In this document: piece after piece, positions 1 to 64,000 of the stretch
How positions within the stretch are numbered: position 1 is the first letter of the stretch
Layout of the letters: every line of letters starts with the position of its first letter
From: an uncultured Pseudomonas sp.
GTDB lineage: Bacteria; Pseudomonadota; Gammaproteobacteria; Pseudomonadales; Pseudomonadaceae
Direction: 5' to 3'
NCBI RefSeq assembly: GCF_913774235.1
Contig: NZ_CAJYDW010000005.1
Coordinates: 310,001 to 374,000, forward strand
Length of the DNA: 64,000 nt
Made by a program: the position numbers and the translations under genes
Notes under the pieces: model-generated
The model's database searches: none
What the model was told of the DNA's origin: nothing
The model's input: the letters and a program-made list of their open reading frames with translations, nothing else

Positions 1-1
1 G

Positions 2-802
<801 letters not shown>

Positions 803-873
803 GCCAACCCTCAGCTTAGCCAACCCATTATCCGGATCGTTGTTTCATCGTCGTATCGCACGGGAGTGCCTTG

Positions 874-1785
874 ATGAAGACCGCGCTGATCATTCCGACT
901 CGCAATGCCGAGCGGTATCTCGACCGCCTGTTGCCGGCCTTGGCCGCCCAGACGCTGCAACCCGACGAACTGCTGGTGGTCGACACCCAGTCCCAGGATG
1001 CCACCGCAGAGCGGTTCCGCGCTTTCGGCGCGCGCGTCGAGGTGATCCAGCCGCAGCAGTTCAATCATGGCGGTACGCGGCGCTGGGCCAGCCGGCAGGT
1101 GGATGCCGAGGTGCTGCTCTTCCTCACCCAGGACGCCATTCCCGCCAATCCGGACTGCCTGGCCAATCTACGCGACGGGCTGTTCGCCGCGCCGGATATC
1201 GGTGTCGCCTACGGCCGCCAGTTGCCGCACCTGGATGCCGGCATCCTCGGCGCCCAGGCGCGGACCTTCAACTACCCGGTCGAGAGCCGCATCAAGCGCC
1301 TTAGCGACGCGCCTCAGCTCAAGGTCAAGACCTGCTTCAGTTCGAATTCCTTTTCCGCCTATCGGCGCAGTGCGCTCAAGGATGCCGGCGGCTTTCCCAC
1401 CGACGTGATCGGCAGCGAGGACGCCTACACCGCGGCGCGCATGCTGCTGCGCGGCTGGGCGGTGCACTACGTGGCCGAAGCCCAGGTGCGGCACTCCCAC
1501 GACTACCGGCTGCTGGAGGAATTTCGCCGCTACTTCGACATCGGCGTCTTCTACGGTCGCGAAGACTGGATCGCCTCCGCTTTCGGTGGGGCGGCGGGCG
1601 AGGGGCGGCGTTTCGTCGAGGCGGAGATCCGCGCCCTGCGCGCCGCCGGCAAGCCCTGGCGGATTCCCGAGGTGCTGCTGCGCAGCGCCTGCAAGCTGCT
1701 CGGCTATCGCCTCGGCCATCGGGAGCGGCTGCTGCCCAATGCGGTGAAGCGGCGCATCAGCATGTTTTCCACCTACTGGGCCTGA
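874..1785 (+). CDS. GT2 glycosyltransferase, rhamnosyltransferase-like
   Basis: This 303-residue cytoplasmic GT-A fold protein has the GT2 N-terminus (ALIIPTRNAERYLDRLLPAL), the nucleotide-sugar region ELLVVDTQSQDAT, a QFNHGGTRR motif common in rhamnosyltransferases, and LTQDAIP around the metal-binding site. A later SEDAYTAARML element fits the catalytic base region. The ATG at 874 is preferred over the TTG directly before it, because GGGAG at 862-866 is correctly spaced. It follows the priming transferase by 71 bases and is 6 bases from the export lipoprotein, so it probably adds the second sugar of the repeat unit. Rhamnose as donor is inferred only from motif similarity. Confidence 0.88.
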   Translation: MKTALIIPTRNAERYLDRLLPALAAQTLQPDELLVVDTQSQDATAERFRAFGARVEVIQPQQFNHGGTRRWASRQVDAEVLLFLTQDAIPANPDCLANLRDGLFAAPDIGVAYGRQLPHLDAGILGAQARTFNYPVESRIKRLSDAPQLKVKTCFSSNSFSAYRRSALKDAGGFPTDVIGSEDAYTAARMLLRGWAVHYVAEAQVRHSHDYRLLEEFRRYFDIGVFYGREDWIASAFGGAAGEGRRFVEAEIRALRAAGKPWRIPEVLLRSACKLLGYRLGHRERLLPNAVKRRISMFSTYWA

Positions 1786-1791
1786 TCCCCT

Positions 1792-2604
1792 ATGAATCGT
1801 CGTTTTTTCCGCGGCCTGGCGTTCGGGCCGTTGCTCCTGCTGCTGGGCGCCTGCGGCACCCCGGCCAAGATCGGCCTGCCCGATACTCGCACCCTGGAGG
1901 CGGGGCATGCCGCCTATGCGCAACTCGCCCTGCAGCCGGCGCCGCCGGTACTGGTGCAACCGGGCGATACCCTGCGCATCTCCCGGGATGCCCGCAGTCC
2001 GGCGGAAGAGGATCGCCAGACGCTGTTCGTGGTCCAGCCGGACGGCTACATCCACTATCCCTACGTCGGTCGCCTGGCGGTGGCCGGGCTGACCCCGGAC
2101 CAGGTCTCCCAGCGGCTGACCGCGGCGGGCGCCCAGCTCTACCGCGAGCCCCGGGTCACGGTGAACATCGCCGTGGCACCGAGCAACCGCATCTTCGTCG
2201 GGGGCGAGGTGCACAACCCCTCGGTCTACGAACTCAATGGCCAGGCGTCGGTGGAACAGGCCCTGATCGGCGCCGGCGGCCTGCTGCCCAGCGCCGATAG
2301 CGGCAATATCGCCCTGGTCCGGCGGGATGCCAGCGGGCGCTACCAGCGCTATTTCTTCGCCTTCAGCGATCTGCTCAGCGGCAATCTGCCACCGGTGGCG
2401 CTGCAGCGGGGCGATCTGATCTTCGTGCCCAAGTCGGGCATCGGCAATGCGGTAGAGGCGGTGGACATGTACTTCACCCGCCTGATTCCGATCAACAAGG
2501 GCATCGGCGTGGGCCTCAACTACGACCTCAACCAGCGTGACATCAGTAATAGCGGCAACACCAATATCCGTACGGTGTGCAGTGCCGGAGCGAATTGCCA
2601 ATGA
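1792..2604 (+). CDS. Wza-type polysaccharide export lipoprotein
   Basis: This 270-residue protein starts with a lipoprotein signal peptide ending in the lipobox LLGAC, so Cys-19 or its neighbour becomes the acylated N-terminus. A Poly_export domain follows (VLVQPGDTLRIS near residue 60, then DGYIHYPYVGRLAVAGLTP), and then SLBB-like beta-grasp segments (NRIFVGGEVHNPSVYELNG and GDLIFVPKSG). Proteins of this family form the outer-membrane channel for EPS. It is shorter than E. coli Wza (about 380 residues), and no C-terminal amphipathic barrel helix is evident. Its stop overlaps the start of the chain-length gene (ATGA), which implies coupled translation with its copolymerase partner. Confidence 0.92.
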   Translation: MNRRFFRGLAFGPLLLLLGACGTPAKIGLPDTRTLEAGHAAYAQLALQPAPPVLVQPGDTLRISRDARSPAEEDRQTLFVVQPDGYIHYPYVGRLAVAGLTPDQVSQRLTAAGAQLYREPRVTVNIAVAPSNRIFVGGEVHNPSVYELNGQASVEQALIGAGGLLPSADSGNIALVRRDASGRYQRYFFAFSDLLSGNLPPVALQRGDLIFVPKSGIGNAVEAVDMYFTRLIPINKGIGVGLNYDLNQRDISNSGNTNIRTVCSAGANCQ

Positions 2605-4604
2605 TCGAGATCCGTTCCCTGCGCGACCTGCTGCGGCTGTTCTTCATCTTCCGTCGCGAATTCCGCCTGGCCTTCTTCGTCACTGTGGTGGTGGCCATCC
2701 TTGGCGCCTTCCTGCTGCCGCGGCAGTACGAATCCAGTGCCCGCCTGCTGGTCAAGCCGGGCCTGAACAATACCTTGCCAATCGAGGCCAGCGACCGGCA
2801 GACGCTGGTGGCGCCCAGCACCCAGCGCGATCCCATCCTCGACGAGGAACAGCTCTTCACCGGCCGCCCCATCGCCCTCAAGGTGGCCGCAAGCTATCTG
2901 CAACTCAATGCCGGCGCCCGGCCCGATGGCCTGTGGAAGACCATCAAGTGGCAACTCAAGCAGGCCCTCAACGGGGTGAAGGACGGCCTGCGCGCCATCC
3001 TGCAGAGCCTTGGGCTGGCCGAAGCCCAGAGCCCTGAGGAGCGCCTGGCGGACGAGCTGATCAAGCGCATGAGCGTCACCCACGAACCGGGTTCCTCGGT
3101 GATGGTCGCCAGCCTGCGCTGGGACGATCCGGCCGTGGCGCAACGGCTGGTCCAGGTGTGGGTGGATGCCTATCTGGAATCCCGGACGACGAGTCTGGAG
3201 CGTAAGAGCCTCTATGCCTTCTATCAGGAGCAGACCGCCAGCACCGGACGCCGGGTGGAGCAGCTCAAGGTACAACTTGCCGGCTACCTGGGCCGGATCG
3301 GCAGCAGCAGCGTGCAGGACTACCTGCATGACCAGAGCAACGCTCTGCAGCGCATGACCGCGGAGCGCTTCCAGACCAGTACCGAGATCGCCAGTCTCAC
3401 GACCTCCCTGAACAGCGCCCGGCAGCAGATCGCCGCCCTGCCGCAGCAGGTGATCACCGAGGAATCCAGCACCCTCAATCCGGATCGCCTGGACCTGCAG
3501 CGGCAGCTCAATGGCCTGGTGGTCGAGCGCGAGCGCCTGCTGCGGGTATTCCTGCCGGGTACCGAGCCGCTCAAGCAGATCGATCAGAACATCGCCGAAC
3601 TCCGGCAACAGGTGAACCAGCAGGCGGAGCACGTCAAGAGCAGCACCAACCGGGCGCCGAACGGCATCGTGATCAATCTCAAGCAGCAGTTGGCCGACGG
3701 CACCGTGCGCCTCGCCAGCCTCAAGGCCCAGCTGGCCCAACAGGACCTGCAGATCAACGGGGTGCGCGCCGAGTTGGAGAAGGTCATGGCCGAGGAGCCG
3801 GAGATCAGCCGGGTCATGCGCGAATTGCAGGTCGCCCAGCAGAACTTCCTGCTCTACGCCGACAACCTGGAAAAGGCGCGGATCGATAGGGCACTCGACA
3901 CTAGCCGCATTAGCAACATCGCCATCATCGAACAGCCCACCTTCAATCCCAGCCGGGTATTTCCCAAGAGCCTGTTGATCATCCTGCTGTGCATCCCGGC
4001 GGGCCTCGCGGTCGGCCTGCTGGTGATCTACCTGTGCTACCTGCTCGATCAGCGCATCCACGACGGCGGGCGGTTGCAGGCCCGCTTCGGGATACCGCTG
4101 TGGACCACCTTGCAGGAGCTGGACGATCCGCAACGCGACGATCCGGCTTTCATCGCCAATCTCTACCGGCTGCTGAGCCAGCTGCCGCTGGAGCGCATCC
4201 GTGAGCAGGGGCTGCGGCTCGGGCTGACCTCGGCGCGGCACGGCGAGGGCTGCAGCTTCGTCGCCGAGCGGCTGGCCAGCCTGCTGCGCGACCAGGGTTT
4301 CCGCGTGCGGGTGCTCGATAGCGCGCGGGACGCCCCGCCGGAGTCCGTGGACGTCGAACCTGGCGAGGTCGTGCTGCTGGTGGCCTCGGCCCTGGCGGCC
4401 AACAGCCAGGCCTTCCTCTATCTGCACCAGGCCGATCTCATCGCCCTGGTGGTGCGGGCACGCTCGGGCACCGTGCCGATGCTGGAAAGCACCCTGGCGC
4501 TGCTCGACACCGCCTTCAAGCGCACCGACGGCATCATCGTCAATTTCCGCCGCTTCGAGGTGCCGTCGCGGCTTCTCGATTTCCTGCATCGGACCCGGGG
4601 GTAA
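2601..4604 (+). CDS. Wzz/Wzc-type polysaccharide copolymerase with degenerate kinase-like domain
   Basis: This 667-residue inner-membrane protein has an N-terminal Wzz segment with a membrane helix (LAFFVTVVVAILGAFLLP), a long periplasmic coiled-coil region (about residues 180-420) with a GNVR-like end, and a second membrane helix (SLLIILLCIPAGLAVGLLVIYLCYLL). The cytoplasmic C-terminus resembles BY-kinase/CpsD ATPase domains, but the Walker A region reads TSARHGEGCSF, with Cys-551 where the essential Lys belongs. The Walker B region lacks its Asp, and no Tyr-rich tail is present. Chain-length control is the likely role, without autophosphorylation. The ATG at 2601 overlaps the previous stop. 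An upstream in-frame GTG at 2577 exists but would lie inside the lipoprotein gene. Confidence 0.9.
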   Translation: MIEIRSLRDLLRLFFIFRREFRLAFFVTVVVAILGAFLLPRQYESSARLLVKPGLNNTLPIEASDRQTLVAPSTQRDPILDEEQLFTGRPIALKVAASYLQLNAGARPDGLWKTIKWQLKQALNGVKDGLRAILQSLGLAEAQSPEERLADELIKRMSVTHEPGSSVMVASLRWDDPAVAQRLVQVWVDAYLESRTTSLERKSLYAFYQEQTASTGRRVEQLKVQLAGYLGRIGSSSVQDYLHDQSNALQRMTAERFQTSTEIASLTTSLNSARQQIAALPQQVITEESSTLNPDRLDLQRQLNGLVVERERLLRVFLPGTEPLKQIDQNIAELRQQVNQQAEHVKSSTNRAPNGIVINLKQQLADGTVRLASLKAQLAQQDLQINGVRAELEKVMAEEPEISRVMRELQVAQQNFLLYADNLEKARIDRALDTSRISNIAIIEQPTFNPSRVFPKSLLIILLCIPAGLAVGLLVIYLCYLLDQRIHDGGRLQARFGIPLWTTLQELDDPQRDDPAFIANLYRLLSQLPLERIREQGLRLGLTSARHGEGCSFVAERLASLLRDQGFRVRVLDSARDAPPESVDVEPGEVVLLVASALAANSQAFLYLHQADLIALVVRARSGTVPMLESTLALLDTAFKRTDGIIVNFRRFEVPSRLLDFLHRTRG

Positions 4605-4606
4605 GC

Positions 4607-5797
4607 ATGCGAATAGCGCTCTTGGCGCCCCTCCCGCAGGAGCGCAACGGCATCGCCGACTACGCGGTGCACTTCCGGCGGGCCCTGGAAGAGGAGGGGA
4701 TGGAGGTGCTCATCCCGTTGCGCCATCCGGAGCAGGGCGGCCGCCCCGCGCGACGGCTGACCGACTTCGACTGGCTCAGCGTGGACGTGGTCCATGCCGA
4801 ACTGGGCGGCGGCCGGGTCCGGGAGTACGAGACCCTGCTGCGGTTACGCCAGCGCTATCCGCGGCTGCCCATCACCGTCACCGTGCACGATCCGGAACGC
4901 CTGGTGTGGCGGCGCCGGCAACAGCCCTGGCCGCTGAGCCTGCTCGTGCAGCAGCGTTCGCCCTGGCCACAGGTGGCCACCGTCCTGGGCGATCCCTTCA
5001 CCCTGCGCGAGGAGCGGGCCCTGGCAGCGAGTCTGACGCAACTGGTGACCCTCACCGAGACCGGCGCCGAGGCGTTGCGCCGCCGCCTGCGCCTGGCACC
5101 GGCCAAGGTCTCCGCCGTACCCCATGGCAACGCCGCACTGCCCTGGGTCCCGTTGCCCGCTCGCGAGCCCCTGCGGCTGCTCTACTTCGGCTTCATCTAT
5201 CGCGGCAAGGGCATCGAGGATCTGCTGGATGCCTTCGCCACGCTACTGACCCAACGCCCCGACTGGCGCGGTCGCATCCGTCTCACCCTGGCCGGGGGAA
5301 CCGCGCCGGAGATCACCTTCGCCGCCCAGAGCGATTACCTCGGCGAGCTGCGCGAGCGCGCCAGTCGCCGTGGTCTGGACGACTGCCTGGATTGGCAGCT
5401 GGACGTTCCGGAGGACGCCATCGCCCCGACCATCCAGGCCCATCACCTGCTGGTGCTGCCCTACCGGGAGTCGCGCAAGCTGGCGATCCTTGGCGCCCAG
5501 CGGGGCACCAGCGGCGTACTGTCCTGGGCCCTGGCCTGTGGACGCGGGGTGATCGCTTCCGACGCTCGCGCCTTCGCCGAGGAGCTGTCCCATGGCAATG
5601 GCGTCACCTATCCCCAGGGCGACGTGGCCGCCCTGACGCGGCGCCTGTGCGAGCTGGTCGACCAGCCCGCCTGCCTGGACGCCTGGGCGGAGCAGGCCGC
5701 GCGGCTGGGGCATGAGCGCCAGTGGCGGTTCACCGCCCATCGTTTCCGCCAGGTATTCGAGCAGGCCAGTCGAGGGCATACCAGTGCGCGTCATTAA
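4607..5797 (+). CDS. GT4-type glycosyltransferase
   Basis: This 396-residue GT-B protein has the N-terminal half MRIALLAPLPQERNGIADYA, typical of GT4 enzymes that bind an acceptor lipid-sugar. The second Rossmann half has PLRLLYFGFIYRGKGIEDLLDAF and a donor-binding loop with LLVLPYRES, followed by GVLSWALACGRGVIASD. The usual EX7E motif is only loosely recognisable. It starts 2 bases after the copolymerase stop and overlaps the next gene by 14 bases, so it belongs to the same transcript. It probably adds one sugar of the EPS repeat unit; linkage and donor are unknown. Confidence 0.85.
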   Translation: MRIALLAPLPQERNGIADYAVHFRRALEEEGMEVLIPLRHPEQGGRPARRLTDFDWLSVDVVHAELGGGRVREYETLLRLRQRYPRLPITVTVHDPERLVWRRRQQPWPLSLLVQQRSPWPQVATVLGDPFTLREERALAASLTQLVTLTETGAEALRRRLRLAPAKVSAVPHGNAALPWVPLPAREPLRLLYFGFIYRGKGIEDLLDAFATLLTQRPDWRGRIRLTLAGGTAPEITFAAQSDYLGELRERASRRGLDDCLDWQLDVPEDAIAPTIQAHHLLVLPYRESRKLAILGAQRGTSGVLSWALACGRGVIASDARAFAEELSHGNGVTYPQGDVAALTRRLCELVDQPACLDAWAEQAARLGHERQWRFTAHRFRQVFEQASRGHTSARH

Positions 5798-7097
5798 CAA
5801 GGGCGGTTTGGTGGTGGCTTGCGTGCTGGCGTTGCTCGGCGCCACCCAGGTGTTGGCCGAGCAACGGCTGCAGGGGCCGCGGCCGGTGGTCTGGCGGGAT
5901 TTCCTCGGCGTCAACGCCCACTTTCTCTGGTTCAGCCCGGAGCAGTACCAGCGGCAGATGGACCGTCTGCAGGACCTCGGCCTGGAATGGACCCGCGTCG
6001 ACCTGCACTGGGACATCATGGAGCCGGAGCAGGGCCGCCTGCGTACCGCGGAGCTGGATCAGCTGACCCAGGTCATGAGCGCCCGCCAGCTGAAGACGGA
6101 AATGTACCTGGTGGGTAGCCCGGACTTCGCCAGTAGCGGTCCGTTCGGCATCGCCAATCGCGGCGCCTATCCCCCCCGGGACCCGGCGCTCTATGCCGCG
6201 AGCCTGGTGAAGTTCGCCCAGCGCTATCCCTCGGTGCAGGCCTGGCAGGTGTGGAACGAACCCAACCTGCCCAGCTTCTGGCAACCCTTCGAGGACCCGG
6301 AACGGTATGCCCGCCTACTGCAGGTCAGTACCGCTGCGCTGCGCGCCGAGGCGCCTGGCCGCCAGGTGGTGATGGGCGGCATGGCCTACTACAGTCAGAT
6401 GCCGATCCGGGGCGGGCTGATGCTCGAGGCCCTGGGCAAGCTCGGGGTAGCCCAGCTGGGTACGGTCATCGCCTACCACCCGTACTCGCAGTACCCCGAA
6501 GGCGACGATCCCAAGGCGCGCGACTTCGTCGAGCGTGCCCAGTTGCTCAATGCCCGGTTGCGCGCTATCCAGCCGCCGGCGATCTGGGCGGACGAATGGG
6601 GCTGGTCGAGCTATCCCGGGCCCAAGGAAGAGCAGGACATCATCGGCGAACAGGGGCAGGCGGACTTCGTCCTGCGCCGCCTGGCCTTGATGAGCGCCCT
6701 GGACTACGACCGTATCTTCCTCTTCGCCCTGAGCGACCTGGACAGCCGCGCTAGCCCTCGCGACCAGCACTATGGCCTGTTGCGGCTGGATGGCAGCCCC
6801 AAGCCGGTGTACCAGGCCCTGCAGCGCTTCCTGGCCCTCACCGGGCCGCGCCTGCTGCCCGAGACGCCGCCCACCCTGGTCGGGGCGCCCGACGACCTCT
6901 ACAGCATCGCCTGGCGCCGCGATGACGGCAGCCGCATCTGGCTGTTCTGGTCGCCCGGGCAGGAACGGGTCCATCTACCGGGCATCACCCAGGCGACGCT
7001 GCACGATCCCCTGACCGGCGAAAGCCGCGAGCTGAGCGGGGCCGACGGCATCGACGTCCAGGCCAAGAGTAGTTTGCAGATGCTGACGTGGAAATGA
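5784..7097 (+). CDS. PslG-like secreted glycoside hydrolase (GH39 / clan A type)
   Basis: This 437-residue protein begins with a hydrophobic signal segment (GGLVVACVLALLGATQVLA) when started at the GTG at 5784, which has GAGGG at 5772-5776; this start was chosen over an upstream in-frame GTG/ATG lying inside the preceding gene. The TIM barrel shows WTRVDLHWDIMEPEQG, the acid/base motif WNEPNLPSFW (Glu-159) and the nucleophile region IWADEWGWSS (Glu-271), both catalytic acids intact. A small C-terminal beta domain follows. PslG in P. aeruginosa is the comparable EPS-cluster hydrolase, which trims or clears polymer in the periplasm. Here it probably acts on the cluster's own polysaccharide, inferred from its position between glycosyltransferases. 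Confidence 0.85.
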   Translation: MRVINKGGLVVACVLALLGATQVLAEQRLQGPRPVVWRDFLGVNAHFLWFSPEQYQRQMDRLQDLGLEWTRVDLHWDIMEPEQGRLRTAELDQLTQVMSARQLKTEMYLVGSPDFASSGPFGIANRGAYPPRDPALYAASLVKFAQRYPSVQAWQVWNEPNLPSFWQPFEDPERYARLLQVSTAALRAEAPGRQVVMGGMAYYSQMPIRGGLMLEALGKLGVAQLGTVIAYHPYSQYPEGDDPKARDFVERAQLLNARLRAIQPPAIWADEWGWSSYPGPKEEQDIIGEQGQADFVLRRLALMSALDYDRIFLFALSDLDSRASPRDQHYGLLRLDGSPKPVYQALQRFLALTGPRLLPETPPTLVGAPDDLYSIAWRRDDGSRIWLFWSPGQERVHLPGITQATLHDPLTGESRELSGADGIDVQAKSSLQMLTWK

Positions 7098-7104
7098 GCC
7101 TGCC

Positions 7105-8340
7105 ATGACCTTCGCCTGTCGCGAGTTACGCATCCTTTGGGTACTGCCCTATCTGCCCTGGCCGGTGTCCAGCGGGGGCAAGACCCGCGTCTACCATCTG
7201 CTGCGGGCCCTGGCCCAGCGGGGGCATCGCATCACCCTGCTGGCGCAGAGCAAGACCCCGGCGGACGCCAACGCCCGGGCCGCCCTCGAACCCTGGCTGG
7301 AGCGCCTGGTGATCCTGCCGCGGCGCCCCTTGCATCATCCACGGACGTTGGCCGCCATCCTGTTTTCGCCCTGTCCGCTCCTGGCGGGCGTCAACGGCTT
7401 TTCCAAGGTCGCCCGGAAGACCTTCGGCGAGTTGCTGGAAGAGTCGTGGGATCTCGTCCATATCGATCATAGCTACAGCTGCCAGCCCTATCTGCCGCTG
7501 CTCGATAGCCATACCCAGCCCTGGGTGCTCATGGAGCACAACCTGGAATCCGCCCTGGGTGGCGCTACCTACGGCCAGCTACCGCGGGCGCTCGCCGGCT
7601 TCGCACATTATGACCAGTGGCGCTATCGACGTTGGGAGCGCCGTGTACTGGGCGCCGCCGACCAGGTAGTGGCGGTGACCGACGACGATGCACGACTGCT
7701 GGCGCAGGTGACCGGCTGCTCCGTCCCGGTGGTGGTCAATGCCGTGGATACCGCCCGTTTCGCCAGCGTAAATCCCGATTTCGGCAGTCAGCGTCTCCTC
7801 TTCGTCGGCAACTTCGAATACGCCCCCAATCTGGATGCGGTGGAGTGGGCGGTGCGCGAGATCATGCCGCGGCTCTGGCAACGCTTTCCGCGGGCGCGCC
7901 TACAAATTTGCGGTCATGCCATGCCCGCACACTGGCCGCAGACCTTCAGCGATCTACGTCTGGAGTGGTCCGGCTTCGTGCCCGACCTGCGTGATGCCCA
8001 GGGGCGGGCGGCGATATTCCTGGCGCCGTTGCGCCAGGGCGGGGGCTCCAAGCTCAAGGTGATCGAGGCCCTGGCGGCGGGACTGGCGGTGGTCAGTACC
8101 CGGCAGGGCGCCTCGGGTCTCGCGGTTCAGCCGGGACGAGAGCTGCTGCTGGCGGACGATGCGGCCGGCCTGGCCACGGCCCTGGCGGAGCTGCTCGCCC
8201 AGCCGACCCGAGCGGCGGCCCTGGGCGAGGCCGGCCGGACCTATGCCCGTGCCCGGCATGATTGGCAGACCGCTGCCACCCAGTTGGAAACCGTCTACGC
8301 GGAAGTCCTGACGCAATGGGAGGGGGCAAGGTGCTCGTAG
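7105..8340 (+). CDS. GT4-family glycosyltransferase
   Basis: This 411-residue GT-B enzyme has an N-terminal acceptor domain (ILWVLPYLPWPVSSGGKTRVYHLLRALAQRG) and a C-terminal donor domain with RLLFVGNFEYAPNLDAVEW, FLAPLRQGGGSKLKVIEA and LAAGLAVVSTRQGASGL. These are the canonical GT4 donor-site elements, including an EALAAG run that holds the EX7E-type glutamate. It lies 7 bases after the hydrolase, and its last codons overlap the start of the next transferase. Role: addition of one sugar to the lipid-linked repeat unit. The specific sugar is not predictable. Confidence 0.88.
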   Translation: MTFACRELRILWVLPYLPWPVSSGGKTRVYHLLRALAQRGHRITLLAQSKTPADANARAALEPWLERLVILPRRPLHHPRTLAAILFSPCPLLAGVNGFSKVARKTFGELLEESWDLVHIDHSYSCQPYLPLLDSHTQPWVLMEHNLESALGGATYGQLPRALAGFAHYDQWRYRRWERRVLGAADQVVAVTDDDARLLAQVTGCSVPVVVNAVDTARFASVNPDFGSQRLLFVGNFEYAPNLDAVEWAVREIMPRLWQRFPRARLQICGHAMPAHWPQTFSDLRLEWSGFVPDLRDAQGRAAIFLAPLRQGGGSKLKVIEALAAGLAVVSTRQGASGLAVQPGRELLLADDAAGLATALAELLAQPTRAAALGEAGRTYARARHDWQTAATQLETVYAEVLTQWEGARCS

Positions 8341-9419
8341 GTCTGGATTATCGTCCGGCGCTGATCGCGCCCCATTCCGGCATCGGCCGCCAGGTCCTGG
8401 CGCTGGAAACCTACCTGGAGCAGTTGCCGGGAGTCGAGCTTCGCCGCTTCGGTTGCCTGCCGGTCGGGCACCCCCTGCGCGGGCAGGTGGAGACGCCGGT
8501 CCAGGACATTCCCCTGATCGGTCAGCACCGGCCGCGGCAGCGCCTGGCCTTCGAGGCGGGCTTTCTACCTGGACGCCTGCGGCAACTCAAACCCGACGTC
8601 TATATCGCGACCGCCAACATGGGCCTGCCGTTGGGGCGCGTACCCGGGGTGCGCCAGGTGGTGCTGATCCATGATCTCTTCCAGCTGACCCAGGTCAATC
8701 GCCACGCCTCGGCCTGGCGCGCCAAGGCCTATCGGCTGATCGACCGGTCTTCCATCGCCTATTCGCTGGCGAGGGCGACCCGCATCTGGACGCCCTCGGC
8801 CTTCACCGCGGCAGAGGTCGCCGCGCTTTTCCCACGGTTTGGCCAACGAATCCGCCTGCTGCCCAATCTGGTGCAACCGTCCCCAGGTCCCGCTGAAGAC
8901 GTACCTGGGCTGCTGCCAGGCTACTGGCTGGCGGTGGGCACCCGGGAGCCGCGCAAGAACATCGCCCGGCTGGTGGCGGCCTGGCAGGCGGCGCGCACCC
9001 TCGCTGCCGTGCCGAACCTGGTCCTGCTCGGCGAGGAGGTCGACCTGCCGCCCGAACTGCGCGGGCTGCCCGGACTGATCTGCCTGGGCGGCCTCGACGA
9101 AGGCCAGCTCAAGGGCCTCTATCGCAACGCCGATCGCCTGTGGCAACCCTCCTACGCCGAGGGCTTCGGTCTGCCGGTGGTGGAAGCCCTGGCCATGGGC
9201 ACGCCAGTGGCCTGTGCCTGGGGCTCGTCGCTGGATGAGGTGACGCCCCCCTGGGCACCGCGTTTCGATGCCTTCGACGTAGCGGCCCTCAGCCGCCTGA
9301 TGGTCGAGCTGGCCGCGCCAGCACCTCGGGACGAGCAGGGGCCGGCCTGGTTCGCGCGCTTCGCCGGTCCGGCCTATGGCGCGCGGCTGGCCGAGGCGCT
9401 GCAGGAGTTGCTGCGGTGA
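8331..9419 (+). CDS. GT4-family glycosyltransferase (mannosyltransferase-like)
   Basis: This 362-residue GT-B protein starts at a GTG preceded by GGGAGGGGG (8318-8326). An in-frame ATG at 8316 would sit on top of this ribosome binding site, so the GTG is preferred. Motifs are LVGLDYRPALIAPHSGIGRQ at the N-terminus, WLAVGTREPRKNIARLVAAW, and the EX7E element in YAEGFGLPVVEALAMGTPVACA. This arrangement is typical of mannosyl- or related GT4 transferases of EPS and LPS clusters. It overlaps the previous gene by 10 bases and is joined to the polymerase gene by a GTGA overlap. Confidence 0.86.
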   Translation: MLVGLDYRPALIAPHSGIGRQVLALETYLEQLPGVELRRFGCLPVGHPLRGQVETPVQDIPLIGQHRPRQRLAFEAGFLPGRLRQLKPDVYIATANMGLPLGRVPGVRQVVLIHDLFQLTQVNRHASAWRAKAYRLIDRSSIAYSLARATRIWTPSAFTAAEVAALFPRFGQRIRLLPNLVQPSPGPAEDVPGLLPGYWLAVGTREPRKNIARLVAAWQAARTLAAVPNLVLLGEEVDLPPELRGLPGLICLGGLDEGQLKGLYRNADRLWQPSYAEGFGLPVVEALAMGTPVACAWGSSLDEVTPPWAPRFDAFDVAALSRLMVELAAPAPRDEQGPAWFARFAGPAYGARLAEALQELLR

Positions 9420-10816
9420 ATCGGCTCGGCACCCTGGTCGCCCTGGTCGTCGGCGTGCTGTTCGGCGCCTTGCTGTGCTTTTTGCCGGTGACCAAGGTGG
9501 CCATCGTCGCCGCCGGGTTCGTCCTGCTGCTGGTGCTGCTGCAGCACCCCTTGCTGGGATTGCTGCTGTTCGCCGTGACGGCCACCGCGATTCCCTACAC
9601 CACGGTGGAGGTGGGGGTGCGTACCACGGTAAGTGAGGCGCTCTTGGGCATGACCTGGCTCGGGGTGGCGTGGCAGGCCTTTCTCGGCCGCTACGACCGG
9701 CAGTTGCGCTGGCTGTCGACCGAGCGGGCACTGCTGGCGCTGATGCTGTTCAGTGCCGTGCCCTTCGTGGTGGGGCAGGTGATCATCGCCGCCCCTGGTA
9801 GCGGGCCGGTCAACTGGGTGCGCTGGCTGCTGAATCTCTCGGTGCTGTTCCTGGTGCCCCTGCTGCTGCCCGACGAGCGCGCCCGCGATCGCCTGCTGGT
9901 CGCCCTGTTGCTGGGCAACCTGCTGATGCTGGTGGTTTCCATCGGCTACTTCCTCAAGGACCGCAACGCCCTGGGCATGCTGCCGCTGCTCACCTCCCTG
10001 AAGTACGCCCACCCCGAGGCGGTCAAGGACATCTTCTCCGGCAACTACACCCGCATGGCCTCGCCCTGGGTCCATCCCAACCTGACCGGTGGCGCCCTGG
10101 CGCTGTTCATTCCCCTGGCGCTGTTCTATGGCTGGACGCAGGCCGGCTGGCGGCGCTGGCTGGGCTTCGCCGTGGCGCTGCTGGGCTGCGCCGGTCTGCT
10201 GCTGAGCATCTCGCGGGGCGCCATCCTGGCGCTGGCGTTGGTGCTGCTCTGGCTGAGCTCGCGCAAGGTGCCCTACAGCGGTCGCATCATCGGCCTGGCG
10301 ATTCTGGTTGGCGTGCTGTTGGTGGCCGCCTATCCGCCGCTGCAGGAGCGGCTGGCGACCATGTTCTCCGCGACCAACGCCAGTACCGAGGTGCGGATGG
10401 ACGAGTACACCCATTTCCCCGAAGTCATGACCCGTTATCCGCTGGGCATCGGCTTCAAGGTCGACCCGCCGGTGCCGGGCAGCGGCCTGCTGGGCATCTC
10501 CAATCTCTGGCTCAACTTCATCTACAAGATGGGCATTCCCGGCATGCTGCTGTTCGTCGTGGTGACCCTGCGTTGGTGGCGCGAATGCCGGCCGCGCGGG
10601 CCCATCCCCCAGGTCACGCGGGAGAATGCCCTCTGGTTGGGCAGCAGTTGCGGGGTGGCGGCGGCCCTGCTCACCGGCCTCTTCGATCACTATTTCAGTT
10701 TCACCAACGTGCTGATCGCGCTGTTCTGGTTGCTGCTGGCTCTGAGCCTGCAGCAGGCCCGCGCCCATCCGGAATTCGCCGGCCCCGAGACCCCGCCACG
10801 GACGACCCCACCATGA
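9416..10816 (+). CDS. Wzy / O-antigen-ligase-like polysaccharide polymerase
   Basis: This 466-residue protein is very hydrophobic, with roughly ten membrane helices. It carries the O-antigen ligase/polymerase (Wzy_C) pattern: a periplasmic loop with WVHPNLTGGALALFIP, then SISRGAILALALVLLWL, and a large loop around residues 310-370 that includes a TEVRMDEYTHFPEVM segment. In an EPS operon with a flippase and a copolymerase, the likely role is Wzy, which joins repeat units on the periplasmic face. GTG start overlapping the previous stop (GTGA). Its 3' end overlaps the acyltransferase start (ATGA). Confidence 0.88.
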   Translation: MNRLGTLVALVVGVLFGALLCFLPVTKVAIVAAGFVLLLVLLQHPLLGLLLFAVTATAIPYTTVEVGVRTTVSEALLGMTWLGVAWQAFLGRYDRQLRWLSTERALLALMLFSAVPFVVGQVIIAAPGSGPVNWVRWLLNLSVLFLVPLLLPDERARDRLLVALLLGNLLMLVVSIGYFLKDRNALGMLPLLTSLKYAHPEAVKDIFSGNYTRMASPWVHPNLTGGALALFIPLALFYGWTQAGWRRWLGFAVALLGCAGLLLSISRGAILALALVLLWLSSRKVPYSGRIIGLAILVGVLLVAAYPPLQERLATMFSATNASTEVRMDEYTHFPEVMTRYPLGIGFKVDPPVPGSGLLGISNLWLNFIYKMGIPGMLLFVVVTLRWWRECRPRGPIPQVTRENALWLGSSCGVAAALLTGLFDHYFSFTNVLIALFWLLLALSLQQARAHPEFAGPETPPRTTPP

Positions 10817-11634
10817 AGCATCGCGTTGCCATACCCCTGGATCTGCGCGCCGAGCTGGCGCAGGAAGCCCGCGCGCTGGGCGTTGACGAAGCCCAGCTGG
10901 CCGAGGCGCTGGCCTGGATGCTGGCGCACGACGTGGCCTTCGAGGAAGGCGAGGGCCAGGCCCGGCGCTATTCGATCTGCTCGGTGGACATCGAGCCACG
11001 CATCGCCCATCCCCTGGCGCAACGCTGGTATGGCCGACTCAAGCGCATGGTGCCCGCCAGTTTCGTGCCGCTTTATGGCTACAACCTGGCCACCCTGCGC
11101 GATCGTGGTCTGCGGGTCTGGGAACAGCTCTACAACATCTTCATCAACAAGATTCCCAGCCATAATCTGCGCCTGGCCTGGCTGCGCCTGGGGGGCGCGA
11201 AGATCGGCAAGGGCTCTTCCATCTGGCGCAACACCGAGGTGCTCGGCATCGAGAACCTGCGCATGGGGGATGACAGCGTCATCGCCTGGCACTGCCAGGT
11301 GGATGCCCGCGCCGGGCTGATCATTGGCGATCATGTCGCCATCGCGTCCCATGTGCTGATCATCGCTGGCAGCCACGACCTGGCCGCGCCGGAGTTCTGG
11401 TCGGTGTCGGCGCCCATTCGCATCGACGACTATGCCTGGATCGCCTCCCGCGCCCTGGTTGGCCATGGCTCCCACATCGGCCGGGGCGCCGTGGTCACCG
11501 CCAATACCGTGGTGGCCAAGGTGGTGCCGCCCTACAAGATCGTCGGCGGCAGCGGCGCCAAGGTGATGGGGGAGCGGCCCCACGAACTGAACTATCGGGT
11601 GGGCGGCAAGGGCCTGTTCACCTTCCTGCACTGA
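10813..11634 (+). CDS. Left-handed beta-helix acyltransferase (WcaF-like) with N-terminal extension
   Basis: This is a 273-residue protein. Residues from about 120 onward form hexapeptide repeats of a left-handed beta helix (IGKGSSIWRNTEV, LRMGDDSVIAWHCQVDA, IGDHVAIASHVLIIAG), with the catalytic-type GSHD and the terminal KIVGGSGAKV. Family members of the WcaF/NodL/LacA kind are usually about 180-200 residues and move acetyl groups from acetyl-CoA to sugar hydroxyls. The first 95 or so residues are not part of that fold and include a charged helical stretch (DLRAELAQEARALGVDEAQ). The likely job is O-acetylation or similar decoration of a repeat-unit sugar before export. The ATG overlaps the polymerase stop. 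Confidence 0.85.
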   Translation: MKHRVAIPLDLRAELAQEARALGVDEAQLAEALAWMLAHDVAFEEGEGQARRYSICSVDIEPRIAHPLAQRWYGRLKRMVPASFVPLYGYNLATLRDRGLRVWEQLYNIFINKIPSHNLRLAWLRLGGAKIGKGSSIWRNTEVLGIENLRMGDDSVIAWHCQVDARAGLIIGDHVAIASHVLIIAGSHDLAAPEFWSVSAPIRIDDYAWIASRALVGHGSHIGRGAVVTANTVVAKVVPPYKIVGGSGAKVMGERPHELNYRVGGKGLFTFLH

Positions 11635-11642
11635 GGATCGCC

Positions 11643-13055
11643 ATGTTCGGCTCCACGCTCTGGTTGACGCTGGCCACCCTGGCCGGGCTGGTCCTGGGTT
11701 TCGCCCGGGAGTGGCTGCTGGTGCACGCCTGGGGCGCGGGCCTGACCAGCGACGCCTTCCTGGTCGCCCTGTTCCTGCCCGAGGCGGTGCGGACGGCCCT
11801 GGCGGCGGGCTTGCTGAGCAACGCCGCGCTGCCGCTCTACCAGCAACGCCTGGGTATCGAGCGGGCGCGTTGGCTGGAGGCACTGGCCCCGAGCATGCTG
11901 TTGCTGGGCGCGGGGCTGGCCCTGGTGCTGACGCTGGGCGCGACGGCCTGGACCGGCGTGGTGGGCGCCGGTCTCAGCGAGGCGGGGGGTGAGCTGGCCG
12001 CCGAGGCGCTGAAGATCCTCGCCTGGTGCCTGCCGGGACTGCTGCTGCATGGCCTGTTCGGCGTGGCGGCGCTCACCCGTGAGCGCTATCTGCTCACTGG
12101 CTGCGGCTCGCTGCTGTTCAACCTGCCGCCGGTGGCCTGCCTGCTGCTGCGCGGCAGTGCCGTCTCGGTCGAGGAGCTGGCCTGGAGCTGCGTGGCCGGC
12201 AGTCTGCTGATGCCGCTGTCGTTGCTGCCCACGGCCTGGCGCGAAGGCTGGCGGCCCTGGCGCTGGCCGGACCCCGGCGCCGTCGGTCGTGAGCTGGCCG
12301 CGCGCCTGGGGCCATTGCTGGCCAGTGCCCTGGCCAGCAATGGCCTGGCCTTGCTGGAGCGCATGGTGGCGTCCTGGCTGGGGGAGGGCGTGGTGACCTG
12401 GGTCAACCTGGCGCGCAAGCTCATCAACCTGCCACTGGTGGCCCTGATGAGTCTCAACCAGATCCTCATGGCGCTGATGAGTGGCCGCGTCTGGGATGCC
12501 CGCCTGGCCCTGCTGCGGGTGGGGCTGCAGTGCGCCGTGCTGCTGACGGTGCCGGCCATGGTCGGCATCGTCACCACGGCGCCGGCGCTGGTGGCCCTGT
12601 TGCTGCCGACCCAGGCTGGCAGCGAACGCCTGGCCTTGTTGCTGGTGTGGTTTTCGGCACCCCTGGCGGTGGGCGCCTGGAATGCCATGCTGGCGCGCTA
12701 TGCCTATGCCGGCGGGGATACCCGTCTGCCGCTGCGTTGCGAGCTGGCGGGCAATCTGGTCAATGCCCTGGCGCTACTGGCGCTGCCCAGTGTGCTGGGC
12801 ACGGCGGGCATCGCCGTGGCTGCCTTGTTCGGGCTGCTGACCACCACGGTCTGTCTGCTGCGGCGTCTCGAGCTGTTCACCGAGGTCGCCTGGCGCGATC
12901 AGGGGCTACTGGCCTTCTGCAGCTTCTGCGTGGCGCTGTTGCTGGGGGATTGGTGGCGTGCCCTGCCCAGCCTGCCTCTGCTGGCGCTCGGCAGCCTGGC
13001 CGGGGCCGTCCTGCTGGGCGCCCTGGCCTGGCGTTGGAAGCCCTGGCGCGCCTGA
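11643..13055 (+). CDS. Wzx-type polysaccharide flippase (MurJ/MATE-like)
   Basis: This 470-residue protein has about 13-14 predicted membrane helices. The N-terminal LGFAREWLLVHAWGAGLTSDAFLVALFLPEAVRTALAAG closely resembles MurJ/MviN lipid II flippases of the MOP superfamily. Within an EPS operon this is the expected Wzx, moving the undecaprenyl-PP-linked repeat unit across the inner membrane before Wzy acts. It lies 8 bases after the acyltransferase and is the last gene of the operon. The next gene, sumT, is convergent, with only 4 bases between the stops. Confidence 0.85.
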   Translation: MFGSTLWLTLATLAGLVLGFAREWLLVHAWGAGLTSDAFLVALFLPEAVRTALAAGLLSNAALPLYQQRLGIERARWLEALAPSMLLLGAGLALVLTLGATAWTGVVGAGLSEAGGELAAEALKILAWCLPGLLLHGLFGVAALTRERYLLTGCGSLLFNLPPVACLLLRGSAVSVEELAWSCVAGSLLMPLSLLPTAWREGWRPWRWPDPGAVGRELAARLGPLLASALASNGLALLERMVASWLGEGVVTWVNLARKLINLPLVALMSLNQILMALMSGRVWDARLALLRVGLQCAVLLTVPAMVGIVTTAPALVALLLPTQAGSERLALLLVWFSAPLAVGAWNAMLARYAYAGGDTRLPLRCELAGNLVNALALLALPSVLGTAGIAVAALFGLLTTTVCLLRRLELFTEVAWRDQGLLAFCSFCVALLLGDWWRALPSLPLLALGSLAGAVLLGALAWRWKPWRA

Positions 13056-13059
13056 GGAT

Positions 13060-13812
13060 TCAGGCGCTGGCCTGGTCGGCGAAGCTCAGTGCCTGCTGTA
13101 GCGCCGCCTGGCCCACCACCTCACCGATCACCAGGATCGCCGGGCTTTTCAGCTGGAAGAGGGCGGCGTCCACCTGCAGGTCCTGCAACGTCGAACGGCA
13201 TTCGCGTTGGCTGGGCAGGGAGGCGTTCTCGATCATGGCCACCGGGGTGGTCAGTGCCAGGCCGCCTTCCAGCAGGCCCTGCTGGATTTCGGTCAGGCGG
13301 GCCACGCCCATGTAGACCACCAGGGTGGTACCGGTCGCCGCCAGGGCGGGCCAGTTGGGTACGCTGTCGTCCTGGGTGTGGGCGGTGACCAGGGTCACGC
13401 CGCGGGCCACGCCTCTCAGGGTCAAGGAGATGCCGCAGGCGGTGGCACCGGCCAGGCCGGCGGTGATGCCGTTGACGATTTCGCTCTGCACGCCACTGGC
13501 GGCCAGCCATTCGGCTTCCTCGCCAGCGCGACCGAAGATGCAGGGATCACCGCCCTTGAGCCGGGCCACGCAGCGACCCTGGCGGGCGTAGCGCAGCATC
13601 AGGCGATGAATAAAGGCCTGGGGTGTGGAGCGGCAGCCGCCTCTCTTGCCCACGCGGATCACCCGGGCACTGGGGCAGTGTTCGAGGACGGCCGGATTGA
13701 CCAGGTCGTCGATCATCACCACCTCGGCCTCGCCCAGGGCGCGCACGGCCTTGAGGGTGAGCAGTTCGGGATCGCCAGGGCCGGCGCCGATCAACCAGAC
13801 TTTCCCGCTCAT
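13060..13812 (-). CDS. cobA: Uroporphyrinogen-III C-methyltransferase
   Basis: This 250-residue SUMT enzyme adds two methyl groups from SAM to uroporphyrinogen III to make precorrin-2, the precursor of siroheme needed by assimilatory nitrite and sulfite reductases. Visible motifs are VWLIGAGPGDPELLTLKA at the N-terminus, RVGKRGG, RLKGGDPCIFGRAGEE (SAM binding) and GITAGLAGAT. It is the stand-alone SUMT type, without the CysG dehydrogenase/chelatase half. ATG at 13812 with GAGAGG upstream. It follows nrtD but is separated from it by a strong terminator and by its own attenuator leader, so it is probably nitrate-inducible through NasR rather than part of the nrt transcript. Confidence 0.95.
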   Translation of the reverse strand: MSGKVWLIGAGPGDPELLTLKAVRALGEAEVVMIDDLVNPAVLEHCPSARVIRVGKRGGCRSTPQAFIHRLMLRYARQGRCVARLKGGDPCIFGRAGEEAEWLAASGVQSEIVNGITAGLAGATACGISLTLRGVARGVTLVTAHTQDDSVPNWPALAATGTTLVVYMGVARLTEIQQGLLEGGLALTTPVAMIENASLPSQRECRSTLQDLQVDAALFQLKSPAILVIGEVVGQAALQQALSFADQASA

Positions 13813-13849
13813 GGGGTTACCTCTCGTGTTCAGGGGGTGACTGTAACGC

Positions 13850-13910
13850 AAAAAAAAGGCGTCCCGCTGCATGCAGCTGGGACGCCTTTGTCCTGGAGCG
13901 CCTTTCCTCG
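13850..13910 (-). promoter_or_regulatory. sumT leader attenuator with ANTAR-type hexaloop hairpin
   Basis: Read on the minus strand, GGAC-AAAGGC-GTCC (13893 to 13880) forms a 4-bp hairpin with a six-base loop that has A at position 1 and G at position 4, the ANTAR recognition pattern. Its 3' arm is shared with the 5' arm of a terminator hairpin (GGCGTCCC...GGGACGCC, 13858-13886, with an extra inner stem), which is followed by eight T. The two folds exclude each other. A second AAAGGC (13905 to 13900), flanked by GAG/CTC, lies two bases upstream of the first hairpin and could be the partner hairpin, although its loop-closing pair is mismatched. Predicted effector: NasR bound to nitrate or nitrite. 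Confidence 0.72.
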
Positions 13911-14006
13911 CCGTTGAAGAAAGACCTATGTTGTCTGGGGATTTGCAGGCTTCGTGCCAGTTGTCCAGGCGAGTGAAACCGCGGCTTTACGCGCGCAGTG
14001 TTCCAC

Positions 14007-14049
14007 AAAATCGCCCCGTTTCGAGGCAAGGCGCCTCGAAACGGGGCGA
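14007..14049 (-). terminator. Rho-independent terminator after nrtD
   Basis: A perfect 17-bp inverted repeat (14011-14027 with 14033-14049) encloses a 5-base loop and is followed on the minus strand by TTTT. It begins 4 bases after the nrtD stop and should end the nrtABD transcript before the sumT leader. Confidence 0.85.
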
Positions 14050-14053
14050 ATCC

Positions 14054-14854
14054 TCAGGCCACGGCGCCGGGGTGGCTGTGCTTCTCGTAGAGGAAGCTCA
14101 GCACCGCGTGGCGATAGCCGTTGTAGCGCGGATCATCGACCAGGGTGATGCGATCGCGCGGCCGCGGCAGATCGATGGTGAGGATCTCGCCGATGGTGGC
14201 CGCCGGGCCGTTGGTCATCATGACGATGCGGTCCGAGAGGAGTACCGCCTCGTCCACGTCGTGGGTGATCATCATCACGGTGTTGCACAATTCACTCTGG
14301 ATGCGCATCACCTCGTCCTGCAAATGCGCCCGGGTGAGGGCGTCCAGGGCGCCGAAGGGCTCGTCCAGCAGCAGCACCTTGGGCTCCATGGCCAGGGCGC
14401 GGGCGATGCCGACCCGTTGCTTCATGCCGCCGGAAATCTCGCTGGGCCGCTTGTGCAGGGCATGGCTCATGTTGACCATTTCCAGGTTGTGCAGCGTCCA
14501 GGCCTGGCGCTCGGCCTTGCTCTTGGTGCCCTTGAACACCTTGTCCACCGCCAGGGCGACGTTCTCGTAGACCGTCAGCCAGGGCAGCAGCGAATGGTTC
14601 TGGAACACCAGGCTGCGCTCCGGACCGGGACCGCGGACCTCGCGGTTCTCCAGCAGGATCGAGCCGGAGGTGGGTTCGATCAGGCCGGCGACGATGTTGA
14701 GCACCGTCGACTTGCCGCAGCCGGAGTGGCCGATGATGGAGATGTACTCGCCGCGCTCGATCTTGAGGTTGACGTCGCGCAGCACCGTGGAGGTCATGCC
14801 GTTGCGGGTGAAGCTCTTGTCGACGTGCTCGATGCTCAGGTAGGGCTGGGCCAT
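14054..14854 (-). CDS. nrtD: Nitrate/nitrite ABC transporter ATP-binding subunit
   Basis: This is a 266-residue ABC ATPase. Walker A is GHSGCGKST (near residue 42), Q-loop VFQNHSLLPWLTVYENV, signature SGGMKQR, Walker B VLLLDEPFGALDALTR and H-loop MMITHDVDEA. The length and C-terminus (LPRPRDRITLVDDPRY) fit the NrtD/CmpD/SsuB class that powers uptake of nitrate, bicarbonate or sulfonate. The flanking NrtA-like binding protein and NasR point to nitrate/nitrite. It has no NrtC-type fused sensor domain. It is 12 bases downstream of nrtB and closes the nrtABD unit. Confidence 0.9.
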   Translation of the reverse strand: MAQPYLSIEHVDKSFTRNGMTSTVLRDVNLKIERGEYISIIGHSGCGKSTVLNIVAGLIEPTSGSILLENREVRGPGPERSLVFQNHSLLPWLTVYENVALAVDKVFKGTKSKAERQAWTLHNLEMVNMSHALHKRPSEISGGMKQRVGIARALAMEPKVLLLDEPFGALDALTRAHLQDEVMRIQSELCNTVMMITHDVDEAVLLSDRIVMMTNGPAATIGEILTIDLPRPRDRITLVDDPRYNGYRHAVLSFLYEKHSHPGAVA

Positions 14855-14866
14855 GGTGGGAATCCT

Positions 14867-15712
14867 TTAGTTCGCGGTGCCGCGGGTGACCAGGCGACCG
14901 ATGAGGGCCACCAGGCGGTCGAGCAGGAAGCCGATGACGCCGACGTAGACCAGCGCCAGGATGATGTCGCTGATGCGCGAGGCGTTCCAGGCATCCCAGA
15001 TGAAGAAGCCGATGCCCACGCCGCCGATCAGCATCTCGGCGGCGATGATGGCCAGCCACGACAGACCGACGCCGATGCGCAGGCCGGAGAAGATGTAGGG
15101 CGCCGCCGCCGGCAGCATGATCTTCTGGAAGTATTCCCAGCCGTTCAGGCGCAGCACCCGCGCCACGTTGCGGTAGTCCTCGGGGATGTTGCGGATGCCC
15201 ACCGAGGTATTGATGATGATCGGCCAGATGGCGGTGATGAAGATGACGAACAGCGCCGAGGGGTGGCTGTCCTTGAAGCCGGCCAGGGACAGCGGCAGCC
15301 AGGCCAGTGGCGGCACGGTGCGCAGTACCTGGAACAGCGGGTCGAGGCCGCGCATGGCCCAGGCCGACTGGCCCACCAGCACACCCAGGGCGATGCCCAC
15401 CACGGCGGCCATAAGGTAGCCGTAGGCGACGCGCTCGAGGCTGGCCAGCAGCTGCCAGGCCATGCCCACGTCGTTGCCGCCATTGTCATAGAAGGGCTGG
15501 GTGATCAGCTCCCAGGTGTCGCTGACCACCTGGCTCGGTGGCGGCAGGGCCGCGCCCGGGCGACTGCACAGCAACTGCCAGACGATCAGCAGCACGGCGC
15601 CCACCACCAGCGGGGGCAGGCCGTTGCGCAGCACCTGCTGGCCGAAGCGACGCAGACGGGTTTGCGGGCGAAAGGTCGCGAGGGCCTTGGGCGGCCGGGT
15701 ATGGGCGTTCAT
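14867..15712 (-). CDS. nrtB: Nitrate ABC transporter permease
   Basis: This 281-residue inner-membrane permease has about six helices. The EAA-type cytoplasmic loop is seen around NVARVLRLNGWEYFQKIMLPAAAPYIFSGLRIGVGLSWL. The N-terminal stretch ahead of the first helix (about 30 residues) is basic. ATG at 15712 is preceded by AGGAG; an in-frame GTG at 15721 overlaps that site and is less likely. The partners are the binding protein upstream (27 bases) and the ATPase downstream. Confidence 0.9.
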   Translation of the reverse strand: MNAHTRPPKALATFRPQTRLRRFGQQVLRNGLPPLVVGAVLLIVWQLLCSRPGAALPPPSQVVSDTWELITQPFYDNGGNDVGMAWQLLASLERVAYGYLMAAVVGIALGVLVGQSAWAMRGLDPLFQVLRTVPPLAWLPLSLAGFKDSHPSALFVIFITAIWPIIINTSVGIRNIPEDYRNVARVLRLNGWEYFQKIMLPAAAPYIFSGLRIGVGLSWLAIIAAEMLIGGVGIGFFIWDAWNASRISDIILALVYVGVIGFLLDRLVALIGRLVTRGTAN

Positions 15713-15739
15713 GGGCGGCACTCCTAGGGGATGGGGACG

Positions 15740-17065
15740 TCAGGCCTTGAGCGTCAGGCTAGCGAGATAGGCTTTGGGATCGGCGGGATCGAACACCTTG
15801 CCGTCGAAGAAGGTTTCGGTGCCGCGCGAGTTGCCGGTGGGGATGTCGCCGGCCGGGACGCTGATCGCCGCCGCCGCTTCGCGCCAGAGATCGGCGCGGT
15901 TGACCTTGGCGATCAGGCCTTGGGCATCCAGGTCACCGGGCAGATAGCCCCAACGCTGGTTCTCGGTGATGAACCAGAGGTCGTGGCTCTGGTAGGGGAA
16001 GGAGGCGTGTTCGCTCCAGAACTTCATCAGGTGCGGACTGTTCTGCACCACCCGGCCGTTGCCATAGTCGAAGGTGCCCTGCAGGCGGCCGACCACGTCT
16101 TCGGCGGGGGCACCGATCCAGCGGCGCTTGGCGCAGATCTCGGCCACCTTGGCCTTGTTGGCCGCAGCCTCGCAGTATTGCTGGGCTTCCAGCACCGCCT
16201 TGAGCAAGGCGACGGTGGCCTTGGGGTTGGCCTGGACGTAGTCACCACGCAGGGCCAGGGCCTTCTCCGGATGATTGGCCCAGAGCTCGCCGGTGGTCAG
16301 GGCGCTGTAGCCGATGTTCTGCTTGACCAGCTGGGCGTTCCAGGGCTCGCCCACGCAGAAGGCGTCCATGTTGCCCACCTTCATGTTGGCGACCATCTGC
16401 GCCGGCGGTACCACCAGGGTGGTGGTGTCCTGATTGGGATTGATGCCGTTGGCCGCCAGCCAGTAGCGAATCCACAGATCGTGGGTGCCGCCGGGGAAGG
16501 TCATGGCGGCCGAGGTCTTCTTGCCGGCGGCCTGGCGGGCGGCCAGGGCGCTCTTGAAGCCGCTGGCGTCGAGGCCGATCTTCTGGTCCTTGTAGTCGTT
16601 GGACAGCGAGATCCCCTGGCCATCGACGTTCAGCCGGGCCAGCAGCGCCATCGGCAGCGGCTGGCCGTTGGGGGTGATCTTGCCGGAGGCCAGGTGATAG
16701 ACCATCGGCGTGAGGATGTGCGCCCCGTCGATGCCATTGGCCGCCGAGCCCAACACCAGGTTGTCGCGGGTGGTGCCCCAGGAGGACTGCTTGAGCACCT
16801 CCACCTCGGTCATGCCGTACTTGGCGAACAGCCCCAGCTCGTCGGCGACGAACAGCGGCGCGGCATCGGTGAGGGCGATGAAACCGAGCTTGGCCTTGGG
16901 CGTCTCCACGGCGTCGCTGCCGGCTGCCCAGGCGGCGGACCTCAGGCCAGGCGGCAGTAGCGTGAGTGCGGCACCAGCGCCGAGCACACCGAGCGACTGC
17001 TTGAGGAAATTGCGGCGGGGGAGTCCGCGACCGGCCTGGTCATCGTTACGGGAGCTGTCGTCCAT
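15740..17065 (-). CDS. nrtA: Nitrate-binding protein, Tat-exported substrate-binding subunit
   Basis: This 441-residue protein has an N-terminal twin-arginine signal (RRNFLK at residues 17-22, then a hydrophobic stretch ending near SAAWAA) and an NMT1/NrtA-type periplasmic binding fold (KLGFIALTDAAPLFVADELGLFAKYGM, GGTHDLWIRYWLAANGINP, NMDAFCVGEPWNAQLVKQ). Family members bind nitrate and nitrite with sub-micromolar affinity and hand them to NrtB. The ATG at 17065 follows AAGGAT and a strong attenuator leader. An upstream in-frame start at 17137 would lie inside the terminator hairpin and is rejected. The C-terminal half includes repeated Ala-rich helices typical of the family. Confidence 0.92.
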   Translation of the reverse strand: MDDSSRNDDQAGRGLPRRNFLKQSLGVLGAGAALTLLPPGLRSAAWAAGSDAVETPKAKLGFIALTDAAPLFVADELGLFAKYGMTEVEVLKQSSWGTTRDNLVLGSAANGIDGAHILTPMVYHLASGKITPNGQPLPMALLARLNVDGQGISLSNDYKDQKIGLDASGFKSALAARQAAGKKTSAAMTFPGGTHDLWIRYWLAANGINPNQDTTTLVVPPAQMVANMKVGNMDAFCVGEPWNAQLVKQNIGYSALTTGELWANHPEKALALRGDYVQANPKATVALLKAVLEAQQYCEAAANKAKVAEICAKRRWIGAPAEDVVGRLQGTFDYGNGRVVQNSPHLMKFWSEHASFPYQSHDLWFITENQRWGYLPGDLDAQGLIAKVNRADLWREAAAAISVPAGDIPTGNSRGTETFFDGKVFDPADPKAYLASLTLKA

Positions 17066-17090
17066 CGTCCTATCCTTATTTCTCGGGCAC

Positions 17091-17174
17091 AAAAAAAGGC
17101 ATCCACTCTCGGCAGCTTTGGCTGCGAGCGTGGACACCTTCGTCCGGGGATTGCTGTGGGAGCGCCAGGCGCTC
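17091..17174 (-). promoter_or_regulatory. nrtA: nrtA leader attenuator (terminator plus alternative hairpin)
   Basis: The minus-strand terminator hairpin spans 17098-17138, a near-continuous stem with a CAAA loop, followed by seven T (17097 to 17091). It lies only about 26 bases before the nrtA start, so it acts in the leader and not after a gene. A 4-bp hairpin GGAC-GAAGGT-GTCC (17145 to 17132) shares bases with the 5' arm of the terminator, so the folds compete. A perfect stem GAGCGCC-GGCGCTC (17160-17174) lies upstream. The loop GAAGGT departs at position 1 from the ANTAR A1/G4 pattern. Control by the NasR encoded immediately upstream is inferred. Confidence 0.7.
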
Positions 17175-17306
17175 GACAGGACTTTTGCAGGGACTGTGCC
17201 AAGCCGGCAATCGCGGCCGATCCAGGCCCTTTACTGGTCTCGGGCGCACAGTCGCGGGGCGTTCTGGTGCCTGGGTGCGCCCTGGCGGCGCATGGGTAGT
17301 GTCGAC

Positions 17307-18551
17307 CTAGAGGTCCTGGCCGAGCAGTTGCCGGACCAGCTCGGGCAATGGCCGGCCGCTGCGCATCGCCAGCTGCTGCAAATGCTGGTGGGCGTCTGCC
17401 TCCGGCAGTTGCAGCTGTTGCATGAGTTGCTGCTTGGCCCGTTCCAGCAGCTTGCGCTCGACCAGGGAGCGACGGGTTTCCTGGAGTTCCGCCTCCACTT
17501 CGTGCAGGCGCCGGGTCTGCTCGTGCAACAACTCGAGGATGCCGGGCTGGCCTTCGCCCGGCCGGGCTTCTCCCAGCGGATTGGCGGTCAGGCTGAACAG
17601 TAGCGGCGTGCTCGGTTCGCGGTCCAGCTCGGCCAGGCGCCGGGACAGCTTGCGATGGCTATCCAGGTCGGCCTGGGCCTGGGCGATGCTCTTCGCACAG
17701 CGCGCGCGGAGTTCCAGTACCAGGTGCTGGGCGACCTCCTGCATGGCGTCCAGGCGACGGGTATTGAGTTCGAACCAGAGTTCGGCGAGCGCCGGCTCCA
17801 CTTGGGCGCTCGCCGAGGTGCGCTGGGCGACGCCGCGCAGCCGTTCGATCTGCTGCCGCGAGGCGCAGTCCTGCACCTCGTGCCAGAGGACCAGGGCCTG
17901 GGGATCGGCATGGTCGAGGAAGCCGGCGAAGCAGCGGGCCTGGCCACTGTCCAGGTCGTCGAGCCGGGCCAGCAGGACGGCATCGAAATGGCCCTGGGTG
18001 AAGCCGACCACTCCGGTCGCCCGGGCCTGGCCCGCCAGTTCCTTGCCCTGCATGAAGTTGAACAGCGCCACCAGGGCCCGGCTGAGACCGGGGTCGCTCG
18101 CCGTGTCGGCAGCCTCGAAGATGACCGCCAGCAAGCCACCGATCAGGTGCGAAAAGGCCGCGGTGGCCTCTTCCATTCCCAGGCGCCGGTCGAGAATGCC
18201 GCGCCTAAGGCCGGGCAAGCCATCGAGCAGATGCAGGACGCAGGCGATGCGGTTGAGTAGACGCGGGCGATCCTGGGCCACGCTGGCGTCGAGGGTGTCC
18301 AGGCACTCGCGCAGACGCGTCTCGCTGCTGCGCGCCGTCGCCGAATGCTGCTCCAGGGCGCTGCGATAGCGGTCGCTGCCTGTCCCCAGCAGGATATTGC
18401 TGAAGCCGCGTTCGCGTTGCAGGTCATGTATCAGCGCGCTGGCGCCCTCCACCAGTTCGCAGGTCAGGGTGAGACCCTCCAGTTGCTGCAATTCGCAACG
18501 GCGGGCCGCCAGCATGAAACGCAGGGCAGGGGGCATCTGGCGATCGGGCAT
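17307..18551 (-). CDS. nasR: Nitrate-responsive antiterminator NasR (NIT + ANTAR)
   Basis: This is a 414-residue cytoplasmic regulator. Residues from about 35 to 290 form the NIT nitrate/nitrite-sensing domain (ALIHDLQRERGFSNILLGTGSDRYRSAL at its start, with the QRERG motif, and VGFTQGHFDAVL later). A coiled-coil linker follows (HEQTRRLHEVEAELQETRRSL). The last 55 or so residues are an ANTAR RNA-binding domain (LVERKLLERAKQQLMQQ...EADAHQHLQQLAMRSG). In Klebsiella, NasR binds leader RNA and blocks termination when nitrate is present. It lies 63 bases after the kinase-phosphatase gene and directly ahead of the nrtA leader. The start is uncertain: no clear ribosome binding site, and an in-frame TTG exists at 18581. 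Confidence 0.9.
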   Translation of the reverse strand: MPDRQMPPALRFMLAARRCELQQLEGLTLTCELVEGASALIHDLQRERGFSNILLGTGSDRYRSALEQHSATARSSETRLRECLDTLDASVAQDRPRLLNRIACVLHLLDGLPGLRRGILDRRLGMEEATAAFSHLIGGLLAVIFEAADTASDPGLSRALVALFNFMQGKELAGQARATGVVGFTQGHFDAVLLARLDDLDSGQARCFAGFLDHADPQALVLWHEVQDCASRQQIERLRGVAQRTSASAQVEPALAELWFELNTRRLDAMQEVAQHLVLELRARCAKSIAQAQADLDSHRKLSRRLAELDREPSTPLLFSLTANPLGEARPGEGQPGILELLHEQTRRLHEVEAELQETRRSLVERKLLERAKQQLMQQLQLPEADAHQHLQQLAMRSGRPLPELVRQLLGQDL

Positions 18552-18614
18552 GGCGCAAGACTCGAACAGGAGGCTGGCCAATGGCCTGCAAAAGCTGCTC
18601 CAGCCTGGGCTATC

Positions 18615-20285
18615 TCACGGGCGATAGAGCCACAGCAGCCCGAGCGCCAGATTGCCGAGCAGCGACAGGGCGGCGACCACCTGCCAGGTGCGCAGCGGAT
18701 CGCGGTGCAGCAGCGGCAGGGCGCGGGCCGCGGGTTGCCGCTCGCCCTGTTCCAGCCGCAGCAGGGCTTCCTCGGCGGTCTCGAACCGCTCCTTTGGGTC
18801 GACCGCCACGGCGCGCTGTAGCCAGTCCTCCAGCCAGGCTGGCGCATCGGGGCGCCGCCGCAACACGCTGGCGGGGGTGCCGAAGCGCGGTCGCTGGAAA
18901 GGCTCGACCTCGCCATAGGGATAGCTGCCGGTGAGCAGCTCGTAGAGGGTCACGCCGGCGGCATAGAGATCCTGGGCCGGGCTCGGGGCGGCGCCCTCGA
19001 AGGACTCGGGGGCCCGATAGCTCGGGGTGCCGGGAGTGTCCTGCAGGTCCTGGGACAGCTGGGGACAGTAGGCCAGGCCGAAGTCCAGCAGGCGCAATTC
19101 GCCATCCTGGCCGCGGTGCAGGTTGTCCGGCTTGATGTCGCGGTGGAGGATGTTGCGCCGGTGCAACTGGCCGAGGGCACGCAAGAGGCGGGAGGCGACA
19201 TCCAGCCAGTCGGCCAGCGCCAGCGGGCCTTCGCTGCGCAGCTGCTGCGCCAGGGTGCGGCCGGAGTATTCCCGTTGCACGAAGTAGAGATGCGCTCGCC
19301 GTGGCAACGGATGCACCTCGACGAAGGCGCGCCCGGCCACACGGCGCAGGAACCATTCCTCCATCAGCAAGGCATGGCCGGCGAGGGTATCGTGCTGCAG
19401 ATTGGCCGGCAGCGTCTTGAGCAGCCAGGAGCGACCGCTGTCGTCCTGGACTCGGTAGAGCAGCGACTGGCGCGATTCGCCCAGCCGCTCCAGGACCTTC
19501 CAGCCCTCGAAATGCTGGCCGGGCTTGAGGGCGGGTAGCGGCGGCCAGGTGTCGGCGCTGGCCAGGGTATCGGCCAGGGACACGTCGGGCAGCCGGTCGA
19601 CGCGTACCAGCAGGGCGCTGGCGTTGTCCTGGCCACCGGCATGCAGGGCCCCGGCCACCAGCGCCTGGACGGTAGCGTCCGGGTCGCTCACGCCATCGGC
19701 GAGGATGCGCCTCATGCTGTCCTCGCCCAGGGCGGCCCAGACGCCATCGCTCACCAGCAGCAGGGTCTCGCCGGCTTCCAGTTCGCCTTCGCGGAAGTCC
19801 ACCACCAGGTGAGTCTCCAGCCCCAGGGCCCTGGTCAGCACATGCTGCATACCGGTCTGCTGCCAGACATGATCGACGGTGAGACAGGTCAGCTTGCCGC
19901 CGTGCCAGCGATAGGCACGGCAATCGCCGACATGGGCCAGGGTGAAGCGCCGACCGCGGATCACCAGGGCGGTGAGGGTGGTCAGCAGCGGCTGTCCGTT
20001 GCCGGCGGCCTGCAACCAGCGATTCTGCGCCAGCAGCAACCGTTCCAGGGCCTGGGCCACCGGCCAGGTTTCCGGGGTGGAATAGTAGTCCTGGGCCAGG
20101 GCCTGCAGGGTGGCGCGGGCGGCCAGGCCACCGTCCGGGCAACCGCTGACGCCATCGGCCAAGGCGAACAGATGCCCCTTGGTCGCCGCTAGCGCCGCAC
20201 TGGGCTGAACGCTGCGCAGGGCATCCTGGTTTTCCTTGCGCGGGCCGGTCGCGGTGGCTTCGGCGGTGACGAGTTCTAGGGGCAT
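18615..20285 (-). CDS. PP2C phosphatase - Ser/Thr kinase fusion with C-terminal membrane anchor
   Basis: This 556-residue protein combines three parts. Residues about 5-240 are a PP2C phosphatase (RKENQDA, FALADGVSGCPDGG, LAHVGDCRAYRW, LLLVSDGVW, GGQDNASALLV, all metal-binding Asp present). Residues about 260-520 are a Hanks-type kinase (WLLKTL with the VAIK lysine, HRDIKPDN at 381-388, LLDFGLAY, SYRAPES, DLYAAGVTLYELLTG). The last 24 residues are a membrane helix (VVAALSLLGNLALGLLWLY). The glycine-rich loop is poor (LGESRQSLL). P. aeruginosa has a comparable kinase gene, PA1782, inside its nitrate-assimilation locus, so a role in nitrate or nitrite use is likely. Its substrates are unknown. 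The ribosome binding site is weak. Confidence 0.88.
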   Translation of the reverse strand: MPLELVTAEATATGPRKENQDALRSVQPSAALAATKGHLFALADGVSGCPDGGLAARATLQALAQDYYSTPETWPVAQALERLLLAQNRWLQAAGNGQPLLTTLTALVIRGRRFTLAHVGDCRAYRWHGGKLTCLTVDHVWQQTGMQHVLTRALGLETHLVVDFREGELEAGETLLLVSDGVWAALGEDSMRRILADGVSDPDATVQALVAGALHAGGQDNASALLVRVDRLPDVSLADTLASADTWPPLPALKPGQHFEGWKVLERLGESRQSLLYRVQDDSGRSWLLKTLPANLQHDTLAGHALLMEEWFLRRVAGRAFVEVHPLPRRAHLYFVQREYSGRTLAQQLRSEGPLALADWLDVASRLLRALGQLHRRNILHRDIKPDNLHRGQDGELRLLDFGLAYCPQLSQDLQDTPGTPSYRAPESFEGAAPSPAQDLYAAGVTLYELLTGSYPYGEVEPFQRPRFGTPASVLRRRPDAPAWLEDWLQRAVAVDPKERFETAEEALLRLEQGERQPAARALPLLHRDPLRTWQVVAALSLLGNLALGLLWLYRP

Positions 20286-20358
20286 GGGCGGGGCGCCGAA
20301 GAGAGTGGATACAAGGCGATGCAAAAGCGATACCCGTCGTCCAGGCGTCCCGCCCCCA

Positions 20359-22392
20359 TCACCAGATTTCCACGCGCTGGTCCGCCGGCCGCACCATGGC
20401 GTCGCCGGCCTTGCAGCTGAACGCCTGGGCGAAGGCCGGCATGTTGGATGGCGCCCCGATGGCGCGGAATTTCATGGGCGCATGGGGATCGGTGTTGAGC
20501 GAGAGTCGCAGCTGTTCCTCGCGGACCGAGCTGCGCCAGACCCGCGCCCAGTTGAGGAAGAAGCGCTGCTGCTGGGTATAGCCGTCGATCTTCCGGGCAG
20601 CGTCTGCCGGCTGCTTGGCCAGCGCCAGCTGCAAGGCGTCGTAGGCCGCATTGATGCCGCCGAGGTCGCCGATGTTCTCGCCCAGGGTGAGCTTACCGTT
20701 GACGTGCAGGTCTGGGTGGTCCGGCAGCGGGTGATAGTTGTCGAATTGCTCGACCAGCTTGCCGGTGCGGGCCTCGAAGGCTTTCCGATCAGTTGGTGTC
20801 CACCAGTCCACCTGGTTGCCGGCGCCGTCGAACTTGCTGCCCTGGTCGTCGAAGCCATGACTGGCCTCGTGACCGATCACCGCGCCGATGCCGCCGTAGT
20901 TGATGGCATCGTCACCGTCCGGATAGAAGAACGGCGGCTGCAGGATGGCGGCCGGGAAGTTGATGGTGTTGTCGGTGGAGCTGTAATAGGCGTTCACCGT
21001 CTGCGGGTACATGCCCCATTCCTGGCGGTCGGTGGGCTTGCCGATCTTGGCCAGGTCATGGTGATAGTTGAAGCGCGAGGCGGCCTCCAGGTTGGCGTAG
21101 AAACCTTGGGGCTGCAGCGTCAGGCCGCTCCAGTCGCGCCAGCGCTCCGGATAGCCGATCTTGGGCAGGAAGCTGTCCCACTTGGCCAGCGCCTTCTGCT
21201 TGGTCTCGGGGCTCATCCAGTCGAGCTTCTCGATGCGCGCCCTGAGCGCCTGCATCACGTTGTCCACCAGCTCCTGGGCGCGGGCCTTGGCCTGGGGCGA
21301 GAAATGCTCCTGCACATAGAGCTGGCCCAGGCCTTCGCCCATGGCGCCGTTGACCGCGCGCAGCACGCGCTTCCAGCGGTCGCTCTGCTGCTGCTGGCCG
21401 CTCAGGGTCTGCTGGTTGAAGGCGAAGCTCTCCTGCTGGAAGGGCTTGGACAGCCAGGGTGCGGCGTCATCGATCACGTGGGCGCGCAGATAGGCCTGCC
21501 ACTGCTCGATGGGCGTATCCGCCAGCATCCGGTCGAATTCGGCGAAGAAACCCGGCTGGGACAGCGAGAAACCCTGCTGGCCGGTCACGCCCTGGCTGGC
21601 GAAGAAGGCCGGCCAGTCGAAGTGTGGCGTTACCTGGTTCGCCTTGGCGAAGCTCAGATAGTGATACTGGTTTTCCGGATTGCGCAGGTCCACCGGCTTG
21701 ACCGAAGCGCGGGCCAGGCGACTCTCGAAGGCCAGCACCAGCTCGGCCTGGGCGGCGGCCTGAGCCTTGGGTACGCCGGTCAGGACCAGCAGCCGGGCGA
21801 TATGCCCCAGATAGGCCTGGCGCAGCTTGGCGTAGTCGGCCTCGGTGTAATAGTCGGGTGTCGGCAGGCCCAGGCCGCCCTGATAAACATAGGCGATCTG
21901 CTGCTTGGCATTCTGGTAGTCGGCACCGGAGCCGAAGGAGAACACCTGCATGTCGCCCCGGGCGAAGCTCTGTTGCAGGTACTTCACCACATCGGCCGTG
22001 GTGCGTAACCGGTCGATGGCGGCGAGCTGCGGTTGGATGGGGCGATAGCCGGCGCGGTCGATGGCGGCCTCGTCCATGCCCGAGCGATACAGCCAGCCGA
22101 TTTTCTGCTCGACCGAGCCGGCCGGCGCACGATCCGCTTCGCGAGCGGCGCGCTGGAGGATGGCGTGCTGGTCGTTAAGGGATTTTTCGCCCAGCGCCAT
22201 GAAGGAACCCCAGCGCGACTTGTCCGGCGGAATCGGGTTGGCGGCGACCCACTTCTGGTTGACGAAGAGGTCGAGGTCGCTGCAGGCGGTGGCGGGGTCA
22301 CCCAGTTCGGTGACGTCGAAGACGGGGGCGGCGAGCGCCTGGCCGCCGAGTAGCAGGCCAATGACGAGGGACAGGGGTTTCAACGCAGGCAT
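20359..22392 (-). CDS. M13 family (neprilysin-like) zinc metallopeptidase
   Basis: This 677-residue protein has an N-terminal signal peptide (KPLSLVIGLLLGGQALA), so it is periplasmic or secreted. Peptidase M13 N- and C-domains follow. The zinc site is VIGHEASHGFDDQGS (HExxH), and the third ligand lies in LGENIGDLGG. The substrate-binding NAYY motif appears as VNAYYSSTDNTINFPAAILQPPFF. The C-terminus has the CxxW-like ending seen in the family (Cys in FSCKAGD, end VEIW). ATG at 22392. Bacterial M13 enzymes cleave peptides; the natural substrate is unknown here. It lies 73 bases upstream of the PP2C-kinase gene on the same strand, but an operon link is not evident. Confidence 0.93.
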   Translation of the reverse strand: MPALKPLSLVIGLLLGGQALAAPVFDVTELGDPATACSDLDLFVNQKWVAANPIPPDKSRWGSFMALGEKSLNDQHAILQRAAREADRAPAGSVEQKIGWLYRSGMDEAAIDRAGYRPIQPQLAAIDRLRTTADVVKYLQQSFARGDMQVFSFGSGADYQNAKQQIAYVYQGGLGLPTPDYYTEADYAKLRQAYLGHIARLLVLTGVPKAQAAAQAELVLAFESRLARASVKPVDLRNPENQYHYLSFAKANQVTPHFDWPAFFASQGVTGQQGFSLSQPGFFAEFDRMLADTPIEQWQAYLRAHVIDDAAPWLSKPFQQESFAFNQQTLSGQQQQSDRWKRVLRAVNGAMGEGLGQLYVQEHFSPQAKARAQELVDNVMQALRARIEKLDWMSPETKQKALAKWDSFLPKIGYPERWRDWSGLTLQPQGFYANLEAASRFNYHHDLAKIGKPTDRQEWGMYPQTVNAYYSSTDNTINFPAAILQPPFFYPDGDDAINYGGIGAVIGHEASHGFDDQGSKFDGAGNQVDWWTPTDRKAFEARTGKLVEQFDNYHPLPDHPDLHVNGKLTLGENIGDLGGINAAYDALQLALAKQPADAARKIDGYTQQQRFFLNWARVWRSSVREEQLRLSLNTDPHAPMKFRAIGAPSNMPAFAQAFSCKAGDAMVRPADQRVEIW

Positions 22393-22508
22393 GGGAGAAA
22401 ACGTCTCCAGAAAAGAACGAATGAGGAGCGGGGTAGGGCGTCGGCAGGGTAGCGGGCCGTGGATGGCCCTGCCAAGGACACCGTTCTCGCTGGGTCCAGA
22501 AACGACGA

Positions 22509-22526
22509 TCCCCGCCGAAGCGGGGA
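22509..22526 (-). terminator. Likely terminator of the nuo operon
   Basis: TCCCCGC-CGAA-GCGGGGA forms a 7-bp stem with a tetraloop (UUCG in the minus-strand RNA), located 19 bases after the nuoN stop. The following T-stretch is weak (CGTCGTTT), so termination is plausible but not certain. Confidence 0.55.
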
Positions 22527-22545
22527 CCGTGGGCAACACTCTGGA

Positions 22546-23997
22546 TCAGAACACCGTCAGCTGCGCCAGTTGCAGCAGCGGCTGCGGATAGACGCCGAGG
22601 ACGAAGGTGGCGATGGAAATGGCGATCAGCATCACGCCACCGGCGCGCTGGCCCCAGTTCATCGGTGCATCATGGCGCTGCAGGCCCTGCTCGGTCAGGT
22701 ACAGGGTGACCATCACGCGCAGGTAGTAGAACAGGCCGATGGCGCTACCCAGCACGATGGCTGCGGTCTGCCACCACATGCCCGCTTCCACGCCCACGGT
22801 GATGACGTAGAACTTGCCGATGAAGCCGGCGGTGAGCGGGATACCGGCCAGGGACAGCATCATCACGGTCAGCGCCGCGGTCAGGTACGGCCGACGCCAG
22901 AACAGGCCGCGGTACTCGAACAGCGCATCGGCGTCACGCTGGCCGTTGCTCGGGCTGGACATCAGGGTGATCACGCCGAAGGCGCCCAGGCTGGTGAAGA
23001 CGTAGGTCACCAAGTAGACGGCCACGGCCTCCATCGACAGGCCTTCGCCCGAGGATACCGCCACCAGTAGGTAGCCGAAGTGAGAGATGGAGGAGTAACC
23101 CAGCAGGCGCTTGAGGTTGCTCTGCATCAGCGCCAGCAGGTTGCCCACCAGCATCGAGGCGATGGCGATGAAGGCGATGGTGTCGTGCAGCCAGCCGTCC
23201 TGGGAGGCCATGGGCATGGTCTGGAACACCCGTACCAGCACGGCGAAGACGGCGACCTTGCTGGCGGTGGCCAGGAAGGCGCCCACCGGCGCCGGCGAGC
23301 CTTCGTAGACGTCCGGCGTCCAGAGGTGGAAGGGCACCAGCGACAGCTTGAAGCCGAGACCGACGATCAGCATGCCGAGGCCGATTTCCATCAGCAGGCC
23401 GGTGCTGGCCGGGGCGTCCATCTGCATGCCGATGTCGGCGAAGTTCAGGCTGCCGGACTGGGCGTAGAGCAGCGCCATGCCGAACAGCAGGATGGCCGAG
23501 CCGGCGGCGGACAGCACCAGGTACTTCATGCCGGCTTCCAGGGAGCGGCGGTTGAAGTAGCTGTAGGCCACCAGGCCGTAGACCGGCACCGACAGCAGTT
23601 CCAGGCCGATGAACAGGCCGGCGACGTTCTGCGCCGCCACCAGCACCAGACCACCGGTGGCGGAGATCAGCAGCAGCAGGTACAGCTCTTCGCGATTGCC
23701 CGGATAGCCTTCCATGTAGGCGTGCGACAGCGTCATGCAGGCCAGGGTGGCGATCAGGATCAACGCCATGTAGAAGCAGGTGAAGCCGTCGATGCGCAGC
23801 AGCGGGGTGACATCGATGGCGCCGACGCCGAGGGCCGGGATGCAGGACAGCAGGGCCAGGTTGAGACCGATCACGCCCAGGGTCGGGATGATGGTGTGAT
23901 CCCGCCGCCAGGCGATGCCCAGCATCACCACCACGGCGGTGAAGCCGGTGATGATGATCGGCAGGAGGGCGATGAAGTGTTCGTAGGTAAAGGTCAT
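22546..23997 (-). CDS. nuoN: NADH-quinone oxidoreductase subunit N
   Basis: This 483-residue antiporter-like membrane subunit of complex I has about 14 helices. Conserved features include the TM4-TM5 region, the broken-helix area (VGLGFKLSLVPFHLWTPDVYEGSPAPVGAFLATASKVA) with the conserved Lys, and YSSISHFGYLLVAV. It is one of the three proton-pumping subunits. ATG at 23997; an upstream in-frame extension overlaps nuoM and is discarded. Last gene of the nuo operon, 7 bases after nuoM. Confidence 0.97.
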   Translation of the reverse strand: MTFTYEHFIALLPIIITGFTAVVVMLGIAWRRDHTIIPTLGVIGLNLALLSCIPALGVGAIDVTPLLRIDGFTCFYMALILIATLACMTLSHAYMEGYPGNREELYLLLLISATGGLVLVAAQNVAGLFIGLELLSVPVYGLVAYSYFNRRSLEAGMKYLVLSAAGSAILLFGMALLYAQSGSLNFADIGMQMDAPASTGLLMEIGLGMLIVGLGFKLSLVPFHLWTPDVYEGSPAPVGAFLATASKVAVFAVLVRVFQTMPMASQDGWLHDTIAFIAIASMLVGNLLALMQSNLKRLLGYSSISHFGYLLVAVSSGEGLSMEAVAVYLVTYVFTSLGAFGVITLMSSPSNGQRDADALFEYRGLFWRRPYLTAALTVMMLSLAGIPLTAGFIGKFYVITVGVEAGMWWQTAAIVLGSAIGLFYYLRVMVTLYLTEQGLQRHDAPMNWGQRAGGVMLIAISIATFVLGVYPQPLLQLAQLTVF

Positions 23998-24004
23998 GGC
24001 GCTC

Positions 24005-25537
24005 TTACCGGGCGGAAACGAGAGAGGAGAAGGCTTCGCCGAGCCACTGCTGGACACCGGCCATGCTCGCGGCCGAGGTATCCAGCACCGGCTGCGGATA
24101 GACGCCGAGCAGCACCAGCAATACGCCAAGCAACAGCAGCATCGACAGCTCCCGCGCATTCAGGCCTTGTAGCGCCCCTTCGGCCTTGGCGGGGCCGAAG
24201 TAGGCGCGGTGGATCATGATCAGCGAATAGACCGAAGCGAACACCAGGCCGAAGGTGGCGATGACGGTGATCATCGGCACCACCGGGAAGGCTCCCAGCA
24301 GGATCAGGAATTCACCGACGAAGTTGCCGGTACCCGGCAGGCCCAGCGACGCCGAGGCGAAGAACAGACTCAGCGCCGGCAGATAGGGCAGCCGCGCCCA
24401 GAGACCGCCCATCTGGCGCATGTCACGGGTGTGCAGCCGCTCATAGAGCTGGCCGCAGAGGATGAACAGGCCGGCGGCGGAGAGGCCGTGGGCGATCATC
24501 TGCACCACCACGCCCTGCAGCGCCTGGGGGCTGCCGGAGTAGATGCCGATCAGCACGAAGCCCATGTGCGAGACGCTGGAGTAGGCCACCAGACGCTTGA
24601 TGTCGGTCTGGGCGAACGACAGGATGGCGCCGTAGAAGATGCCGATGATGCCCAGCCACATGGCGATCGGCGCGAATTCCGCCGAGGCGTTGGGGAACAG
24701 CGGGATGGCGAAGCGCAGCAGGCCGTAGGCCGCGGTTTTGAGCAGAATACCGGCGAGGTCGACGGAACCTGCGGTGGGGGCCTGGGCGTGGGCGTCCGGT
24801 AGCCAGGAGTGCACCGGCACCACCGGCAGCTTCACCGCGAAGGCAATGAAGAAGCCCAGCATCAGCAGGTATTCCAGCTTCGGATCCAGTTGCAGTTGCA
24901 GCAGGTCTTCGTAGTCGAAGGTCAGGACGCCGGTGGCACCGTAGTTCACCAGCACCAGGGCGATGATCGCCACCAACATGATCAGGCCGCTGGCCTGGGT
25001 GAAGATGAAGAACTTGGTGGCAGCGGTGATGCGGCTCTTCTTGCCGTCCGCGGAGCTATGGCCCCACAGCGCGATCAGGAAGTACATCGGCACCAGCATC
25101 ATTTCCCAGAAGAAGAAGAACAGGAACAGGTCGAGCGCCAGGAATACCCCCACCACGCCGCCGATGATCCACAGCAGGTTGAGGTGGAAGAAGCCGACGT
25201 GGCGCTGCACTTCGCGCCAGGAGCAGGTCACCGCCAGCACACCGAGCAGGCCGGTGAGCAGGATCATCAGCAGCGACAGGCCGTCGAGACCGAAGTGCAG
25301 GCTGATGCCGAAGCGCGGAATCCAGTTCATCTGGAATTCCGCGGTCCAGGCGGTTTCGGCGCCGGGGGCCGGGGCCAGGCTGTAGTCGCCGTGGGCCCAC
25401 AGCCACAGGCCGAGTACCAGCTCCAGCAGCATGGTGAACAGGGCGATCCAGCGGGGCACCAGCGGACCGGTCTTTTCCGTGAGGAAGCAGAGCAGGCCGC
25501 CGATGAAGGGGATCAGGATTAGCCAGGGCAGAAGCAT
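24005..25537 (-). CDS. nuoM: NADH-quinone oxidoreductase subunit M
   Basis: This 510-residue Mrp-type membrane subunit of the proton-translocating arm shows FGLDGLSLLMILLTGLL, LWIIGGVVGVFLALDLFLFFFFWEMMLVPMYFLI with the key Glu, FAVKLPVVPVHSWLPDAHAQAPTAGSV with the Lys, and YSSVSHMGFVLIGI. Length fits E. coli NuoM (509). The gene starts 27 bases after nuoL and leads into nuoN. Confidence 0.97.
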   Translation of the reverse strand: MLLPWLILIPFIGGLLCFLTEKTGPLVPRWIALFTMLLELVLGLWLWAHGDYSLAPAPGAETAWTAEFQMNWIPRFGISLHFGLDGLSLLMILLTGLLGVLAVTCSWREVQRHVGFFHLNLLWIIGGVVGVFLALDLFLFFFFWEMMLVPMYFLIALWGHSSADGKKSRITAATKFFIFTQASGLIMLVAIIALVLVNYGATGVLTFDYEDLLQLQLDPKLEYLLMLGFFIAFAVKLPVVPVHSWLPDAHAQAPTAGSVDLAGILLKTAAYGLLRFAIPLFPNASAEFAPIAMWLGIIGIFYGAILSFAQTDIKRLVAYSSVSHMGFVLIGIYSGSPQALQGVVVQMIAHGLSAAGLFILCGQLYERLHTRDMRQMGGLWARLPYLPALSLFFASASLGLPGTGNFVGEFLILLGAFPVVPMITVIATFGLVFASVYSLIMIHRAYFGPAKAEGALQGLNARELSMLLLLGVLLVLLGVYPQPVLDTSAASMAGVQQWLGEAFSSLVSAR

Positions 25538-25564
25538 GACGTGTACTTATCCTTAGTCAGGGGG

Positions 25565-27412
25565 TCAGGCCAGCAGCAGCGCGCCGAGCAACAGCACGGC
25601 GCCTCCCACGATGGACGCCGCGTACCAGCGCAGACGGCCGTTCTCGGTGATGCTCAGTGCCAGGTTGCCACCGCGCGCCAGCAGCGGGATCAGGCCGATG
25701 CCCTGGTCGATGGGATCGCGACGCAGCAGGCGGGCCAGCAGCAGGTACGGCTTGACGAAGATCAGGTCGTACAGCCAGTCGAAGCCCCAGGCGTGGTACC
25801 ACCAGGTGCCGAAGAAGCGACCCGGTGCGCTCTTGGCCAGGCCGCTCACGAAGGAACGCTTGCCAAGGAAGAGCAGCGCGGCTAGCAGGATACCGGCGAT
25901 GGCGATGGCGCCCGAGGTGATCTCCAGCGCGTGCTGGCCTTCGCCACCGGCATGGCCGACCGATTCCGGCAGTACCCCGGCCAGCGGCGGGGTGATCAGC
26001 GCGCCGACGAAGGTCGACAGCACCAGCAGCACCGCCAGCGGCAGGTTGTGGGCGATACCGTGACCGGCATGGGCCTCGGTGTGGGCCTGGCCGTGGAAGG
26101 TGATGAAGATCAGGCGGAAGGTGTAGATCGAGGTCAGGAAGGCACCGGCCAGGCCTGCGTAGAGCAGGTAGGTGTGACCGCTGGCGAAGGCCTCCCAGAG
26201 GATCTCGTCCTTGGAATAGAAGCCGGCGGTGACCAGGGGCAGCGCCGCCAGGGCCGAGCCGCCCACCAGGAAGCTGGCATAGGCCAGGGGGATCTTCTTC
26301 CACAGGCCGCCCATCTTGAAGATGTTCTGCTCGTGGTGGCAGGCCAGGATCACCGAGCCCGAGGCGAGGAACAGCAGGGCCTTGAAGAAGGCATGGGTCA
26401 TCAGGTGGAAGATGGCCGCCTGCCAGGCACCGACGCCCAGGGCCAGGAACATATAGCCGATCTGGCTCATGGTGGAGTAGGCCAGGATGCGCTTGATGTC
26501 GGTCTGCACCAGGGCGGCGAAACCGGCCAGCACCAGGGTCACGGCACCGACGATACCCACCAGGTGCAGGATCTCCGGCGCCAGCAGGAACAGGCCGTGG
26601 GTGCGGGCGATCAGGTAGACGCCCGCGGTCACCATGGTCGCCGCGTGGATCAGGGCCGAGACCGGGGTCGGACCGGCCATGGCGTCCGCCAGCCAGGTCT
26701 GCAGCGGCAGTTGGGCCGACTTGCCCACCGCGCCGCCGAGCAGCGCCAGGGTGGCCAGCACGATCAGCGGATCACCGCTGGCGAAGACGTCGGGTGCCTT
26801 CTGCAGCAGCTCCTGGATGTCCAGGGTGCCCAGGGTCATGAATAGGATGAACAGACCGAAGGCCATGAAGACGTCGCCGACGCGGGTGACGATGAAGGCC
26901 TTCAGGGCCGCGTTGCCGTTGGCGCGCTCGCTGTAGTAGAAGCCGATCAGCAGGTAGCTGCACAGGCCCACGCCTTCCCAACCGAAGTACAGCAGCAGCA
27001 GGTTGTCGCCGAGGACCAGCAGCAACATGCTGAAGATGAACAGGTTGGTGTAGGCGAAGAAGCGCGAATAGCCCTCTTCACCACGCATGTACCAGGACGC
27101 GAACAGGTGGATCAGGAAGCCGACGCCGGTGACCACGCCGAGCATGGTCAGCGACAGGCCGTCCAGATAGAGGGCCATGTTGGGCGCGAAGCCCTCCACG
27201 TTCATCCACTGCCAGAGGACGATGGTCAGGTGACCGTCGGCGGGCGGCGCGACGTGGAAGTTCCAGCCGACCCAGGCGGCGACCAGCGCCGCCAGGCCCA
27301 CCGAACCCACGCCGATCAGTGCGGAGAGATTCTCCGACAGCCGACCGCGGGAGAAGGCCAGCAGGAAATAGCCGACCAGGGGAAAGGCGAAGGTGAGGGG
27401 TAGCAGGTTCAT
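25565..27412 (-). CDS. nuoL: NADH-quinone oxidoreductase subunit L
   Basis: This 615-residue distal antiporter-like subunit has about 16 helices, including the long lateral helix at the C-terminus. Motifs are [60 protein letters not shown] and [14 protein letters not shown]. The ATG at 27412 overlaps the nuoK stop (ATGA). It carries one proton channel of complex I. Confidence 0.97.
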
Positions 27413-27717
27413 CCGTGCATCTCGCTGGCGGCATCGACGTCGAGGGTGTGGAAGCGGCGATAGAGCTGCAGCAGGATCGCCAGGCCGATACTGGCCTCGG
27501 CGGCGGCCAGGCTCAGCACCAGGATGAACATCACCTGGCCGTCGGGAGCGCCCCAACGGCTACCCGCGACCACGAAGGCCAGGGCGGCGGCGTTCATCAT
27601 GATTTCCAGACTCATGAGCACGAAGAGGATGTTGCGGCGGACCATCAGGCCCACCAGGCCAAGGGCGAACAGGGCGCCGGCGAGGGCCAGGCCGTGTTCC
27701 AGAGGTATGGCGTTCAT
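27409..27717 (-). CDS. nuoK: NADH-quinone oxidoreductase subunit K
   Basis: This 102-residue, three-helix membrane subunit has the conserved NuoK pattern: [42 protein letters not shown], where the buried Glu of LMSLEIM and a second Glu in [13 protein letters not shown] belong to the proton path. The C-terminal tail is soluble. ATG at 27717; overlap with nuoL implies coupled translation. Confidence 0.97.
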
Positions 27718-27742
27718 TGGCTGTTCTCCAGTCCTTGGCGAC

Positions 27743-28255
27743 TCACTCGCCGATCCCGTCTTTGACGTCGCTGCGACCCAGGTGATAGGCCGCGACCAGG
27801 GCACCCAGCAGCAGCATGGAGGCCAGCTCGACCGCCAGCAGATAGGGTCCGAACAGGCTGATGCCCACGGCCTTGGCTTCCACCGAGGTATGGCCGATGG
27901 TGGCGCCGCCCGGGGTACGCGAGAGCACCACCAGCAGTTCCACCAGCAGCGCCGCGGCGAGGATCGACGGACCGATCCAGACCTTGGGCGTCAGCCACTT
28001 GCGTTCCTGGTCGGAGACCACCGGGCCGAGGTTGAGCATCATCACCACGAAGACGAACAGCACCATGATGGCGCCGGCGTAGACGATGATCTCCAGGGCC
28101 CCGGCGAAGGGCGCGCCCAGGGCGAAGAACACCATGGACACCGCCAGCAGCGAGATGATCAGGTACAGCAGCGCATGCACCGGATTGGTGTTGGTGATCA
28201 CCCGGAAGGTAGCCAGCACGGCCACCCCGGCGGAGAAATAGAAGGCGAATTCCAC
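27743..28255 (-). CDS. nuoJ: NADH-quinone oxidoreductase subunit J
   Basis: This 170-residue membrane subunit has five helices ([73 protein letters not shown]). TM3, with its AGAIMVLF element, holds the pi-bulge region typical of NuoJ. It sits between nuoI and nuoK, in the standard order. Confidence 0.97.
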
Positions 28256-28264
28256 GACAGCTCC

Positions 28265-28813
28265 TTAGGGCAGCAGGCTCTTCACGTTGATCGGCTCTGC
28301 CTCGCTCTGCGCGGCACCCTTGGGCTTACCCGCGATGGCCATGCCGGCCACCCGGTAGAAGTTGTACTCCGGATACTTGCCCGGGCCCGAGATCAGCAGG
28401 TCCTGCTTCTCGTACACCAGCTCCTGGCGATTGAACTCGGACATCTCGAAGTCCGGGGTCAGCTGGATGGCGGTGGTGGGGCAGGCCTCCTCGCACATGC
28501 CGCAGAAGATGCAGCGAGAGAAGTTGATGCGGAAGAACTCTGGGTACCAGCGGCCGTCCTCGGCTTCGGTCTTCTGCAGCGAGATGCAGCCGACCGGACA
28601 GGCCACGGCGCACAGGTTGCAGGCCACGCAGCGCTCCTGGCCGTCGGGGTCACGGGTGAGCACGATGCGACCGCGGTAGCGCGGCGGCAGGTACACGGGC
28701 TCCTCGGGGTATTGCAGGGTGTCGCGCTTGCGGAAGGCGTGACCGAAGATCATCACCACGCTACGCAACTGGGTGTAGGTGCCATGCAGGACGTGCAGGA
28801 TTTCCTTGATCAT
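28265..28813 (-). CDS. nuoI: NADH-quinone oxidoreductase subunit I
   Basis: This 182-residue peripheral subunit carries two [4Fe-4S] clusters (N6a/N6b): [15 protein letters not shown] and [16 protein letters not shown]. It links the NuoG electron wire to NuoB. The N-terminal amphipathic helix ([22 protein letters not shown]) sits on the membrane. Confidence 0.97.
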
Positions 28814-28823
28814 GACGGATACC

Positions 28824-29834
28824 TCACTGGCCGATGGCCGGCTGGGCGTTGTAGAGCACCACAGCGCCGGTCACCAGCAGGTTGATCAGGGTCAGGGGCA
28901 GGCAGAACTTCCAGCTGAAGGCCATTACCTGGTCGTAGCGCGGACGGGGGACCGAGGCGCGCAGCAGGATGAAGATCATGATGAAGAAGGCGGTCTTCAG
29001 GGCGAACCAGAAGAACGACAGCCAGGGCAGGGTATCCAGGAAGGGACCGTGCCAGCCGCCGAAGAACAGGGTCACCAGCAGCGCCGAGATCAGCACGATG
29101 CCGATGTACTCGCCGACGAAGAACATGCCCCACTTCATGCCCGCGTATTCGATGTGATAGCCGTCGGCGAGCTCCTGCTCGGCTTCCGGCTGATCGAAGG
29201 GATGACGGTGGGTGACGGCGATACCGGCGATGAAGAAGGTGCAGAAGCCGAAGAACTGGGGAACGATGAACCACCAGCCCTGATGCTGCGCCTCGACGAT
29301 ATCCCTCATGTTGAAGGAACCGGTCACCGCGACGATGCCCATCACCGACAGCCCCATGAACACCTCGTAGGAGAGGGTCTGGGCCGAGGCGCGCATGGCG
29401 CCCAGCAGGGAGAACTTGTTGTTGCTCGCCCAGCCGGCGAAGAGCACGGCATAGACGTTAACGCCGGCCATGGCGAAGAAGAACAGCAGGCCGATGTTCA
29501 GGTCCGCCACGCCCCAGTAAGGGGTGATGGGGATGATCGAGAACGCCACCAGCAGCGACCCCATGGCGATCACCGGCGCCAGGGCGAAGATCATCTTGTC
29601 GGCGAACGGGGGCGTCCAGTCCTCCTTGAAGAACATCTTCAGCATGTCGGCGCCTAACTGGAAGGCGCCGAAGGGGCCGACCCGGTTGGGACCGTAGCGA
29701 TCTTGCCAGAGGCCCAGCAGACGCCGTTCGACGAAGCTCAGCAGCGCCCCGCAAATGACGACCGCCAAGAGGATGACGATGGCCTTGAGGATGCCGATGA
29801 CCACGGCGATGAGGGTGGGGGTGAGCCAGGTCAT
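28824..29834 (-). CDS. nuoH: NADH-quinone oxidoreductase subunit H
   Basis: This 336-residue membrane subunit of the quinone pocket has about eight helices. Motifs are [67 protein letters not shown] and the acidic loop with [27 protein letters not shown]. Its ATG is 10 bases upstream of the region shared with nuoG's end (the nuoG stop overlaps the nuoH start). Confidence 0.97.
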
Positions 29835-32548
29835 GCCGCGGCCTCCTGCAGTCCTTCCACGGTCAGGCCGGCGAAGTCCACCGGAATCCCTTCGAAGCCA
29901 GCCGGCAGACCGACCAGGCCAGCCGACAGCTCAGGCTTGATCTGCAGCGGCAGACGCAGTTCCTGGCCGGCGACCTGCAGGCGCAGCAGCGCGCCTTCGT
30001 TGACGCCCAGGCGGTCGGCATCGGCCTTGGCCAGCGCCACATAGGCGGCCGGGATGCGCTCGCGCACCGGCTCGGCACGGGAAGAGGTCTCTTCGCTACC
30101 GAACAGGTGGTACAGCGGCACGGCCTGGAAGCCACTTTCGGTACCCCGTACGGCAGCAGCCGGGACGGCGAACCAGCTCAGGCGATCGCCCTGGGATTCG
30201 ATCAGGCGGACACCCGGATCGCCAGCCCGCAGGTGGCCACCGACTTCGTCCTGGAACTTGTTCCAGGCCTGGGGCGAGTTCCAACCTGGCGACCAGGCGA
30301 AGGGGATCTGCTGCCGCGGCTCGGCGCTGCCGGCATAGCCTTCCATGGAGAAGGCGAAGGCGGTGTCAGCGTCCTGGGGCGCGCGTGGCTCGTGCACGCT
30401 GAGGTTGGCGCGCATGGAGGTGCGACCGCTGTAGCGATGCGGTTCGCGGGCGAGTTTGAGACCCTTCACCCGGAAGCTGGCGTTGGGCGCCGCGTCGCGG
30501 ATGGCGCTCAGTTGCGGCGCGGCCACGGCCACGGCGTCGGTGACATGGTCCAGCTGCGTCCAGTCCACCGGACGGTTGTCCAGGGTATTGCGCAGGGCGT
30601 GCAGCCACCGCCAGCCTTCGCGGACCAGGCTGGAAGGATCGTAGTAGCTCGGCTCATAGACCTGGAAGAAGCGCTGGGCGCGACCTTCCTGGCTGACCAG
30701 GGTACCGTCGCCTTCGGCGAAGCTGGCTGCCGGCAGCACCAGGTCGGCGCGCTGGGCGGTAGCGGTGCGCTGGTGATCCAGCACCACCAGCACCTGGGCG
30801 CGGGCCAGGGCCTGATCCACCTGCTGGGCAGGGGCGCGGCGATAGAGATCGTTCTCCAGCACCACCAGGGCGTCGGCCTGGCCATGTTCCAGGGCGGCGA
30901 AGGCGGCTTCGACGGACTCGCCGCCATAGAGCGCCAGGCCCAGGCTGTTGGCCTCGGGCACCACCAGGCTCAGGGAGCCGGCCTTGCCCTTGGCGGCCAG
31001 GGCCTTGGCCAGGTTGGCGGCGGCTTCGATCAGCGCGGGCTCGCCCAGGGAGGTACCGGATACTACCAGCGGACGTTCGGCGGCCAGCAGGGTCTCGGCT
31101 AGCAGGCGCGCCTGCTCGGCGACCTCGTCACTCAGGCCGTCGACGGCTGGGGCACTGGCATCGATGGCATGGGCGACGGCATGGCCAAAGCGAGCCAGCT
31201 CCAGCGGCGAGCCATGCAGACGGGCGTCGGCGACGTCGTCCAGGCGGGTGGCGGCGACGCTGGCGATGAACAGCGGATTGCGTTCGCTCTGGCCGATGTT
31301 CTGCACGGCCGCGTTCAGCCAGGGCTGGATCTTCTGCGCCGCGGCCATGGCCTCGGGCTTGCCTTTGACGGCCTGGCGCAGGGACAGGGCCAGGCGGGCG
31401 GCAGTCTGGGTCAGGTCCTCGCCGAGGACGAAGACGGCGTCGTGCTTCTCCATGGCGCGCAGGGTCGGGACGGGCAGGGGACTGTCCTTGAGCACCTGCA
31501 GGACCAGGCGCACGTTGGCCAGGTCACGGGCGCTCATGCCGCTGTAGAAATTCTCGGCGCCGACCAGTTCGCGCAGGGCGTGGTTGCTTTCCAGGCTGGC
31601 GCGGGGCGAACCGATGCCGATGACCTTCTTGCCGCGCAGCAGCAGGGCGGCGCGATCCAGGGCGGCGTCGATGCCGGTCTCCAGGCTGCCATCTTTCAGC
31701 AGGGCCTGGCGCGGACGATCCTTGCGATTGACGTAGCCATAGCCGAAGCGGCCACGGTCGCAGAGGAAGTACTGGTTCACCGAACCGTTGAAGCGGTTCT
31801 CGATCCGGCGCAGTTCGCCATAGCGCTCGCCGGGGCTGATGTTGCAGCCCGAGGAGCAGCCATGGCAGATGCTCGGGGCGAACTGCATGTCCCACTTGCG
31901 GTTGTAGCGCTCGGAGTGGGTCTTGTCGGTGAACACCCCGGTCGGGCAGACCTCGGTCAGGTTGCCGGAGAATTCGCTCTCCAGGGCACCGTCCTCGACG
32001 CGGCCGAAGTAGACGTTGTCGTGGGCGCCGTAGACGCCCAGGTCGGTACCGCCGGCGTAATCCTTGTAGTAGCGCACGCAGCGATAGCAGGCGATGCAGC
32101 GGTTCATTTCGTGAGCGACGAACGGGCCGAGGTCCTGGTTCTGGTGGGTACGCTTGGTGAAGCGATAACGGCGCTTGTTGTGGCCGGTCATCACCGTCAT
32201 GTCCTGCAGGTGGCAGTGGCCGCCTTCTTCGCAGACCGGACAGTCGTGGGGATGGTTGGTCATCAGCCATTCGATGACGGAGCTGCGGAATTCCTTGGCT
32301 TCGGCATCTTCGATGGAGATGTAGGTCTTGTCGCTGGACGGCGTCATGCAGGACATGACCAGGCGCCCGCGGGTGTCATTCTCGTCGGCGAACTGCTTCA
32401 CCGCGCACTGGCGGCAGGCGCCAACGCTGCCCAGCGCCGGGTGCCAGCAGAAATAGGGGATGTCGAGCCCCAGGGACAGGCAGGCTTCGAGGAGGTTGTC
32501 CGCCCCGTCGACCTCGTACGTCTTGCCGTCTACATGGATAGTGGCCAT
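29831..32548 (-). CDS. nuoG: NADH-quinone oxidoreductase subunit G
   Basis: This 905-residue subunit has an N-terminal [2Fe-2S] ferredoxin fold ([29 protein letters not shown]), a His/Cys cluster ([14 protein letters not shown]), a [4Fe-4S] pair ([17 protein letters not shown]), the extra N7-type Cys set ([26 protein letters not shown]) and a long molybdopterin-oxidoreductase-like C-terminal domain without cofactor. Length fits the Pseudomonas/E. coli NuoG class. It overlaps nuoH by 4 bases and lies 137 bases after nuoF, an unusually wide gap within this operon that contains two hairpins. Confidence 0.97.
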
Positions 32549-32631
32549 AGGGTTTTCTTCTCACCCGCGCAAGGCGGGTCTGGCTAATGGGAAAACGTTC
32601 GCGCCGCCCTGGTATCGCCAGTGGCAACGCC

Positions 32632-32687
32632 GGCCGGGTCGTGCCCGGCCAGAAAGCTGTGAAGAAGGCCCCGTGGGGCCAGTCTTC
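32632..32687 (-). other. Intercistronic hairpins between nuoF and nuoG
   Basis: Two stable inverted repeats lie in the nuoF-nuoG gap. The first is GGCCGGG-TCGTG-CCCGGCC (32632-32650). The second is an imperfect stem with core AGGCCCC-GT-GGGGCC and outer GAAG/CTTC arms (32661-32687), which overlaps the nuoF stop. Neither has a T-tract, so they look more like RNA-stability or processing elements than terminators. Confidence 0.5.
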
Positions 32688-34035
32688 AGGTCACGGTCGC
32701 GGAAGCGGTCGGACGCGGCTCGCTGGGCGCCTTGCTTACACCGGCCTCGAACTCCTCGCGGAAATACTTGATGGCACTACCCAGGGGCTCGACGGCGCCC
32801 GGTGCGTGGGCACAGAAGGTCTTGCCCGGGCCGAGGAAGTTGACCAGTTGCAGCAGGGTGTCCAGATCGCCCTGCTGGCCTTCGCCCTTCTCTAGGGCGC
32901 GCAGGAGCTTGACGCTCCAGGGCAGGCCATCGCGGCAGGGGGTGCACCAGCCACAGGATTCGCGGGCGAAGAACTCTTCCATGTTGCGCAGCAGCGAGAC
33001 CATGTTGATGCTGTCGTCCACCGCCAGGGCCAGGCCGGTACCCATCCGGGTGCCCACCTTGCCGATGCCGCCGGCATACATCTGCGCCGAGAGGTGCTCG
33101 GGCAGCAGGAAACCGGTACCGGCGCCACCGGGCTGCCAGCACTTCAGCTTGAAGCCGTCGCGCATGCCGCCGGCGTAGTCTTCGAACAGCTCCTGGGCGG
33201 TGATGCCGAAGGGCAGCTCCCAGACGCCGGGATTCTTCACCTTGCCGGAGAAGCCCATGAGCTTGGTGCCCATGTCTTCGCTGCCTTCGCGGGCCAGGCT
33301 CTTGTACCAGTCGACACCGCCCGCGACGATGCCCGGCACGTTGCACAGGGTCTCGACGTTGTTGACGCAGGTCGGCTTGCCCCAGACGCCGACGGCGGCG
33401 GGGAAGGGTGGCTTGGATCTCGGGTTGGCGCGGCGGCCTTCCAGGGAGTTGATCAGCGCGGTCTCTTCACCACAGATGTAGCGCCCGGCACCGGTGTGGA
33501 CGAACAGCTCGAAGTCGAAGCCGCTGCCGAGGATGTTCTTGCCCAGTAGGCCGGCGGCCTTGGCTTCTTCCACGGCGCGCCGCAGGTTGGCGGCGGCGTC
33601 GACGTATTCGCCGCGCAGGAAGATGTAGCCACGGTAGGCCTTGAGTGCCCGGGCGCTGATCAGCATGCCTTCCACCAGCAGGTGCGGCAGCTGCTCCATG
33701 AGCAGGCGGTCCTTCCAGGTGTTGGGCTCCATCTCGTCCGCGTTGCACAGCAGGTAGCGGATGTTGAGGGACTCGTCCTTGGGCATCAGGCCCCACTTCA
33801 CGCCGGTGGGGAAGCCCGCACCGCCGCGGCCCTTGAGGCCGGAGTCCTTGACTTCCTGGACGATGGCATCGGGAGCCAGCTCGGTCAGCGCCTTGCGCGC
33901 CGCAGCGTAGCCGTTCTTGGCCTGGTATTCCTCCAGCCAGACCGGGGCGCCGTCTTCACGCAGGCGCCAGGTCAGCGGATGGGTCTCGGGAGTACGGGCG
34001 ATGCTGTTGGCAGGCCCGAAGGAGGTCAGTCTCAT
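32686..34035 (-). CDS. nuoF: NADH-quinone oxidoreductase subunit F
   Basis: This 449-residue NADH-binding subunit has the FMN/NADH glycine-rich segments [17 protein letters not shown] and [16 protein letters not shown], and the N3 [4Fe-4S] site [12 protein letters not shown] with the fourth Cys in [11 protein letters not shown] at 34035 overlaps the nuoE stop (ATGA). It oxidises NADH and passes electrons through FMN. Confidence 0.97.
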
Positions 34036-34532
34036 GCGTATCCCTCCAGCAATTTGGCCACGCCCGCGGGTTGGACATCGCCATGGGTGTCGTCGTCGAT
34101 CATCAGCGCCGGGGCCTTGTCGCAGTTGCCCAGGCAGCACACCGGCAGCAGGGTGAAGCGGCTGTCGGCGGTGGTCTGGCCGAGGCCGATGCCCAGTTGC
34201 CGCTGGATCTCGCCAACCACGGATTCGTGGCCGCCGATGTAGCAGGTCATGCTGTCGCACACGCGAATGATGTGGCGACCGACCGGCACGCGGAAGATCT
34301 GGCTGTAGAAGGTGGCTACGCCCTCGACGTCGCTGGCAGGGATGCCCAGCACTTCGCCGATGGCGTAGATGGCGCCGTCCGGCACCCAGCCACGTTCCTT
34401 CTGGACGATCTTCAGGGCCTCGATGGACGCCGCGCGCGGATCCTCGTAGTGGTGCATCTCGTGTTCGATGGCCGAACGCTCGGTGTCGCTCAGGACGAAA
34501 CGGTCGGTTTGGATCAGGGTGTCGGTGCTCAT
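34032..34532 (-). CDS. nuoE: NADH-quinone oxidoreductase subunit E
   Basis: This is a 166-residue thioredoxin-like [2Fe-2S] subunit. Cluster N1a ligands are in [12 protein letters not shown] and [15 protein letters not shown]. The N-terminal helical part ([29 protein letters not shown]) fits the family. The ATG at 34532 lies 2 bases from the nuoCD stop. Confidence 0.97.
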
Positions 34533-34534
34533 GC

Positions 34535-36319
34535 TCAGCGGTCCACGTCGGCCATGACGAAGTCGATACTGCCCAGGTAGGCAATCAGGTCGGACACCAT
34601 GCTGCCGCGGATGACGGCCGGGATCTGCTGCAGATGCGGGAAGCTCGGCGTCCGGATGCGGGTGCGGTAGCTCATGGTGCTGCCATCGCTCGTCAGGTAA
34701 TAGCTGTTGGCGCCCTTGGTCGCCTCGATCATCTGGAAGGCTTCGCCGGCCGGCATCACCGGACCCCAGGACACCTGCAGGAAGTGGGTGATCAGGGTCT
34801 CGATGTGCTGCAGGGTGCGCTCCTTGGGCGGCGGCGTGGTCAGCGGGTGATCCGCCTTGTACGGGCCTTCGGGCATGTGCTGCAGGCACTGCTCGATGAT
34901 GCGCAGGCTCTGGCGCATCTCCTCGACACGCAGCATGCCGCGGTCGTAGCAGTCGCCGTTGTGGGCGATGGGTACTTCGAATTCGAAGTTCTCGTAGCCG
35001 GAGTAGGGGCGGGCCTTGCGCAGGTCGAAGTCCAGGCCGGTCGCACGCAGGTTGGGACCGGTGACGCCCCACTCGAGGGCTTCCTTGGTGTTGTAGACGG
35101 CGACACCCTTGGTCCGGCCGACCAGGATGCTGTTCTTCATCGCGGCCTTTTCGTACTCGTCCAGACGCTTGGGCATCCAGTCGAGGAATTCGCGGACCAG
35201 CTTGTCCCAGCCGCGCGGCAGGTCGTGGGCGACGCCACCGATGCGGAACCAGGCCGGGTGCATGCGGAAGCCGGTGATGGCCTCGATGACCTTGTAGGCG
35301 CGCTGACGATCGGTGAAGGTGAAGAACACCGGGGTCATGGCGCCGACGTCCTGGATGTAGGTACCCAGGTACAGCAGGTGGCTGTTGATGCGGAAGAATT
35401 CGGCCATCATCACGCGGATGAAGTCGACCCGCGACGGCACCTTGATGCCGGCGAGCTTCTCCACCGAGAGGACGTAGGGCAGGTTGTTCATCACCCCGCC
35501 CAGATAGTCGATCCGATCGGTGTAGGGGATGTAGCTGTGCCAGGACTGGCGCTCGGCCATCTTTTCGGCGCCACGGTGGTGGTAACCGATCTCCGGCACG
35601 CAGTCGACGATTTCTTCACCGTCCAGCTGCAGGATGATACGGAAGGCACCGTGGGCGGAGGGGTGGTTCGGGCCCAGGTTGAGGAACATGAAGTCGGAAT
35701 TCTCCGCATGCTCCTTCATGCCCCATTCCTCGGGCTTGAATCTCAGGGTTTCCTGCTCGAGATCCTGCTTGGCGGCATTCAGCGCATAGGGGTCGAACTC
35801 GGTGGCCCGCGCCGGATAGTCCTTGCGTAGCGGGTGACCCTGCCAATTGTCGGCCATCAGCATGCGCTTGGGCAGCGGGTGACCGTCGAAGTGGATGCCG
35901 TACATGTCCAGCACTTCCCGCTCGTACCAGTTGGCATTGGGGAAGATGCCGGTGGCGGTCGGCAGGCGCAGGTCATTGGCGGACAGCGCCACCTTGAGCA
36001 TCACATCGCTGTTACGGTCGATGGACAGCAGGTGGTAGAAGACGGTGAAGTCCGCATTGGGCAGGCCACGGCGGTGGGTCCGCAGGCGTTCGTCCACGCC
36101 ATGCAGGTCATAGAGCATGACGTAGGGGCGGGGCAGGTTGCGCAGGAAGCGCAGTACTTCGATGATTCTTTCGCGCGCCACCCAGATGACCGGCATGCCG
36201 GTACGGGTGTCTTGCAGGGTCAGGGCGTCGGCGCCGAATTGGCCCTGGAGTTCGCCAACCACCGACGCTTCGCCGGCAGGGGCGAGCGCAGAGGCGGACA
36301 GAGCGGTGTCTGCGGTCAT
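34535..36319 (-). CDS. nuoC: NADH-quinone oxidoreductase fused subunit C/D
   Basis: This 594-residue protein has a NuoC part (about residues 1-190, [24 protein letters not shown]) fused to NuoD (from about 205, [25 protein letters not shown]). NuoD quinone-site residues are visible in NHPSAHG and [13 protein letters not shown], and the C-terminal [12 protein letters not shown] is canonical. Fusion of C and D is normal for Pseudomonas and the enterics. The junction links the peripheral arm to the quinone chamber. Confidence 0.97.
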
Positions 36320-36369
36320 GATGTTCCGTCGCTATCGATCGTCGTCAGCGTGCAGGTCCCGAAGGGGAC

Positions 36370-37044
36370 TTACACTTCGTCTGGGCTGCGCAGGTTGGTG
36401 ACCTGGATGCGGCGCTCGCGGTTCTGCTCGCGCTGCGAAGGCATCTCGGCGCGGTAGATCCCCTGGTCACCCACCACCCAGGACAGCGGGCGGCGCTCTT
36501 CGCCGATGGAGTCCTGCAAGAGCATCAGGCCCTGCAGGAAGGCTTCGGGGCGAGGCGGGCAGCCAGGCACGTAGACGTCGACGGGCAGGAACTTGTCCAC
36601 GCCCTGAACGACCGAGTAGATGTCGTACATACCGCCGGAGTTGGCACAGGCACCCATGGAGATCACCCACTTGGGTTCCAGCATCTGCTCGTACAGGCGC
36701 TGGATGACCGGGGCCATCTTCATGAAGGGCGTCCCCGCGATGACCATGAAGTCCGCCTGGCGTGGCGATGCCCGGATGACCTCGGCGCCGAAGCGGGCGA
36801 TGTCGTGGGGCGCCGTGAAGGCGGTGGTCATTTCCACATAGCAGCAGGACAGGCCGAAGTTGTAGGGCCAGAGGGAGTTCTTGCGTCCCCAATTGACCGC
36901 GCCCCGCAGAACATCTTCGAGTTTGCCCATGAAGATGCTGCGGTTGACCTGACTTTCGACGGGGTCGGCGACGGTTTCCCGCTCGCCGGCCGGATAGCGG
37001 TCTACTGCCGCATCGGGATCGATCCGGGTAAGTTTGTATTGCAT
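36370..37044 (-). CDS. nuoB: NADH-quinone oxidoreductase subunit B
   Basis: This 224-residue subunit carries cluster N2, the last Fe-S centre before quinone. Ligands are in [10 protein letters not shown] (tandem Cys), [10 protein letters not shown] and [12 protein letters not shown]. The start was set at 37044 ([18 protein letters not shown]), with the ribosome binding site inside the gap after nuoA (10 bases). An upstream in-frame start inside nuoA is rejected. Confidence 0.97.
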
Positions 37045-37054
37045 TGCCAAAGCC

Positions 37055-37468
37055 TCATTGTTTCGACTTCGCCTGCCGCTGGCGACGACTCGCAGGCGCC
37101 CAGTCGAGCGCTCCGATTCGCCACAGGTAGACAAGACCCGCCAACAGAATTGCTATGAAAATGGAGGCTTCCACGAAGCCGGCCCATCCCGATTCACGGA
37201 TGGACACCGACCAGGCGAAGAGAAAGAGGGCTTCGACGTCGAAGATCACGAAGAGCATCGCGACCAGGTAGAACTTGGCAGAGAGACGGAGTCGGGCACC
37301 CCCGGTGGGGACGATGCCGGACTCGAAGGGGTCGTTCTTGCTGCGACCTACGGCCTTGCTGCCGAGGAGGCTGGAGACTCCGAGCATGAAGCCGATCAGA
37401 CCGACCACGCCCAGGAGGAATACCGCGAAGCTCCAGTTGTGGGTCAGTAGGCTGATCGACTCAGACAT
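37055..37468 (-). CDS. nuoA: NADH-quinone oxidoreductase subunit A
   Basis: This 137-residue, three-helix subunit has the conserved loop [45 protein letters not shown], including the Glu/Asp of the E-channel. It is the first gene of the nuo operon, with an AT-rich upstream region. Confidence 0.97.
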
Positions 37469-37726
37469 GCTTTGAATCCTTAATTATGGGTATCAGGCGC
37501 AATCGCTGCGACACGGTGTCGCAAGGCGAACAGATTTTATGCTCCATCGATTCATTCTGTAAATTTATAAGCTTAAAAAGATTCTATTTGACTGCTTTGA
37601 ATCAAATTAAACGGAACTCTGGCTTTATTTGAGAATGAATATAGGAATTATTCTCGAATGGAGTGACGGAGAGCATGCACCCTAGATTGTGCTAGGTGAC
37701 GAGAGTTCTACCGCGTGCCGATTTTG
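37469..37726 (-). promoter_or_regulatory. AT-rich nuo promoter region with dyads
   Basis: This intergenic stretch contains a run at about 37535-37660 that is much more AT-rich than the rest of the window, as expected of the nuo promoter/UP region. A perfect palindrome TGCGACAC-G-GTGTCGCA spans 37507-37523, close to the nuoA start. A second dyad GAGAAT...ATTCTC spans 37631-37655 and is more distant. TTATAA at about 37568 (minus strand) is a possible -10, with no good -35. No exact FNR/ANR box (TTGAT-N4-ATCAA) was seen. The region holds no gene. Confidence 0.55.
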
Positions 37727-38488
37727 TCAGTCGATCAGGTCGGCGCGGATACTCAACTGACGGTCCTTGCGACCTTCGGTGGAGTAGTACTGGGTGAGAC
37801 CCGAGCGATCCTCGTCCACCTGTTGGCGAAAGCCACCCAGATCCAGCCACTGGCCCAGAGGACCACTGATGCGGGTGGCGGCGCTCTGGGTCTGGACGGT
37901 GCCGGGCCGCATCGCAGCGGCGCGGTCGTCGACACTGTTGATGTCCAGATACACCAGATTGCCGCTCAGCCGGGCGGTGACCTGGAAGCCGCGCTCCAAG
38001 CGGCGGTAATCGGTCTGGGCATAGCTCTGCCCATAGGGCGAGGTCTGGTAGGTGGTCACGGGAACGTCTTCGCCGAAGCGGATGAAGGCGGGGTAGCCCT
38101 CGGTGACCTGGACGCGCTGGGCGCCATCCTCGCGTTGGTCGGTGCTGTTCTCGATGATGCGCACTTGGGGTGAGCGAGCGTTACCGGACACGCCATAGTC
38201 CTGTCCGGCACCGCTGCTGCCAGCGCGGGTGGCGAGGGTGATCAGCAGGCGCCGCGGCTGGGTATCCAGTTGCGCCAGCAGATTCTTGATCTCGGCCAGC
38301 TTCGCGGGCTCGGCGTTGACGATCAGTTGGTTGCCATAGACGTTGATTTTGCCGTCGGCGCCAAGTACCGACTGCAAGGTGGGCAATAGGTCGTCGGCCG
38401 TACGGTACTGCAGCGGAATGACTTCGGTTCGCGGCGCTGCCCAGACGCTGGCGCTCAGCAGCAGCAGGGAAACCAGTAGGCGTTTCAC
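37727..38488 (-). CDS. Secretin-N-domain-like periplasmic protein
   Basis: This 253-residue protein has a signal peptide (KRLLVSLLLLSASVWAAPRT) and then a Secretin_N/NolW-like domain (TEVIPLQYRTADDLLPTLQSVLGADGKINVYGNQLIVNAEPAKLAEIKNLLAQLD), as in the periplasmic modules of type II/III secretion pores. It lacks the membrane-inserted secretin barrel. The rest is a beta-rich domain, with GFQVTARLSGNLVYLDI as one strand group. A function is not established. It overlaps the next gene upstream by 4 bases. Confidence 0.7.
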   Translation of the reverse strand: MKRLLVSLLLLSASVWAAPRTEVIPLQYRTADDLLPTLQSVLGADGKINVYGNQLIVNAEPAKLAEIKNLLAQLDTQPRRLLITLATRAGSSGAGQDYGVSGNARSPQVRIIENSTDQREDGAQRVQVTEGYPAFIRFGEDVPVTTYQTSPYGQSYAQTDYRRLERGFQVTARLSGNLVYLDINSVDDRAAAMRPGTVQTQSAATRISGPLGQWLDLGGFRQQVDEDRSGLTQYYSTEGRKDRQLSIRADLID

Positions 38489-39015
38489 AGCACCATCCTC
38501 CGTAATTCCTGATCCGGCTGGCTAATCGCCCAGAGACGGTCGAAGACCTGTTGCTGGACCTTGACCGCTGCCCGGTCGCCATAGCGGACGAAGCCGTTGG
38601 GGGCGCTGCCGGTGCGGCGCAGCAGGGCCAGGTCGTCGACGATGAGGCAGGCGCCTTCCGGCCGTTGCTCGGTGGGCGGGCGACGGATCAATAGATTACT
38701 GGTCAGGCGTTGCGCCAGGGCGATGAGTCGATGGCCTTGGCGCATGGCCAAGGTGCTGTCGTTGATCAGGATGCGGACCTGATGCCGGGGATTGCCCAGC
38801 AGCAGATGCTTGATCGCCGCTTCGACGGTGAGATTGTCGTAGAGCGGTGCTTCCAGGTCGGGCGTCTGGATGCTCAGTTGGCGGCTGGCTTGGCCGATGA
38901 GGCGGACACCATGCTCACGCAGGGCGTCCAGGCCTTCGAGGCGCAGCGCGAGATCCTCGCCGAGCCGGGGCTCGGGCAGGCCGTCCAGGGTCAGATCGGC
39001 AAAGGACTCGTCCAT
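38485..39015 (-). CDS. Hypothetical protein, DUF-like, paired with the secretin-N protein
   Basis: This 176-residue protein (about 20 kDa) has no signal peptide. It reads as an alpha/beta fold similar to phospholipase-D-like domain proteins that lack the HKD motif (VRLIGQASRQLSIQTPDL, VRILINDSTLAMRQGHRLIALAQRL, ACLIVDDLALLRRTG, VFDRLWAISQPDQELRRM). Pseudomonas carries comparable genes near purB, sometimes fused to a GNAT domain. No function can be assigned. It is 11 bases from the oxygenase gene and overlaps the secretin-N gene (ATGA), so the three form one unit. Confidence 0.6.
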   Translation of the reverse strand: MDESFADLTLDGLPEPRLGEDLALRLEGLDALREHGVRLIGQASRQLSIQTPDLEAPLYDNLTVEAAIKHLLLGNPRHQVRILINDSTLAMRQGHRLIALAQRLTSNLLIRRPPTEQRPEGACLIVDDLALLRRTGSAPNGFVRYGDRAAVKVQQQVFDRLWAISQPDQELRRMVL

Positions 39016-39026
39016 GGCAGCTCCTG

Positions 39027-40205
39027 TCAGTCGTCTTCGTCTTCTCCGGCAAAAATCAGGCTGCCCTGCTGGAGCAGTTCGCGGATCAGGCGCATGGCAT
39101 CCTCGTCCTGTAGCCAGGGCGCGAGATTGGCCTCGTGCAGGACGTCCGCCGAGCATAGCAGGTCGAGCAGCGGTTGCAGCCGCATGGGCAACAGGCGACT
39201 CTGGCCGCTGGCGAAGACCATCACCTCGTCTTCCAGGCGACTCCAGGCGATGCGGCCACTCGGGTTGCGCATCAGCAGGGCGCCTTCATCGAGTTCCTTG
39301 CGCAGCTGCTTGGCGCTGAGGTTTTCCCCGGCGACGCGCTCCGGGTAGCGCGGCTCGGTCATGTGCTGGCCGAACCAGGCCAGCAGCAGGCGATCGTCGC
39401 TGAGGTGGCGCTCCATCAGGCCGCGCAGGCGCTCGATGGCTTCGGGCGGGATCTCCGCCGGATGCTCGTTGGCCGGGGCGCAGCCGGCGTCGCTGTAGCG
39501 CTCGTCTTCGGGGATGAACTGGTTGAGGAAATCGGTGAAGTGGGTGAGCACCTCGCCGGCACTGGGTGCGCGGAAGCCGATGGAGTAGGTCATGCACTCG
39601 TCTTCGGCGATGCCGTCATGGGCGATACCCGGCGGCAGATAGAGCATGTCGCCCGGCTCCAGCACCCACTCGTCGGTCTGCTGGAAGTCGGCGAGGATCT
39701 TCAGCTCCAGGCCGTTGATCAGCGGGCTGTCGGCAGTGCACGGCTGGCCGATGCGCCAGCGGCGGCGACCATGGCCCTGCAGCAGGAAGACGTCGTAGTG
39801 ATCGTAGTGGGGGCCGACACCGCCACCGGGGGCGGCGTAGCTGATCATGACGTCGTCGACGCGCCAGCTGGGCAGGAAGCGGAAGGGCTCCAGTACCTCG
39901 GCCACCTCGGGAACGAACTGGTCCACCGACTGCACCAGCAGGGTCCAGTCGCGCTCGGGCAGGCTGGCGAAGGTGTCTTCCGGCAGCGGGCCGCGGCGCA
40001 GCTCCCAGGTACGGTCCTTGCCGATGATTAGGCGAGATTCGATTTCCTCTTCCAGCGACAGGCCGGCCAGTTCGTCGGGTTCCAAGGGATTCTGGAAGTC
40101 GGGGATGGCCTGGCGGATCAGCAGGGGTTTCCGCTGCCAGTAGTCGCGCAGGAATTCACGGGCGGTGAGGCCGCCGAGCAGTTGCAGGGGTTGATCCGGG
40201 TTCAT
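39027..40205 (-). CDS. roxA: 50S ribosomal protein L16 arginine 3-hydroxylase (RoxA/YcfD, JmjC-like)
   Basis: This 392-residue Fe(II)/2-oxoglutarate oxygenase has a cupin/JmjC domain with the iron triad in GPHYDHYDVFLLQ (HxD) and a later His in LPPGIAHDGIAED. The C-terminal winged-helix-like and dimerisation part is present (LLLAWFGQHMTEPRYPERV). In E. coli the homologue YcfD hydroxylates an Arg of ribosomal protein L16. ATG at 40205. A strong terminator separates it from purB upstream, so it likely has its own promoter. Confidence 0.9.
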   Translation of the reverse strand: MNPDQPLQLLGGLTAREFLRDYWQRKPLLIRQAIPDFQNPLEPDELAGLSLEEEIESRLIIGKDRTWELRRGPLPEDTFASLPERDWTLLVQSVDQFVPEVAEVLEPFRFLPSWRVDDVMISYAAPGGGVGPHYDHYDVFLLQGHGRRRWRIGQPCTADSPLINGLELKILADFQQTDEWVLEPGDMLYLPPGIAHDGIAEDECMTYSIGFRAPSAGEVLTHFTDFLNQFIPEDERYSDAGCAPANEHPAEIPPEAIERLRGLMERHLSDDRLLLAWFGQHMTEPRYPERVAGENLSAKQLRKELDEGALLMRNPSGRIAWSRLEDEVMVFASGQSRLLPMRLQPLLDLLCSADVLHEANLAPWLQDEDAMRLIRELLQQGSLIFAGEDEDD

Positions 40206-40222
40206 GCACACCTCGCGCAATG

Positions 40223-40246
40223 AAAAACGCCCGGCGGTGCCGGGCG
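40223..40246 (-). terminator. Rho-independent terminator after purB
   Basis: CGCCCGGC-GGT-GCCGGGCG (40228-40246) makes an 8-bp stem with a 3-base loop, followed on the minus strand by TTTTT (40227-40223). It is 17 bases after the purB stop and ends the nudix-mnmA-hflD-purB transcript just before roxA. Confidence 0.85.
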
Positions 40247-40263
40247 TGAGAAAGAAAGCAGCC

Positions 40264-41673
<1,410 letters not shown>

Positions 41674-41721
41674 CTACACGCAAAGGCCGGGGCTTTAGTA
41701 CCGCCGCCGGCCGGTCCGGGA

Positions 41722-42342
41722 TCAGCCGTTGCGCAGGGGATAGAGGTTGTCGAGCAGCTTGCGGCGATTGAGCACCAGTTGCCAGCGATGGCCGCCGAGT
41801 TGCCGCCACAGGCGAGCGGAGCGGATGCCGGCCAGCAGCAGGGCGCGCACCCGGGAGGCAGTGGCGGATTGCTGCAGGTAGCGCATTTCACCATGCACCT
41901 GGATGCGTTGCTTGAAGGTGCTCAGGGTGTCCTCGTAAAGACCCCCGCAGGCGGCGATCACATTTTCGTGGGCTACCCCGAAGTGCTCGACCTGAGTCTG
42001 GATCTGGGTGAGGCGGCGGCCGATCAGGTCGAGCAGATCGCCGCGCTTTTCCAGCTTGCGCTCCAGGGCGGTCATCGCCAGGGCATAGCGCAGGGGCTCG
42101 CGCTGCAGGCTGTTGGGGTTGCGCTCCAGGGTGCTGGAGAGGGCGCCAAGGCCCTCGCGCAAAGGCGTGACACTGCCGCCGTAGACCTCCAGGGTACTGC
42201 CGGGATCCCGCACCAGCAGGCTGCCGAGCAGGCAGGCCAGGGGCTCTTCCGGGACCTGGCCGGTACGCGCCAGCTGATCGACCAGCACGGCGGCCTGGAA
42301 GACGCCGCCCAGGGCGATGAGTTGTTCCTGGGTGCGATTCAT
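41722..42342 (-). CDS. hflD: High-frequency lysogenization protein HflD
   Basis: This 206-residue alpha-helical protein sits in the conserved place between mnmA and purB. Helical features are [23 protein letters not shown] and [29 protein letters not shown]. coli HflD is a peripheral membrane factor that binds phage lambda CII; its cell role is unclear. It overlaps mnmA by 4 bases (ATGA). Confidence 0.93.
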
Positions 42343-43448
42343 GCGGCAGGGGCCTCGGCGCAGGCAGGTTGGTAGTGTTCGATCACGCCACCGCCCAGGC
42401 AGACGTCTCCGTCGTAGAAGACCACCGACTGGCCGGGGGTGACGGCGCGCTGGGGTTCGTCGAAGACCACCCGGTAGCCGGCGCCCTGGCGCTCGATCTG
42501 GCAGGGCTGGTCCTGCTGGCGATAGCGGACCTTGGCGGTAAGGCGGCGCGGTTGGGCAAGCTCCAGGTCATTGACCCAGAACATCTCGCCGACGGTCAGG
42601 GCCTCCGCGAACAGCCAGGGGTGGGCATTGCCCTGGCCAACGATCAGCACATTGCGGGTCAGGTCCTTGCTCAGCACGTACCAGGGATCGTCACCGGCAT
42701 CTTTCATCCCGCCGATGCCCAGGCCCTGGCGCTGGCCGATGGTGTGGTACATCAGGCCGTGGTGGCGGCCGATGACCTCGCCGGTGGTGGTCTCGATGTC
42801 GCCCGGCTGCGCCGGCAGGTACTGCTTGAGGAAGTCGCTGAAACGGCGCTCGCCGATGAAGCAGATGCCGGTGGAATCCTTCTTGCGCGCCGTGGCCAGA
42901 CCATGCAGCTCGGCGATGGCACGCACCTCGGGCTTTTCCAGTTCGCCTACCGGGAAGAGGGTGCGCGCCAGTTGCTCGCCACCCACGGCGTGGAGGAAGT
43001 AGCTCTGGTCCTTGTTCGCATCCAATCCCTTGAGCAGCAGGGTCTGGCCGTCGATATCGCGGCGGCGCACATAGTGACCGGTGGCGATCAGGTCGGCACC
43101 CAGGGCCAGGGCATAGTCGAGGAAGGCCTTGAACTTAATCTCGCGGTTGCAGAGGATGTCCGGATTCGGCGTGCGGCCGGCCTTGTATTCGGCGAGGAAG
43201 TGCTCGAAGACGTGATCCCAGTACTCGGCGGCGAAGTTGGCCGTGTGCAGCTTGATGCCGATGCGGTCGCAGACTGCCTGGGCATCGGCCAGGTCTTCCT
43301 TGGCGGTGCAGTACTCGGTGCCGTCATCCTCGTCCCAGTTCTTCATGAACAGGCCCTCGACCTGATAGCCCTGCTCCTTGAGCAAGAGGGCCGAGACCGA
43401 GGAATCCACTCCGCCGGACATGCCGACGATGACGCGGGTGCCGTTCAC
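42339..43448 (-). CDS. mnmA: tRNA-specific 2-thiouridylase MnmA
   Basis: This 369-residue enzyme thiolates U34 of tRNA Lys/Glu/Gln. PP-loop [18 protein letters not shown]; catalytic Cys in [13 protein letters not shown] and in [12 protein letters not shown]; the C-terminal beta-barrel is complete. Start ATG at 43448 is one base away from the nudix gene's stop, indicating one transcript. Confidence 0.97.
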
Positions 43449-43449
43449 T

Positions 43450-43902
43450 TCAAAAACCTCTCATATCTACGATCATCGACAGGGGATAGCGGTGGCCGTC
43501 CAGGTATTTCTCGATGGCGTCCAGCACCAGCGGACTGCGCAAGCGCGCCTGCTCTGCGCGGATCTCATCGAGCGTCAGCCAGACCGCGCGGGTGATATCG
43601 GCATCCAGGGCGCGCTCCGGCTCGTGGGCCAGGGGGCGGGCATGGAAGGCCGTGCGGTAGTAGGTGACGCCATTGGCCGGGGCGACATAGAGGCCGATGC
43701 CGATCACGCCCAGGATTTCCACCTGCCAGGCGGTTTCTTCCAGGGTCTCGCGCCGCGCCGCCTCGACCAGGCTCTCACCCGGTTCCAGGTGCCCGGCCGG
43801 CTGGTTGAGCACCAGGCGACCCTGTTTCTCTTCCTCGACCAGCAGGAAGCGGCCGGCGTCTTCCACCACGGTGGCCACGGTGACGTGGGCGTGCCAATCC
43901 AT
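43450..43902 (-). CDS. Nudix hydrolase (NudJ-like)
   Basis: This 150-residue protein carries a full Nudix box, [23 protein letters not shown] (GX5EX7REUXEEXGU pattern). Orthologues next to mnmA in Gammaproteobacteria (NudJ/YmfB) hydrolyse nucleoside di- and triphosphates and thiamine pyrophosphate analogues. ATG at 43902 is set by the conserved start ([13 protein letters not shown]). It opens the nudix-mnmA-hflD-purB operon. Confidence 0.88.
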
Positions 43903-43963
43903 CTCGGACTCCGCTATCGGTAATCGCGCAGTATACGCCTTAAGCTTTGTCGGTCCCAAATGC

Positions 43964-43993
43964 AGCGAACCCCGGCCGAGGCCGAGGTTCGCT
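43964..43993 (-). terminator. Hairpin after idh, possible terminator
   Basis: AGCGAACC and its partner GGTTCGCT, with inner CGGCC/GGCCG pairing, form a long stem 38 bases after the idh stop. The tail is GCATTT, not a clear T-tract, so termination is likely but weaker than at purB. Confidence 0.5.
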
Positions 43994-44031
43994 GTGATCA
44001 CCCGTTCAGGCTGCGAGCGCAGCCCTCAGGT

Positions 44032-46686
<2,655 letters not shown>

Positions 46687-46896
46687 ATGAAAACCAAGGA
46701 CAATGCGTCCAAAACCCGTTCCTGGGCCATCGTCGGGCTGGAAACGCTCGTTATCGTTGCCCTGTCGCTGTACATCGCCTTTGGCGTCGGCCTGTTCATC
46801 AAGCACCACTGCTGGGATACCCTCACCCCGCAGCAGCAAGACCAGATCCTCGAGCAGATGAGCCGCAGCGCTCAGGAAAGCAGCCTGCTCACCTGA
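46687..46896 (+). CDS. Small membrane protein, unknown function
   Basis: This 69-residue protein has a single membrane helix (AIVGLETLVIVALSLYIAFGVGLFI) followed by a short soluble tail (HHCWDTLTPQQQDQILEQMSRSAQESSLLT). The ATG at 46687 has GAGG at a suitable distance. Divergent from idh. It is not recognised; coding is supported by the ribosome binding site and clean helix architecture, but no family can be named. Confidence 0.6.
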   Translation: MKTKDNASKTRSWAIVGLETLVIVALSLYIAFGVGLFIKHHCWDTLTPQQQDQILEQMSRSAQESSLLT

Positions 46897-47007
46897 TTCG
46901 TCCGAATCACCGCTTCTCGAACAATCACAAGAATCTTCCTTTTTCCTCGCCATCCGCATGCCATTCGGCGTATTGGAAGGCTGGCCTGTGCCCAGCGTTC
47001 GACCGAA

Positions 47008-47190
47008 TCAGAAAGCCAGGTGCTTGCGGGTCGCCACTGGCGAAGACGTGCCCATCTTCCGGGTAAGCCTAGGCAGGCTGGTTGGGGAGGGGCGAGCGCG
47101 GCGCGCCAGGCGCAGCATGGCCCAGAGAACGGCCAGCGACAGGGCCAGCCAGCCAAGCACGAGAAGGAGGATGTAGGTCGCAGGACTCAT
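47008..47190 (-). CDS. Possible small membrane protein, unknown function
   Basis: This 60-residue open frame begins with ATYILLLVLGWLALSLAVLWAMLRLARRARPSP, a plausible single membrane helix plus a positively charged tail. The ribosome binding site is weak and no family is recognised, so it may not be a gene. The plus-strand frame covering the same stretch looks like a shadow. Confidence 0.35.
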   Translation of the reverse strand: MSPATYILLLVLGWLALSLAVLWAMLRLARRARPSPTSLPRLTRKMGTSSPVATRKHLAF

Positions 47191-47289
47191 TGACGTTCAC
47201 CGTACGGCTGTCTCGGAAAAGTATCGGTCGGACACATTTCACTAGACTCGTCAATAGCTGTCCTGTTCGGGGTTTCCCGACGAGGGGTT

Positions 47290-47321
47290 CGCCCGGACGC
47301 TAAGCGTGCAGCGCCCGGGCG
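47290..47321 (-). terminator. Hairpin after pit, possible terminator
   Basis: A 12-bp stem with outer arms CGCCCGG/CCGGGCG and an 8-base loop sits 8 bases after the pit stop (minus strand). It is not followed by a T-tract, so it may only stabilise the 3' end. Confidence 0.4.
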
Positions 47322-47328
47322 GTATAGA

Positions 47329-48795
47329 TCACAGGAACAGGTGTGCCAGCCAGAACAGGCCGGCGGACAGGGCCATGGAAGCAGGCAGGGTCAGCACCCA
47401 GGCCATGAGGATGTTGCGCACCGTGCTGCCCTGCAGGCCACTGCGGTTGGCGACCATGGTGCCGGCCACGCCCGACGACAGCACATGGGTGGTGGAGACG
47501 GGTAGGGCGAAGACGTTGGCCATGCCGATGGCGGCCACTGCCGTCACCTGGGCGCTGACGCCCTGGGCATAGGTCATGCCCTGGCGGCCGATCTTCTCGC
47601 CGACGGTAAGGACCACGCGGCGCCAGCCGACCATGGTGCCGATGCCCAGGGCCAGGGCCACCGCGATGATCACCCAGAAGGGCGCGTATTCGGTGGTGCT
47701 GGTGAGGTCCTTGCGCAGACGGCTGAGGTCATCGCGGTCCCGGGCGGTGAGCACCGGCAGCTTGCTGACTTTCTTCGCGGTGTCGTCCAGGCACAGCAGG
47801 TGGCGGCGTACCTGCTGGCGATGATCGTCGCTCATGGCGCGGTAGTCGGTGATGCCTTCCAGATCGACCAGCAGCGCCTTCAGCGTCGGCAAGGTCATGT
47901 GCGGGGCGCAGCGGAATTCCTGGGGCAGATCGCGATTGCCGGGCACTTCGGCGAGGAAGTCCTTGAGATTGTCGCCCTGGCGTTCGTAGAACTGGCCCAG
48001 GTGGATGGCGGCATCGCGGGTGCGCTCGATCTGGTAGGTGGTGCTGTCCAGGTCCAGTACGAACTTGGCCGGGACGATGCCGATCAGTACCAGCATGATC
48101 AGGCCGATGCCTTTCTGGCCATCGTTGGAGCCGTGCACGAAGCTCATGCCCATGGCCGAGAGCACCAGCATCAGGCGATTCCAGAAGGGCGGGTGCTTCT
48201 TGGCATCCACTTCGCGGCGCTGTTCCGGGGTCTTGTGCATCTTCGACAGCGGCCGCCAGCGCTTGAGGGCGAGCAACAGCAGACCGGCGACGGCGAAGCC
48301 GGCCAGCGGCGAGAAGATCAGCGACAGGCCGATGTCGATCGCCTTCTGCCAATTCACGCCTTCGCTCATCGGGATGCCGGTCAGCAGGGCATTGGTCACG
48401 CCGACGCCGAGGATGGAGCCGATCAGGGTGTGGGAGCTGGAGGCGGGGATGCCGAAGTACCAGGTCCCCAGGTTCCAGGTGATGGCCGCGGCGAGCAAGG
48501 AGAACACCATGGCCAGGCCATGACCGGTGTTGACGTTGATCAGCAGCTCCACCGGCAACAGGTGGACGATGGCATAGGCCACGCCGACGCCGCCGAGCAG
48601 CACCCCGAGGAAATTGAAGATACCGGAGAAGAACACCGCGAGGTGCGGCGGCATCGCTTTGGTGTAGATCACCGTGGCAACGGCGTTGGCGGTGTCGTGG
48701 AAGCCGTTGATGAATTCAAAGGCCAGCACGAAGGCCAGGGCCAGGACGAGGCTGATGGCGACCCAGGCGTGGAGTCCGCTGAAAAGTTCGAACAT
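47329..48795 (-). CDS. pitA: Low-affinity inorganic phosphate transporter (Pit)
   Basis: This 488-residue protein has ten to twelve membrane helices. PHO4 family motifs occur twice: EFINGFHDTANAVATVIYTKAM and GSNDGQKGIGLIML, the duplicated GxNDxx[K] element; SSSHTLIGSILG and STTHVLSSGVAGT are the matching P-loop-like halves. It moves metal-phosphate with protons. The central cytoplasmic loop (about residues 260-360) is long. The start ATG at 48795 follows a clean start region; no phosphate-regulon box was identified. Confidence 0.94.
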   Translation of the reverse strand: MFELFSGLHAWVAISLVLALAFVLAFEFINGFHDTANAVATVIYTKAMPPHLAVFFSGIFNFLGVLLGGVGVAYAIVHLLPVELLINVNTGHGLAMVFSLLAAAITWNLGTWYFGIPASSSHTLIGSILGVGVTNALLTGIPMSEGVNWQKAIDIGLSLIFSPLAGFAVAGLLLLALKRWRPLSKMHKTPEQRREVDAKKHPPFWNRLMLVLSAMGMSFVHGSNDGQKGIGLIMLVLIGIVPAKFVLDLDSTTYQIERTRDAAIHLGQFYERQGDNLKDFLAEVPGNRDLPQEFRCAPHMTLPTLKALLVDLEGITDYRAMSDDHRQQVRRHLLCLDDTAKKVSKLPVLTARDRDDLSRLRKDLTSTTEYAPFWVIIAVALALGIGTMVGWRRVVLTVGEKIGRQGMTYAQGVSAQVTAVAAIGMANVFALPVSTTHVLSSGVAGTMVANRSGLQGSTVRNILMAWVLTLPASMALSAGLFWLAHLFL

Positions 48796-48877
48796 GGGGA
48801 TACGTCGACAGTTGGCAGGCGCGAATTATGGCAGAAAAATGACTGCCACCATCGCCGCCTTGGAATGGGAGGGGAAA

Positions 48878-49234
48878 TTAGTCGCCGCGGTAGATGCAGC
48901 CGCTGGTGCAGGTCTCGTGGATACGAACCTGGCTGAGTTCCGGCAGGAGCGGCTTGAGCTGCTGCCAGATCCAGCGGGCGAGCACCTCGCTGGTGGGGTT
49001 TTCCAGACCCGGGATGTCGTTCAGATAATGGTGGTCCAGGCGCTCGTACAGCGGCTTGAACACGGCCTTGATGTCGGCGAAATCGCGTACCCAGCCGGTG
49101 TGGGGGTCGAGGTTGCCCTCGATGTGCAGGGCGACCTTGAAGGAATGCCCATGGAGACGTCCGCACTTGTGGCCCGCTGGAACATTGGGCAGGAAGTGTG
49201 CGGCTTCGAAAATGAACTCTTTAAAGATTTCCAC
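48878..49234 (-). CDS. queD: 6-carboxy-5,6,7,8-tetrahydropterin synthase
   Basis: This 118-residue QueD/PTPS enzyme makes the queuosine/7-deazaguanine precursor 6-carboxytetrahydropterin from dihydroneopterin triphosphate. Zinc His residues lie in FEAAHFLP and CGRLHGHSF, the catalytic Cys is in KCGRLHGH, and [18 protein letters not shown] is the family's second half. The GTG at 49234 gives the canonical start MEIFKEF and has GAGTGG upstream; an in-frame GTG 9 bases earlier (49243) is an alternative. Confidence 0.9.
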
Positions 49235-49340
49235 GATAACCACTCGCGTTGGGCCACGGGGTGTGGCGGCTGCGGGCCGGCAGTCTACCAGCTCGACAGC
49301 GCCTTGCCGAACCTCGCGGCCATGGCCTGCTGAGGTGACC

Positions 49341-49598
49341 CTAACCGGGCATGGACCAGGGTTCCAGCGCCTGGCCGTCGCGCGCCAGTTCCAGGCGCGT
49401 CTGCTCGATCAGGGCAGCGAGGTGGCCGGCATGGCTGTACTGGCTGCGGGCGACGTGGGCGACCGAGGCCAATACCTGGCTGCCGTCGGTGACCTTGAGG
49501 GAGAAGCTGGCATCGCTGGCGTCCTGCTGGACCTCGCCGTGCAGCGGCAGGAAGACCTTCTCGACGATCTGGATGGCGCGGGGAAGGTCGATGGTCAT
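49341..49598 (-). CDS. Hypothetical protein, 85 residues
   Basis: This small soluble protein ([21 protein letters not shown] ... LEPWSMPG) is predominantly alpha/beta and has no signal or membrane segment. Its ATG at 49598 is the best start. It is not recognised; similar short Pseudomonas proteins of unknown function exist, so coding is likely but unassigned. Confidence 0.5.
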
Positions 49599-49713
49599 GG
49601 GTGGACTCCGCGAGGGCTGACCTTCGATAGAGCCTGATGGCCGGGAAAAATTCGCGTTTGCCATCGCCGCTGGGCTTAGGCAGTCTCCCGGGTTTTGCTT
49701 GGACGAACTTCCT

Positions 49714-50331
49714 ATGCGCAGCGCCAATCCCCGCACTTTCTGGGCCCTTCTCGGACTTTCTGGCGTCCTCGGCTTGGCCGGCCTGATCGGTAATCGGGTG
49801 GGTTGGGACCGGCTGGAAATCGGCTATAGGACCGTCCCGTCGCCCAGCGGACTGGACATCGGCGTCGCGGGCCAGGTCATCACCGGGCTGCCGGCGCTGT
49901 GCATCGCCCTGGCCCTGGTGACGGTGGTGACCGCCCTGATCATCCGTGGCGGCCAGCGCTTCCGCGCGCGGTTGCCGCTGCCGGTGACCGCGGCCATTCT
50001 TTGGCTGATGCTGGCGACCTTGCTGGTGCTCTTCTATCCCAGCACCCTCGCGTTCCAGTGGGAAAATCACCGCAGCGCTGCGGAAATCGATTTCTATATC
50101 CTCCAGGAGCGCCATGGTCCCTTCCAGGGTACGGCGCAGAAGAGTCAGTTGCTGACCTACTACCGCGACTGTGGCCAGGCCGGGCAGGCGGCCTGTCCGG
50201 TATTCGACTGCGTGGTGGAGCGGCGCAGCTGGCTGGGTGGCTTCCAGAAGATCGAAGGCTTCTATCCCGGCCTCGACCAGGACCATCAATTGGAGCTGCT
50301 GCGCACCCGCTGCCTGCCCGGTACGCCGTGA
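49714..50331 (+). CDS. Hypothetical membrane protein with Cys-containing C-terminal domain
   Basis: This 205-residue protein has three membrane helices (FWALLGLSGVLGLAGLIG, ITGLPALCIALALVTVVTALII and AAILWLMLATLLVLFYPSTLAF) and a soluble C-terminal part with four Cys (YRDCGQAGQAACPVFDCVVERR and RTRC), which may form disulfides outside the cytoplasm. ATG at 49714. Its 3' end overlaps the convergent ABC transporter gene by 46 bases. Not recognised. Confidence 0.65.
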   Translation: MRSANPRTFWALLGLSGVLGLAGLIGNRVGWDRLEIGYRTVPSPSGLDIGVAGQVITGLPALCIALALVTVVTALIIRGGQRFRARLPLPVTAAILWLMLATLLVLFYPSTLAFQWENHRSAAEIDFYILQERHGPFQGTAQKSQLLTYYRDCGQAGQAACPVFDCVVERRSWLGGFQKIEGFYPGLDQDHQLELLRTRCLPGTP

Positions 50332-52157
50332 CCGACGAAGCCGCCGGTCTGGTGGCGCCAGAGCCGGGCGTAGAGACCGTTGTAGGCGATCAACTCGTCG
50401 TGGGAACCCATCTCGACGATCTGGCCGCGTTCCATCACCACCAGGCGATCCATGCGCGAGATGGTCGAGAGGCGGTGGGCGATGGCGATCACCGTCTTGC
50501 CTTCCATCAGGGTTTCCAGGCTTTCCTGGATGGCCGCTTCCACCTCGGAGTCGAGGGCGGAGGTGGCTTCGTCCAGCAGCAGGATGGGCGCGTCCTTGAG
50601 CAGCGTGCGGGCGATGGCGATACGTTGGCGCTGGCCGCCGGAGAGCTTGACGCCGCGTTCACCCACCTGGGCATCCAGGCCGGTGCGGCCATGGGCGTCG
50701 GTGATGCGGGCGATGAAATCGTCGGCCTTGGCCTTGCGCAGGGCGACGTGCAGCTCTTCGTCAGTAGCTTCGGGACGGCCGTAGAGCAGGTTCTCGCGAA
50801 TCGACCGGTGCAGCAGCGAGGTGTCCTGGGTCACCACGCCGATCTGGCATCTCAGGCTTTCCTGGGTGACGTGGGCGATGTCCTGGCCATCGACCAGGAT
50901 GCGCCCGCCTTCCAGGTCGTAGAGACGCAGCAGCACGTTGAACAGGGTGGACTTGCCGGCGCCCGACGGGCCGACCAGGCCGATCTTCTCGCCCGGGGCC
51001 ACGTCCAGGGTCAGGCCTTCGATGATGCCGGCGCCCTTGCCGTAGTGGAATTGGATGTCGTCGAACAGCACCGCGCCGCGAGTCACCTGTAGCGGTTTGG
51101 CGTCCGGGGCGTCACCGACCTGGCGCGGCTTGGCGATGGTGCTCATGCCGTCCTGCACCATGCCGATGTTCTCGAAGATGCCGTTGACCACCCACATGAT
51201 CCAGCCGGACATGCTGTTGATGCGGATCACCAGGCCGGTGGCCAGAGCGATGGCGCCCACGCTGATCACGCCCTGGTGCCACAGCCAGAGGGCCAGGCCG
51301 GTGGTGCCGGCGATGAGGAAGCCGCTGAGGATGGCGATGGTCACGCCCATGGCGGTGATCAGCCGAGCAGCACTCTCGGCCTTTTCCGTTTGTTCTTCCA
51401 TGGCCTGGCGGGCGTATTGCTCCTCCTGGGCCGAGTGGGAGAACAGCTTGAGGGTGGAAATATTGGTGTAGCCGTCGACGATGCGCCCGGAAAGTTGCGA
51501 ACGGGCTTCGGAGGCGATGGCCGAGCGCTCCTTGGTCTGGGGTACGAAGTACCAGAGGGCGATGACGTAGCCGATGATCCAGAGGACCAGGGGCACCATC
51601 AGCCAGACGTCGGCCTGAGCGAACAGGATCAGCGAGGTGACGGCGAAGATCAGCACGTGCCAGATGGCATCCACCGCCTGCACGGCCGAATCGCGCAGGG
51701 ACACGCCGGTCTGCATGATGCGGTTAGAGATGCGCCCGGCGAAGTCGCTGTGGAAGAAGCCCAGGCTCTGCTTGAGCACGTAGCGATGGTTCTGCCAGCG
51801 GATCAGGGTGGTGAGGCTGGGGGTGATGGTCTGGTGCACCAGCAGGTCGTGCAGGCTGATGAACAGCGGGCGGAAGACCAGGGTGACCACCGCCATCCAG
51901 ATCAGGGTGCCGCCGTGTTCCTGGAAGAACACCGTGCTGTTGGGCGCGCTGCCGGCCAGGTCGACGATTTGGCCAATGAAGTTGAACAGCGCTACCTCGA
52001 TCAGGGCGCCGATCAGGCCGACGACCAACAGCAGGGCGAAGGCTGGCCAGGCTTGCTTGAGGAAGTGGAGATAGAAGGCGCCGACGCCAGTGGGCGGCAT
52101 TTCGTCGGGGGCTTCCCGAAACGCATCGATGATGCGTTCGAAGCGGCGAAAGATCAT
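50286..52157 (-). CDS. ABC transporter, fused permease-ATPase (MsbA/multidrug type)
   Basis: This 623-residue protein has an N-terminal ABC transmembrane domain (six helices, about residues 35-320) and an ATPase domain with Walker A LVGPSGAGKSTLFN, Q-loop GVVTQDTSLLHRSIRENL, signature LSGGQRQRIAIARTLL, Walker B ILLLDEATSALDSEVEAA and H-loop IAIAHRLSTI. It works as a homodimeric exporter, and the substrate is unknown. The C-terminus is longer than in MsbA and overlaps the convergent gene on the plus strand. ATG at 52157. Confidence 0.9.
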   Translation of the reverse strand: MIFRRFERIIDAFREAPDEMPPTGVGAFYLHFLKQAWPAFALLLVVGLIGALIEVALFNFIGQIVDLAGSAPNSTVFFQEHGGTLIWMAVVTLVFRPLFISLHDLLVHQTITPSLTTLIRWQNHRYVLKQSLGFFHSDFAGRISNRIMQTGVSLRDSAVQAVDAIWHVLIFAVTSLILFAQADVWLMVPLVLWIIGYVIALWYFVPQTKERSAIASEARSQLSGRIVDGYTNISTLKLFSHSAQEEQYARQAMEEQTEKAESAARLITAMGVTIAILSGFLIAGTTGLALWLWHQGVISVGAIALATGLVIRINSMSGWIMWVVNGIFENIGMVQDGMSTIAKPRQVGDAPDAKPLQVTRGAVLFDDIQFHYGKGAGIIEGLTLDVAPGEKIGLVGPSGAGKSTLFNVLLRLYDLEGGRILVDGQDIAHVTQESLRCQIGVVTQDTSLLHRSIRENLLYGRPEATDEELHVALRKAKADDFIARITDAHGRTGLDAQVGERGVKLSGGQRQRIAIARTLLKDAPILLLDEATSALDSEVEAAIQESLETLMEGKTVIAIAHRLSTISRMDRLVVMERGQIVEMGSHDELIAYNGLYARLWRHQTGGFVGHGVPGRQRVRSSSN

Positions 52158-52212
52158 GCGGGGTCCTTGTGAGGAGGAGACGGCGTCTCGCACTGGGGCC
52201 TCGCCTGGCTTA

Positions 52213-52239
52213 CCGGACGACCGCCAGCGGATCGTCCGG
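52213..52239 (-). terminator. Hairpin after ppiA, possible terminator
   Basis: CCGGACGA and TCGTCCGG form an 8-bp stem with an 11-base loop, 14 bases after the ppiA stop. There is no T-tract, so it may be a 3' stabiliser or weak terminator. Confidence 0.4.
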
Positions 52240-52253
52240 CAGGACGGGTCGGC

Positions 52254-52805
52254 TTACAGCCGTTTGGCAGCGAGAATCATCACCGGTTCACGGGGAATGT
52301 CGCGCAGCATGCCCTGGCGGGTGGTCTGGACGCCGGCGATCTGGTCGACGACTTCCATGCCACGCACGACCTTGCCGAACACGGCGTAGCCGAAGTCACG
52401 CGAGCCGTGGTCGAGGAAGGCATTGTTCTCGACGTTGATGAAGAACTGGCTGGTGGCGGAGTTGACGTCCGAGGTGCGCGCCATGGCCAGGGTGCCGCGC
52501 AGGTTCTTCAGGCCGTTGTCGGCTTCGTTCTTGATCGGCGCGCGGGTGCGTTTTTCCTGCATGTCGCGGGTGTAGCCGCCGCCCTGGATCATGAAGCCGG
52601 GGATGACGCGGTGGAAGAGGGTGCCCTTGTAGAAGCCGCTGTCGACATAGGCCAGGAAGTTCGCGGTGCTGACCGGTGCCTTGGCTGCATCCAGCTCGAC
52701 TTCGATGTCACCCTTGTTGGTGCTGATGAGTACGTGCGGATTGTCCGCGGCCCAGGTGGTGGAAGCGACGAACAGCGCGCAGGCGGCAAGCAGGGCTTTG
52801 AACAT
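52254..52805 (-). CDS. ppiA: Periplasmic peptidyl-prolyl cis-trans isomerase (cyclophilin)
   Basis: This 183-residue protein has a signal peptide ([20 protein letters not shown]) and a cyclophilin domain: [19 protein letters not shown] (catalytic Arg and Phe/Gln region), [25 protein letters not shown] and [16 protein letters not shown]. Folding assistance in the periplasm is the known role. ATG at 52805. Confidence 0.93.
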
Positions 52806-52871
52806 GATGAATCCTTGAGTGGACGGAAACGACTGGCGAACGATAGCAATCCGGCGGACACCCCGCCACGG

Positions 52872-53762
52872 TCAGCGCGGCAGGGCGTGCTGGCGCAGCA
52901 GGTTCATCAGGATCTGCGAGGCCGGACCCAGCTCGTGCTGGCGGGTCTTGTAGAGCTGGAAGGGGTGGAAGCGCTGGGCGCCCTGTTCCAGGGGCAGCGG
53001 CTTGAGCAGGCCCTGGTCGAGATCGCTCTGGATGGCATCCCGCGGTAGCCAGGCGAAGCCCAGGCCGTCGCGTAGGAAGGTCGCCGCCGTGCTGATGCTG
53101 CCCACCGTCCAGCGCTGCTCGGCGGCCAGCCAGCCGGCGTCCCTGGGCTGGGCGCGGCCGCTGTCGCGGATGACGATCTGCAGCTGTTCTTCCAGATCAG
53201 CGGTCACCAGGGTGCGCTGCAGCTGGTGCAGGGGATGCTCGGGATGGGCGACGGCGACGAACTCCACGGTACCGAGGGAGGCACCCAGATGGGCGGCGAT
53301 CACCAGGCCGGTGATCGCCAGGTCCGCGGAGCCGTCGAGCAGGGCTTCTTCCACCCCGGACAGCACCTCTTCGCGCAGGCGCACCCGGCAGCCGCGACTC
53401 TGCGGCATGAACTCGCGCAGGCAGCGCAGCAACTGGCGGGTGGGGTAGGCGGCATCCACTACCAGGCGTACCTCGGACTCCCAGCCCTGCTCCATGTGAT
53501 AGGCCAGTTCTTCCAGCTGGCTGGCCTGCTGCACCAGGCGGCGCGAACGGCGCAGCAGCACGGCTCCGGCGTCGGTCAGCACCGCGCGGCGGCCTTCCAG
53601 GCGCAGCAGGGGGACGCCGAGTTGCTCCTGCATGCGGGCGACGGTGTAGCTGACCGAGGATTGGGAGCGGTGCAGCACCTCGGCAGCCTGGGCGTAACCG
53701 CCATGATCCACCACGGCCTGCAGGGTGCGCCATTGGTCGAGGGAAACGCGGGGAGTCTTCAT
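52872..53762 (-). CDS. LysR-family transcriptional regulator
   Basis: This 296-residue protein has an N-terminal winged helix-turn-helix (WRTLQAVVDHGGYAQAAEVLHRSQSSVSYTVARMQEQLGVPLLR) and a periplasmic-binding-like effector domain. Target genes cannot be named: the neighbours are ppiA (same strand, downstream) and a divergent DUF3060-like gene 173 bases away. ATG at 53762 fits LysR starts. Confidence 0.9.
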   Translation of the reverse strand: MKTPRVSLDQWRTLQAVVDHGGYAQAAEVLHRSQSSVSYTVARMQEQLGVPLLRLEGRRAVLTDAGAVLLRRSRRLVQQASQLEELAYHMEQGWESEVRLVVDAAYPTRQLLRCLREFMPQSRGCRVRLREEVLSGVEEALLDGSADLAITGLVIAAHLGASLGTVEFVAVAHPEHPLHQLQRTLVTADLEEQLQIVIRDSGRAQPRDAGWLAAEQRWTVGSISTAATFLRDGLGFAWLPRDAIQSDLDQGLLKPLPLEQGAQRFHPFQLYKTRQHELGPASQILMNLLRQHALPR

Positions 53763-53935
53763 CGAGAGCGTCGTGGCTACGAAAGCGGGCATGTTAGAGC
53801 GTGGCGGGGCAATGGGAAAACGCGGCGTGATTCACGGGATGAAAAAAAGCCGCGGCGCTCGTCAAACGCGGTGCAGACCCGAGGCTCGAAGCAAGCCGAT
53901 GAGTTTTCCCACTTCAAGCGAGACAAGGAGTCACC

Positions 53936-54520
53936 ATGTCGTCATTCAAGGCGTTGCTGGGTTGCTGTCTGCTCGTCGCTCCCCTGCTGGTCCATGCCGA
54001 AGAGCGGACCGCCGAGCCCCTCGAGATCGAAGGCCTCAACCTGACCCGTACCCTCGATTGCCAGGGCCGAGACGTTTCCCTCTCCGGCGAGGGCAATACC
54101 CTCACCCTCAAGGGCCAGTGTGGCGAGGTGTCCATCTATGGCAGCCATCACCGTCTGGTGATCGATAGTGCGCAGACGCTGGCCATCCATGGCCTGGGCA
54201 GTGTCACCACGGTCAAGGGTTCGGTGGCCAATCTGAGCATCGGTGGCGGCTACCAGCAGGTGCAGGCAAACGTGCGGGCCGGCAGCGAAGGCCTGGCCAA
54301 GGTCGATGCCTACGGCTACGGTGCCAAGGCGCGCCTGACCTTGCTGAGTCCTGCCGACATCGCCGTGGGTGGGTCCAACCAGCAGGTGTACTGGTCCCGG
54401 GCGGCAGGCGTGGCCGAGCCGAAGACGCTGGTTTCCGGCGCCGACAATGTACTGCAGGCCAACCAGTCGATGGCAGCGATCACCAGTGGTGATCCGTCGG
54501 GGCTGAACGCCAATCGATAG
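53936..54520 (+). CDS. Exported DUF3060-like beta-repeat protein
   Basis: This 194-residue protein has a signal peptide (SSFKALLGCCLLVAPLLVHAEE) followed by a right-handed beta-helix-like stretch with regular short hydrophobic strands (VSLSGEGNTLTLKGQCGEVSIYGSHHRLVIDSAQTLAIHGLG), typical of DUF3060 proteins. Its function is unknown. AAGGAG precedes the ATG. It is divergent from the LysR gene, which may control it. Confidence 0.75.
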   Translation: MSSFKALLGCCLLVAPLLVHAEERTAEPLEIEGLNLTRTLDCQGRDVSLSGEGNTLTLKGQCGEVSIYGSHHRLVIDSAQTLAIHGLGSVTTVKGSVANLSIGGGYQQVQANVRAGSEGLAKVDAYGYGAKARLTLLSPADIAVGGSNQQVYWSRAAGVAEPKTLVSGADNVLQANQSMAAITSGDPSGLNANR

Positions 54521-54593
54521 ACCGCGGCGAGCGGGGCTTTTCCTCCGGCGACGGGCGCGTTAAGGTCGCGCACCTTTTTCGTGCGTCGCCGTC

Positions 54594-55445
54594 ATGCCCT
54601 ATCTCCTGCTCGTCACCCTTATCTGGGCCTTTTCCTTCAGCCTGATCGGGGAATACCTCGCTGGCCGCGTCGACAGCGACTTCGCCGTGCTGGTGCGGGT
54701 GGCCATCGCCTTCGTCCTCTTCTTGCCGTTTACCCGCTGGCGCGGCGTGCCGGGGCGTTTCGCCCTGGGGCTGATGGCAGCGGGTGCGCTGCAGTTCGGT
54801 ATCACCTACCTGTGCCTGTACCGCAGCTTCGCCGTGCTGACGGTGCCGGAGGTGCTGCTGTTCACCGTGCTCACGCCCATCTATGTAACGCTGCTGGACG
54901 ATGCCTGGCAGCGTCGCTTCCGCCTCTGGTCACTGCTGGCGGCCGTCGTGGCGGTGGGCGGTGCGGCGCTGATCCGCTTCCAGCCGCTGACCGGTGACTA
55001 CCTGCTGGGCTTCCTGCTGCTGCAGGTAGCCAACCTGACCTTCGCCGCCGGGCAGGTGCTGTGCAAGCACCTGGGGCACGCCTTCGCCGGGCAGGGCGCG
55101 CTGCATCGCTACTTCGGGCTGTTCTTCCTCGGTGCCCTGCTGGTGGCAGCGCTGTCCTTCCTGCTGTTCGGCAATCCGGCGCGGTTGCCCAGCACCCCGC
55201 TGCAATGGGGCGTGCTGATCTGGATGGGGGTGTTCGCCACGGCGCTCGGGCTCTATTGGTGGACGCTGGGCTCGCTGCGGGTCAACGGCGGCACCCTGGC
55301 GATCATGAACGAAGCCCATGTGCCGGCGGGCCTGCTGGTCAGCCTGCTGATCTGGCAGCATCCGGCCGACCTGCCTAGGCTGTTGCTGGGTGGCGGCATC
55401 ATCCTGCTGTCGCTGTTCATCAATCGCCAGGGGCGTCGGTCATGA
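54594..55445 (+). CDS. EamA-family (DMT) transporter
   Basis: This 283-residue protein has ten membrane helices in two EamA repeats; the first begins YLLLVTLIWAFSFSLIGEYLAG and ends with FTVLTPIYVTLLDDAW, the second with GVFATALGLYWWTLG and HVPAGLLVSLLIWQHP. The DMT carboxylate/amino acid/amine exporter subgroup is likely; the substrate is unknown. The last bases overlap the rarD-like gene (ATGA). Confidence 0.85.
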   Translation: MPYLLLVTLIWAFSFSLIGEYLAGRVDSDFAVLVRVAIAFVLFLPFTRWRGVPGRFALGLMAAGALQFGITYLCLYRSFAVLTVPEVLLFTVLTPIYVTLLDDAWQRRFRLWSLLAAVVAVGGAALIRFQPLTGDYLLGFLLLQVANLTFAAGQVLCKHLGHAFAGQGALHRYFGLFFLGALLVAALSFLLFGNPARLPSTPLQWGVLIWMGVFATALGLYWWTLGSLRVNGGTLAIMNEAHVPAGLLVSLLIWQHPADLPRLLLGGGIILLSLFINRQGRRS

Positions 55446-56350
55446 GCGTGCTGTCGGGCAAGGGCCTCGGCCTGTCGGTGCTGTCGTCGGTGCTGTTCGC
55501 GCTGATGCCGGTGTACTTCGCCTGGCTGGCGCCCCTGGACGGTCTGCAGGTGGTGGCGCTGCGGGTGGTCTGGTCGCTACCCATGGTGCTCCTGCTGGTG
55601 GTGCTGCTGCGCGAGGGCAAGGCGCTTTGGGCGACGCTCAAGCGGCTGGTGCGTGAGCCGCGGCTGTGCCTGGCGATCCCGGCGGCGGCACTGCTGATGG
55701 GTATCCAGTGGTGGGTGTTCGTCTGGGCGACCATGAATGGCGAAGCCATGGCCATGTCGCTCGGCTATTTCCTGCTACCCCTGGCGATCGTGCTGACCGG
55801 GCGCCTGGTCTATGGCGAACGGCTGCGGCCCTTGCAGCGCCTGGCTGTAGTCTGTGCCTTGCTGGGGGTGATCAACGAGGTCTGGGTGACCGGGGCGCTG
55901 TCCTGGGTCAGTCTGCTGCCGGTGGTGGGCTATCCGCCGTACTTCGTGCTGCGCCGGTGGATGGCGGTGGATGCCCTGTCCGGCTTCGTGCTGGAGATGA
56001 TCTGCCTGCTGCCCTTCGCGCTGCTCGCCCTGCATTGGTTCTCGCCGAGCCAAGCCTTGCAGCAGGCACCCTGGCTCTGGGCACTCTTGCCGGGGCTGGG
56101 TCTGCTCAGCGCCATCGCCTTCGCGGCCATGCTGGCGTCAAGCCGGATGCTGCCCTTGAGTCTGTTCGGCATCCTCAGCTACGTGGAGCCAGCGCTGCTG
56201 GTGTTCGTGGCGCTCTATATGCTCGGTGAACAATTGCCGGAGGGTGCCATCTGGACCTACGGCCCCATCTGGCTGGCGGTGGCCTGGGTCTGCCTGGACA
56301 GCGCGCGCCTGCTGCGCAAGCAGCTCAGGCGCGCATCGGCCAACCCTTAA
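55442..56350 (+). CDS. rarD: RarD-type DMT permease
   Basis: This 302-residue protein has ten membrane helices. It fits the RarD group (LSVLSSVLFALMPVYFAWLAPLDGLQVVALRVVWSLPMVL, WWVFVWATMNGEAMAMSLGYFLLPL, LGVINEVWVTG), whose members were first noted for chloramphenicol sensitivity. It is translationally coupled to the EamA gene and converges on allA with a 4-base overlap of stops. Confidence 0.88.
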   Translation: MSVLSGKGLGLSVLSSVLFALMPVYFAWLAPLDGLQVVALRVVWSLPMVLLLVVLLREGKALWATLKRLVREPRLCLAIPAAALLMGIQWWVFVWATMNGEAMAMSLGYFLLPLAIVLTGRLVYGERLRPLQRLAVVCALLGVINEVWVTGALSWVSLLPVVGYPPYFVLRRWMAVDALSGFVLEMICLLPFALLALHWFSPSQALQQAPWLWALLPGLGLLSAIAFAAMLASSRMLPLSLFGILSYVEPALLVFVALYMLGEQLPEGAIWTYGPIWLAVAWVCLDSARLLRKQLRRASANP

Positions 56351-56847
56351 AGCACCAGAGTTGCGGTCTCGTCCGCGGCGAAAAAGTGCTCGTCGCAGTT
56401 GGGCAGCTCGCCACGGCGGTCGACGATGAGGAATTCATCCTCGTCGCGCAGGGCCAGGACCGGGTGATGCCAGACGCCCGCGTGGTAATTGATGCCCTGG
56501 CGGCCATCGGTGCGGAAGACGCGAATGGCGCTGGCATCGGGCTGCGGGCCGGGCGGCGCCACCACCACCAGGAAGGGTTCGCCGCGCAGCGGCACGAAGG
56601 CCTGGCTGCCGTGGGGATGGCGTTCCAGCATGGCGATGGTCAGCGGATAGTCCAGGCGGCGGGCGCGGAAGATGCTGATGATCGCCGCGCCGTCGGCCGG
56701 ACCGGTCTCGACTCGCGCCAGGGCATGGAACCTCTGGGTCGAGCCATTGTTGATGGGAAACCAGTCGCGACCCTCGGTCTCGATGACGTCGCCGAAGGGC
56801 GCGAAGCCCTCGGCGGTCAGAGGTTCGATGACGAGTTGGCGACTCAT
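56347..56847 (-). CDS. allA: Ureidoglycolate lyase
   Basis: This 166-residue cupin-fold enzyme ([59 protein letters not shown] region with its His residues) splits ureidoglycolate into glyoxylate and urea. It is the last gene of the puuE-uraD-alc-allA run, joined to alc by an ATGA overlap. Confidence 0.93.
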
Positions 56848-57851
56848 GCCTGGCCCCGGGCGACCTTGCCGAACAGCCGCAGTCGGCTGACGCCACCGTC
56901 GGGGAAGATGTTCAGGCGCACGTGGGTGATGGGGCCGAGGTCGCGCACCTGTTCGCGGAAGCTGTGCTCCTGGTGCATCTGCAGCTTCTGCGGCGGCAGC
57001 AGTTCCTGCCAGAACAGACTCTGGGTTTCGATCTGCCCGTCGGTGCCGCCGCGTACATAGGCGCCCTGGATCTGGCAGCTGTCCGGATAGTTGCCCTTGA
57101 AGTGCAGGGTGTCCACCAGGATTTCCTCGACGATACCGGCGTGGCCGAGGGCGATGATCACCCAGTCGTTGCCCGGGGTGCGACGGCGGGCGGTTTCCCA
57201 GCCATCGGCCATGCTGGCCGCGCGGCCCGGGTTGAGGATGTTGCTCATGCGCCCGTAGTGCTCGTCGTTGCAGGCCAGGGCGCGACCGCCATTGAGAGCG
57301 GCGGCGAGATCCAGCACCTCGTCGTCGGCCTGGGCCGACCAGTCGCGATGGGGGATGCCGTAGACGCGCAGACGAGCGACGCCACCGTCGGGATAGATGT
57401 TCAGCCGCAGATGGGTCCAGGGACGATCATCGCTGATGGCATGGTAGTGGTGGCTGTTGCCCTGCATCTCGATGGCCGGCAGCACCTCGGTCCAGGCGGC
57501 ATCGTCAGCCGGATCGCCTTCGGCGCAAAAGCAGGCTTCCAGGGAGGCGGAGGGCGGGTAGTTGCCGGTGAACCAGCGGGTGTCGATGTCGACGCCCTTG
57601 ATCGAGCCGGGTACGCCCAGGCGGATCACCGCGTGGTCATAGCCTTCGAACCTCTTGCGGCGCGACTCCCAGCCGTCCATCCACTTGCCGTTGTCGTCAT
57701 AGACGCCTTCCTTCCACTCGGGTTCGTGGGGCTGGAGCATGCGGTCGGCGGCGGCGAACCAGTCATCGGTGACGCTGATGACCCGGGTGCCGAGGCGGGC
57801 GTCGGCGAGGTTGAGGTACTTCTCGAAGGGGGCGGCGTAGGTACGTTTCAT
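56844..57851 (-). CDS. alc: Allantoicase
   Basis: This 335-residue protein has the two similar beta-sandwich halves of allantoicase ([56 protein letters not shown] and the second-half counterpart [28 protein letters not shown]). It hydrolyses allantoate to ureidoglycolate and urea. ATG at 57851, 25 bases after uraD. Confidence 0.94.
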
Positions 57852-57876
57852 TGGGGGACTCGTATGCGGACTGAGG

Positions 57877-58389
57877 TCAGAGGGTCTGGAGACGGAAGAG
57901 GGCGATGCGGTCGATCTCGGCCAGGGCCCGCTGGAATTCCTGCTCCGGGGTATTGGGCAGGCGCTCCTCGAAGGCGGCGAGGATCAGGTGTCGATTGCTG
58001 CCCTTCACCGCCATGATGAAGGGGAAGCCGAACTTGGCGCGGTAGGCATCGTTGTAGCGGGTGAAGCGCTCCAGCTCGTCGGCGTTGCACTGGTCCAGGC
58101 CGGCGCCGGCCTGTTCGCTGGTGCTGGCGGCGGTCAACTGACCGGCCAGCGCGGCGCGGCCGGCGAGATCCGGGTGGGCCTGGATCAGCGCCAGTTGCTC
58201 GGCCTGGCTGGCGCGGGCCACCTGGGCGGACAGCCGCTGGTGCAGCGCCTCGATGGCATCCGGCAGGGGCTGGCCCTCGTCGAAGGCGCGTTCGGCGACC
58301 CAGGCGGAGTGTTCGTAGATGCCGCCGAAGGCCGCGACGAAGGCGGCGCGATCCAGCTGGCTCGGGGTCAGGGTCTGGAAGCTGCTCAT
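57877..58389 (-). CDS. uraD: OHCU decarboxylase
   Basis: This 170-residue all-alpha enzyme turns 2-oxo-4-hydroxy-4-carboxy-5-ureidoimidazoline into S-allantoin. Family features are [30 protein letters not shown] (the catalytic His region) and [19 protein letters not shown]. The start at 58389 overlaps the puuE stop (ATGA). Within the window it cooperates with uraH and puuE. Confidence 0.93.
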
Positions 58390-59294
58390 GCCGGCGGATG
58401 CTCCTGGTACCAATGACGGGCGATGTCCACCCGGCGGGCGAACCAGACGCCCTCATGTCCCTGGGCGTATTCCAGGAAGCGCTTCAGGCCCACCAGGCGC
58501 CCAGGGCGGCCGATCAGCCGGCAATGCAGGCCGATGGAGAGCATCTTCGGCGCCGTGGCGCCTTCCTCGTAAAGGGTGTCGAAGGCGTCCTTGAGGTACT
58601 GGAAGAACTGCTCGGCGGTGTGGAAGCCCTGCACCTGGGTGAACCTCATGTCATTGGTATCCAGGGTGTAGGGGATCACCAGGTGCGGCTTGCCGGTCGG
58701 GGTATTGGGCTCCCAGTAGGGCAGGTCGTCGTCGTAGGTATCGCTGTCGTAGAGGAAGCCGCCTTCCTCCATCACCAGGCGCCGGGTGTTCGGGCCGGTG
58801 CGGCCGGTGTACCAGCCCAGGGGGCGTTCGCCGGTCAGTTCAGTGAGGATCTCGATGGCGCGCTGCAGATGGGCGCGCTCCTCGGCCTCGTCCATGTACT
58901 GGTAGTCGATCCAGCGATAGCCGTGGCTGCAGATTTCGTGGCCGGCCTGGACCATGGCGCGGATGACCTCGGGATGGCGCTCGGCGGCCATGGCCACGGC
59001 GAAGATGGTCAGGGGCACCCGATGCTTGGCGAACAGCTCCAGGATGCGCCAGACGCCAGCGCGGCTGCCGTATTCGTAGAGCGACTCCATGGCCATGTTG
59101 CGCACGCCCTGTAGCGGCTGGGCAGCCACCATCTCGGACAGGAAGGCTTCGGACTCCTTGTCGCCGTGCAAAATGTTGCGCTCGCCACCCTCTTCGTAGT
59201 TGAGCACGAAGGACAGGGCGATGCGGGCGTTACCCGGCCAGCGGGGGTGGGGTGGCTGGGCACCGTAGCCGATGAGATCACGGGGATAGGTCAT
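58386..59294 (-). CDS. puuE: Allantoinase, PuuE type (polysaccharide-deacetylase fold)
   Basis: This 302-residue enzyme of the NodB-like fold hydrolyses allantoin to allantoate without the metal set of AllB. Motifs are ALSFVLNYEEGGERNILHGD, ERHPEVIRAMVQAGHEICSHGYRW and GWYTGRTGPNTRRLVMEEGGFLYDSDTYDDDLPYW. It is the first gene of the minus-strand operon; ATG at 59294. GntR-like dyads lie 30-160 bases upstream. Confidence 0.94.
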   Translation of the reverse strand: MTYPRDLIGYGAQPPHPRWPGNARIALSFVLNYEEGGERNILHGDKESEAFLSEMVAAQPLQGVRNMAMESLYEYGSRAGVWRILELFAKHRVPLTIFAVAMAAERHPEVIRAMVQAGHEICSHGYRWIDYQYMDEAEERAHLQRAIEILTELTGERPLGWYTGRTGPNTRRLVMEEGGFLYDSDTYDDDLPYWEPNTPTGKPHLVIPYTLDTNDMRFTQVQGFHTAEQFFQYLKDAFDTLYEEGATAPKMLSIGLHCRLIGRPGRLVGLKRFLEYAQGHEGVWFARRVDIARHWYQEHPPA

Positions 59295-59323
59295 GGAAGA
59301 GGCATCCTGGCGGTCGAGATGTT

Positions 59324-59458
59324 TTGTATACAATGTTTGAAGACCTTTGCCGAGTCCCAGCAAGAATCTTGCCTAACTGGTCTGACCGGTCTGATCGCTG
59401 TTTAGGCTTCGAAAGAGCGCGATGGGACAGATCGCCGGGTAGCTCGGGCTGTATACAA
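59324..59458. promoter_or_regulatory. puuE-uraH intergenic operator candidates (GntR-like dyads)
   Basis: Three dyads lie between the divergent genes: TTGTATACAA (59324-59333), CTGTATACAA (59449-59458) and AACTGGTCTGACCGGTC (59375-59391) with the core GGTC-T-GACC. The TGTATACA repeats flank the region, near each start. This pattern fits GntR/FCD-type repressors, but no regulator gene is present in the window. Confidence 0.55.
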
Positions 59459-59512
59459 TCGGCGGCGCGAAAGCTGCTAGGCTGGTCCATCTTTCCTTGC
59501 AGGAGCCTGCCG

Positions 59513-59884
59513 ATGTCCGTTTCGTCTTCTTCCGGTTACCTGACGACCCATGTCCTGGATACCGCGGCGGGCTGCCCTGGCGCAGGTATCGTCGTGCGTC
59601 TGTATCGTCTGGCCGAAGGGGCCCGGCAGGCGCTGGGGGAGTTGCGCACCAATATCGACGGTCGCAGCGACGCACCGCTGCTACAGGGTGAGACCTTCCA
59701 AACCGGCCACTATGAGCTGGAGTTCGAGGTGGGGGATTACTATCGGCAGCGCGGCGTGGCCTTGGATGAGCCGGCCTTTCTCGACACGGTGATCCTGCGT
59801 TTCGGCATTGGCGATGCGACGGCGCACTATCACGTACCTCTGCTGGTTTCGCCCTATAGCTACTCGACCTATCGCGGGAGCTAG
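59513..59884 (+). CDS. uraH: 5-hydroxyisourate hydrolase
   Basis: This 123-residue transthyretin-like enzyme hydrolyses 5-hydroxyisourate to OHCU. The family marks are TTHVLDTAAGCPGAG at the N-terminus, the internal RTNIDGR region and the terminal YRGS. The ATG at 59513 has AGGAG at 59501-59505; earlier in-frame starts lie upstream of the palindromic region. Divergent from puuE; works upstream of UraD in urate breakdown. Confidence 0.95.
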   Translation: MSVSSSSGYLTTHVLDTAAGCPGAGIVVRLYRLAEGARQALGELRTNIDGRSDAPLLQGETFQTGHYELEFEVGDYYRQRGVALDEPAFLDTVILRFGIGDATAHYHVPLLVSPYSYSTYRGS

Positions 59885-59893
59885 CCGCTTCCG

Positions 59894-59915
59894 CCCCGCT
59901 GCGGTGCGAGCGGGG
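59894..59915. terminator. Hairpin between convergent uraH and GDSL gene
   Basis: CCCCGCT-GCGGTGCG-AGCGGGG forms a 7-bp stem, 10 bases after uraH. No long T-tract. It may serve both convergent genes. Confidence 0.4.
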
Positions 59916-59944
59916 TAAGGAGGGCACCAGTCTGGGGCGTCGGC

Positions 59945-60991
59945 TCAGTGATAGGTCGGCTCGGTCGCCAGGCGCGCGGTCATTAGCAGCGGCTTGTCCT
60001 GGGCGGCGCTGCCGGGCCAGGTCTGGGCGATGCGTTCCAACACTACCTGGGCCAGCATGCTGTGGGTGCGGCTGGCGAAGTGCCCTCGCGCACCGAAGAT
60101 ATAGGCCTGGTCGGCACCCGGCTCGACATAGCTGTCCGGGTCGCAGAACTCCCGGCCGGGGAGGCAGGCATCGCCCTCGGCATGGGTGAAACCGTAGTTG
60201 CCGTAATGGGCGAAGACTTCTTCCATCACCCGGTAGGCGTCCACCAGCAACAGGCGGTCGCTGGCCGGCAGGTTGGCCTGCAGGGTCTCGTTGTAGAGCT
60301 TCACCAGATCGTGGTTGCGCTGCGCCAACTGCTCGGTCCAGGGCTCGAGATAGGGCGCCTTGCCATAGTCGGTATTGTTGAGGACCACCAGGCGCTGGGC
60401 GCCGAGACCCAGCAGGTAGCGCAGCAGCTTGACCTCGTTCATCGCCGTATGACGGATGCGGGATTCGACCTGCTCGCGGACATCCGGGGGCAGCGGCGCA
60501 TCGGCCATCAGGGCGGCTCGGAGTTTCTTGTCATAGAAGGGGCCGATGATGTCATTGCCGCCGATCTGCACCAGCACCAGATCCTGCTGGCGGAAGCGGC
60601 CGTGCTGCATCTCGAAGTTGCGAATCTGCTGGGAGAAGGCGAGGGGCGCTTCGTTGTGGTCGAAACCGGGCTCGGTGAAGCTGCCGGTCACGGCGCCGCC
60701 TTCGGCGTAGCAGAGGCCGTCGGTATCGACCGTACCCTCATGGCCGTAGCCTTCCGCTTGCCGGTTGGGGCCGAGTTCGATGCCGTAGGCTTCGGCGATT
60801 TCCTGGGGGTAGGTGCGTCCGGGATTGGTGGCGTAGATGTGACCGAAGGTGCCGCAGTCCATGAGGCTGTCGCCGAAGGCGATCACCCGCTGGATGCCTC
60901 GCGCCTCGGCGACGGGTTCAGGGCTGGGTACCAGCGCGAGCAGCGCTGCGACGCCGACCAAGGCACTGGCCAATCCCCAATTTCTGCCCAT
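59945..60991 (-). CDS. Secreted GDSL/SGNH-type lipase or esterase
   Basis: This 348-residue protein has a signal region (NWGLASALVGVAALLALVPSP) and the SGNH blocks: FGDSLMDCGTFG (block I, catalytic Ser), GGAVTGSF, GGNDIIGPF (block III Asn) and a C-terminal RTHSML with the likely catalytic His. It resembles thermolabile-hemolysin-like lipases. ATG at 60991 follows GGGAGGTGG. An upstream in-frame extension begins before this ribosome binding site and is discarded. Substrate unknown. Confidence 0.8.
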   Translation of the reverse strand: MGRNWGLASALVGVAALLALVPSPEPVAEARGIQRVIAFGDSLMDCGTFGHIYATNPGRTYPQEIAEAYGIELGPNRQAEGYGHEGTVDTDGLCYAEGGAVTGSFTEPGFDHNEAPLAFSQQIRNFEMQHGRFRQQDLVLVQIGGNDIIGPFYDKKLRAALMADAPLPPDVREQVESRIRHTAMNEVKLLRYLLGLGAQRLVVLNNTDYGKAPYLEPWTEQLAQRNHDLVKLYNETLQANLPASDRLLLVDAYRVMEEVFAHYGNYGFTHAEGDACLPGREFCDPDSYVEPGADQAYIFGARGHFASRTHSMLAQVVLERIAQTWPGSAAQDKPLLMTARLATEPTYH

Positions 60992-61412
60992 AGCCCACCT
61001 CCCGGCAGCACCCTGGATGGGCGCTACCCACGACTTTTGCAACCTTCATACCGGGAAGAGAGAAAAATGCCGTCGAGAGTTCCCCCAGGCTTGTAATAGA
61101 GCAATTTCCGCTTGATGACAAGCGTGCGAGGCGGCGTTGTCGCCAGAGGGGAAAGGATGGTCGTAGAGGGCCTGGTGCGGCTGGATTGGCGCGGATTTCC
61201 AGCCGCTATTCGACGAAGTCAGACCAGGCGCAACAGCTGCCTGGCGGGCAGGAGCGAGGCGACGAAAGGACGGGGCGTGCACCAGGACACTGCGGTCCTG
61301 GCTGGGGTGGGCGAAGGCTGCGCCAGAGCTGTGCGGGCAGGTCGAATGAGCGAGACTTGGGGCTCATTGGCGGCGAGGAGCGATGGCTGCCCAGCTTGTC
61401 AGCGGATTCGCG
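60992..61412. other. 421-base region without a recognised gene
   Basis: The stretch between the GDSL gene and the arsR-like gene has only short overlapping frames on both strands with no recognised family or good ribosome binding site. I see no repeat, tRNA or clear promoter. It may hold the GDSL promoter, since that gene starts at its left end. Confidence 0.45.
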
Positions 61413-61736
61413 TCAGGCGGGCTCGCCGACCGTTACCGACGACTGCGCCAGGATGGCATCGAGCAGACCGGGGAAGCGGCTGTCCAGATCCGCCCGCCGC
61501 AACTGGTTCATGTGCGTGGTGCCGGCATTGCGGGTGTGCACCAGACCGGCATCGCGCAGGACGCGGAAATGGTGGGACATGCTGGACTTGGGCCGACCGC
61601 CATCCAACTCGCCGCAGGTGGCTTCGGTCACCTGGGCCAGGTAGCGGACGATATCCAGGCGTACCGGATCGCTGAGCGCGTGGAACAGGCGTTCGAGGGA
61701 AAATTCGTCAGGACTGGGGTGTTTGAAAGGGCGCAT
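61413..61736 (-). CDS. ArsR-family transcriptional regulator
   Basis: This 107-residue winged helix-turn-helix protein (LFHALSDPVRLDIVRYLAQVTEATCGELDG ... SSMSHHFRVLRDAGLVHTR) lacks the CxC metal site of ArsR/SmtB, so it probably senses something else. It is divergent from xenA, with a perfect dyad between them. It is likely the repressor of xenA. Confidence 0.85.
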   Translation of the reverse strand: MRPFKHPSPDEFSLERLFHALSDPVRLDIVRYLAQVTEATCGELDGGRPKSSMSHHFRVLRDAGLVHTRNAGTTHMNQLRRADLDSRFPGLLDAILAQSSVTVGEPA

Positions 61737-61774
61737 GGGCCAATCATACACCGGGGGTTGGCGATCACGCTATG

Positions 61775-61790
61775 TTCGATTAGTATCGAA
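61775..61790. promoter_or_regulatory. Palindromic operator in arsR-xenA gap
   Basis: TTCGAT-TAGT-ATCGAA is a perfect 6+4+6 inverted repeat between the two divergent starts. ArsR-family dimers usually bind such short dyads near the -10/-35 of the gene they control. Confidence 0.6.
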
Positions 61791-61828
61791 TTAACGAACC
61801 AACAGTCATCCTCTTGGAGACCGCTCAG

Positions 61829-62926
61829 ATGTCCGCATTGTTCCAACCCTTCACCCTCAAGGACGTGACGCTGCGCAACCGCATCGCCATTCCGCCCATG
61901 TGCCAATACAGCGCCGTCGACGGCGTGATCAACGACTGGCATCAGGTGCACTACGCGGGCCTGGCGCGGGGCGGTGCCGGCGTGGTCATCGTCGAGGCCA
62001 CGGCGGTGTCGCCGGAAGGCCGGATCACTCCCGGTTGCGCCGGTATCTGGTCCGATGCCCAGGCCCAGGCGTTCGTGCCGGTGGTGCAGGCGATCAAGGC
62101 GGCTGGTTCGGTGCCTGGTATCCAGATCGCCCACGCCGGGCGCAAGGCCAGTGCCAACCGTCCCTGGGAAGGCGACGACCACATCGCCGCCGACGACAGT
62201 CGTGGCTGGGACACCATCGCCCCGTCCGCCGTGGCCTTTGGCGCCAACCTGCCCAAGGTACCCAAGGCCATGACCCTGGACGACATTGCCCGGGTCCGCC
62301 AGGATTTCGTCGATGCTGCCAAGCGTGCCTATGAGGCCGGCTTCGAGTGGCTGGAGCTGCACTTCGCCCACGGCTACCTGGCGCAAAGCTTCTTCTCGGT
62401 GCACTCCAACCAGCGCGACGACCAGTACGGTGGTGACCTCGCCGGCCGCAGCCGCTTCCTGCTGGAAACCCTGGCCGCGGTGCGCAAGGTCTGGCCGGAA
62501 CATCTGCCGCTGACTGCCCGTTTCGGCGTGATCGAATACGACGGTCGCGACGAGGAGACCCTGGCCGAGTCCATCGAGCTGGCCCAGGGCTTCAAACGCG
62601 AAGGCCTCGACCTGCTGAGCGTCAGCATCGGTTTCTCCACCCCGACCGCCAACATCCCCTGGGGCTCGGGCCTGCTGGCGCCCATCACCGAGCAGGTGCG
62701 CAAGGCCACCGGCCTGAAGGTGGCCTCGGCCTGGAACATCGACACCCCGGCCCTGGCCAACCAGGTAGTGGCCGACGAGCAGCTGGACCTGGTGATGGTG
62801 GGCCGCGCCCACCTGGCCGATCCGCACTGGCCCTACTACGCCGCCAAGGCCCTGGGCGTGGACAAGCCGTCCTGGGTGCTGCCGGCGCCCTATGCCCATT
62901 GGCTGGAGCGTTATCGCAGCAGCTGA
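61829..62926 (+). CDS. xenA: Old Yellow Enzyme, XenA-type NADPH flavin oxidoreductase
   Basis: This 365-residue TIM-barrel FMN enzyme closely matches P. putida XenA in its recognisable stretches: LFQPFTLKDVTLRNRIAIPPMCQYSA (Cys in the active-site position), GIQIAHAGRKASANRPWEGDDHI, ELHFAHGYLAQSFFS, LTARFGVIEYDGRD. It reduces activated alkenes, nitro compounds and similar xenobiotics with NADPH. ATG at 61829, after GGAGA; the earlier TTG at 61814 is less likely. Control by the divergent ArsR-like protein is inferred. Confidence 0.95.
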   Translation: MSALFQPFTLKDVTLRNRIAIPPMCQYSAVDGVINDWHQVHYAGLARGGAGVVIVEATAVSPEGRITPGCAGIWSDAQAQAFVPVVQAIKAAGSVPGIQIAHAGRKASANRPWEGDDHIAADDSRGWDTIAPSAVAFGANLPKVPKAMTLDDIARVRQDFVDAAKRAYEAGFEWLELHFAHGYLAQSFFSVHSNQRDDQYGGDLAGRSRFLLETLAAVRKVWPEHLPLTARFGVIEYDGRDEETLAESIELAQGFKREGLDLLSVSIGFSTPTANIPWGSGLLAPITEQVRKATGLKVASAWNIDTPALANQVVADEQLDLVMVGRAHLADPHWPYYAAKALGVDKPSWVLPAPYAHWLERYRSS

Positions 62927-63020
62927 GTCGGCTCCTGCCAAGACGAGACGCTATCCTTCGGGGTAGTGCCCGTCAGTCGAGGTGCTGAGCGCAGCCACTT
63001 GCAGCCGCCCGGGTGGGCAC

Positions 63021-63060
63021 AAAAAACGCCGCGTCCTCTTCACGAGGACGCGGCGTTTTT
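63021..63060. terminator. Strong bidirectional Rho-independent terminator after xenA
   Basis: A perfect 12-bp GC stem (63027-63038 with 63044-63055) has a 5-base loop and flanking A-tract (5') and T-tract (3'), so it can work for both strands. It lies about 95 bases after the xenA stop. Confidence 0.88.
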
Positions 63061-63133
63061 CTTAACTGACCGGCGTGTGGCCAAGGTCGGGCTGCTCAGG
63101 GCCGCAACTTGGTCCTCTGTCGTTGCTGCTCCA

Positions 63134-63157
63134 TCGCGGCCATGGGCCGCTCCTACA
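63134..63157 (-). repeat. Inverted copy of REP-like 24-mer
   Basis: This is the reverse complement of the 24-base block that opens each 103-bp unit (TGTAGGAGCGGCC...GCCGCGA). Facing the first direct copy (63172-63195), 14 bases away, it makes a REPIN-like pair. Confidence 0.7.
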
Positions 63158-63164
63158 GAGGTTG

Positions 63165-63473
63165 ATGCTTTTGTAGGAGCGGCCCATGGCCGCGATAGTC
63201 CAAGTCAGAGCGGTCGCTACGGCGCACCGGCATGGCCGCGATAAGACAGTGGCTCCTCCAGGGGTGGATGCTTTTGTAGGAGCGGCCCATGGCCGCGATA
63301 GTCCAAGTCCGAGCGGTCGCTACGGCGCACCGGCATGGCCGCGATAAGACTGTTGCTCCTCCAGGGGTTGATGCTTTTGTAGGAGCGGCCCATGGCCGCG
63401 ATAGTCCAAGTCAGAGCGGTCGCTACGGCGCACCCGGTATGGCCGTTATAAGACAGTTGCTCCTGCAGTCAGC
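63165..63473 (+). repeat. Three tandem 103-bp REP-containing repeats
   Basis: Units start at 63165, 63268 and 63371, exactly 103 bases apart, with few differences between units. Each has two GGCC-palindrome-containing parts: TGTAGGAGCGGCC...GCCGCGA near the start and a GGCATGGCCGCGATAAG-like part near the end. The third unit has diverged in its 3' part (GGTATGGCCGTTATAAG). The outline resembles the common Pseudomonas TGTAGGAGCGGC REP family. Confidence 0.85.
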
Positions 63474-63556
63474 GCATCGCCGTAAGAGCGGACCTGTCCA
63501 TCGTCCCCAAGCACTGGGGTCTAGGTTATGGCCCCTCGGGGTGGCTTTCTCGTGGC

Positions 63557-64000
63557 TCACTGCAAGGCCTGCTGACGTTCGGCCGTGCTGGGGTGAGTGG
63601 AGAGGTAGCTGGCCCAGCGGCCGTCGGGCGAGGCGTCGGGGCATTCCTCGTGAGGCTTGGTACAGCCGTTGGCCTGCTCCAGGCGCTCGAGCAGAGTGGT
63701 CAGCCGGCTGGCCGGGATGTGCTGCGCCGCCAGCGCCTGGGCGGCGTAGCGATCCGCCTCGTATTCGAAGGCGCGGGAATAGCCCAGCTCGGTGAGCACG
63801 ACCGGGATGGCCGAGACGCTGGCGCTGATCGAAGAGACATCGCCGGTGACCACCAGGATGACCAGCCCGAGGCCCGAACTCTGTAGCACCTGGCGCAGGG
63901 CGTGCCGGCGCGCGAGGTGGCCGAGTTCATGGGCCAGCACGGCAAGCAGCTCGTCGTCGTGCTCGGCGAGATTCACCAGTTGATCGGTGAAGACCAGGGT
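63557..64000 (-). CDS. M48-family zinc metallopeptidase, 5' partial
   Basis: The frame is open to the window edge, with about 147 residues visible. It has the active-site motif LAVLAHELGHLARRHAL (HExxH form HELGH) and a third ligand region SRAFEYEADRYAAQAL (ExxxD), followed by the THPSTAERQQALQ end. The membrane-facing stretch GLGLVILVVTGDVSSI is hydrophobic. Family members are Zn-dependent proteases with chaperone-like roles (HtpX/BepA/LoiP type); which one is not clear from this C-terminal half. Confidence 0.9.
   Translation of the reverse strand, partial: TLVFTDQLVNLAEHDDELLAVLAHELGHLARRHALRQVLQSSGLGLVILVVTGDVSSISASVSAIPVVLTELGYSRAFEYEADRYAAQALAAQHIPASRLTTLLERLEQANGCTKPHEECPDASPDGRWASYLSTHPSTAERQQALQ

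Follow-up and report, generated by a model that had tools for sequence, protein, structure and literature searches.

In Pseudomonas aeruginosa, the nirBD-PA1779-cobA operon is described as controlled by antitermination, with cobA named among its genes (Romeo 2012). Deletion of nasT in P. putida is reported to abolish growth on nitrate, with a like effect in P. aeruginosa cited in the same source (PMC7261876), and antitermination by NasT at the nalA leader, together with sigma54/NtrC control, is summarised elsewhere (PMC12830290). From its position before nirB, nalA is presumably one and the same leader as the Rfam family P11. In Klebsiella oxytoca, NasR is reported to select hexaloops with A at position 1 and G at position 4 (A1/G4) and a C:G closing pair (PMC7496416).

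We analysed a window of 64,000 nucleotides (the whole stretch of DNA) from an uncultured Pseudomonas sp., in which the siroheme gene sumT probably stands, judging by sequence comparison, behind its own RNA switch, a relative of the known Pseudomonas one; the nitrate-responsive protein that works it is probably not the one named in the initial annotation. The product of sumT helps to make siroheme, the cofactor of nitrite reductase. The gene, its leader and the neighbouring kinase gene are arranged as follows.

13060..13812, minus strand: sumT, uroporphyrinogen-III C-methyltransferase (NF004790, 330 bits, and TIGR01469, 291 bits, both above cut-off; ATG at 13812-13810)
13850..13889, minus strand: intrinsic terminator of the sumT leader (from sequence; fold -25.4 kcal/mol; within the matches to P11 and to the model R1)
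13880..13893, minus strand: P2 antiterminator hairpin GGAC-AAAGGC-GTCC (paired in 100% of cells across 30 leaders; both partners changed in 2 of 4 pairs)
13900..13925, minus strand: P1 hairpin GTCTTTCTTC-AACGGC-GAGGAAAGGC (both partners changed in 8 of 10 pairs; paired in 85.7% of cells; fold -11.5 kcal/mol)
13944..13959, minus strand: sigma54-type -24/-12 promoter of sumT, TGGCACGAAGCCTGCA (no variation in the TGGCA and TGC columns of 30 aligned leaders, which were cut so that the alignment begins at this motif, TGGCA...TGC)
18615..20324, minus strand: PP2C/Ser-Thr kinase fusion gene, neighbour of the leader locus (domain matches)

The sumT leader carries two canonical ANTAR hexaloops, AACGGC in P1 (13915-13910) and AAAGGC in P2, each with A1/G4 and a C:G closing pair. 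The A1 and G4 that the initial annotation had read in the P2 loop are thus in place, and the second AAAGGC it had noticed just upstream does exist (13905-13900) but pairs as the 3' arm of P1, which rules it out as the P1 loop. By coordinates and folds, P2 overlaps the 5' arm of the terminator, making the two folds mutually exclusive. When both strands of the window were scanned (stem of 8, T5), eight places were found, registers counted apart, and the sole overlapping A1/G4 hexaloop was that of sumT, in two registers. A simple terminator scan of the window, calibrated for short loops, listed neither the sumT nor the nrtA leader and returned 3 terminators versus 3.2 in shuffles, while a sigma70 promoter scan, which does not cover sigma54, found none. 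The promoters of sumT and nrtA, absent from the initial annotation, are presumably of the sigma54 type. In this genome, the 320 bp that lead up to the promoter of sumT contain no NtrC-like dyad matching 9 or more of 12 positions, and a scan of the short stretch in the leader cut found such a site at sumT in one (G003) of the other 12 genus genomes.

A 5-kb search with Rfam P11 (RF00625) hits the sumT leader at E=1e-9, and a search of the whole genome hits it at E=2.5e-10. The score of 53.2 bits falls short of the gathering threshold of 70, at which no Rfam match was obtained anywhere in the window; we call the leader a P11 homologue because of its E-value and synteny, and not as a full family hit. 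P11 is independent of the leaders surveyed here, unlike R1, a model with rough E-values whose training set of 30 leaders includes the sumT leader of the window and leaders of surveyed genomes, so that it is not independent there. The genome encodes five leaders of this family, before nirB, nasA, a narK-type gene, nrtA and sumT. Compensatory change keeps the structure of the sumT leader among relatives: 89.8% of P1 and P2 cells are paired across the 30 leaders, and slid versions of the structure all fall much below the true register. In shuffles, which ignore relatedness, the covariation score and the double-change cells were reached in 0 of 500 cases and the changed-pair and pair-type counts in 2 of 500. 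A1 and G4 are invariant in both loops of the 30 leaders, and since these were picked by an AAAGGC P2, only the invariance in P1 is an independent test. The P2 loop is AAAGGC in all 15 of the leaders that Rfam P11 found.

A P11-type leader precedes sumT in all 13 genus genomes (Pseudomonas oryzihabitans group). Of 61 Pseudomonadaceae genomes that carry this sumT, 59 have such a leader upstream of it: 36 at 5.5-6.2 kb, 8 at 4.0-4.3 kb, 5 at about 1.17 kb and 10 directly before the gene; of the two in which none was found upstream, one has no R1 match (G101) and the other has its R1 match on another contig (G112). This survey kept SumT matches to E=1e-90 and R1 matches to 1e-6, with weak matches lost over 40 genomes, and the intervening genes were read in 5 of the 36, 2 of the 8 and 1 of the 5 genomes. 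The kinase fusion gene is present in 22 of 22 annotated sumT loci (19 + 3), and the sumT leader shares the position of P11/nalA after it: the leader follows the kinase gene directly in G002 and G003, with nasR-nrtABC between them in 8 of the 13 genomes, and in G019 a P11 leader directly after the kinase gene precedes nirB. The gene next to the leader is not nirB in 10 P. oryzihabitans-type genomes, whose 20-kb sumT loci lack nirB and nasA and which each encode one nirB above cut-off elsewhere. In the other three (G001, with a shortened nirB frame, G004 and G012), one locus holds both nirB and sumT, each behind a leader, so that duplication or gain is needed besides loss. Spacing between P1 and P2, counted from the first two 3' pairs of P1 to P2 with the rest of the arm included, is 13-14 nt in the 10 sumT leaders versus 39-43 in these three; linker length between hexaloops is reported to matter for EutV (PMC8934654).

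These distances suggest that sumT did not newly join the regulon and that the genes between leader and sumT were probably lost. The ancestral order would have been the leader followed by nirB...nasA-sumT, and in the P. oryzihabitans group loss of the intervening genes from the locus would have left leader-sumT, with other nirB and nasA genes elsewhere behind their own leaders. The initial idea that control of sumT newly extends the regulon to cofactor supply is not supported, given that cobA is already part of the P. aeruginosa operon and that a P11-type leader is upstream of sumT in 59 of the 61 family genomes. That sumT in Pseudomonadaceae keeps a P11-type leader with several, two, one or no genes in between suggests how operon erosion leaves a regulatory leader on the last gene.

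The second leader lies before nrtA, in the adjacent nitrate-uptake cluster.

14007..14049, minus strand: terminator-like stem of 18 pairs downstream of nrtC, in the gap that separates nrtABC from sumT
14054..14854, minus strand: nrtC/D-type ATPase (TIGR01184, 350 bits, above cut-off)
14867..15721, minus strand: nrtB permease (TIGR01183, 323 bits, above cut-off)
15740..17065, minus strand: nrtA, nitrate-binding-type protein (PF13379, 337 bits; named by neighbourhood because no NCBIfam model exceeded its cut-off)
17091..17140, minus strand: intrinsic terminator of the nrtA leader (fold -29.0 kcal/mol)
17132..17145, minus strand: P2-like hairpin GGAC-GAAGGT-GTCC with G at loop position 1 (R1 match)
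17160..17174, minus strand: non-ANTAR-like hairpin at the P1 position
17186..17201, minus strand: sigma54-type promoter of nrtA, TGGCACAGTCCCTGCA
17276..17292, minus strand: NtrC-like dyad TGCGCC-N5-GGCGCA upstream of nrtA (9 or 10 of 12 positions in 8 of 8 nasR-bearing genus genomes)
17307..18581, minus strand: nasR, NIT-ANTAR (PF08376, 5e-45; PF03861, 8e-12)

The competing-hairpin structures before sumT and nrtA are real. Coordinates and folds bear out the proposed intrinsic terminators (13889-13850 and 17140-17091, minus strand) and the GGAC-hexaloop-GTCC hairpin overlapping the 5' arm of each. The terminator folds at -25.4 versus -4.0 kcal/mol for P2 in the sumT leader and at -29.0 versus -4.0 in the nrtA leader, and being so much less stable P2 would need help to win. 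The proposed NIT-ANTAR NasR is indeed encoded directly upstream of nrtA (NIT 5e-45, ANTAR 8e-12); its product matches 4AKK, annotated as a nitrate regulatory protein, at E=2e-42, and NasR is most likely the regulator of nrtA, consistent with the gene neighbourhood. The window background of NtrC-like sites per 300 bp is 0.31 at 9 or more positions and 0.03 at 10 or more. R1 finds the nrtA leader, which is outside its training set, in this genome at a rough E=2.7e-5. This leader is linked to nasR across species: in the best 80 of 329 relatives, leaving out 15 loci without nrtA within 1.3 kb, a P2-type hairpin is found in 65 of 65 nasR loci with nrtA at most 1.3 kb away.

Of the canonical features, the nrtA leader retains G4 alone: P2 loop position 1 is G in 8 of the 8 genus genomes bearing nasR, and there is no canonical P1. 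Elsewhere in the Pseudomonadaceae, the P2 loop of nasR-nrtA leaders is AACGGC, AACGGT or AACGAT, and within the family a non-ANTAR P1 is usual (both among the best 80 of 329 relatives). After removal of near-identical sequences, 35 of 52 nasR-nrtA leaders were folded jointly with RNAalifold, which gave no common P1 and only the terminator, or P2 when the leaders were cut at P2. The GAGCG hairpin of the nrtA leader was considered as a mobile REP element and rejected, a non-ANTAR hairpin at a similar position being found in other Pseudomonas nasR-nrtA leaders.

It is doubtful that this leader is decaying in the P. oryzihabitans group, towards constitutive termination or NasR-free read-through. 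All 8 of 8 genomes, with variation in the loop, retain the GGAC/GTCC stem, G4, the terminator and an NtrC-like dyad, and the non-ANTAR P1 is the family norm noted above. The EutV-RNA structure, as reported, has no A1 contact, and binding to one hexaloop by itself is reported to be possible (PMC8934654). Decay would agree with the reported importance of A1 and G4 for NasR in vivo (PMC3369931), with the loss of A1 in 8 of 8 genomes and with the divergence of some NasR contact positions.

NasT with an adjacent NasS is encoded in 13 of 13 genus genomes and NasR in 8, and in G002 and G003 NasT is the only ANTAR match, which makes NasT the likelier reader of the sumT leader. The proposed common regulon is supported in part: competing-hairpin leaders of ANTAR type precede both genes and sumT falls within a nitrate-assimilation regulon. 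NasR as the shared reader is not supported, the sumT leader being of P11/nalA type and present in five genomes without NasR rather than confined to those with it. That NasR antiterminates both nrtA and sumT, leaving NasT to other leaders, is accordingly quite unlikely, even though the two share a cluster, with the end of nasR 3.3 kb upstream of the sumT leader, and that leader has the A1/G4 and C:G pair reportedly preferred by K. oxytoca NasR (PMC7496416). AAAGGC, as in sumT P2, also occurs in 4 of the 65 nasR-nrtA leaders (from the best 80 of 329 relatives), all outside Pseudomonadaceae; NasR and NasT could both bind canonical hexaloops, and loop type alone does not exclude NasR, but the nasR-linked leader of this group differs in its G1 and its P1.

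We also doubt that NasT and NasR both act on sumT with overlapping specificity, NasR being a second nitrate input in 8 genomes. Both are encoded in this genome, and the hexaloops recognised by the two families are alike in kind, but P11-type and nasR-linked loops differ within Pseudomonadaceae (nasR loci from the best 80 of 329 relatives), and at mapped EutV RNA contacts Tyr164, Arg168 and Arg177 are replaced in NasR by H, Q and P. The latter argument is weak, because AmiR has H, S and P at these positions and NasT itself differs from EutV, with Q in place of Lys147, Q in place of Arg175 and K in place of Arg177. The idea that NasR has lost RNA binding was rejected, as AmiR has some of the same residues and K. 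oxytoca NasR likewise lacks Arg175.

Taken jointly, we consider it probable that the sumT leader is a nalA/P11 orthologue, read by NasT and left by gene loss, and that the nrtA leader stands apart, NasR being its most likely reader. Transcription from the sigma54 promoter under nitrogen limitation would yield a short transcript ending at the intrinsic terminator; an ANTAR protein released in response to nitrate, for which NasT set free by NasS is the likeliest candidate, would bind the P1 and P2 hexaloops, and with P2 so held the terminator could not form. nasR-nrtABC has an atypical leader of its own, and NasR is most likely what this leader answers to. Tentatively, the cell may divide the work, NasS-NasT reading the dual-hexaloop leaders (nirB, nasA, narK-type and sumT) and NasR a derived single-hexaloop nrtA leader, protein and RNA having co-diverged; on this reading, the NasR leaders of Pseudomonas would be antiterminators that naturally work with a single hexaloop. 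Possible signs of such co-divergence are the G1 of the nrtA loop and the Gln and Pro of NasR at the Arg168 and Arg177 positions of EutV. The atypical nasR-linked leaders offer a testable case of single-hexaloop ANTAR recognition. The P11 family, an 'sRNA' in Rfam, is hereby placed among terminated ANTAR leaders; the P. aeruginosa PA14 small RNA P11, presumably the same RNA, reportedly affects both the nirB operon and avoidance by nematodes (PMC12080996, PMC10977744).

Among described systems, the EutV/AmiR ANTAR leaders share with the sumT leader the principle of dual-hexaloop antitermination, and differ in signals and target genes. The narK RNA (RF03032) matches it weakly (30 bits versus a gathering score of 43, E=0.0078). 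The NasR-nasF leader of K. oxytoca resembles the nrtA leader in its NIT-ANTAR protein, nitrate-uptake genes and terminator with overlapping hexaloop hairpin, whereas the nrtA P2 lacks A1 and a canonical P1 is missing. Closest to the sumT leader is nalA/P11, the NasT target before nirBD-PA1779-cobA in P. aeruginosa and P. putida, which likewise has a sigma54-type promoter, P1 and P2 hexaloops and an overlapping terminator, lies beside a kinase gene and has cobA/sumT downstream. Unlike nalA/P11, the leader described here is followed directly by sumT, with nirB and nasA elsewhere behind leaders of their own, has a shorter P1-P2 spacing and matches P11 below the gathering score.

A PP2C/kinase fusion gene, nasR, nrtA, nrtB, nrtC and sumT cluster on the minus strand of the window, with these coordinates:

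18615-20324, minus strand, PP2C/kinase fusion gene
17307-18581, minus strand, nasR
14049-14007, minus strand, terminator-like stem of 18 pairs after nrtC, separating nrtABC from sumT

A GGAC-N6-GTCC hairpin overlaps the 5′ arm of an intrinsic terminator in both the nrtA and the sumT leader, confirming the arrangement described for these genes in the initial annotation. Both leaders are preceded by a sigma54-type -24/-12 element. The genome is a member of the Pseudomonas oryzihabitans group. The PP2C/kinase fusion gene is a neighbour of the leader-sumT locus in all 22 annotated loci (window 18615-20324; L035-L052, L206-L208).

The leader of sumT belongs to an established type, P11. The Rfam P11 model (RF00625), taken here as the nalA leader of the Pseudomonas nirBD...cobA operon, matches it at E=1e-9 with 53 bits, under the gathering score of 70, and the narK RNA model matches at E=0.0078. 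P11 exceeded its gathering score in 15 of 57 genomes searched, our own counted, and matched at E<=1 in 13/13 genus genomes. In an alignment of 30 leaders (13 sumT, 3 nirB and 14 retrieved with P11), the P1 loop keeps its A1 and G4 throughout; the P2 loop AAAGGC is also unchanged, but the leaders were cut by this motif, and it recurs in 15/15 P11-found leaders scanned without using it. P1 and P2 together are paired in 89.8% of cells in these 30 leaders (P1 alone, 85.7%), and their covariation score was matched by 0/500 shuffles, two of the five measures being matched by 2/500, with far lower values in slid controls. P1 of the own-genome sumT leader is GTCTTTCTTC-AACGGC-GAGGAAAGGC; the second AAAGGC previously noted upstream of the sumT loop is present but belongs to the P1 3′ arm, the P1 loop being AACGGC. 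If terminated, the sumT leader (window 13850-13933) would release a P11-like small RNA; an effect on nematode behaviour is reported for a small RNA named P11 in P. aeruginosa PA14 (PMC10977744).

A leader model (R1) built from the 30 aligned leaders identified five leaders in our genome at E<=0.001, preceding sumT (107 bits), nirB (61), an MFS transporter that we term narK-type (40), a nasA fusion (38) and nrtA (36); R1 had been trained on the first two but not on the other three. The nirB gene is divergent from nasA fused to flavodoxin/FAD/NAD reductase domains (L089 4716-11742), each with its own ANTAR-type leader and with one NtrC-like site common to both between them. Since a second SUMT, in a CysG-length frame (467-772 aa), is present in 13/13 genus genomes, sumT probably adds capacity rather than being the only SUMT enzyme.

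Searching 89 Pseudomonadaceae genomes with R1 and SumT yielded SumT at E<=1e-90 in 61, with a same-strand upstream leader in 59 and none in two. The leader lies 5.5-6.2 kb from sumT in 36 of the 61, 4.0-4.3 kb in eight, ~1.17 kb in five, and directly before it in ten, namely the nine genus genomes in the survey draw and G095, from another genus. Between leader and sumT we found nirB and nasA in five genomes read from the longest class (G015, G019, G020, G026, G031; order in G019 nasS-nasT-narK-kinase-leader-nirB-nasA-sumT), a NirB-N-terminal-like gene and nasA in two of the 4.0-4.3 kb class (G025, G070), and a NirB-N-terminal-like gene (residues 1-329) alone in one of the ~1.17 kb class (G022, L207). 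Four more genomes of genus g11 share the ~1.17 kb gap of G022. In the ten P. oryzihabitans-type genomes (G000, our own; G002, G003, G005-G011), neither nirB nor nasA occurs in the 20-kb stretch around sumT, and each encodes one nirB over the cut-off elsewhere, divergent from a nasA-flavoprotein fusion where read (G000, G002, G095). Our nirB is 96% identical to that of G002 and 84% to that of G095, versus 36-39% to old-locus nirB. We infer that the old nirB and nasA were replaced and lost, leaving the leader on sumT. However, G012 and G004 carry a leader on nirB and another on sumT at a single locus, as does G001, where the nirB frame is shortened and a full nirB lies elsewhere; these loci call for leader duplication or gain and complicate a simple loss model.

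The nrtA leader was compared across nasR loci from the best 80 of 329 relatives, 65 of which have nrtA within 1.3 kb. A P2-type hairpin (GGRC-N6-GTCC, G4 in the loop) is present in every one of the 65, its loop beginning with A in 59 and with G in six. Those with G are the P. oryzihabitans-group records L092-L097 (Pseudomonas sp. EpS/L25, P. oryzihabitans NBRC 102199, Pseudomonas sp. 102515, P. rhizoryzae RY24, P. oryzihabitans DE0602, YY7), which correspond to G005, G008, G007, G010, G011 and G009 respectively and cannot be counted as independent of the genus set, where G1 occurs in the nrtA leader of 8/8 nasR genomes. In G009 (L046 11328-12652), the alignment of nrtA is split between two neighbouring frames, which may reflect a frameshift or an error in the assembly. 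A canonical P1 (stem of at least 4, C:G closing, A1 and G4, within 75 nt) was detected in 14 of these 65 loci; that of L122 overlaps the promoter and probably arose by chance, and the other 13 are all outside Pseudomonadaceae, four with the loop AAAGGC, as in sumT. Pseudomonadaceae nasR-nrtA leaders (L098-L154 surveyed) keep P2, with no ANTAR-like P1 by scan except the doubtful L122; among named organisms outside the family, 13/14 loci have a canonical P1.

We aligned our NasR to EutV (6WSH/6WW6) with our own position mapping, taking RNA contacts from PMC8934654. Of these contacts, NasR retains Arg142, Lys143, Lys149, Glu160 and Met172, and has His, Gln and Pro at Tyr164, Arg168 and Arg177, where the residues are His, Ser and Pro in AmiR and Trp, Arg and Arg in K. 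oxytoca NasR. Of 73 other NasR sequences, 67 have Arg at the Arg177 position; at the Arg168 position, 62 have Arg and ten have Gln. Together with the odd nrtA leader, these residues may reflect altered specificity, single-hexaloop recognition or decay.

ANTAR proteins were surveyed by domain search of the 13 genus genomes and tblastn on loci. NasT adjoining NasS and the sumT leader both occur in 13/13, and NasR in 8/13 (G000, G005-G011), making NasT the economical reader of this leader; NasR cannot be required in the five genomes with the leader but without NasR. NasT is the sole ANTAR match in G002 and G003. G001, G004 and G012 each encode a second ANTAR protein and G011 a third, none of which matched NasT or NasR at E<=1e-10. 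It is this co-occurrence that carries the NasT reading, and the proposal in the initial annotation that NasR regulates sumT as well as nrtA is probably wrong for sumT.

A literature search, with subscription papers mostly outside its coverage, turned up no account of an ANTAR leader serving sumT alone, which is weak evidence of novelty. Going by the title of Romeo 2012, the nirBD operon of P. aeruginosa is reportedly nirBD-PA1779-cobA, and the cobA in that name implies that siroheme supply under antitermination control was already known. A review (PMC12830290) gives NasT as the reader of the nirBD leader in both P. putida and P. aeruginosa, NtrC and sigma54 acting at its promoter. The original observation is right, and its mechanism belongs to an established type.
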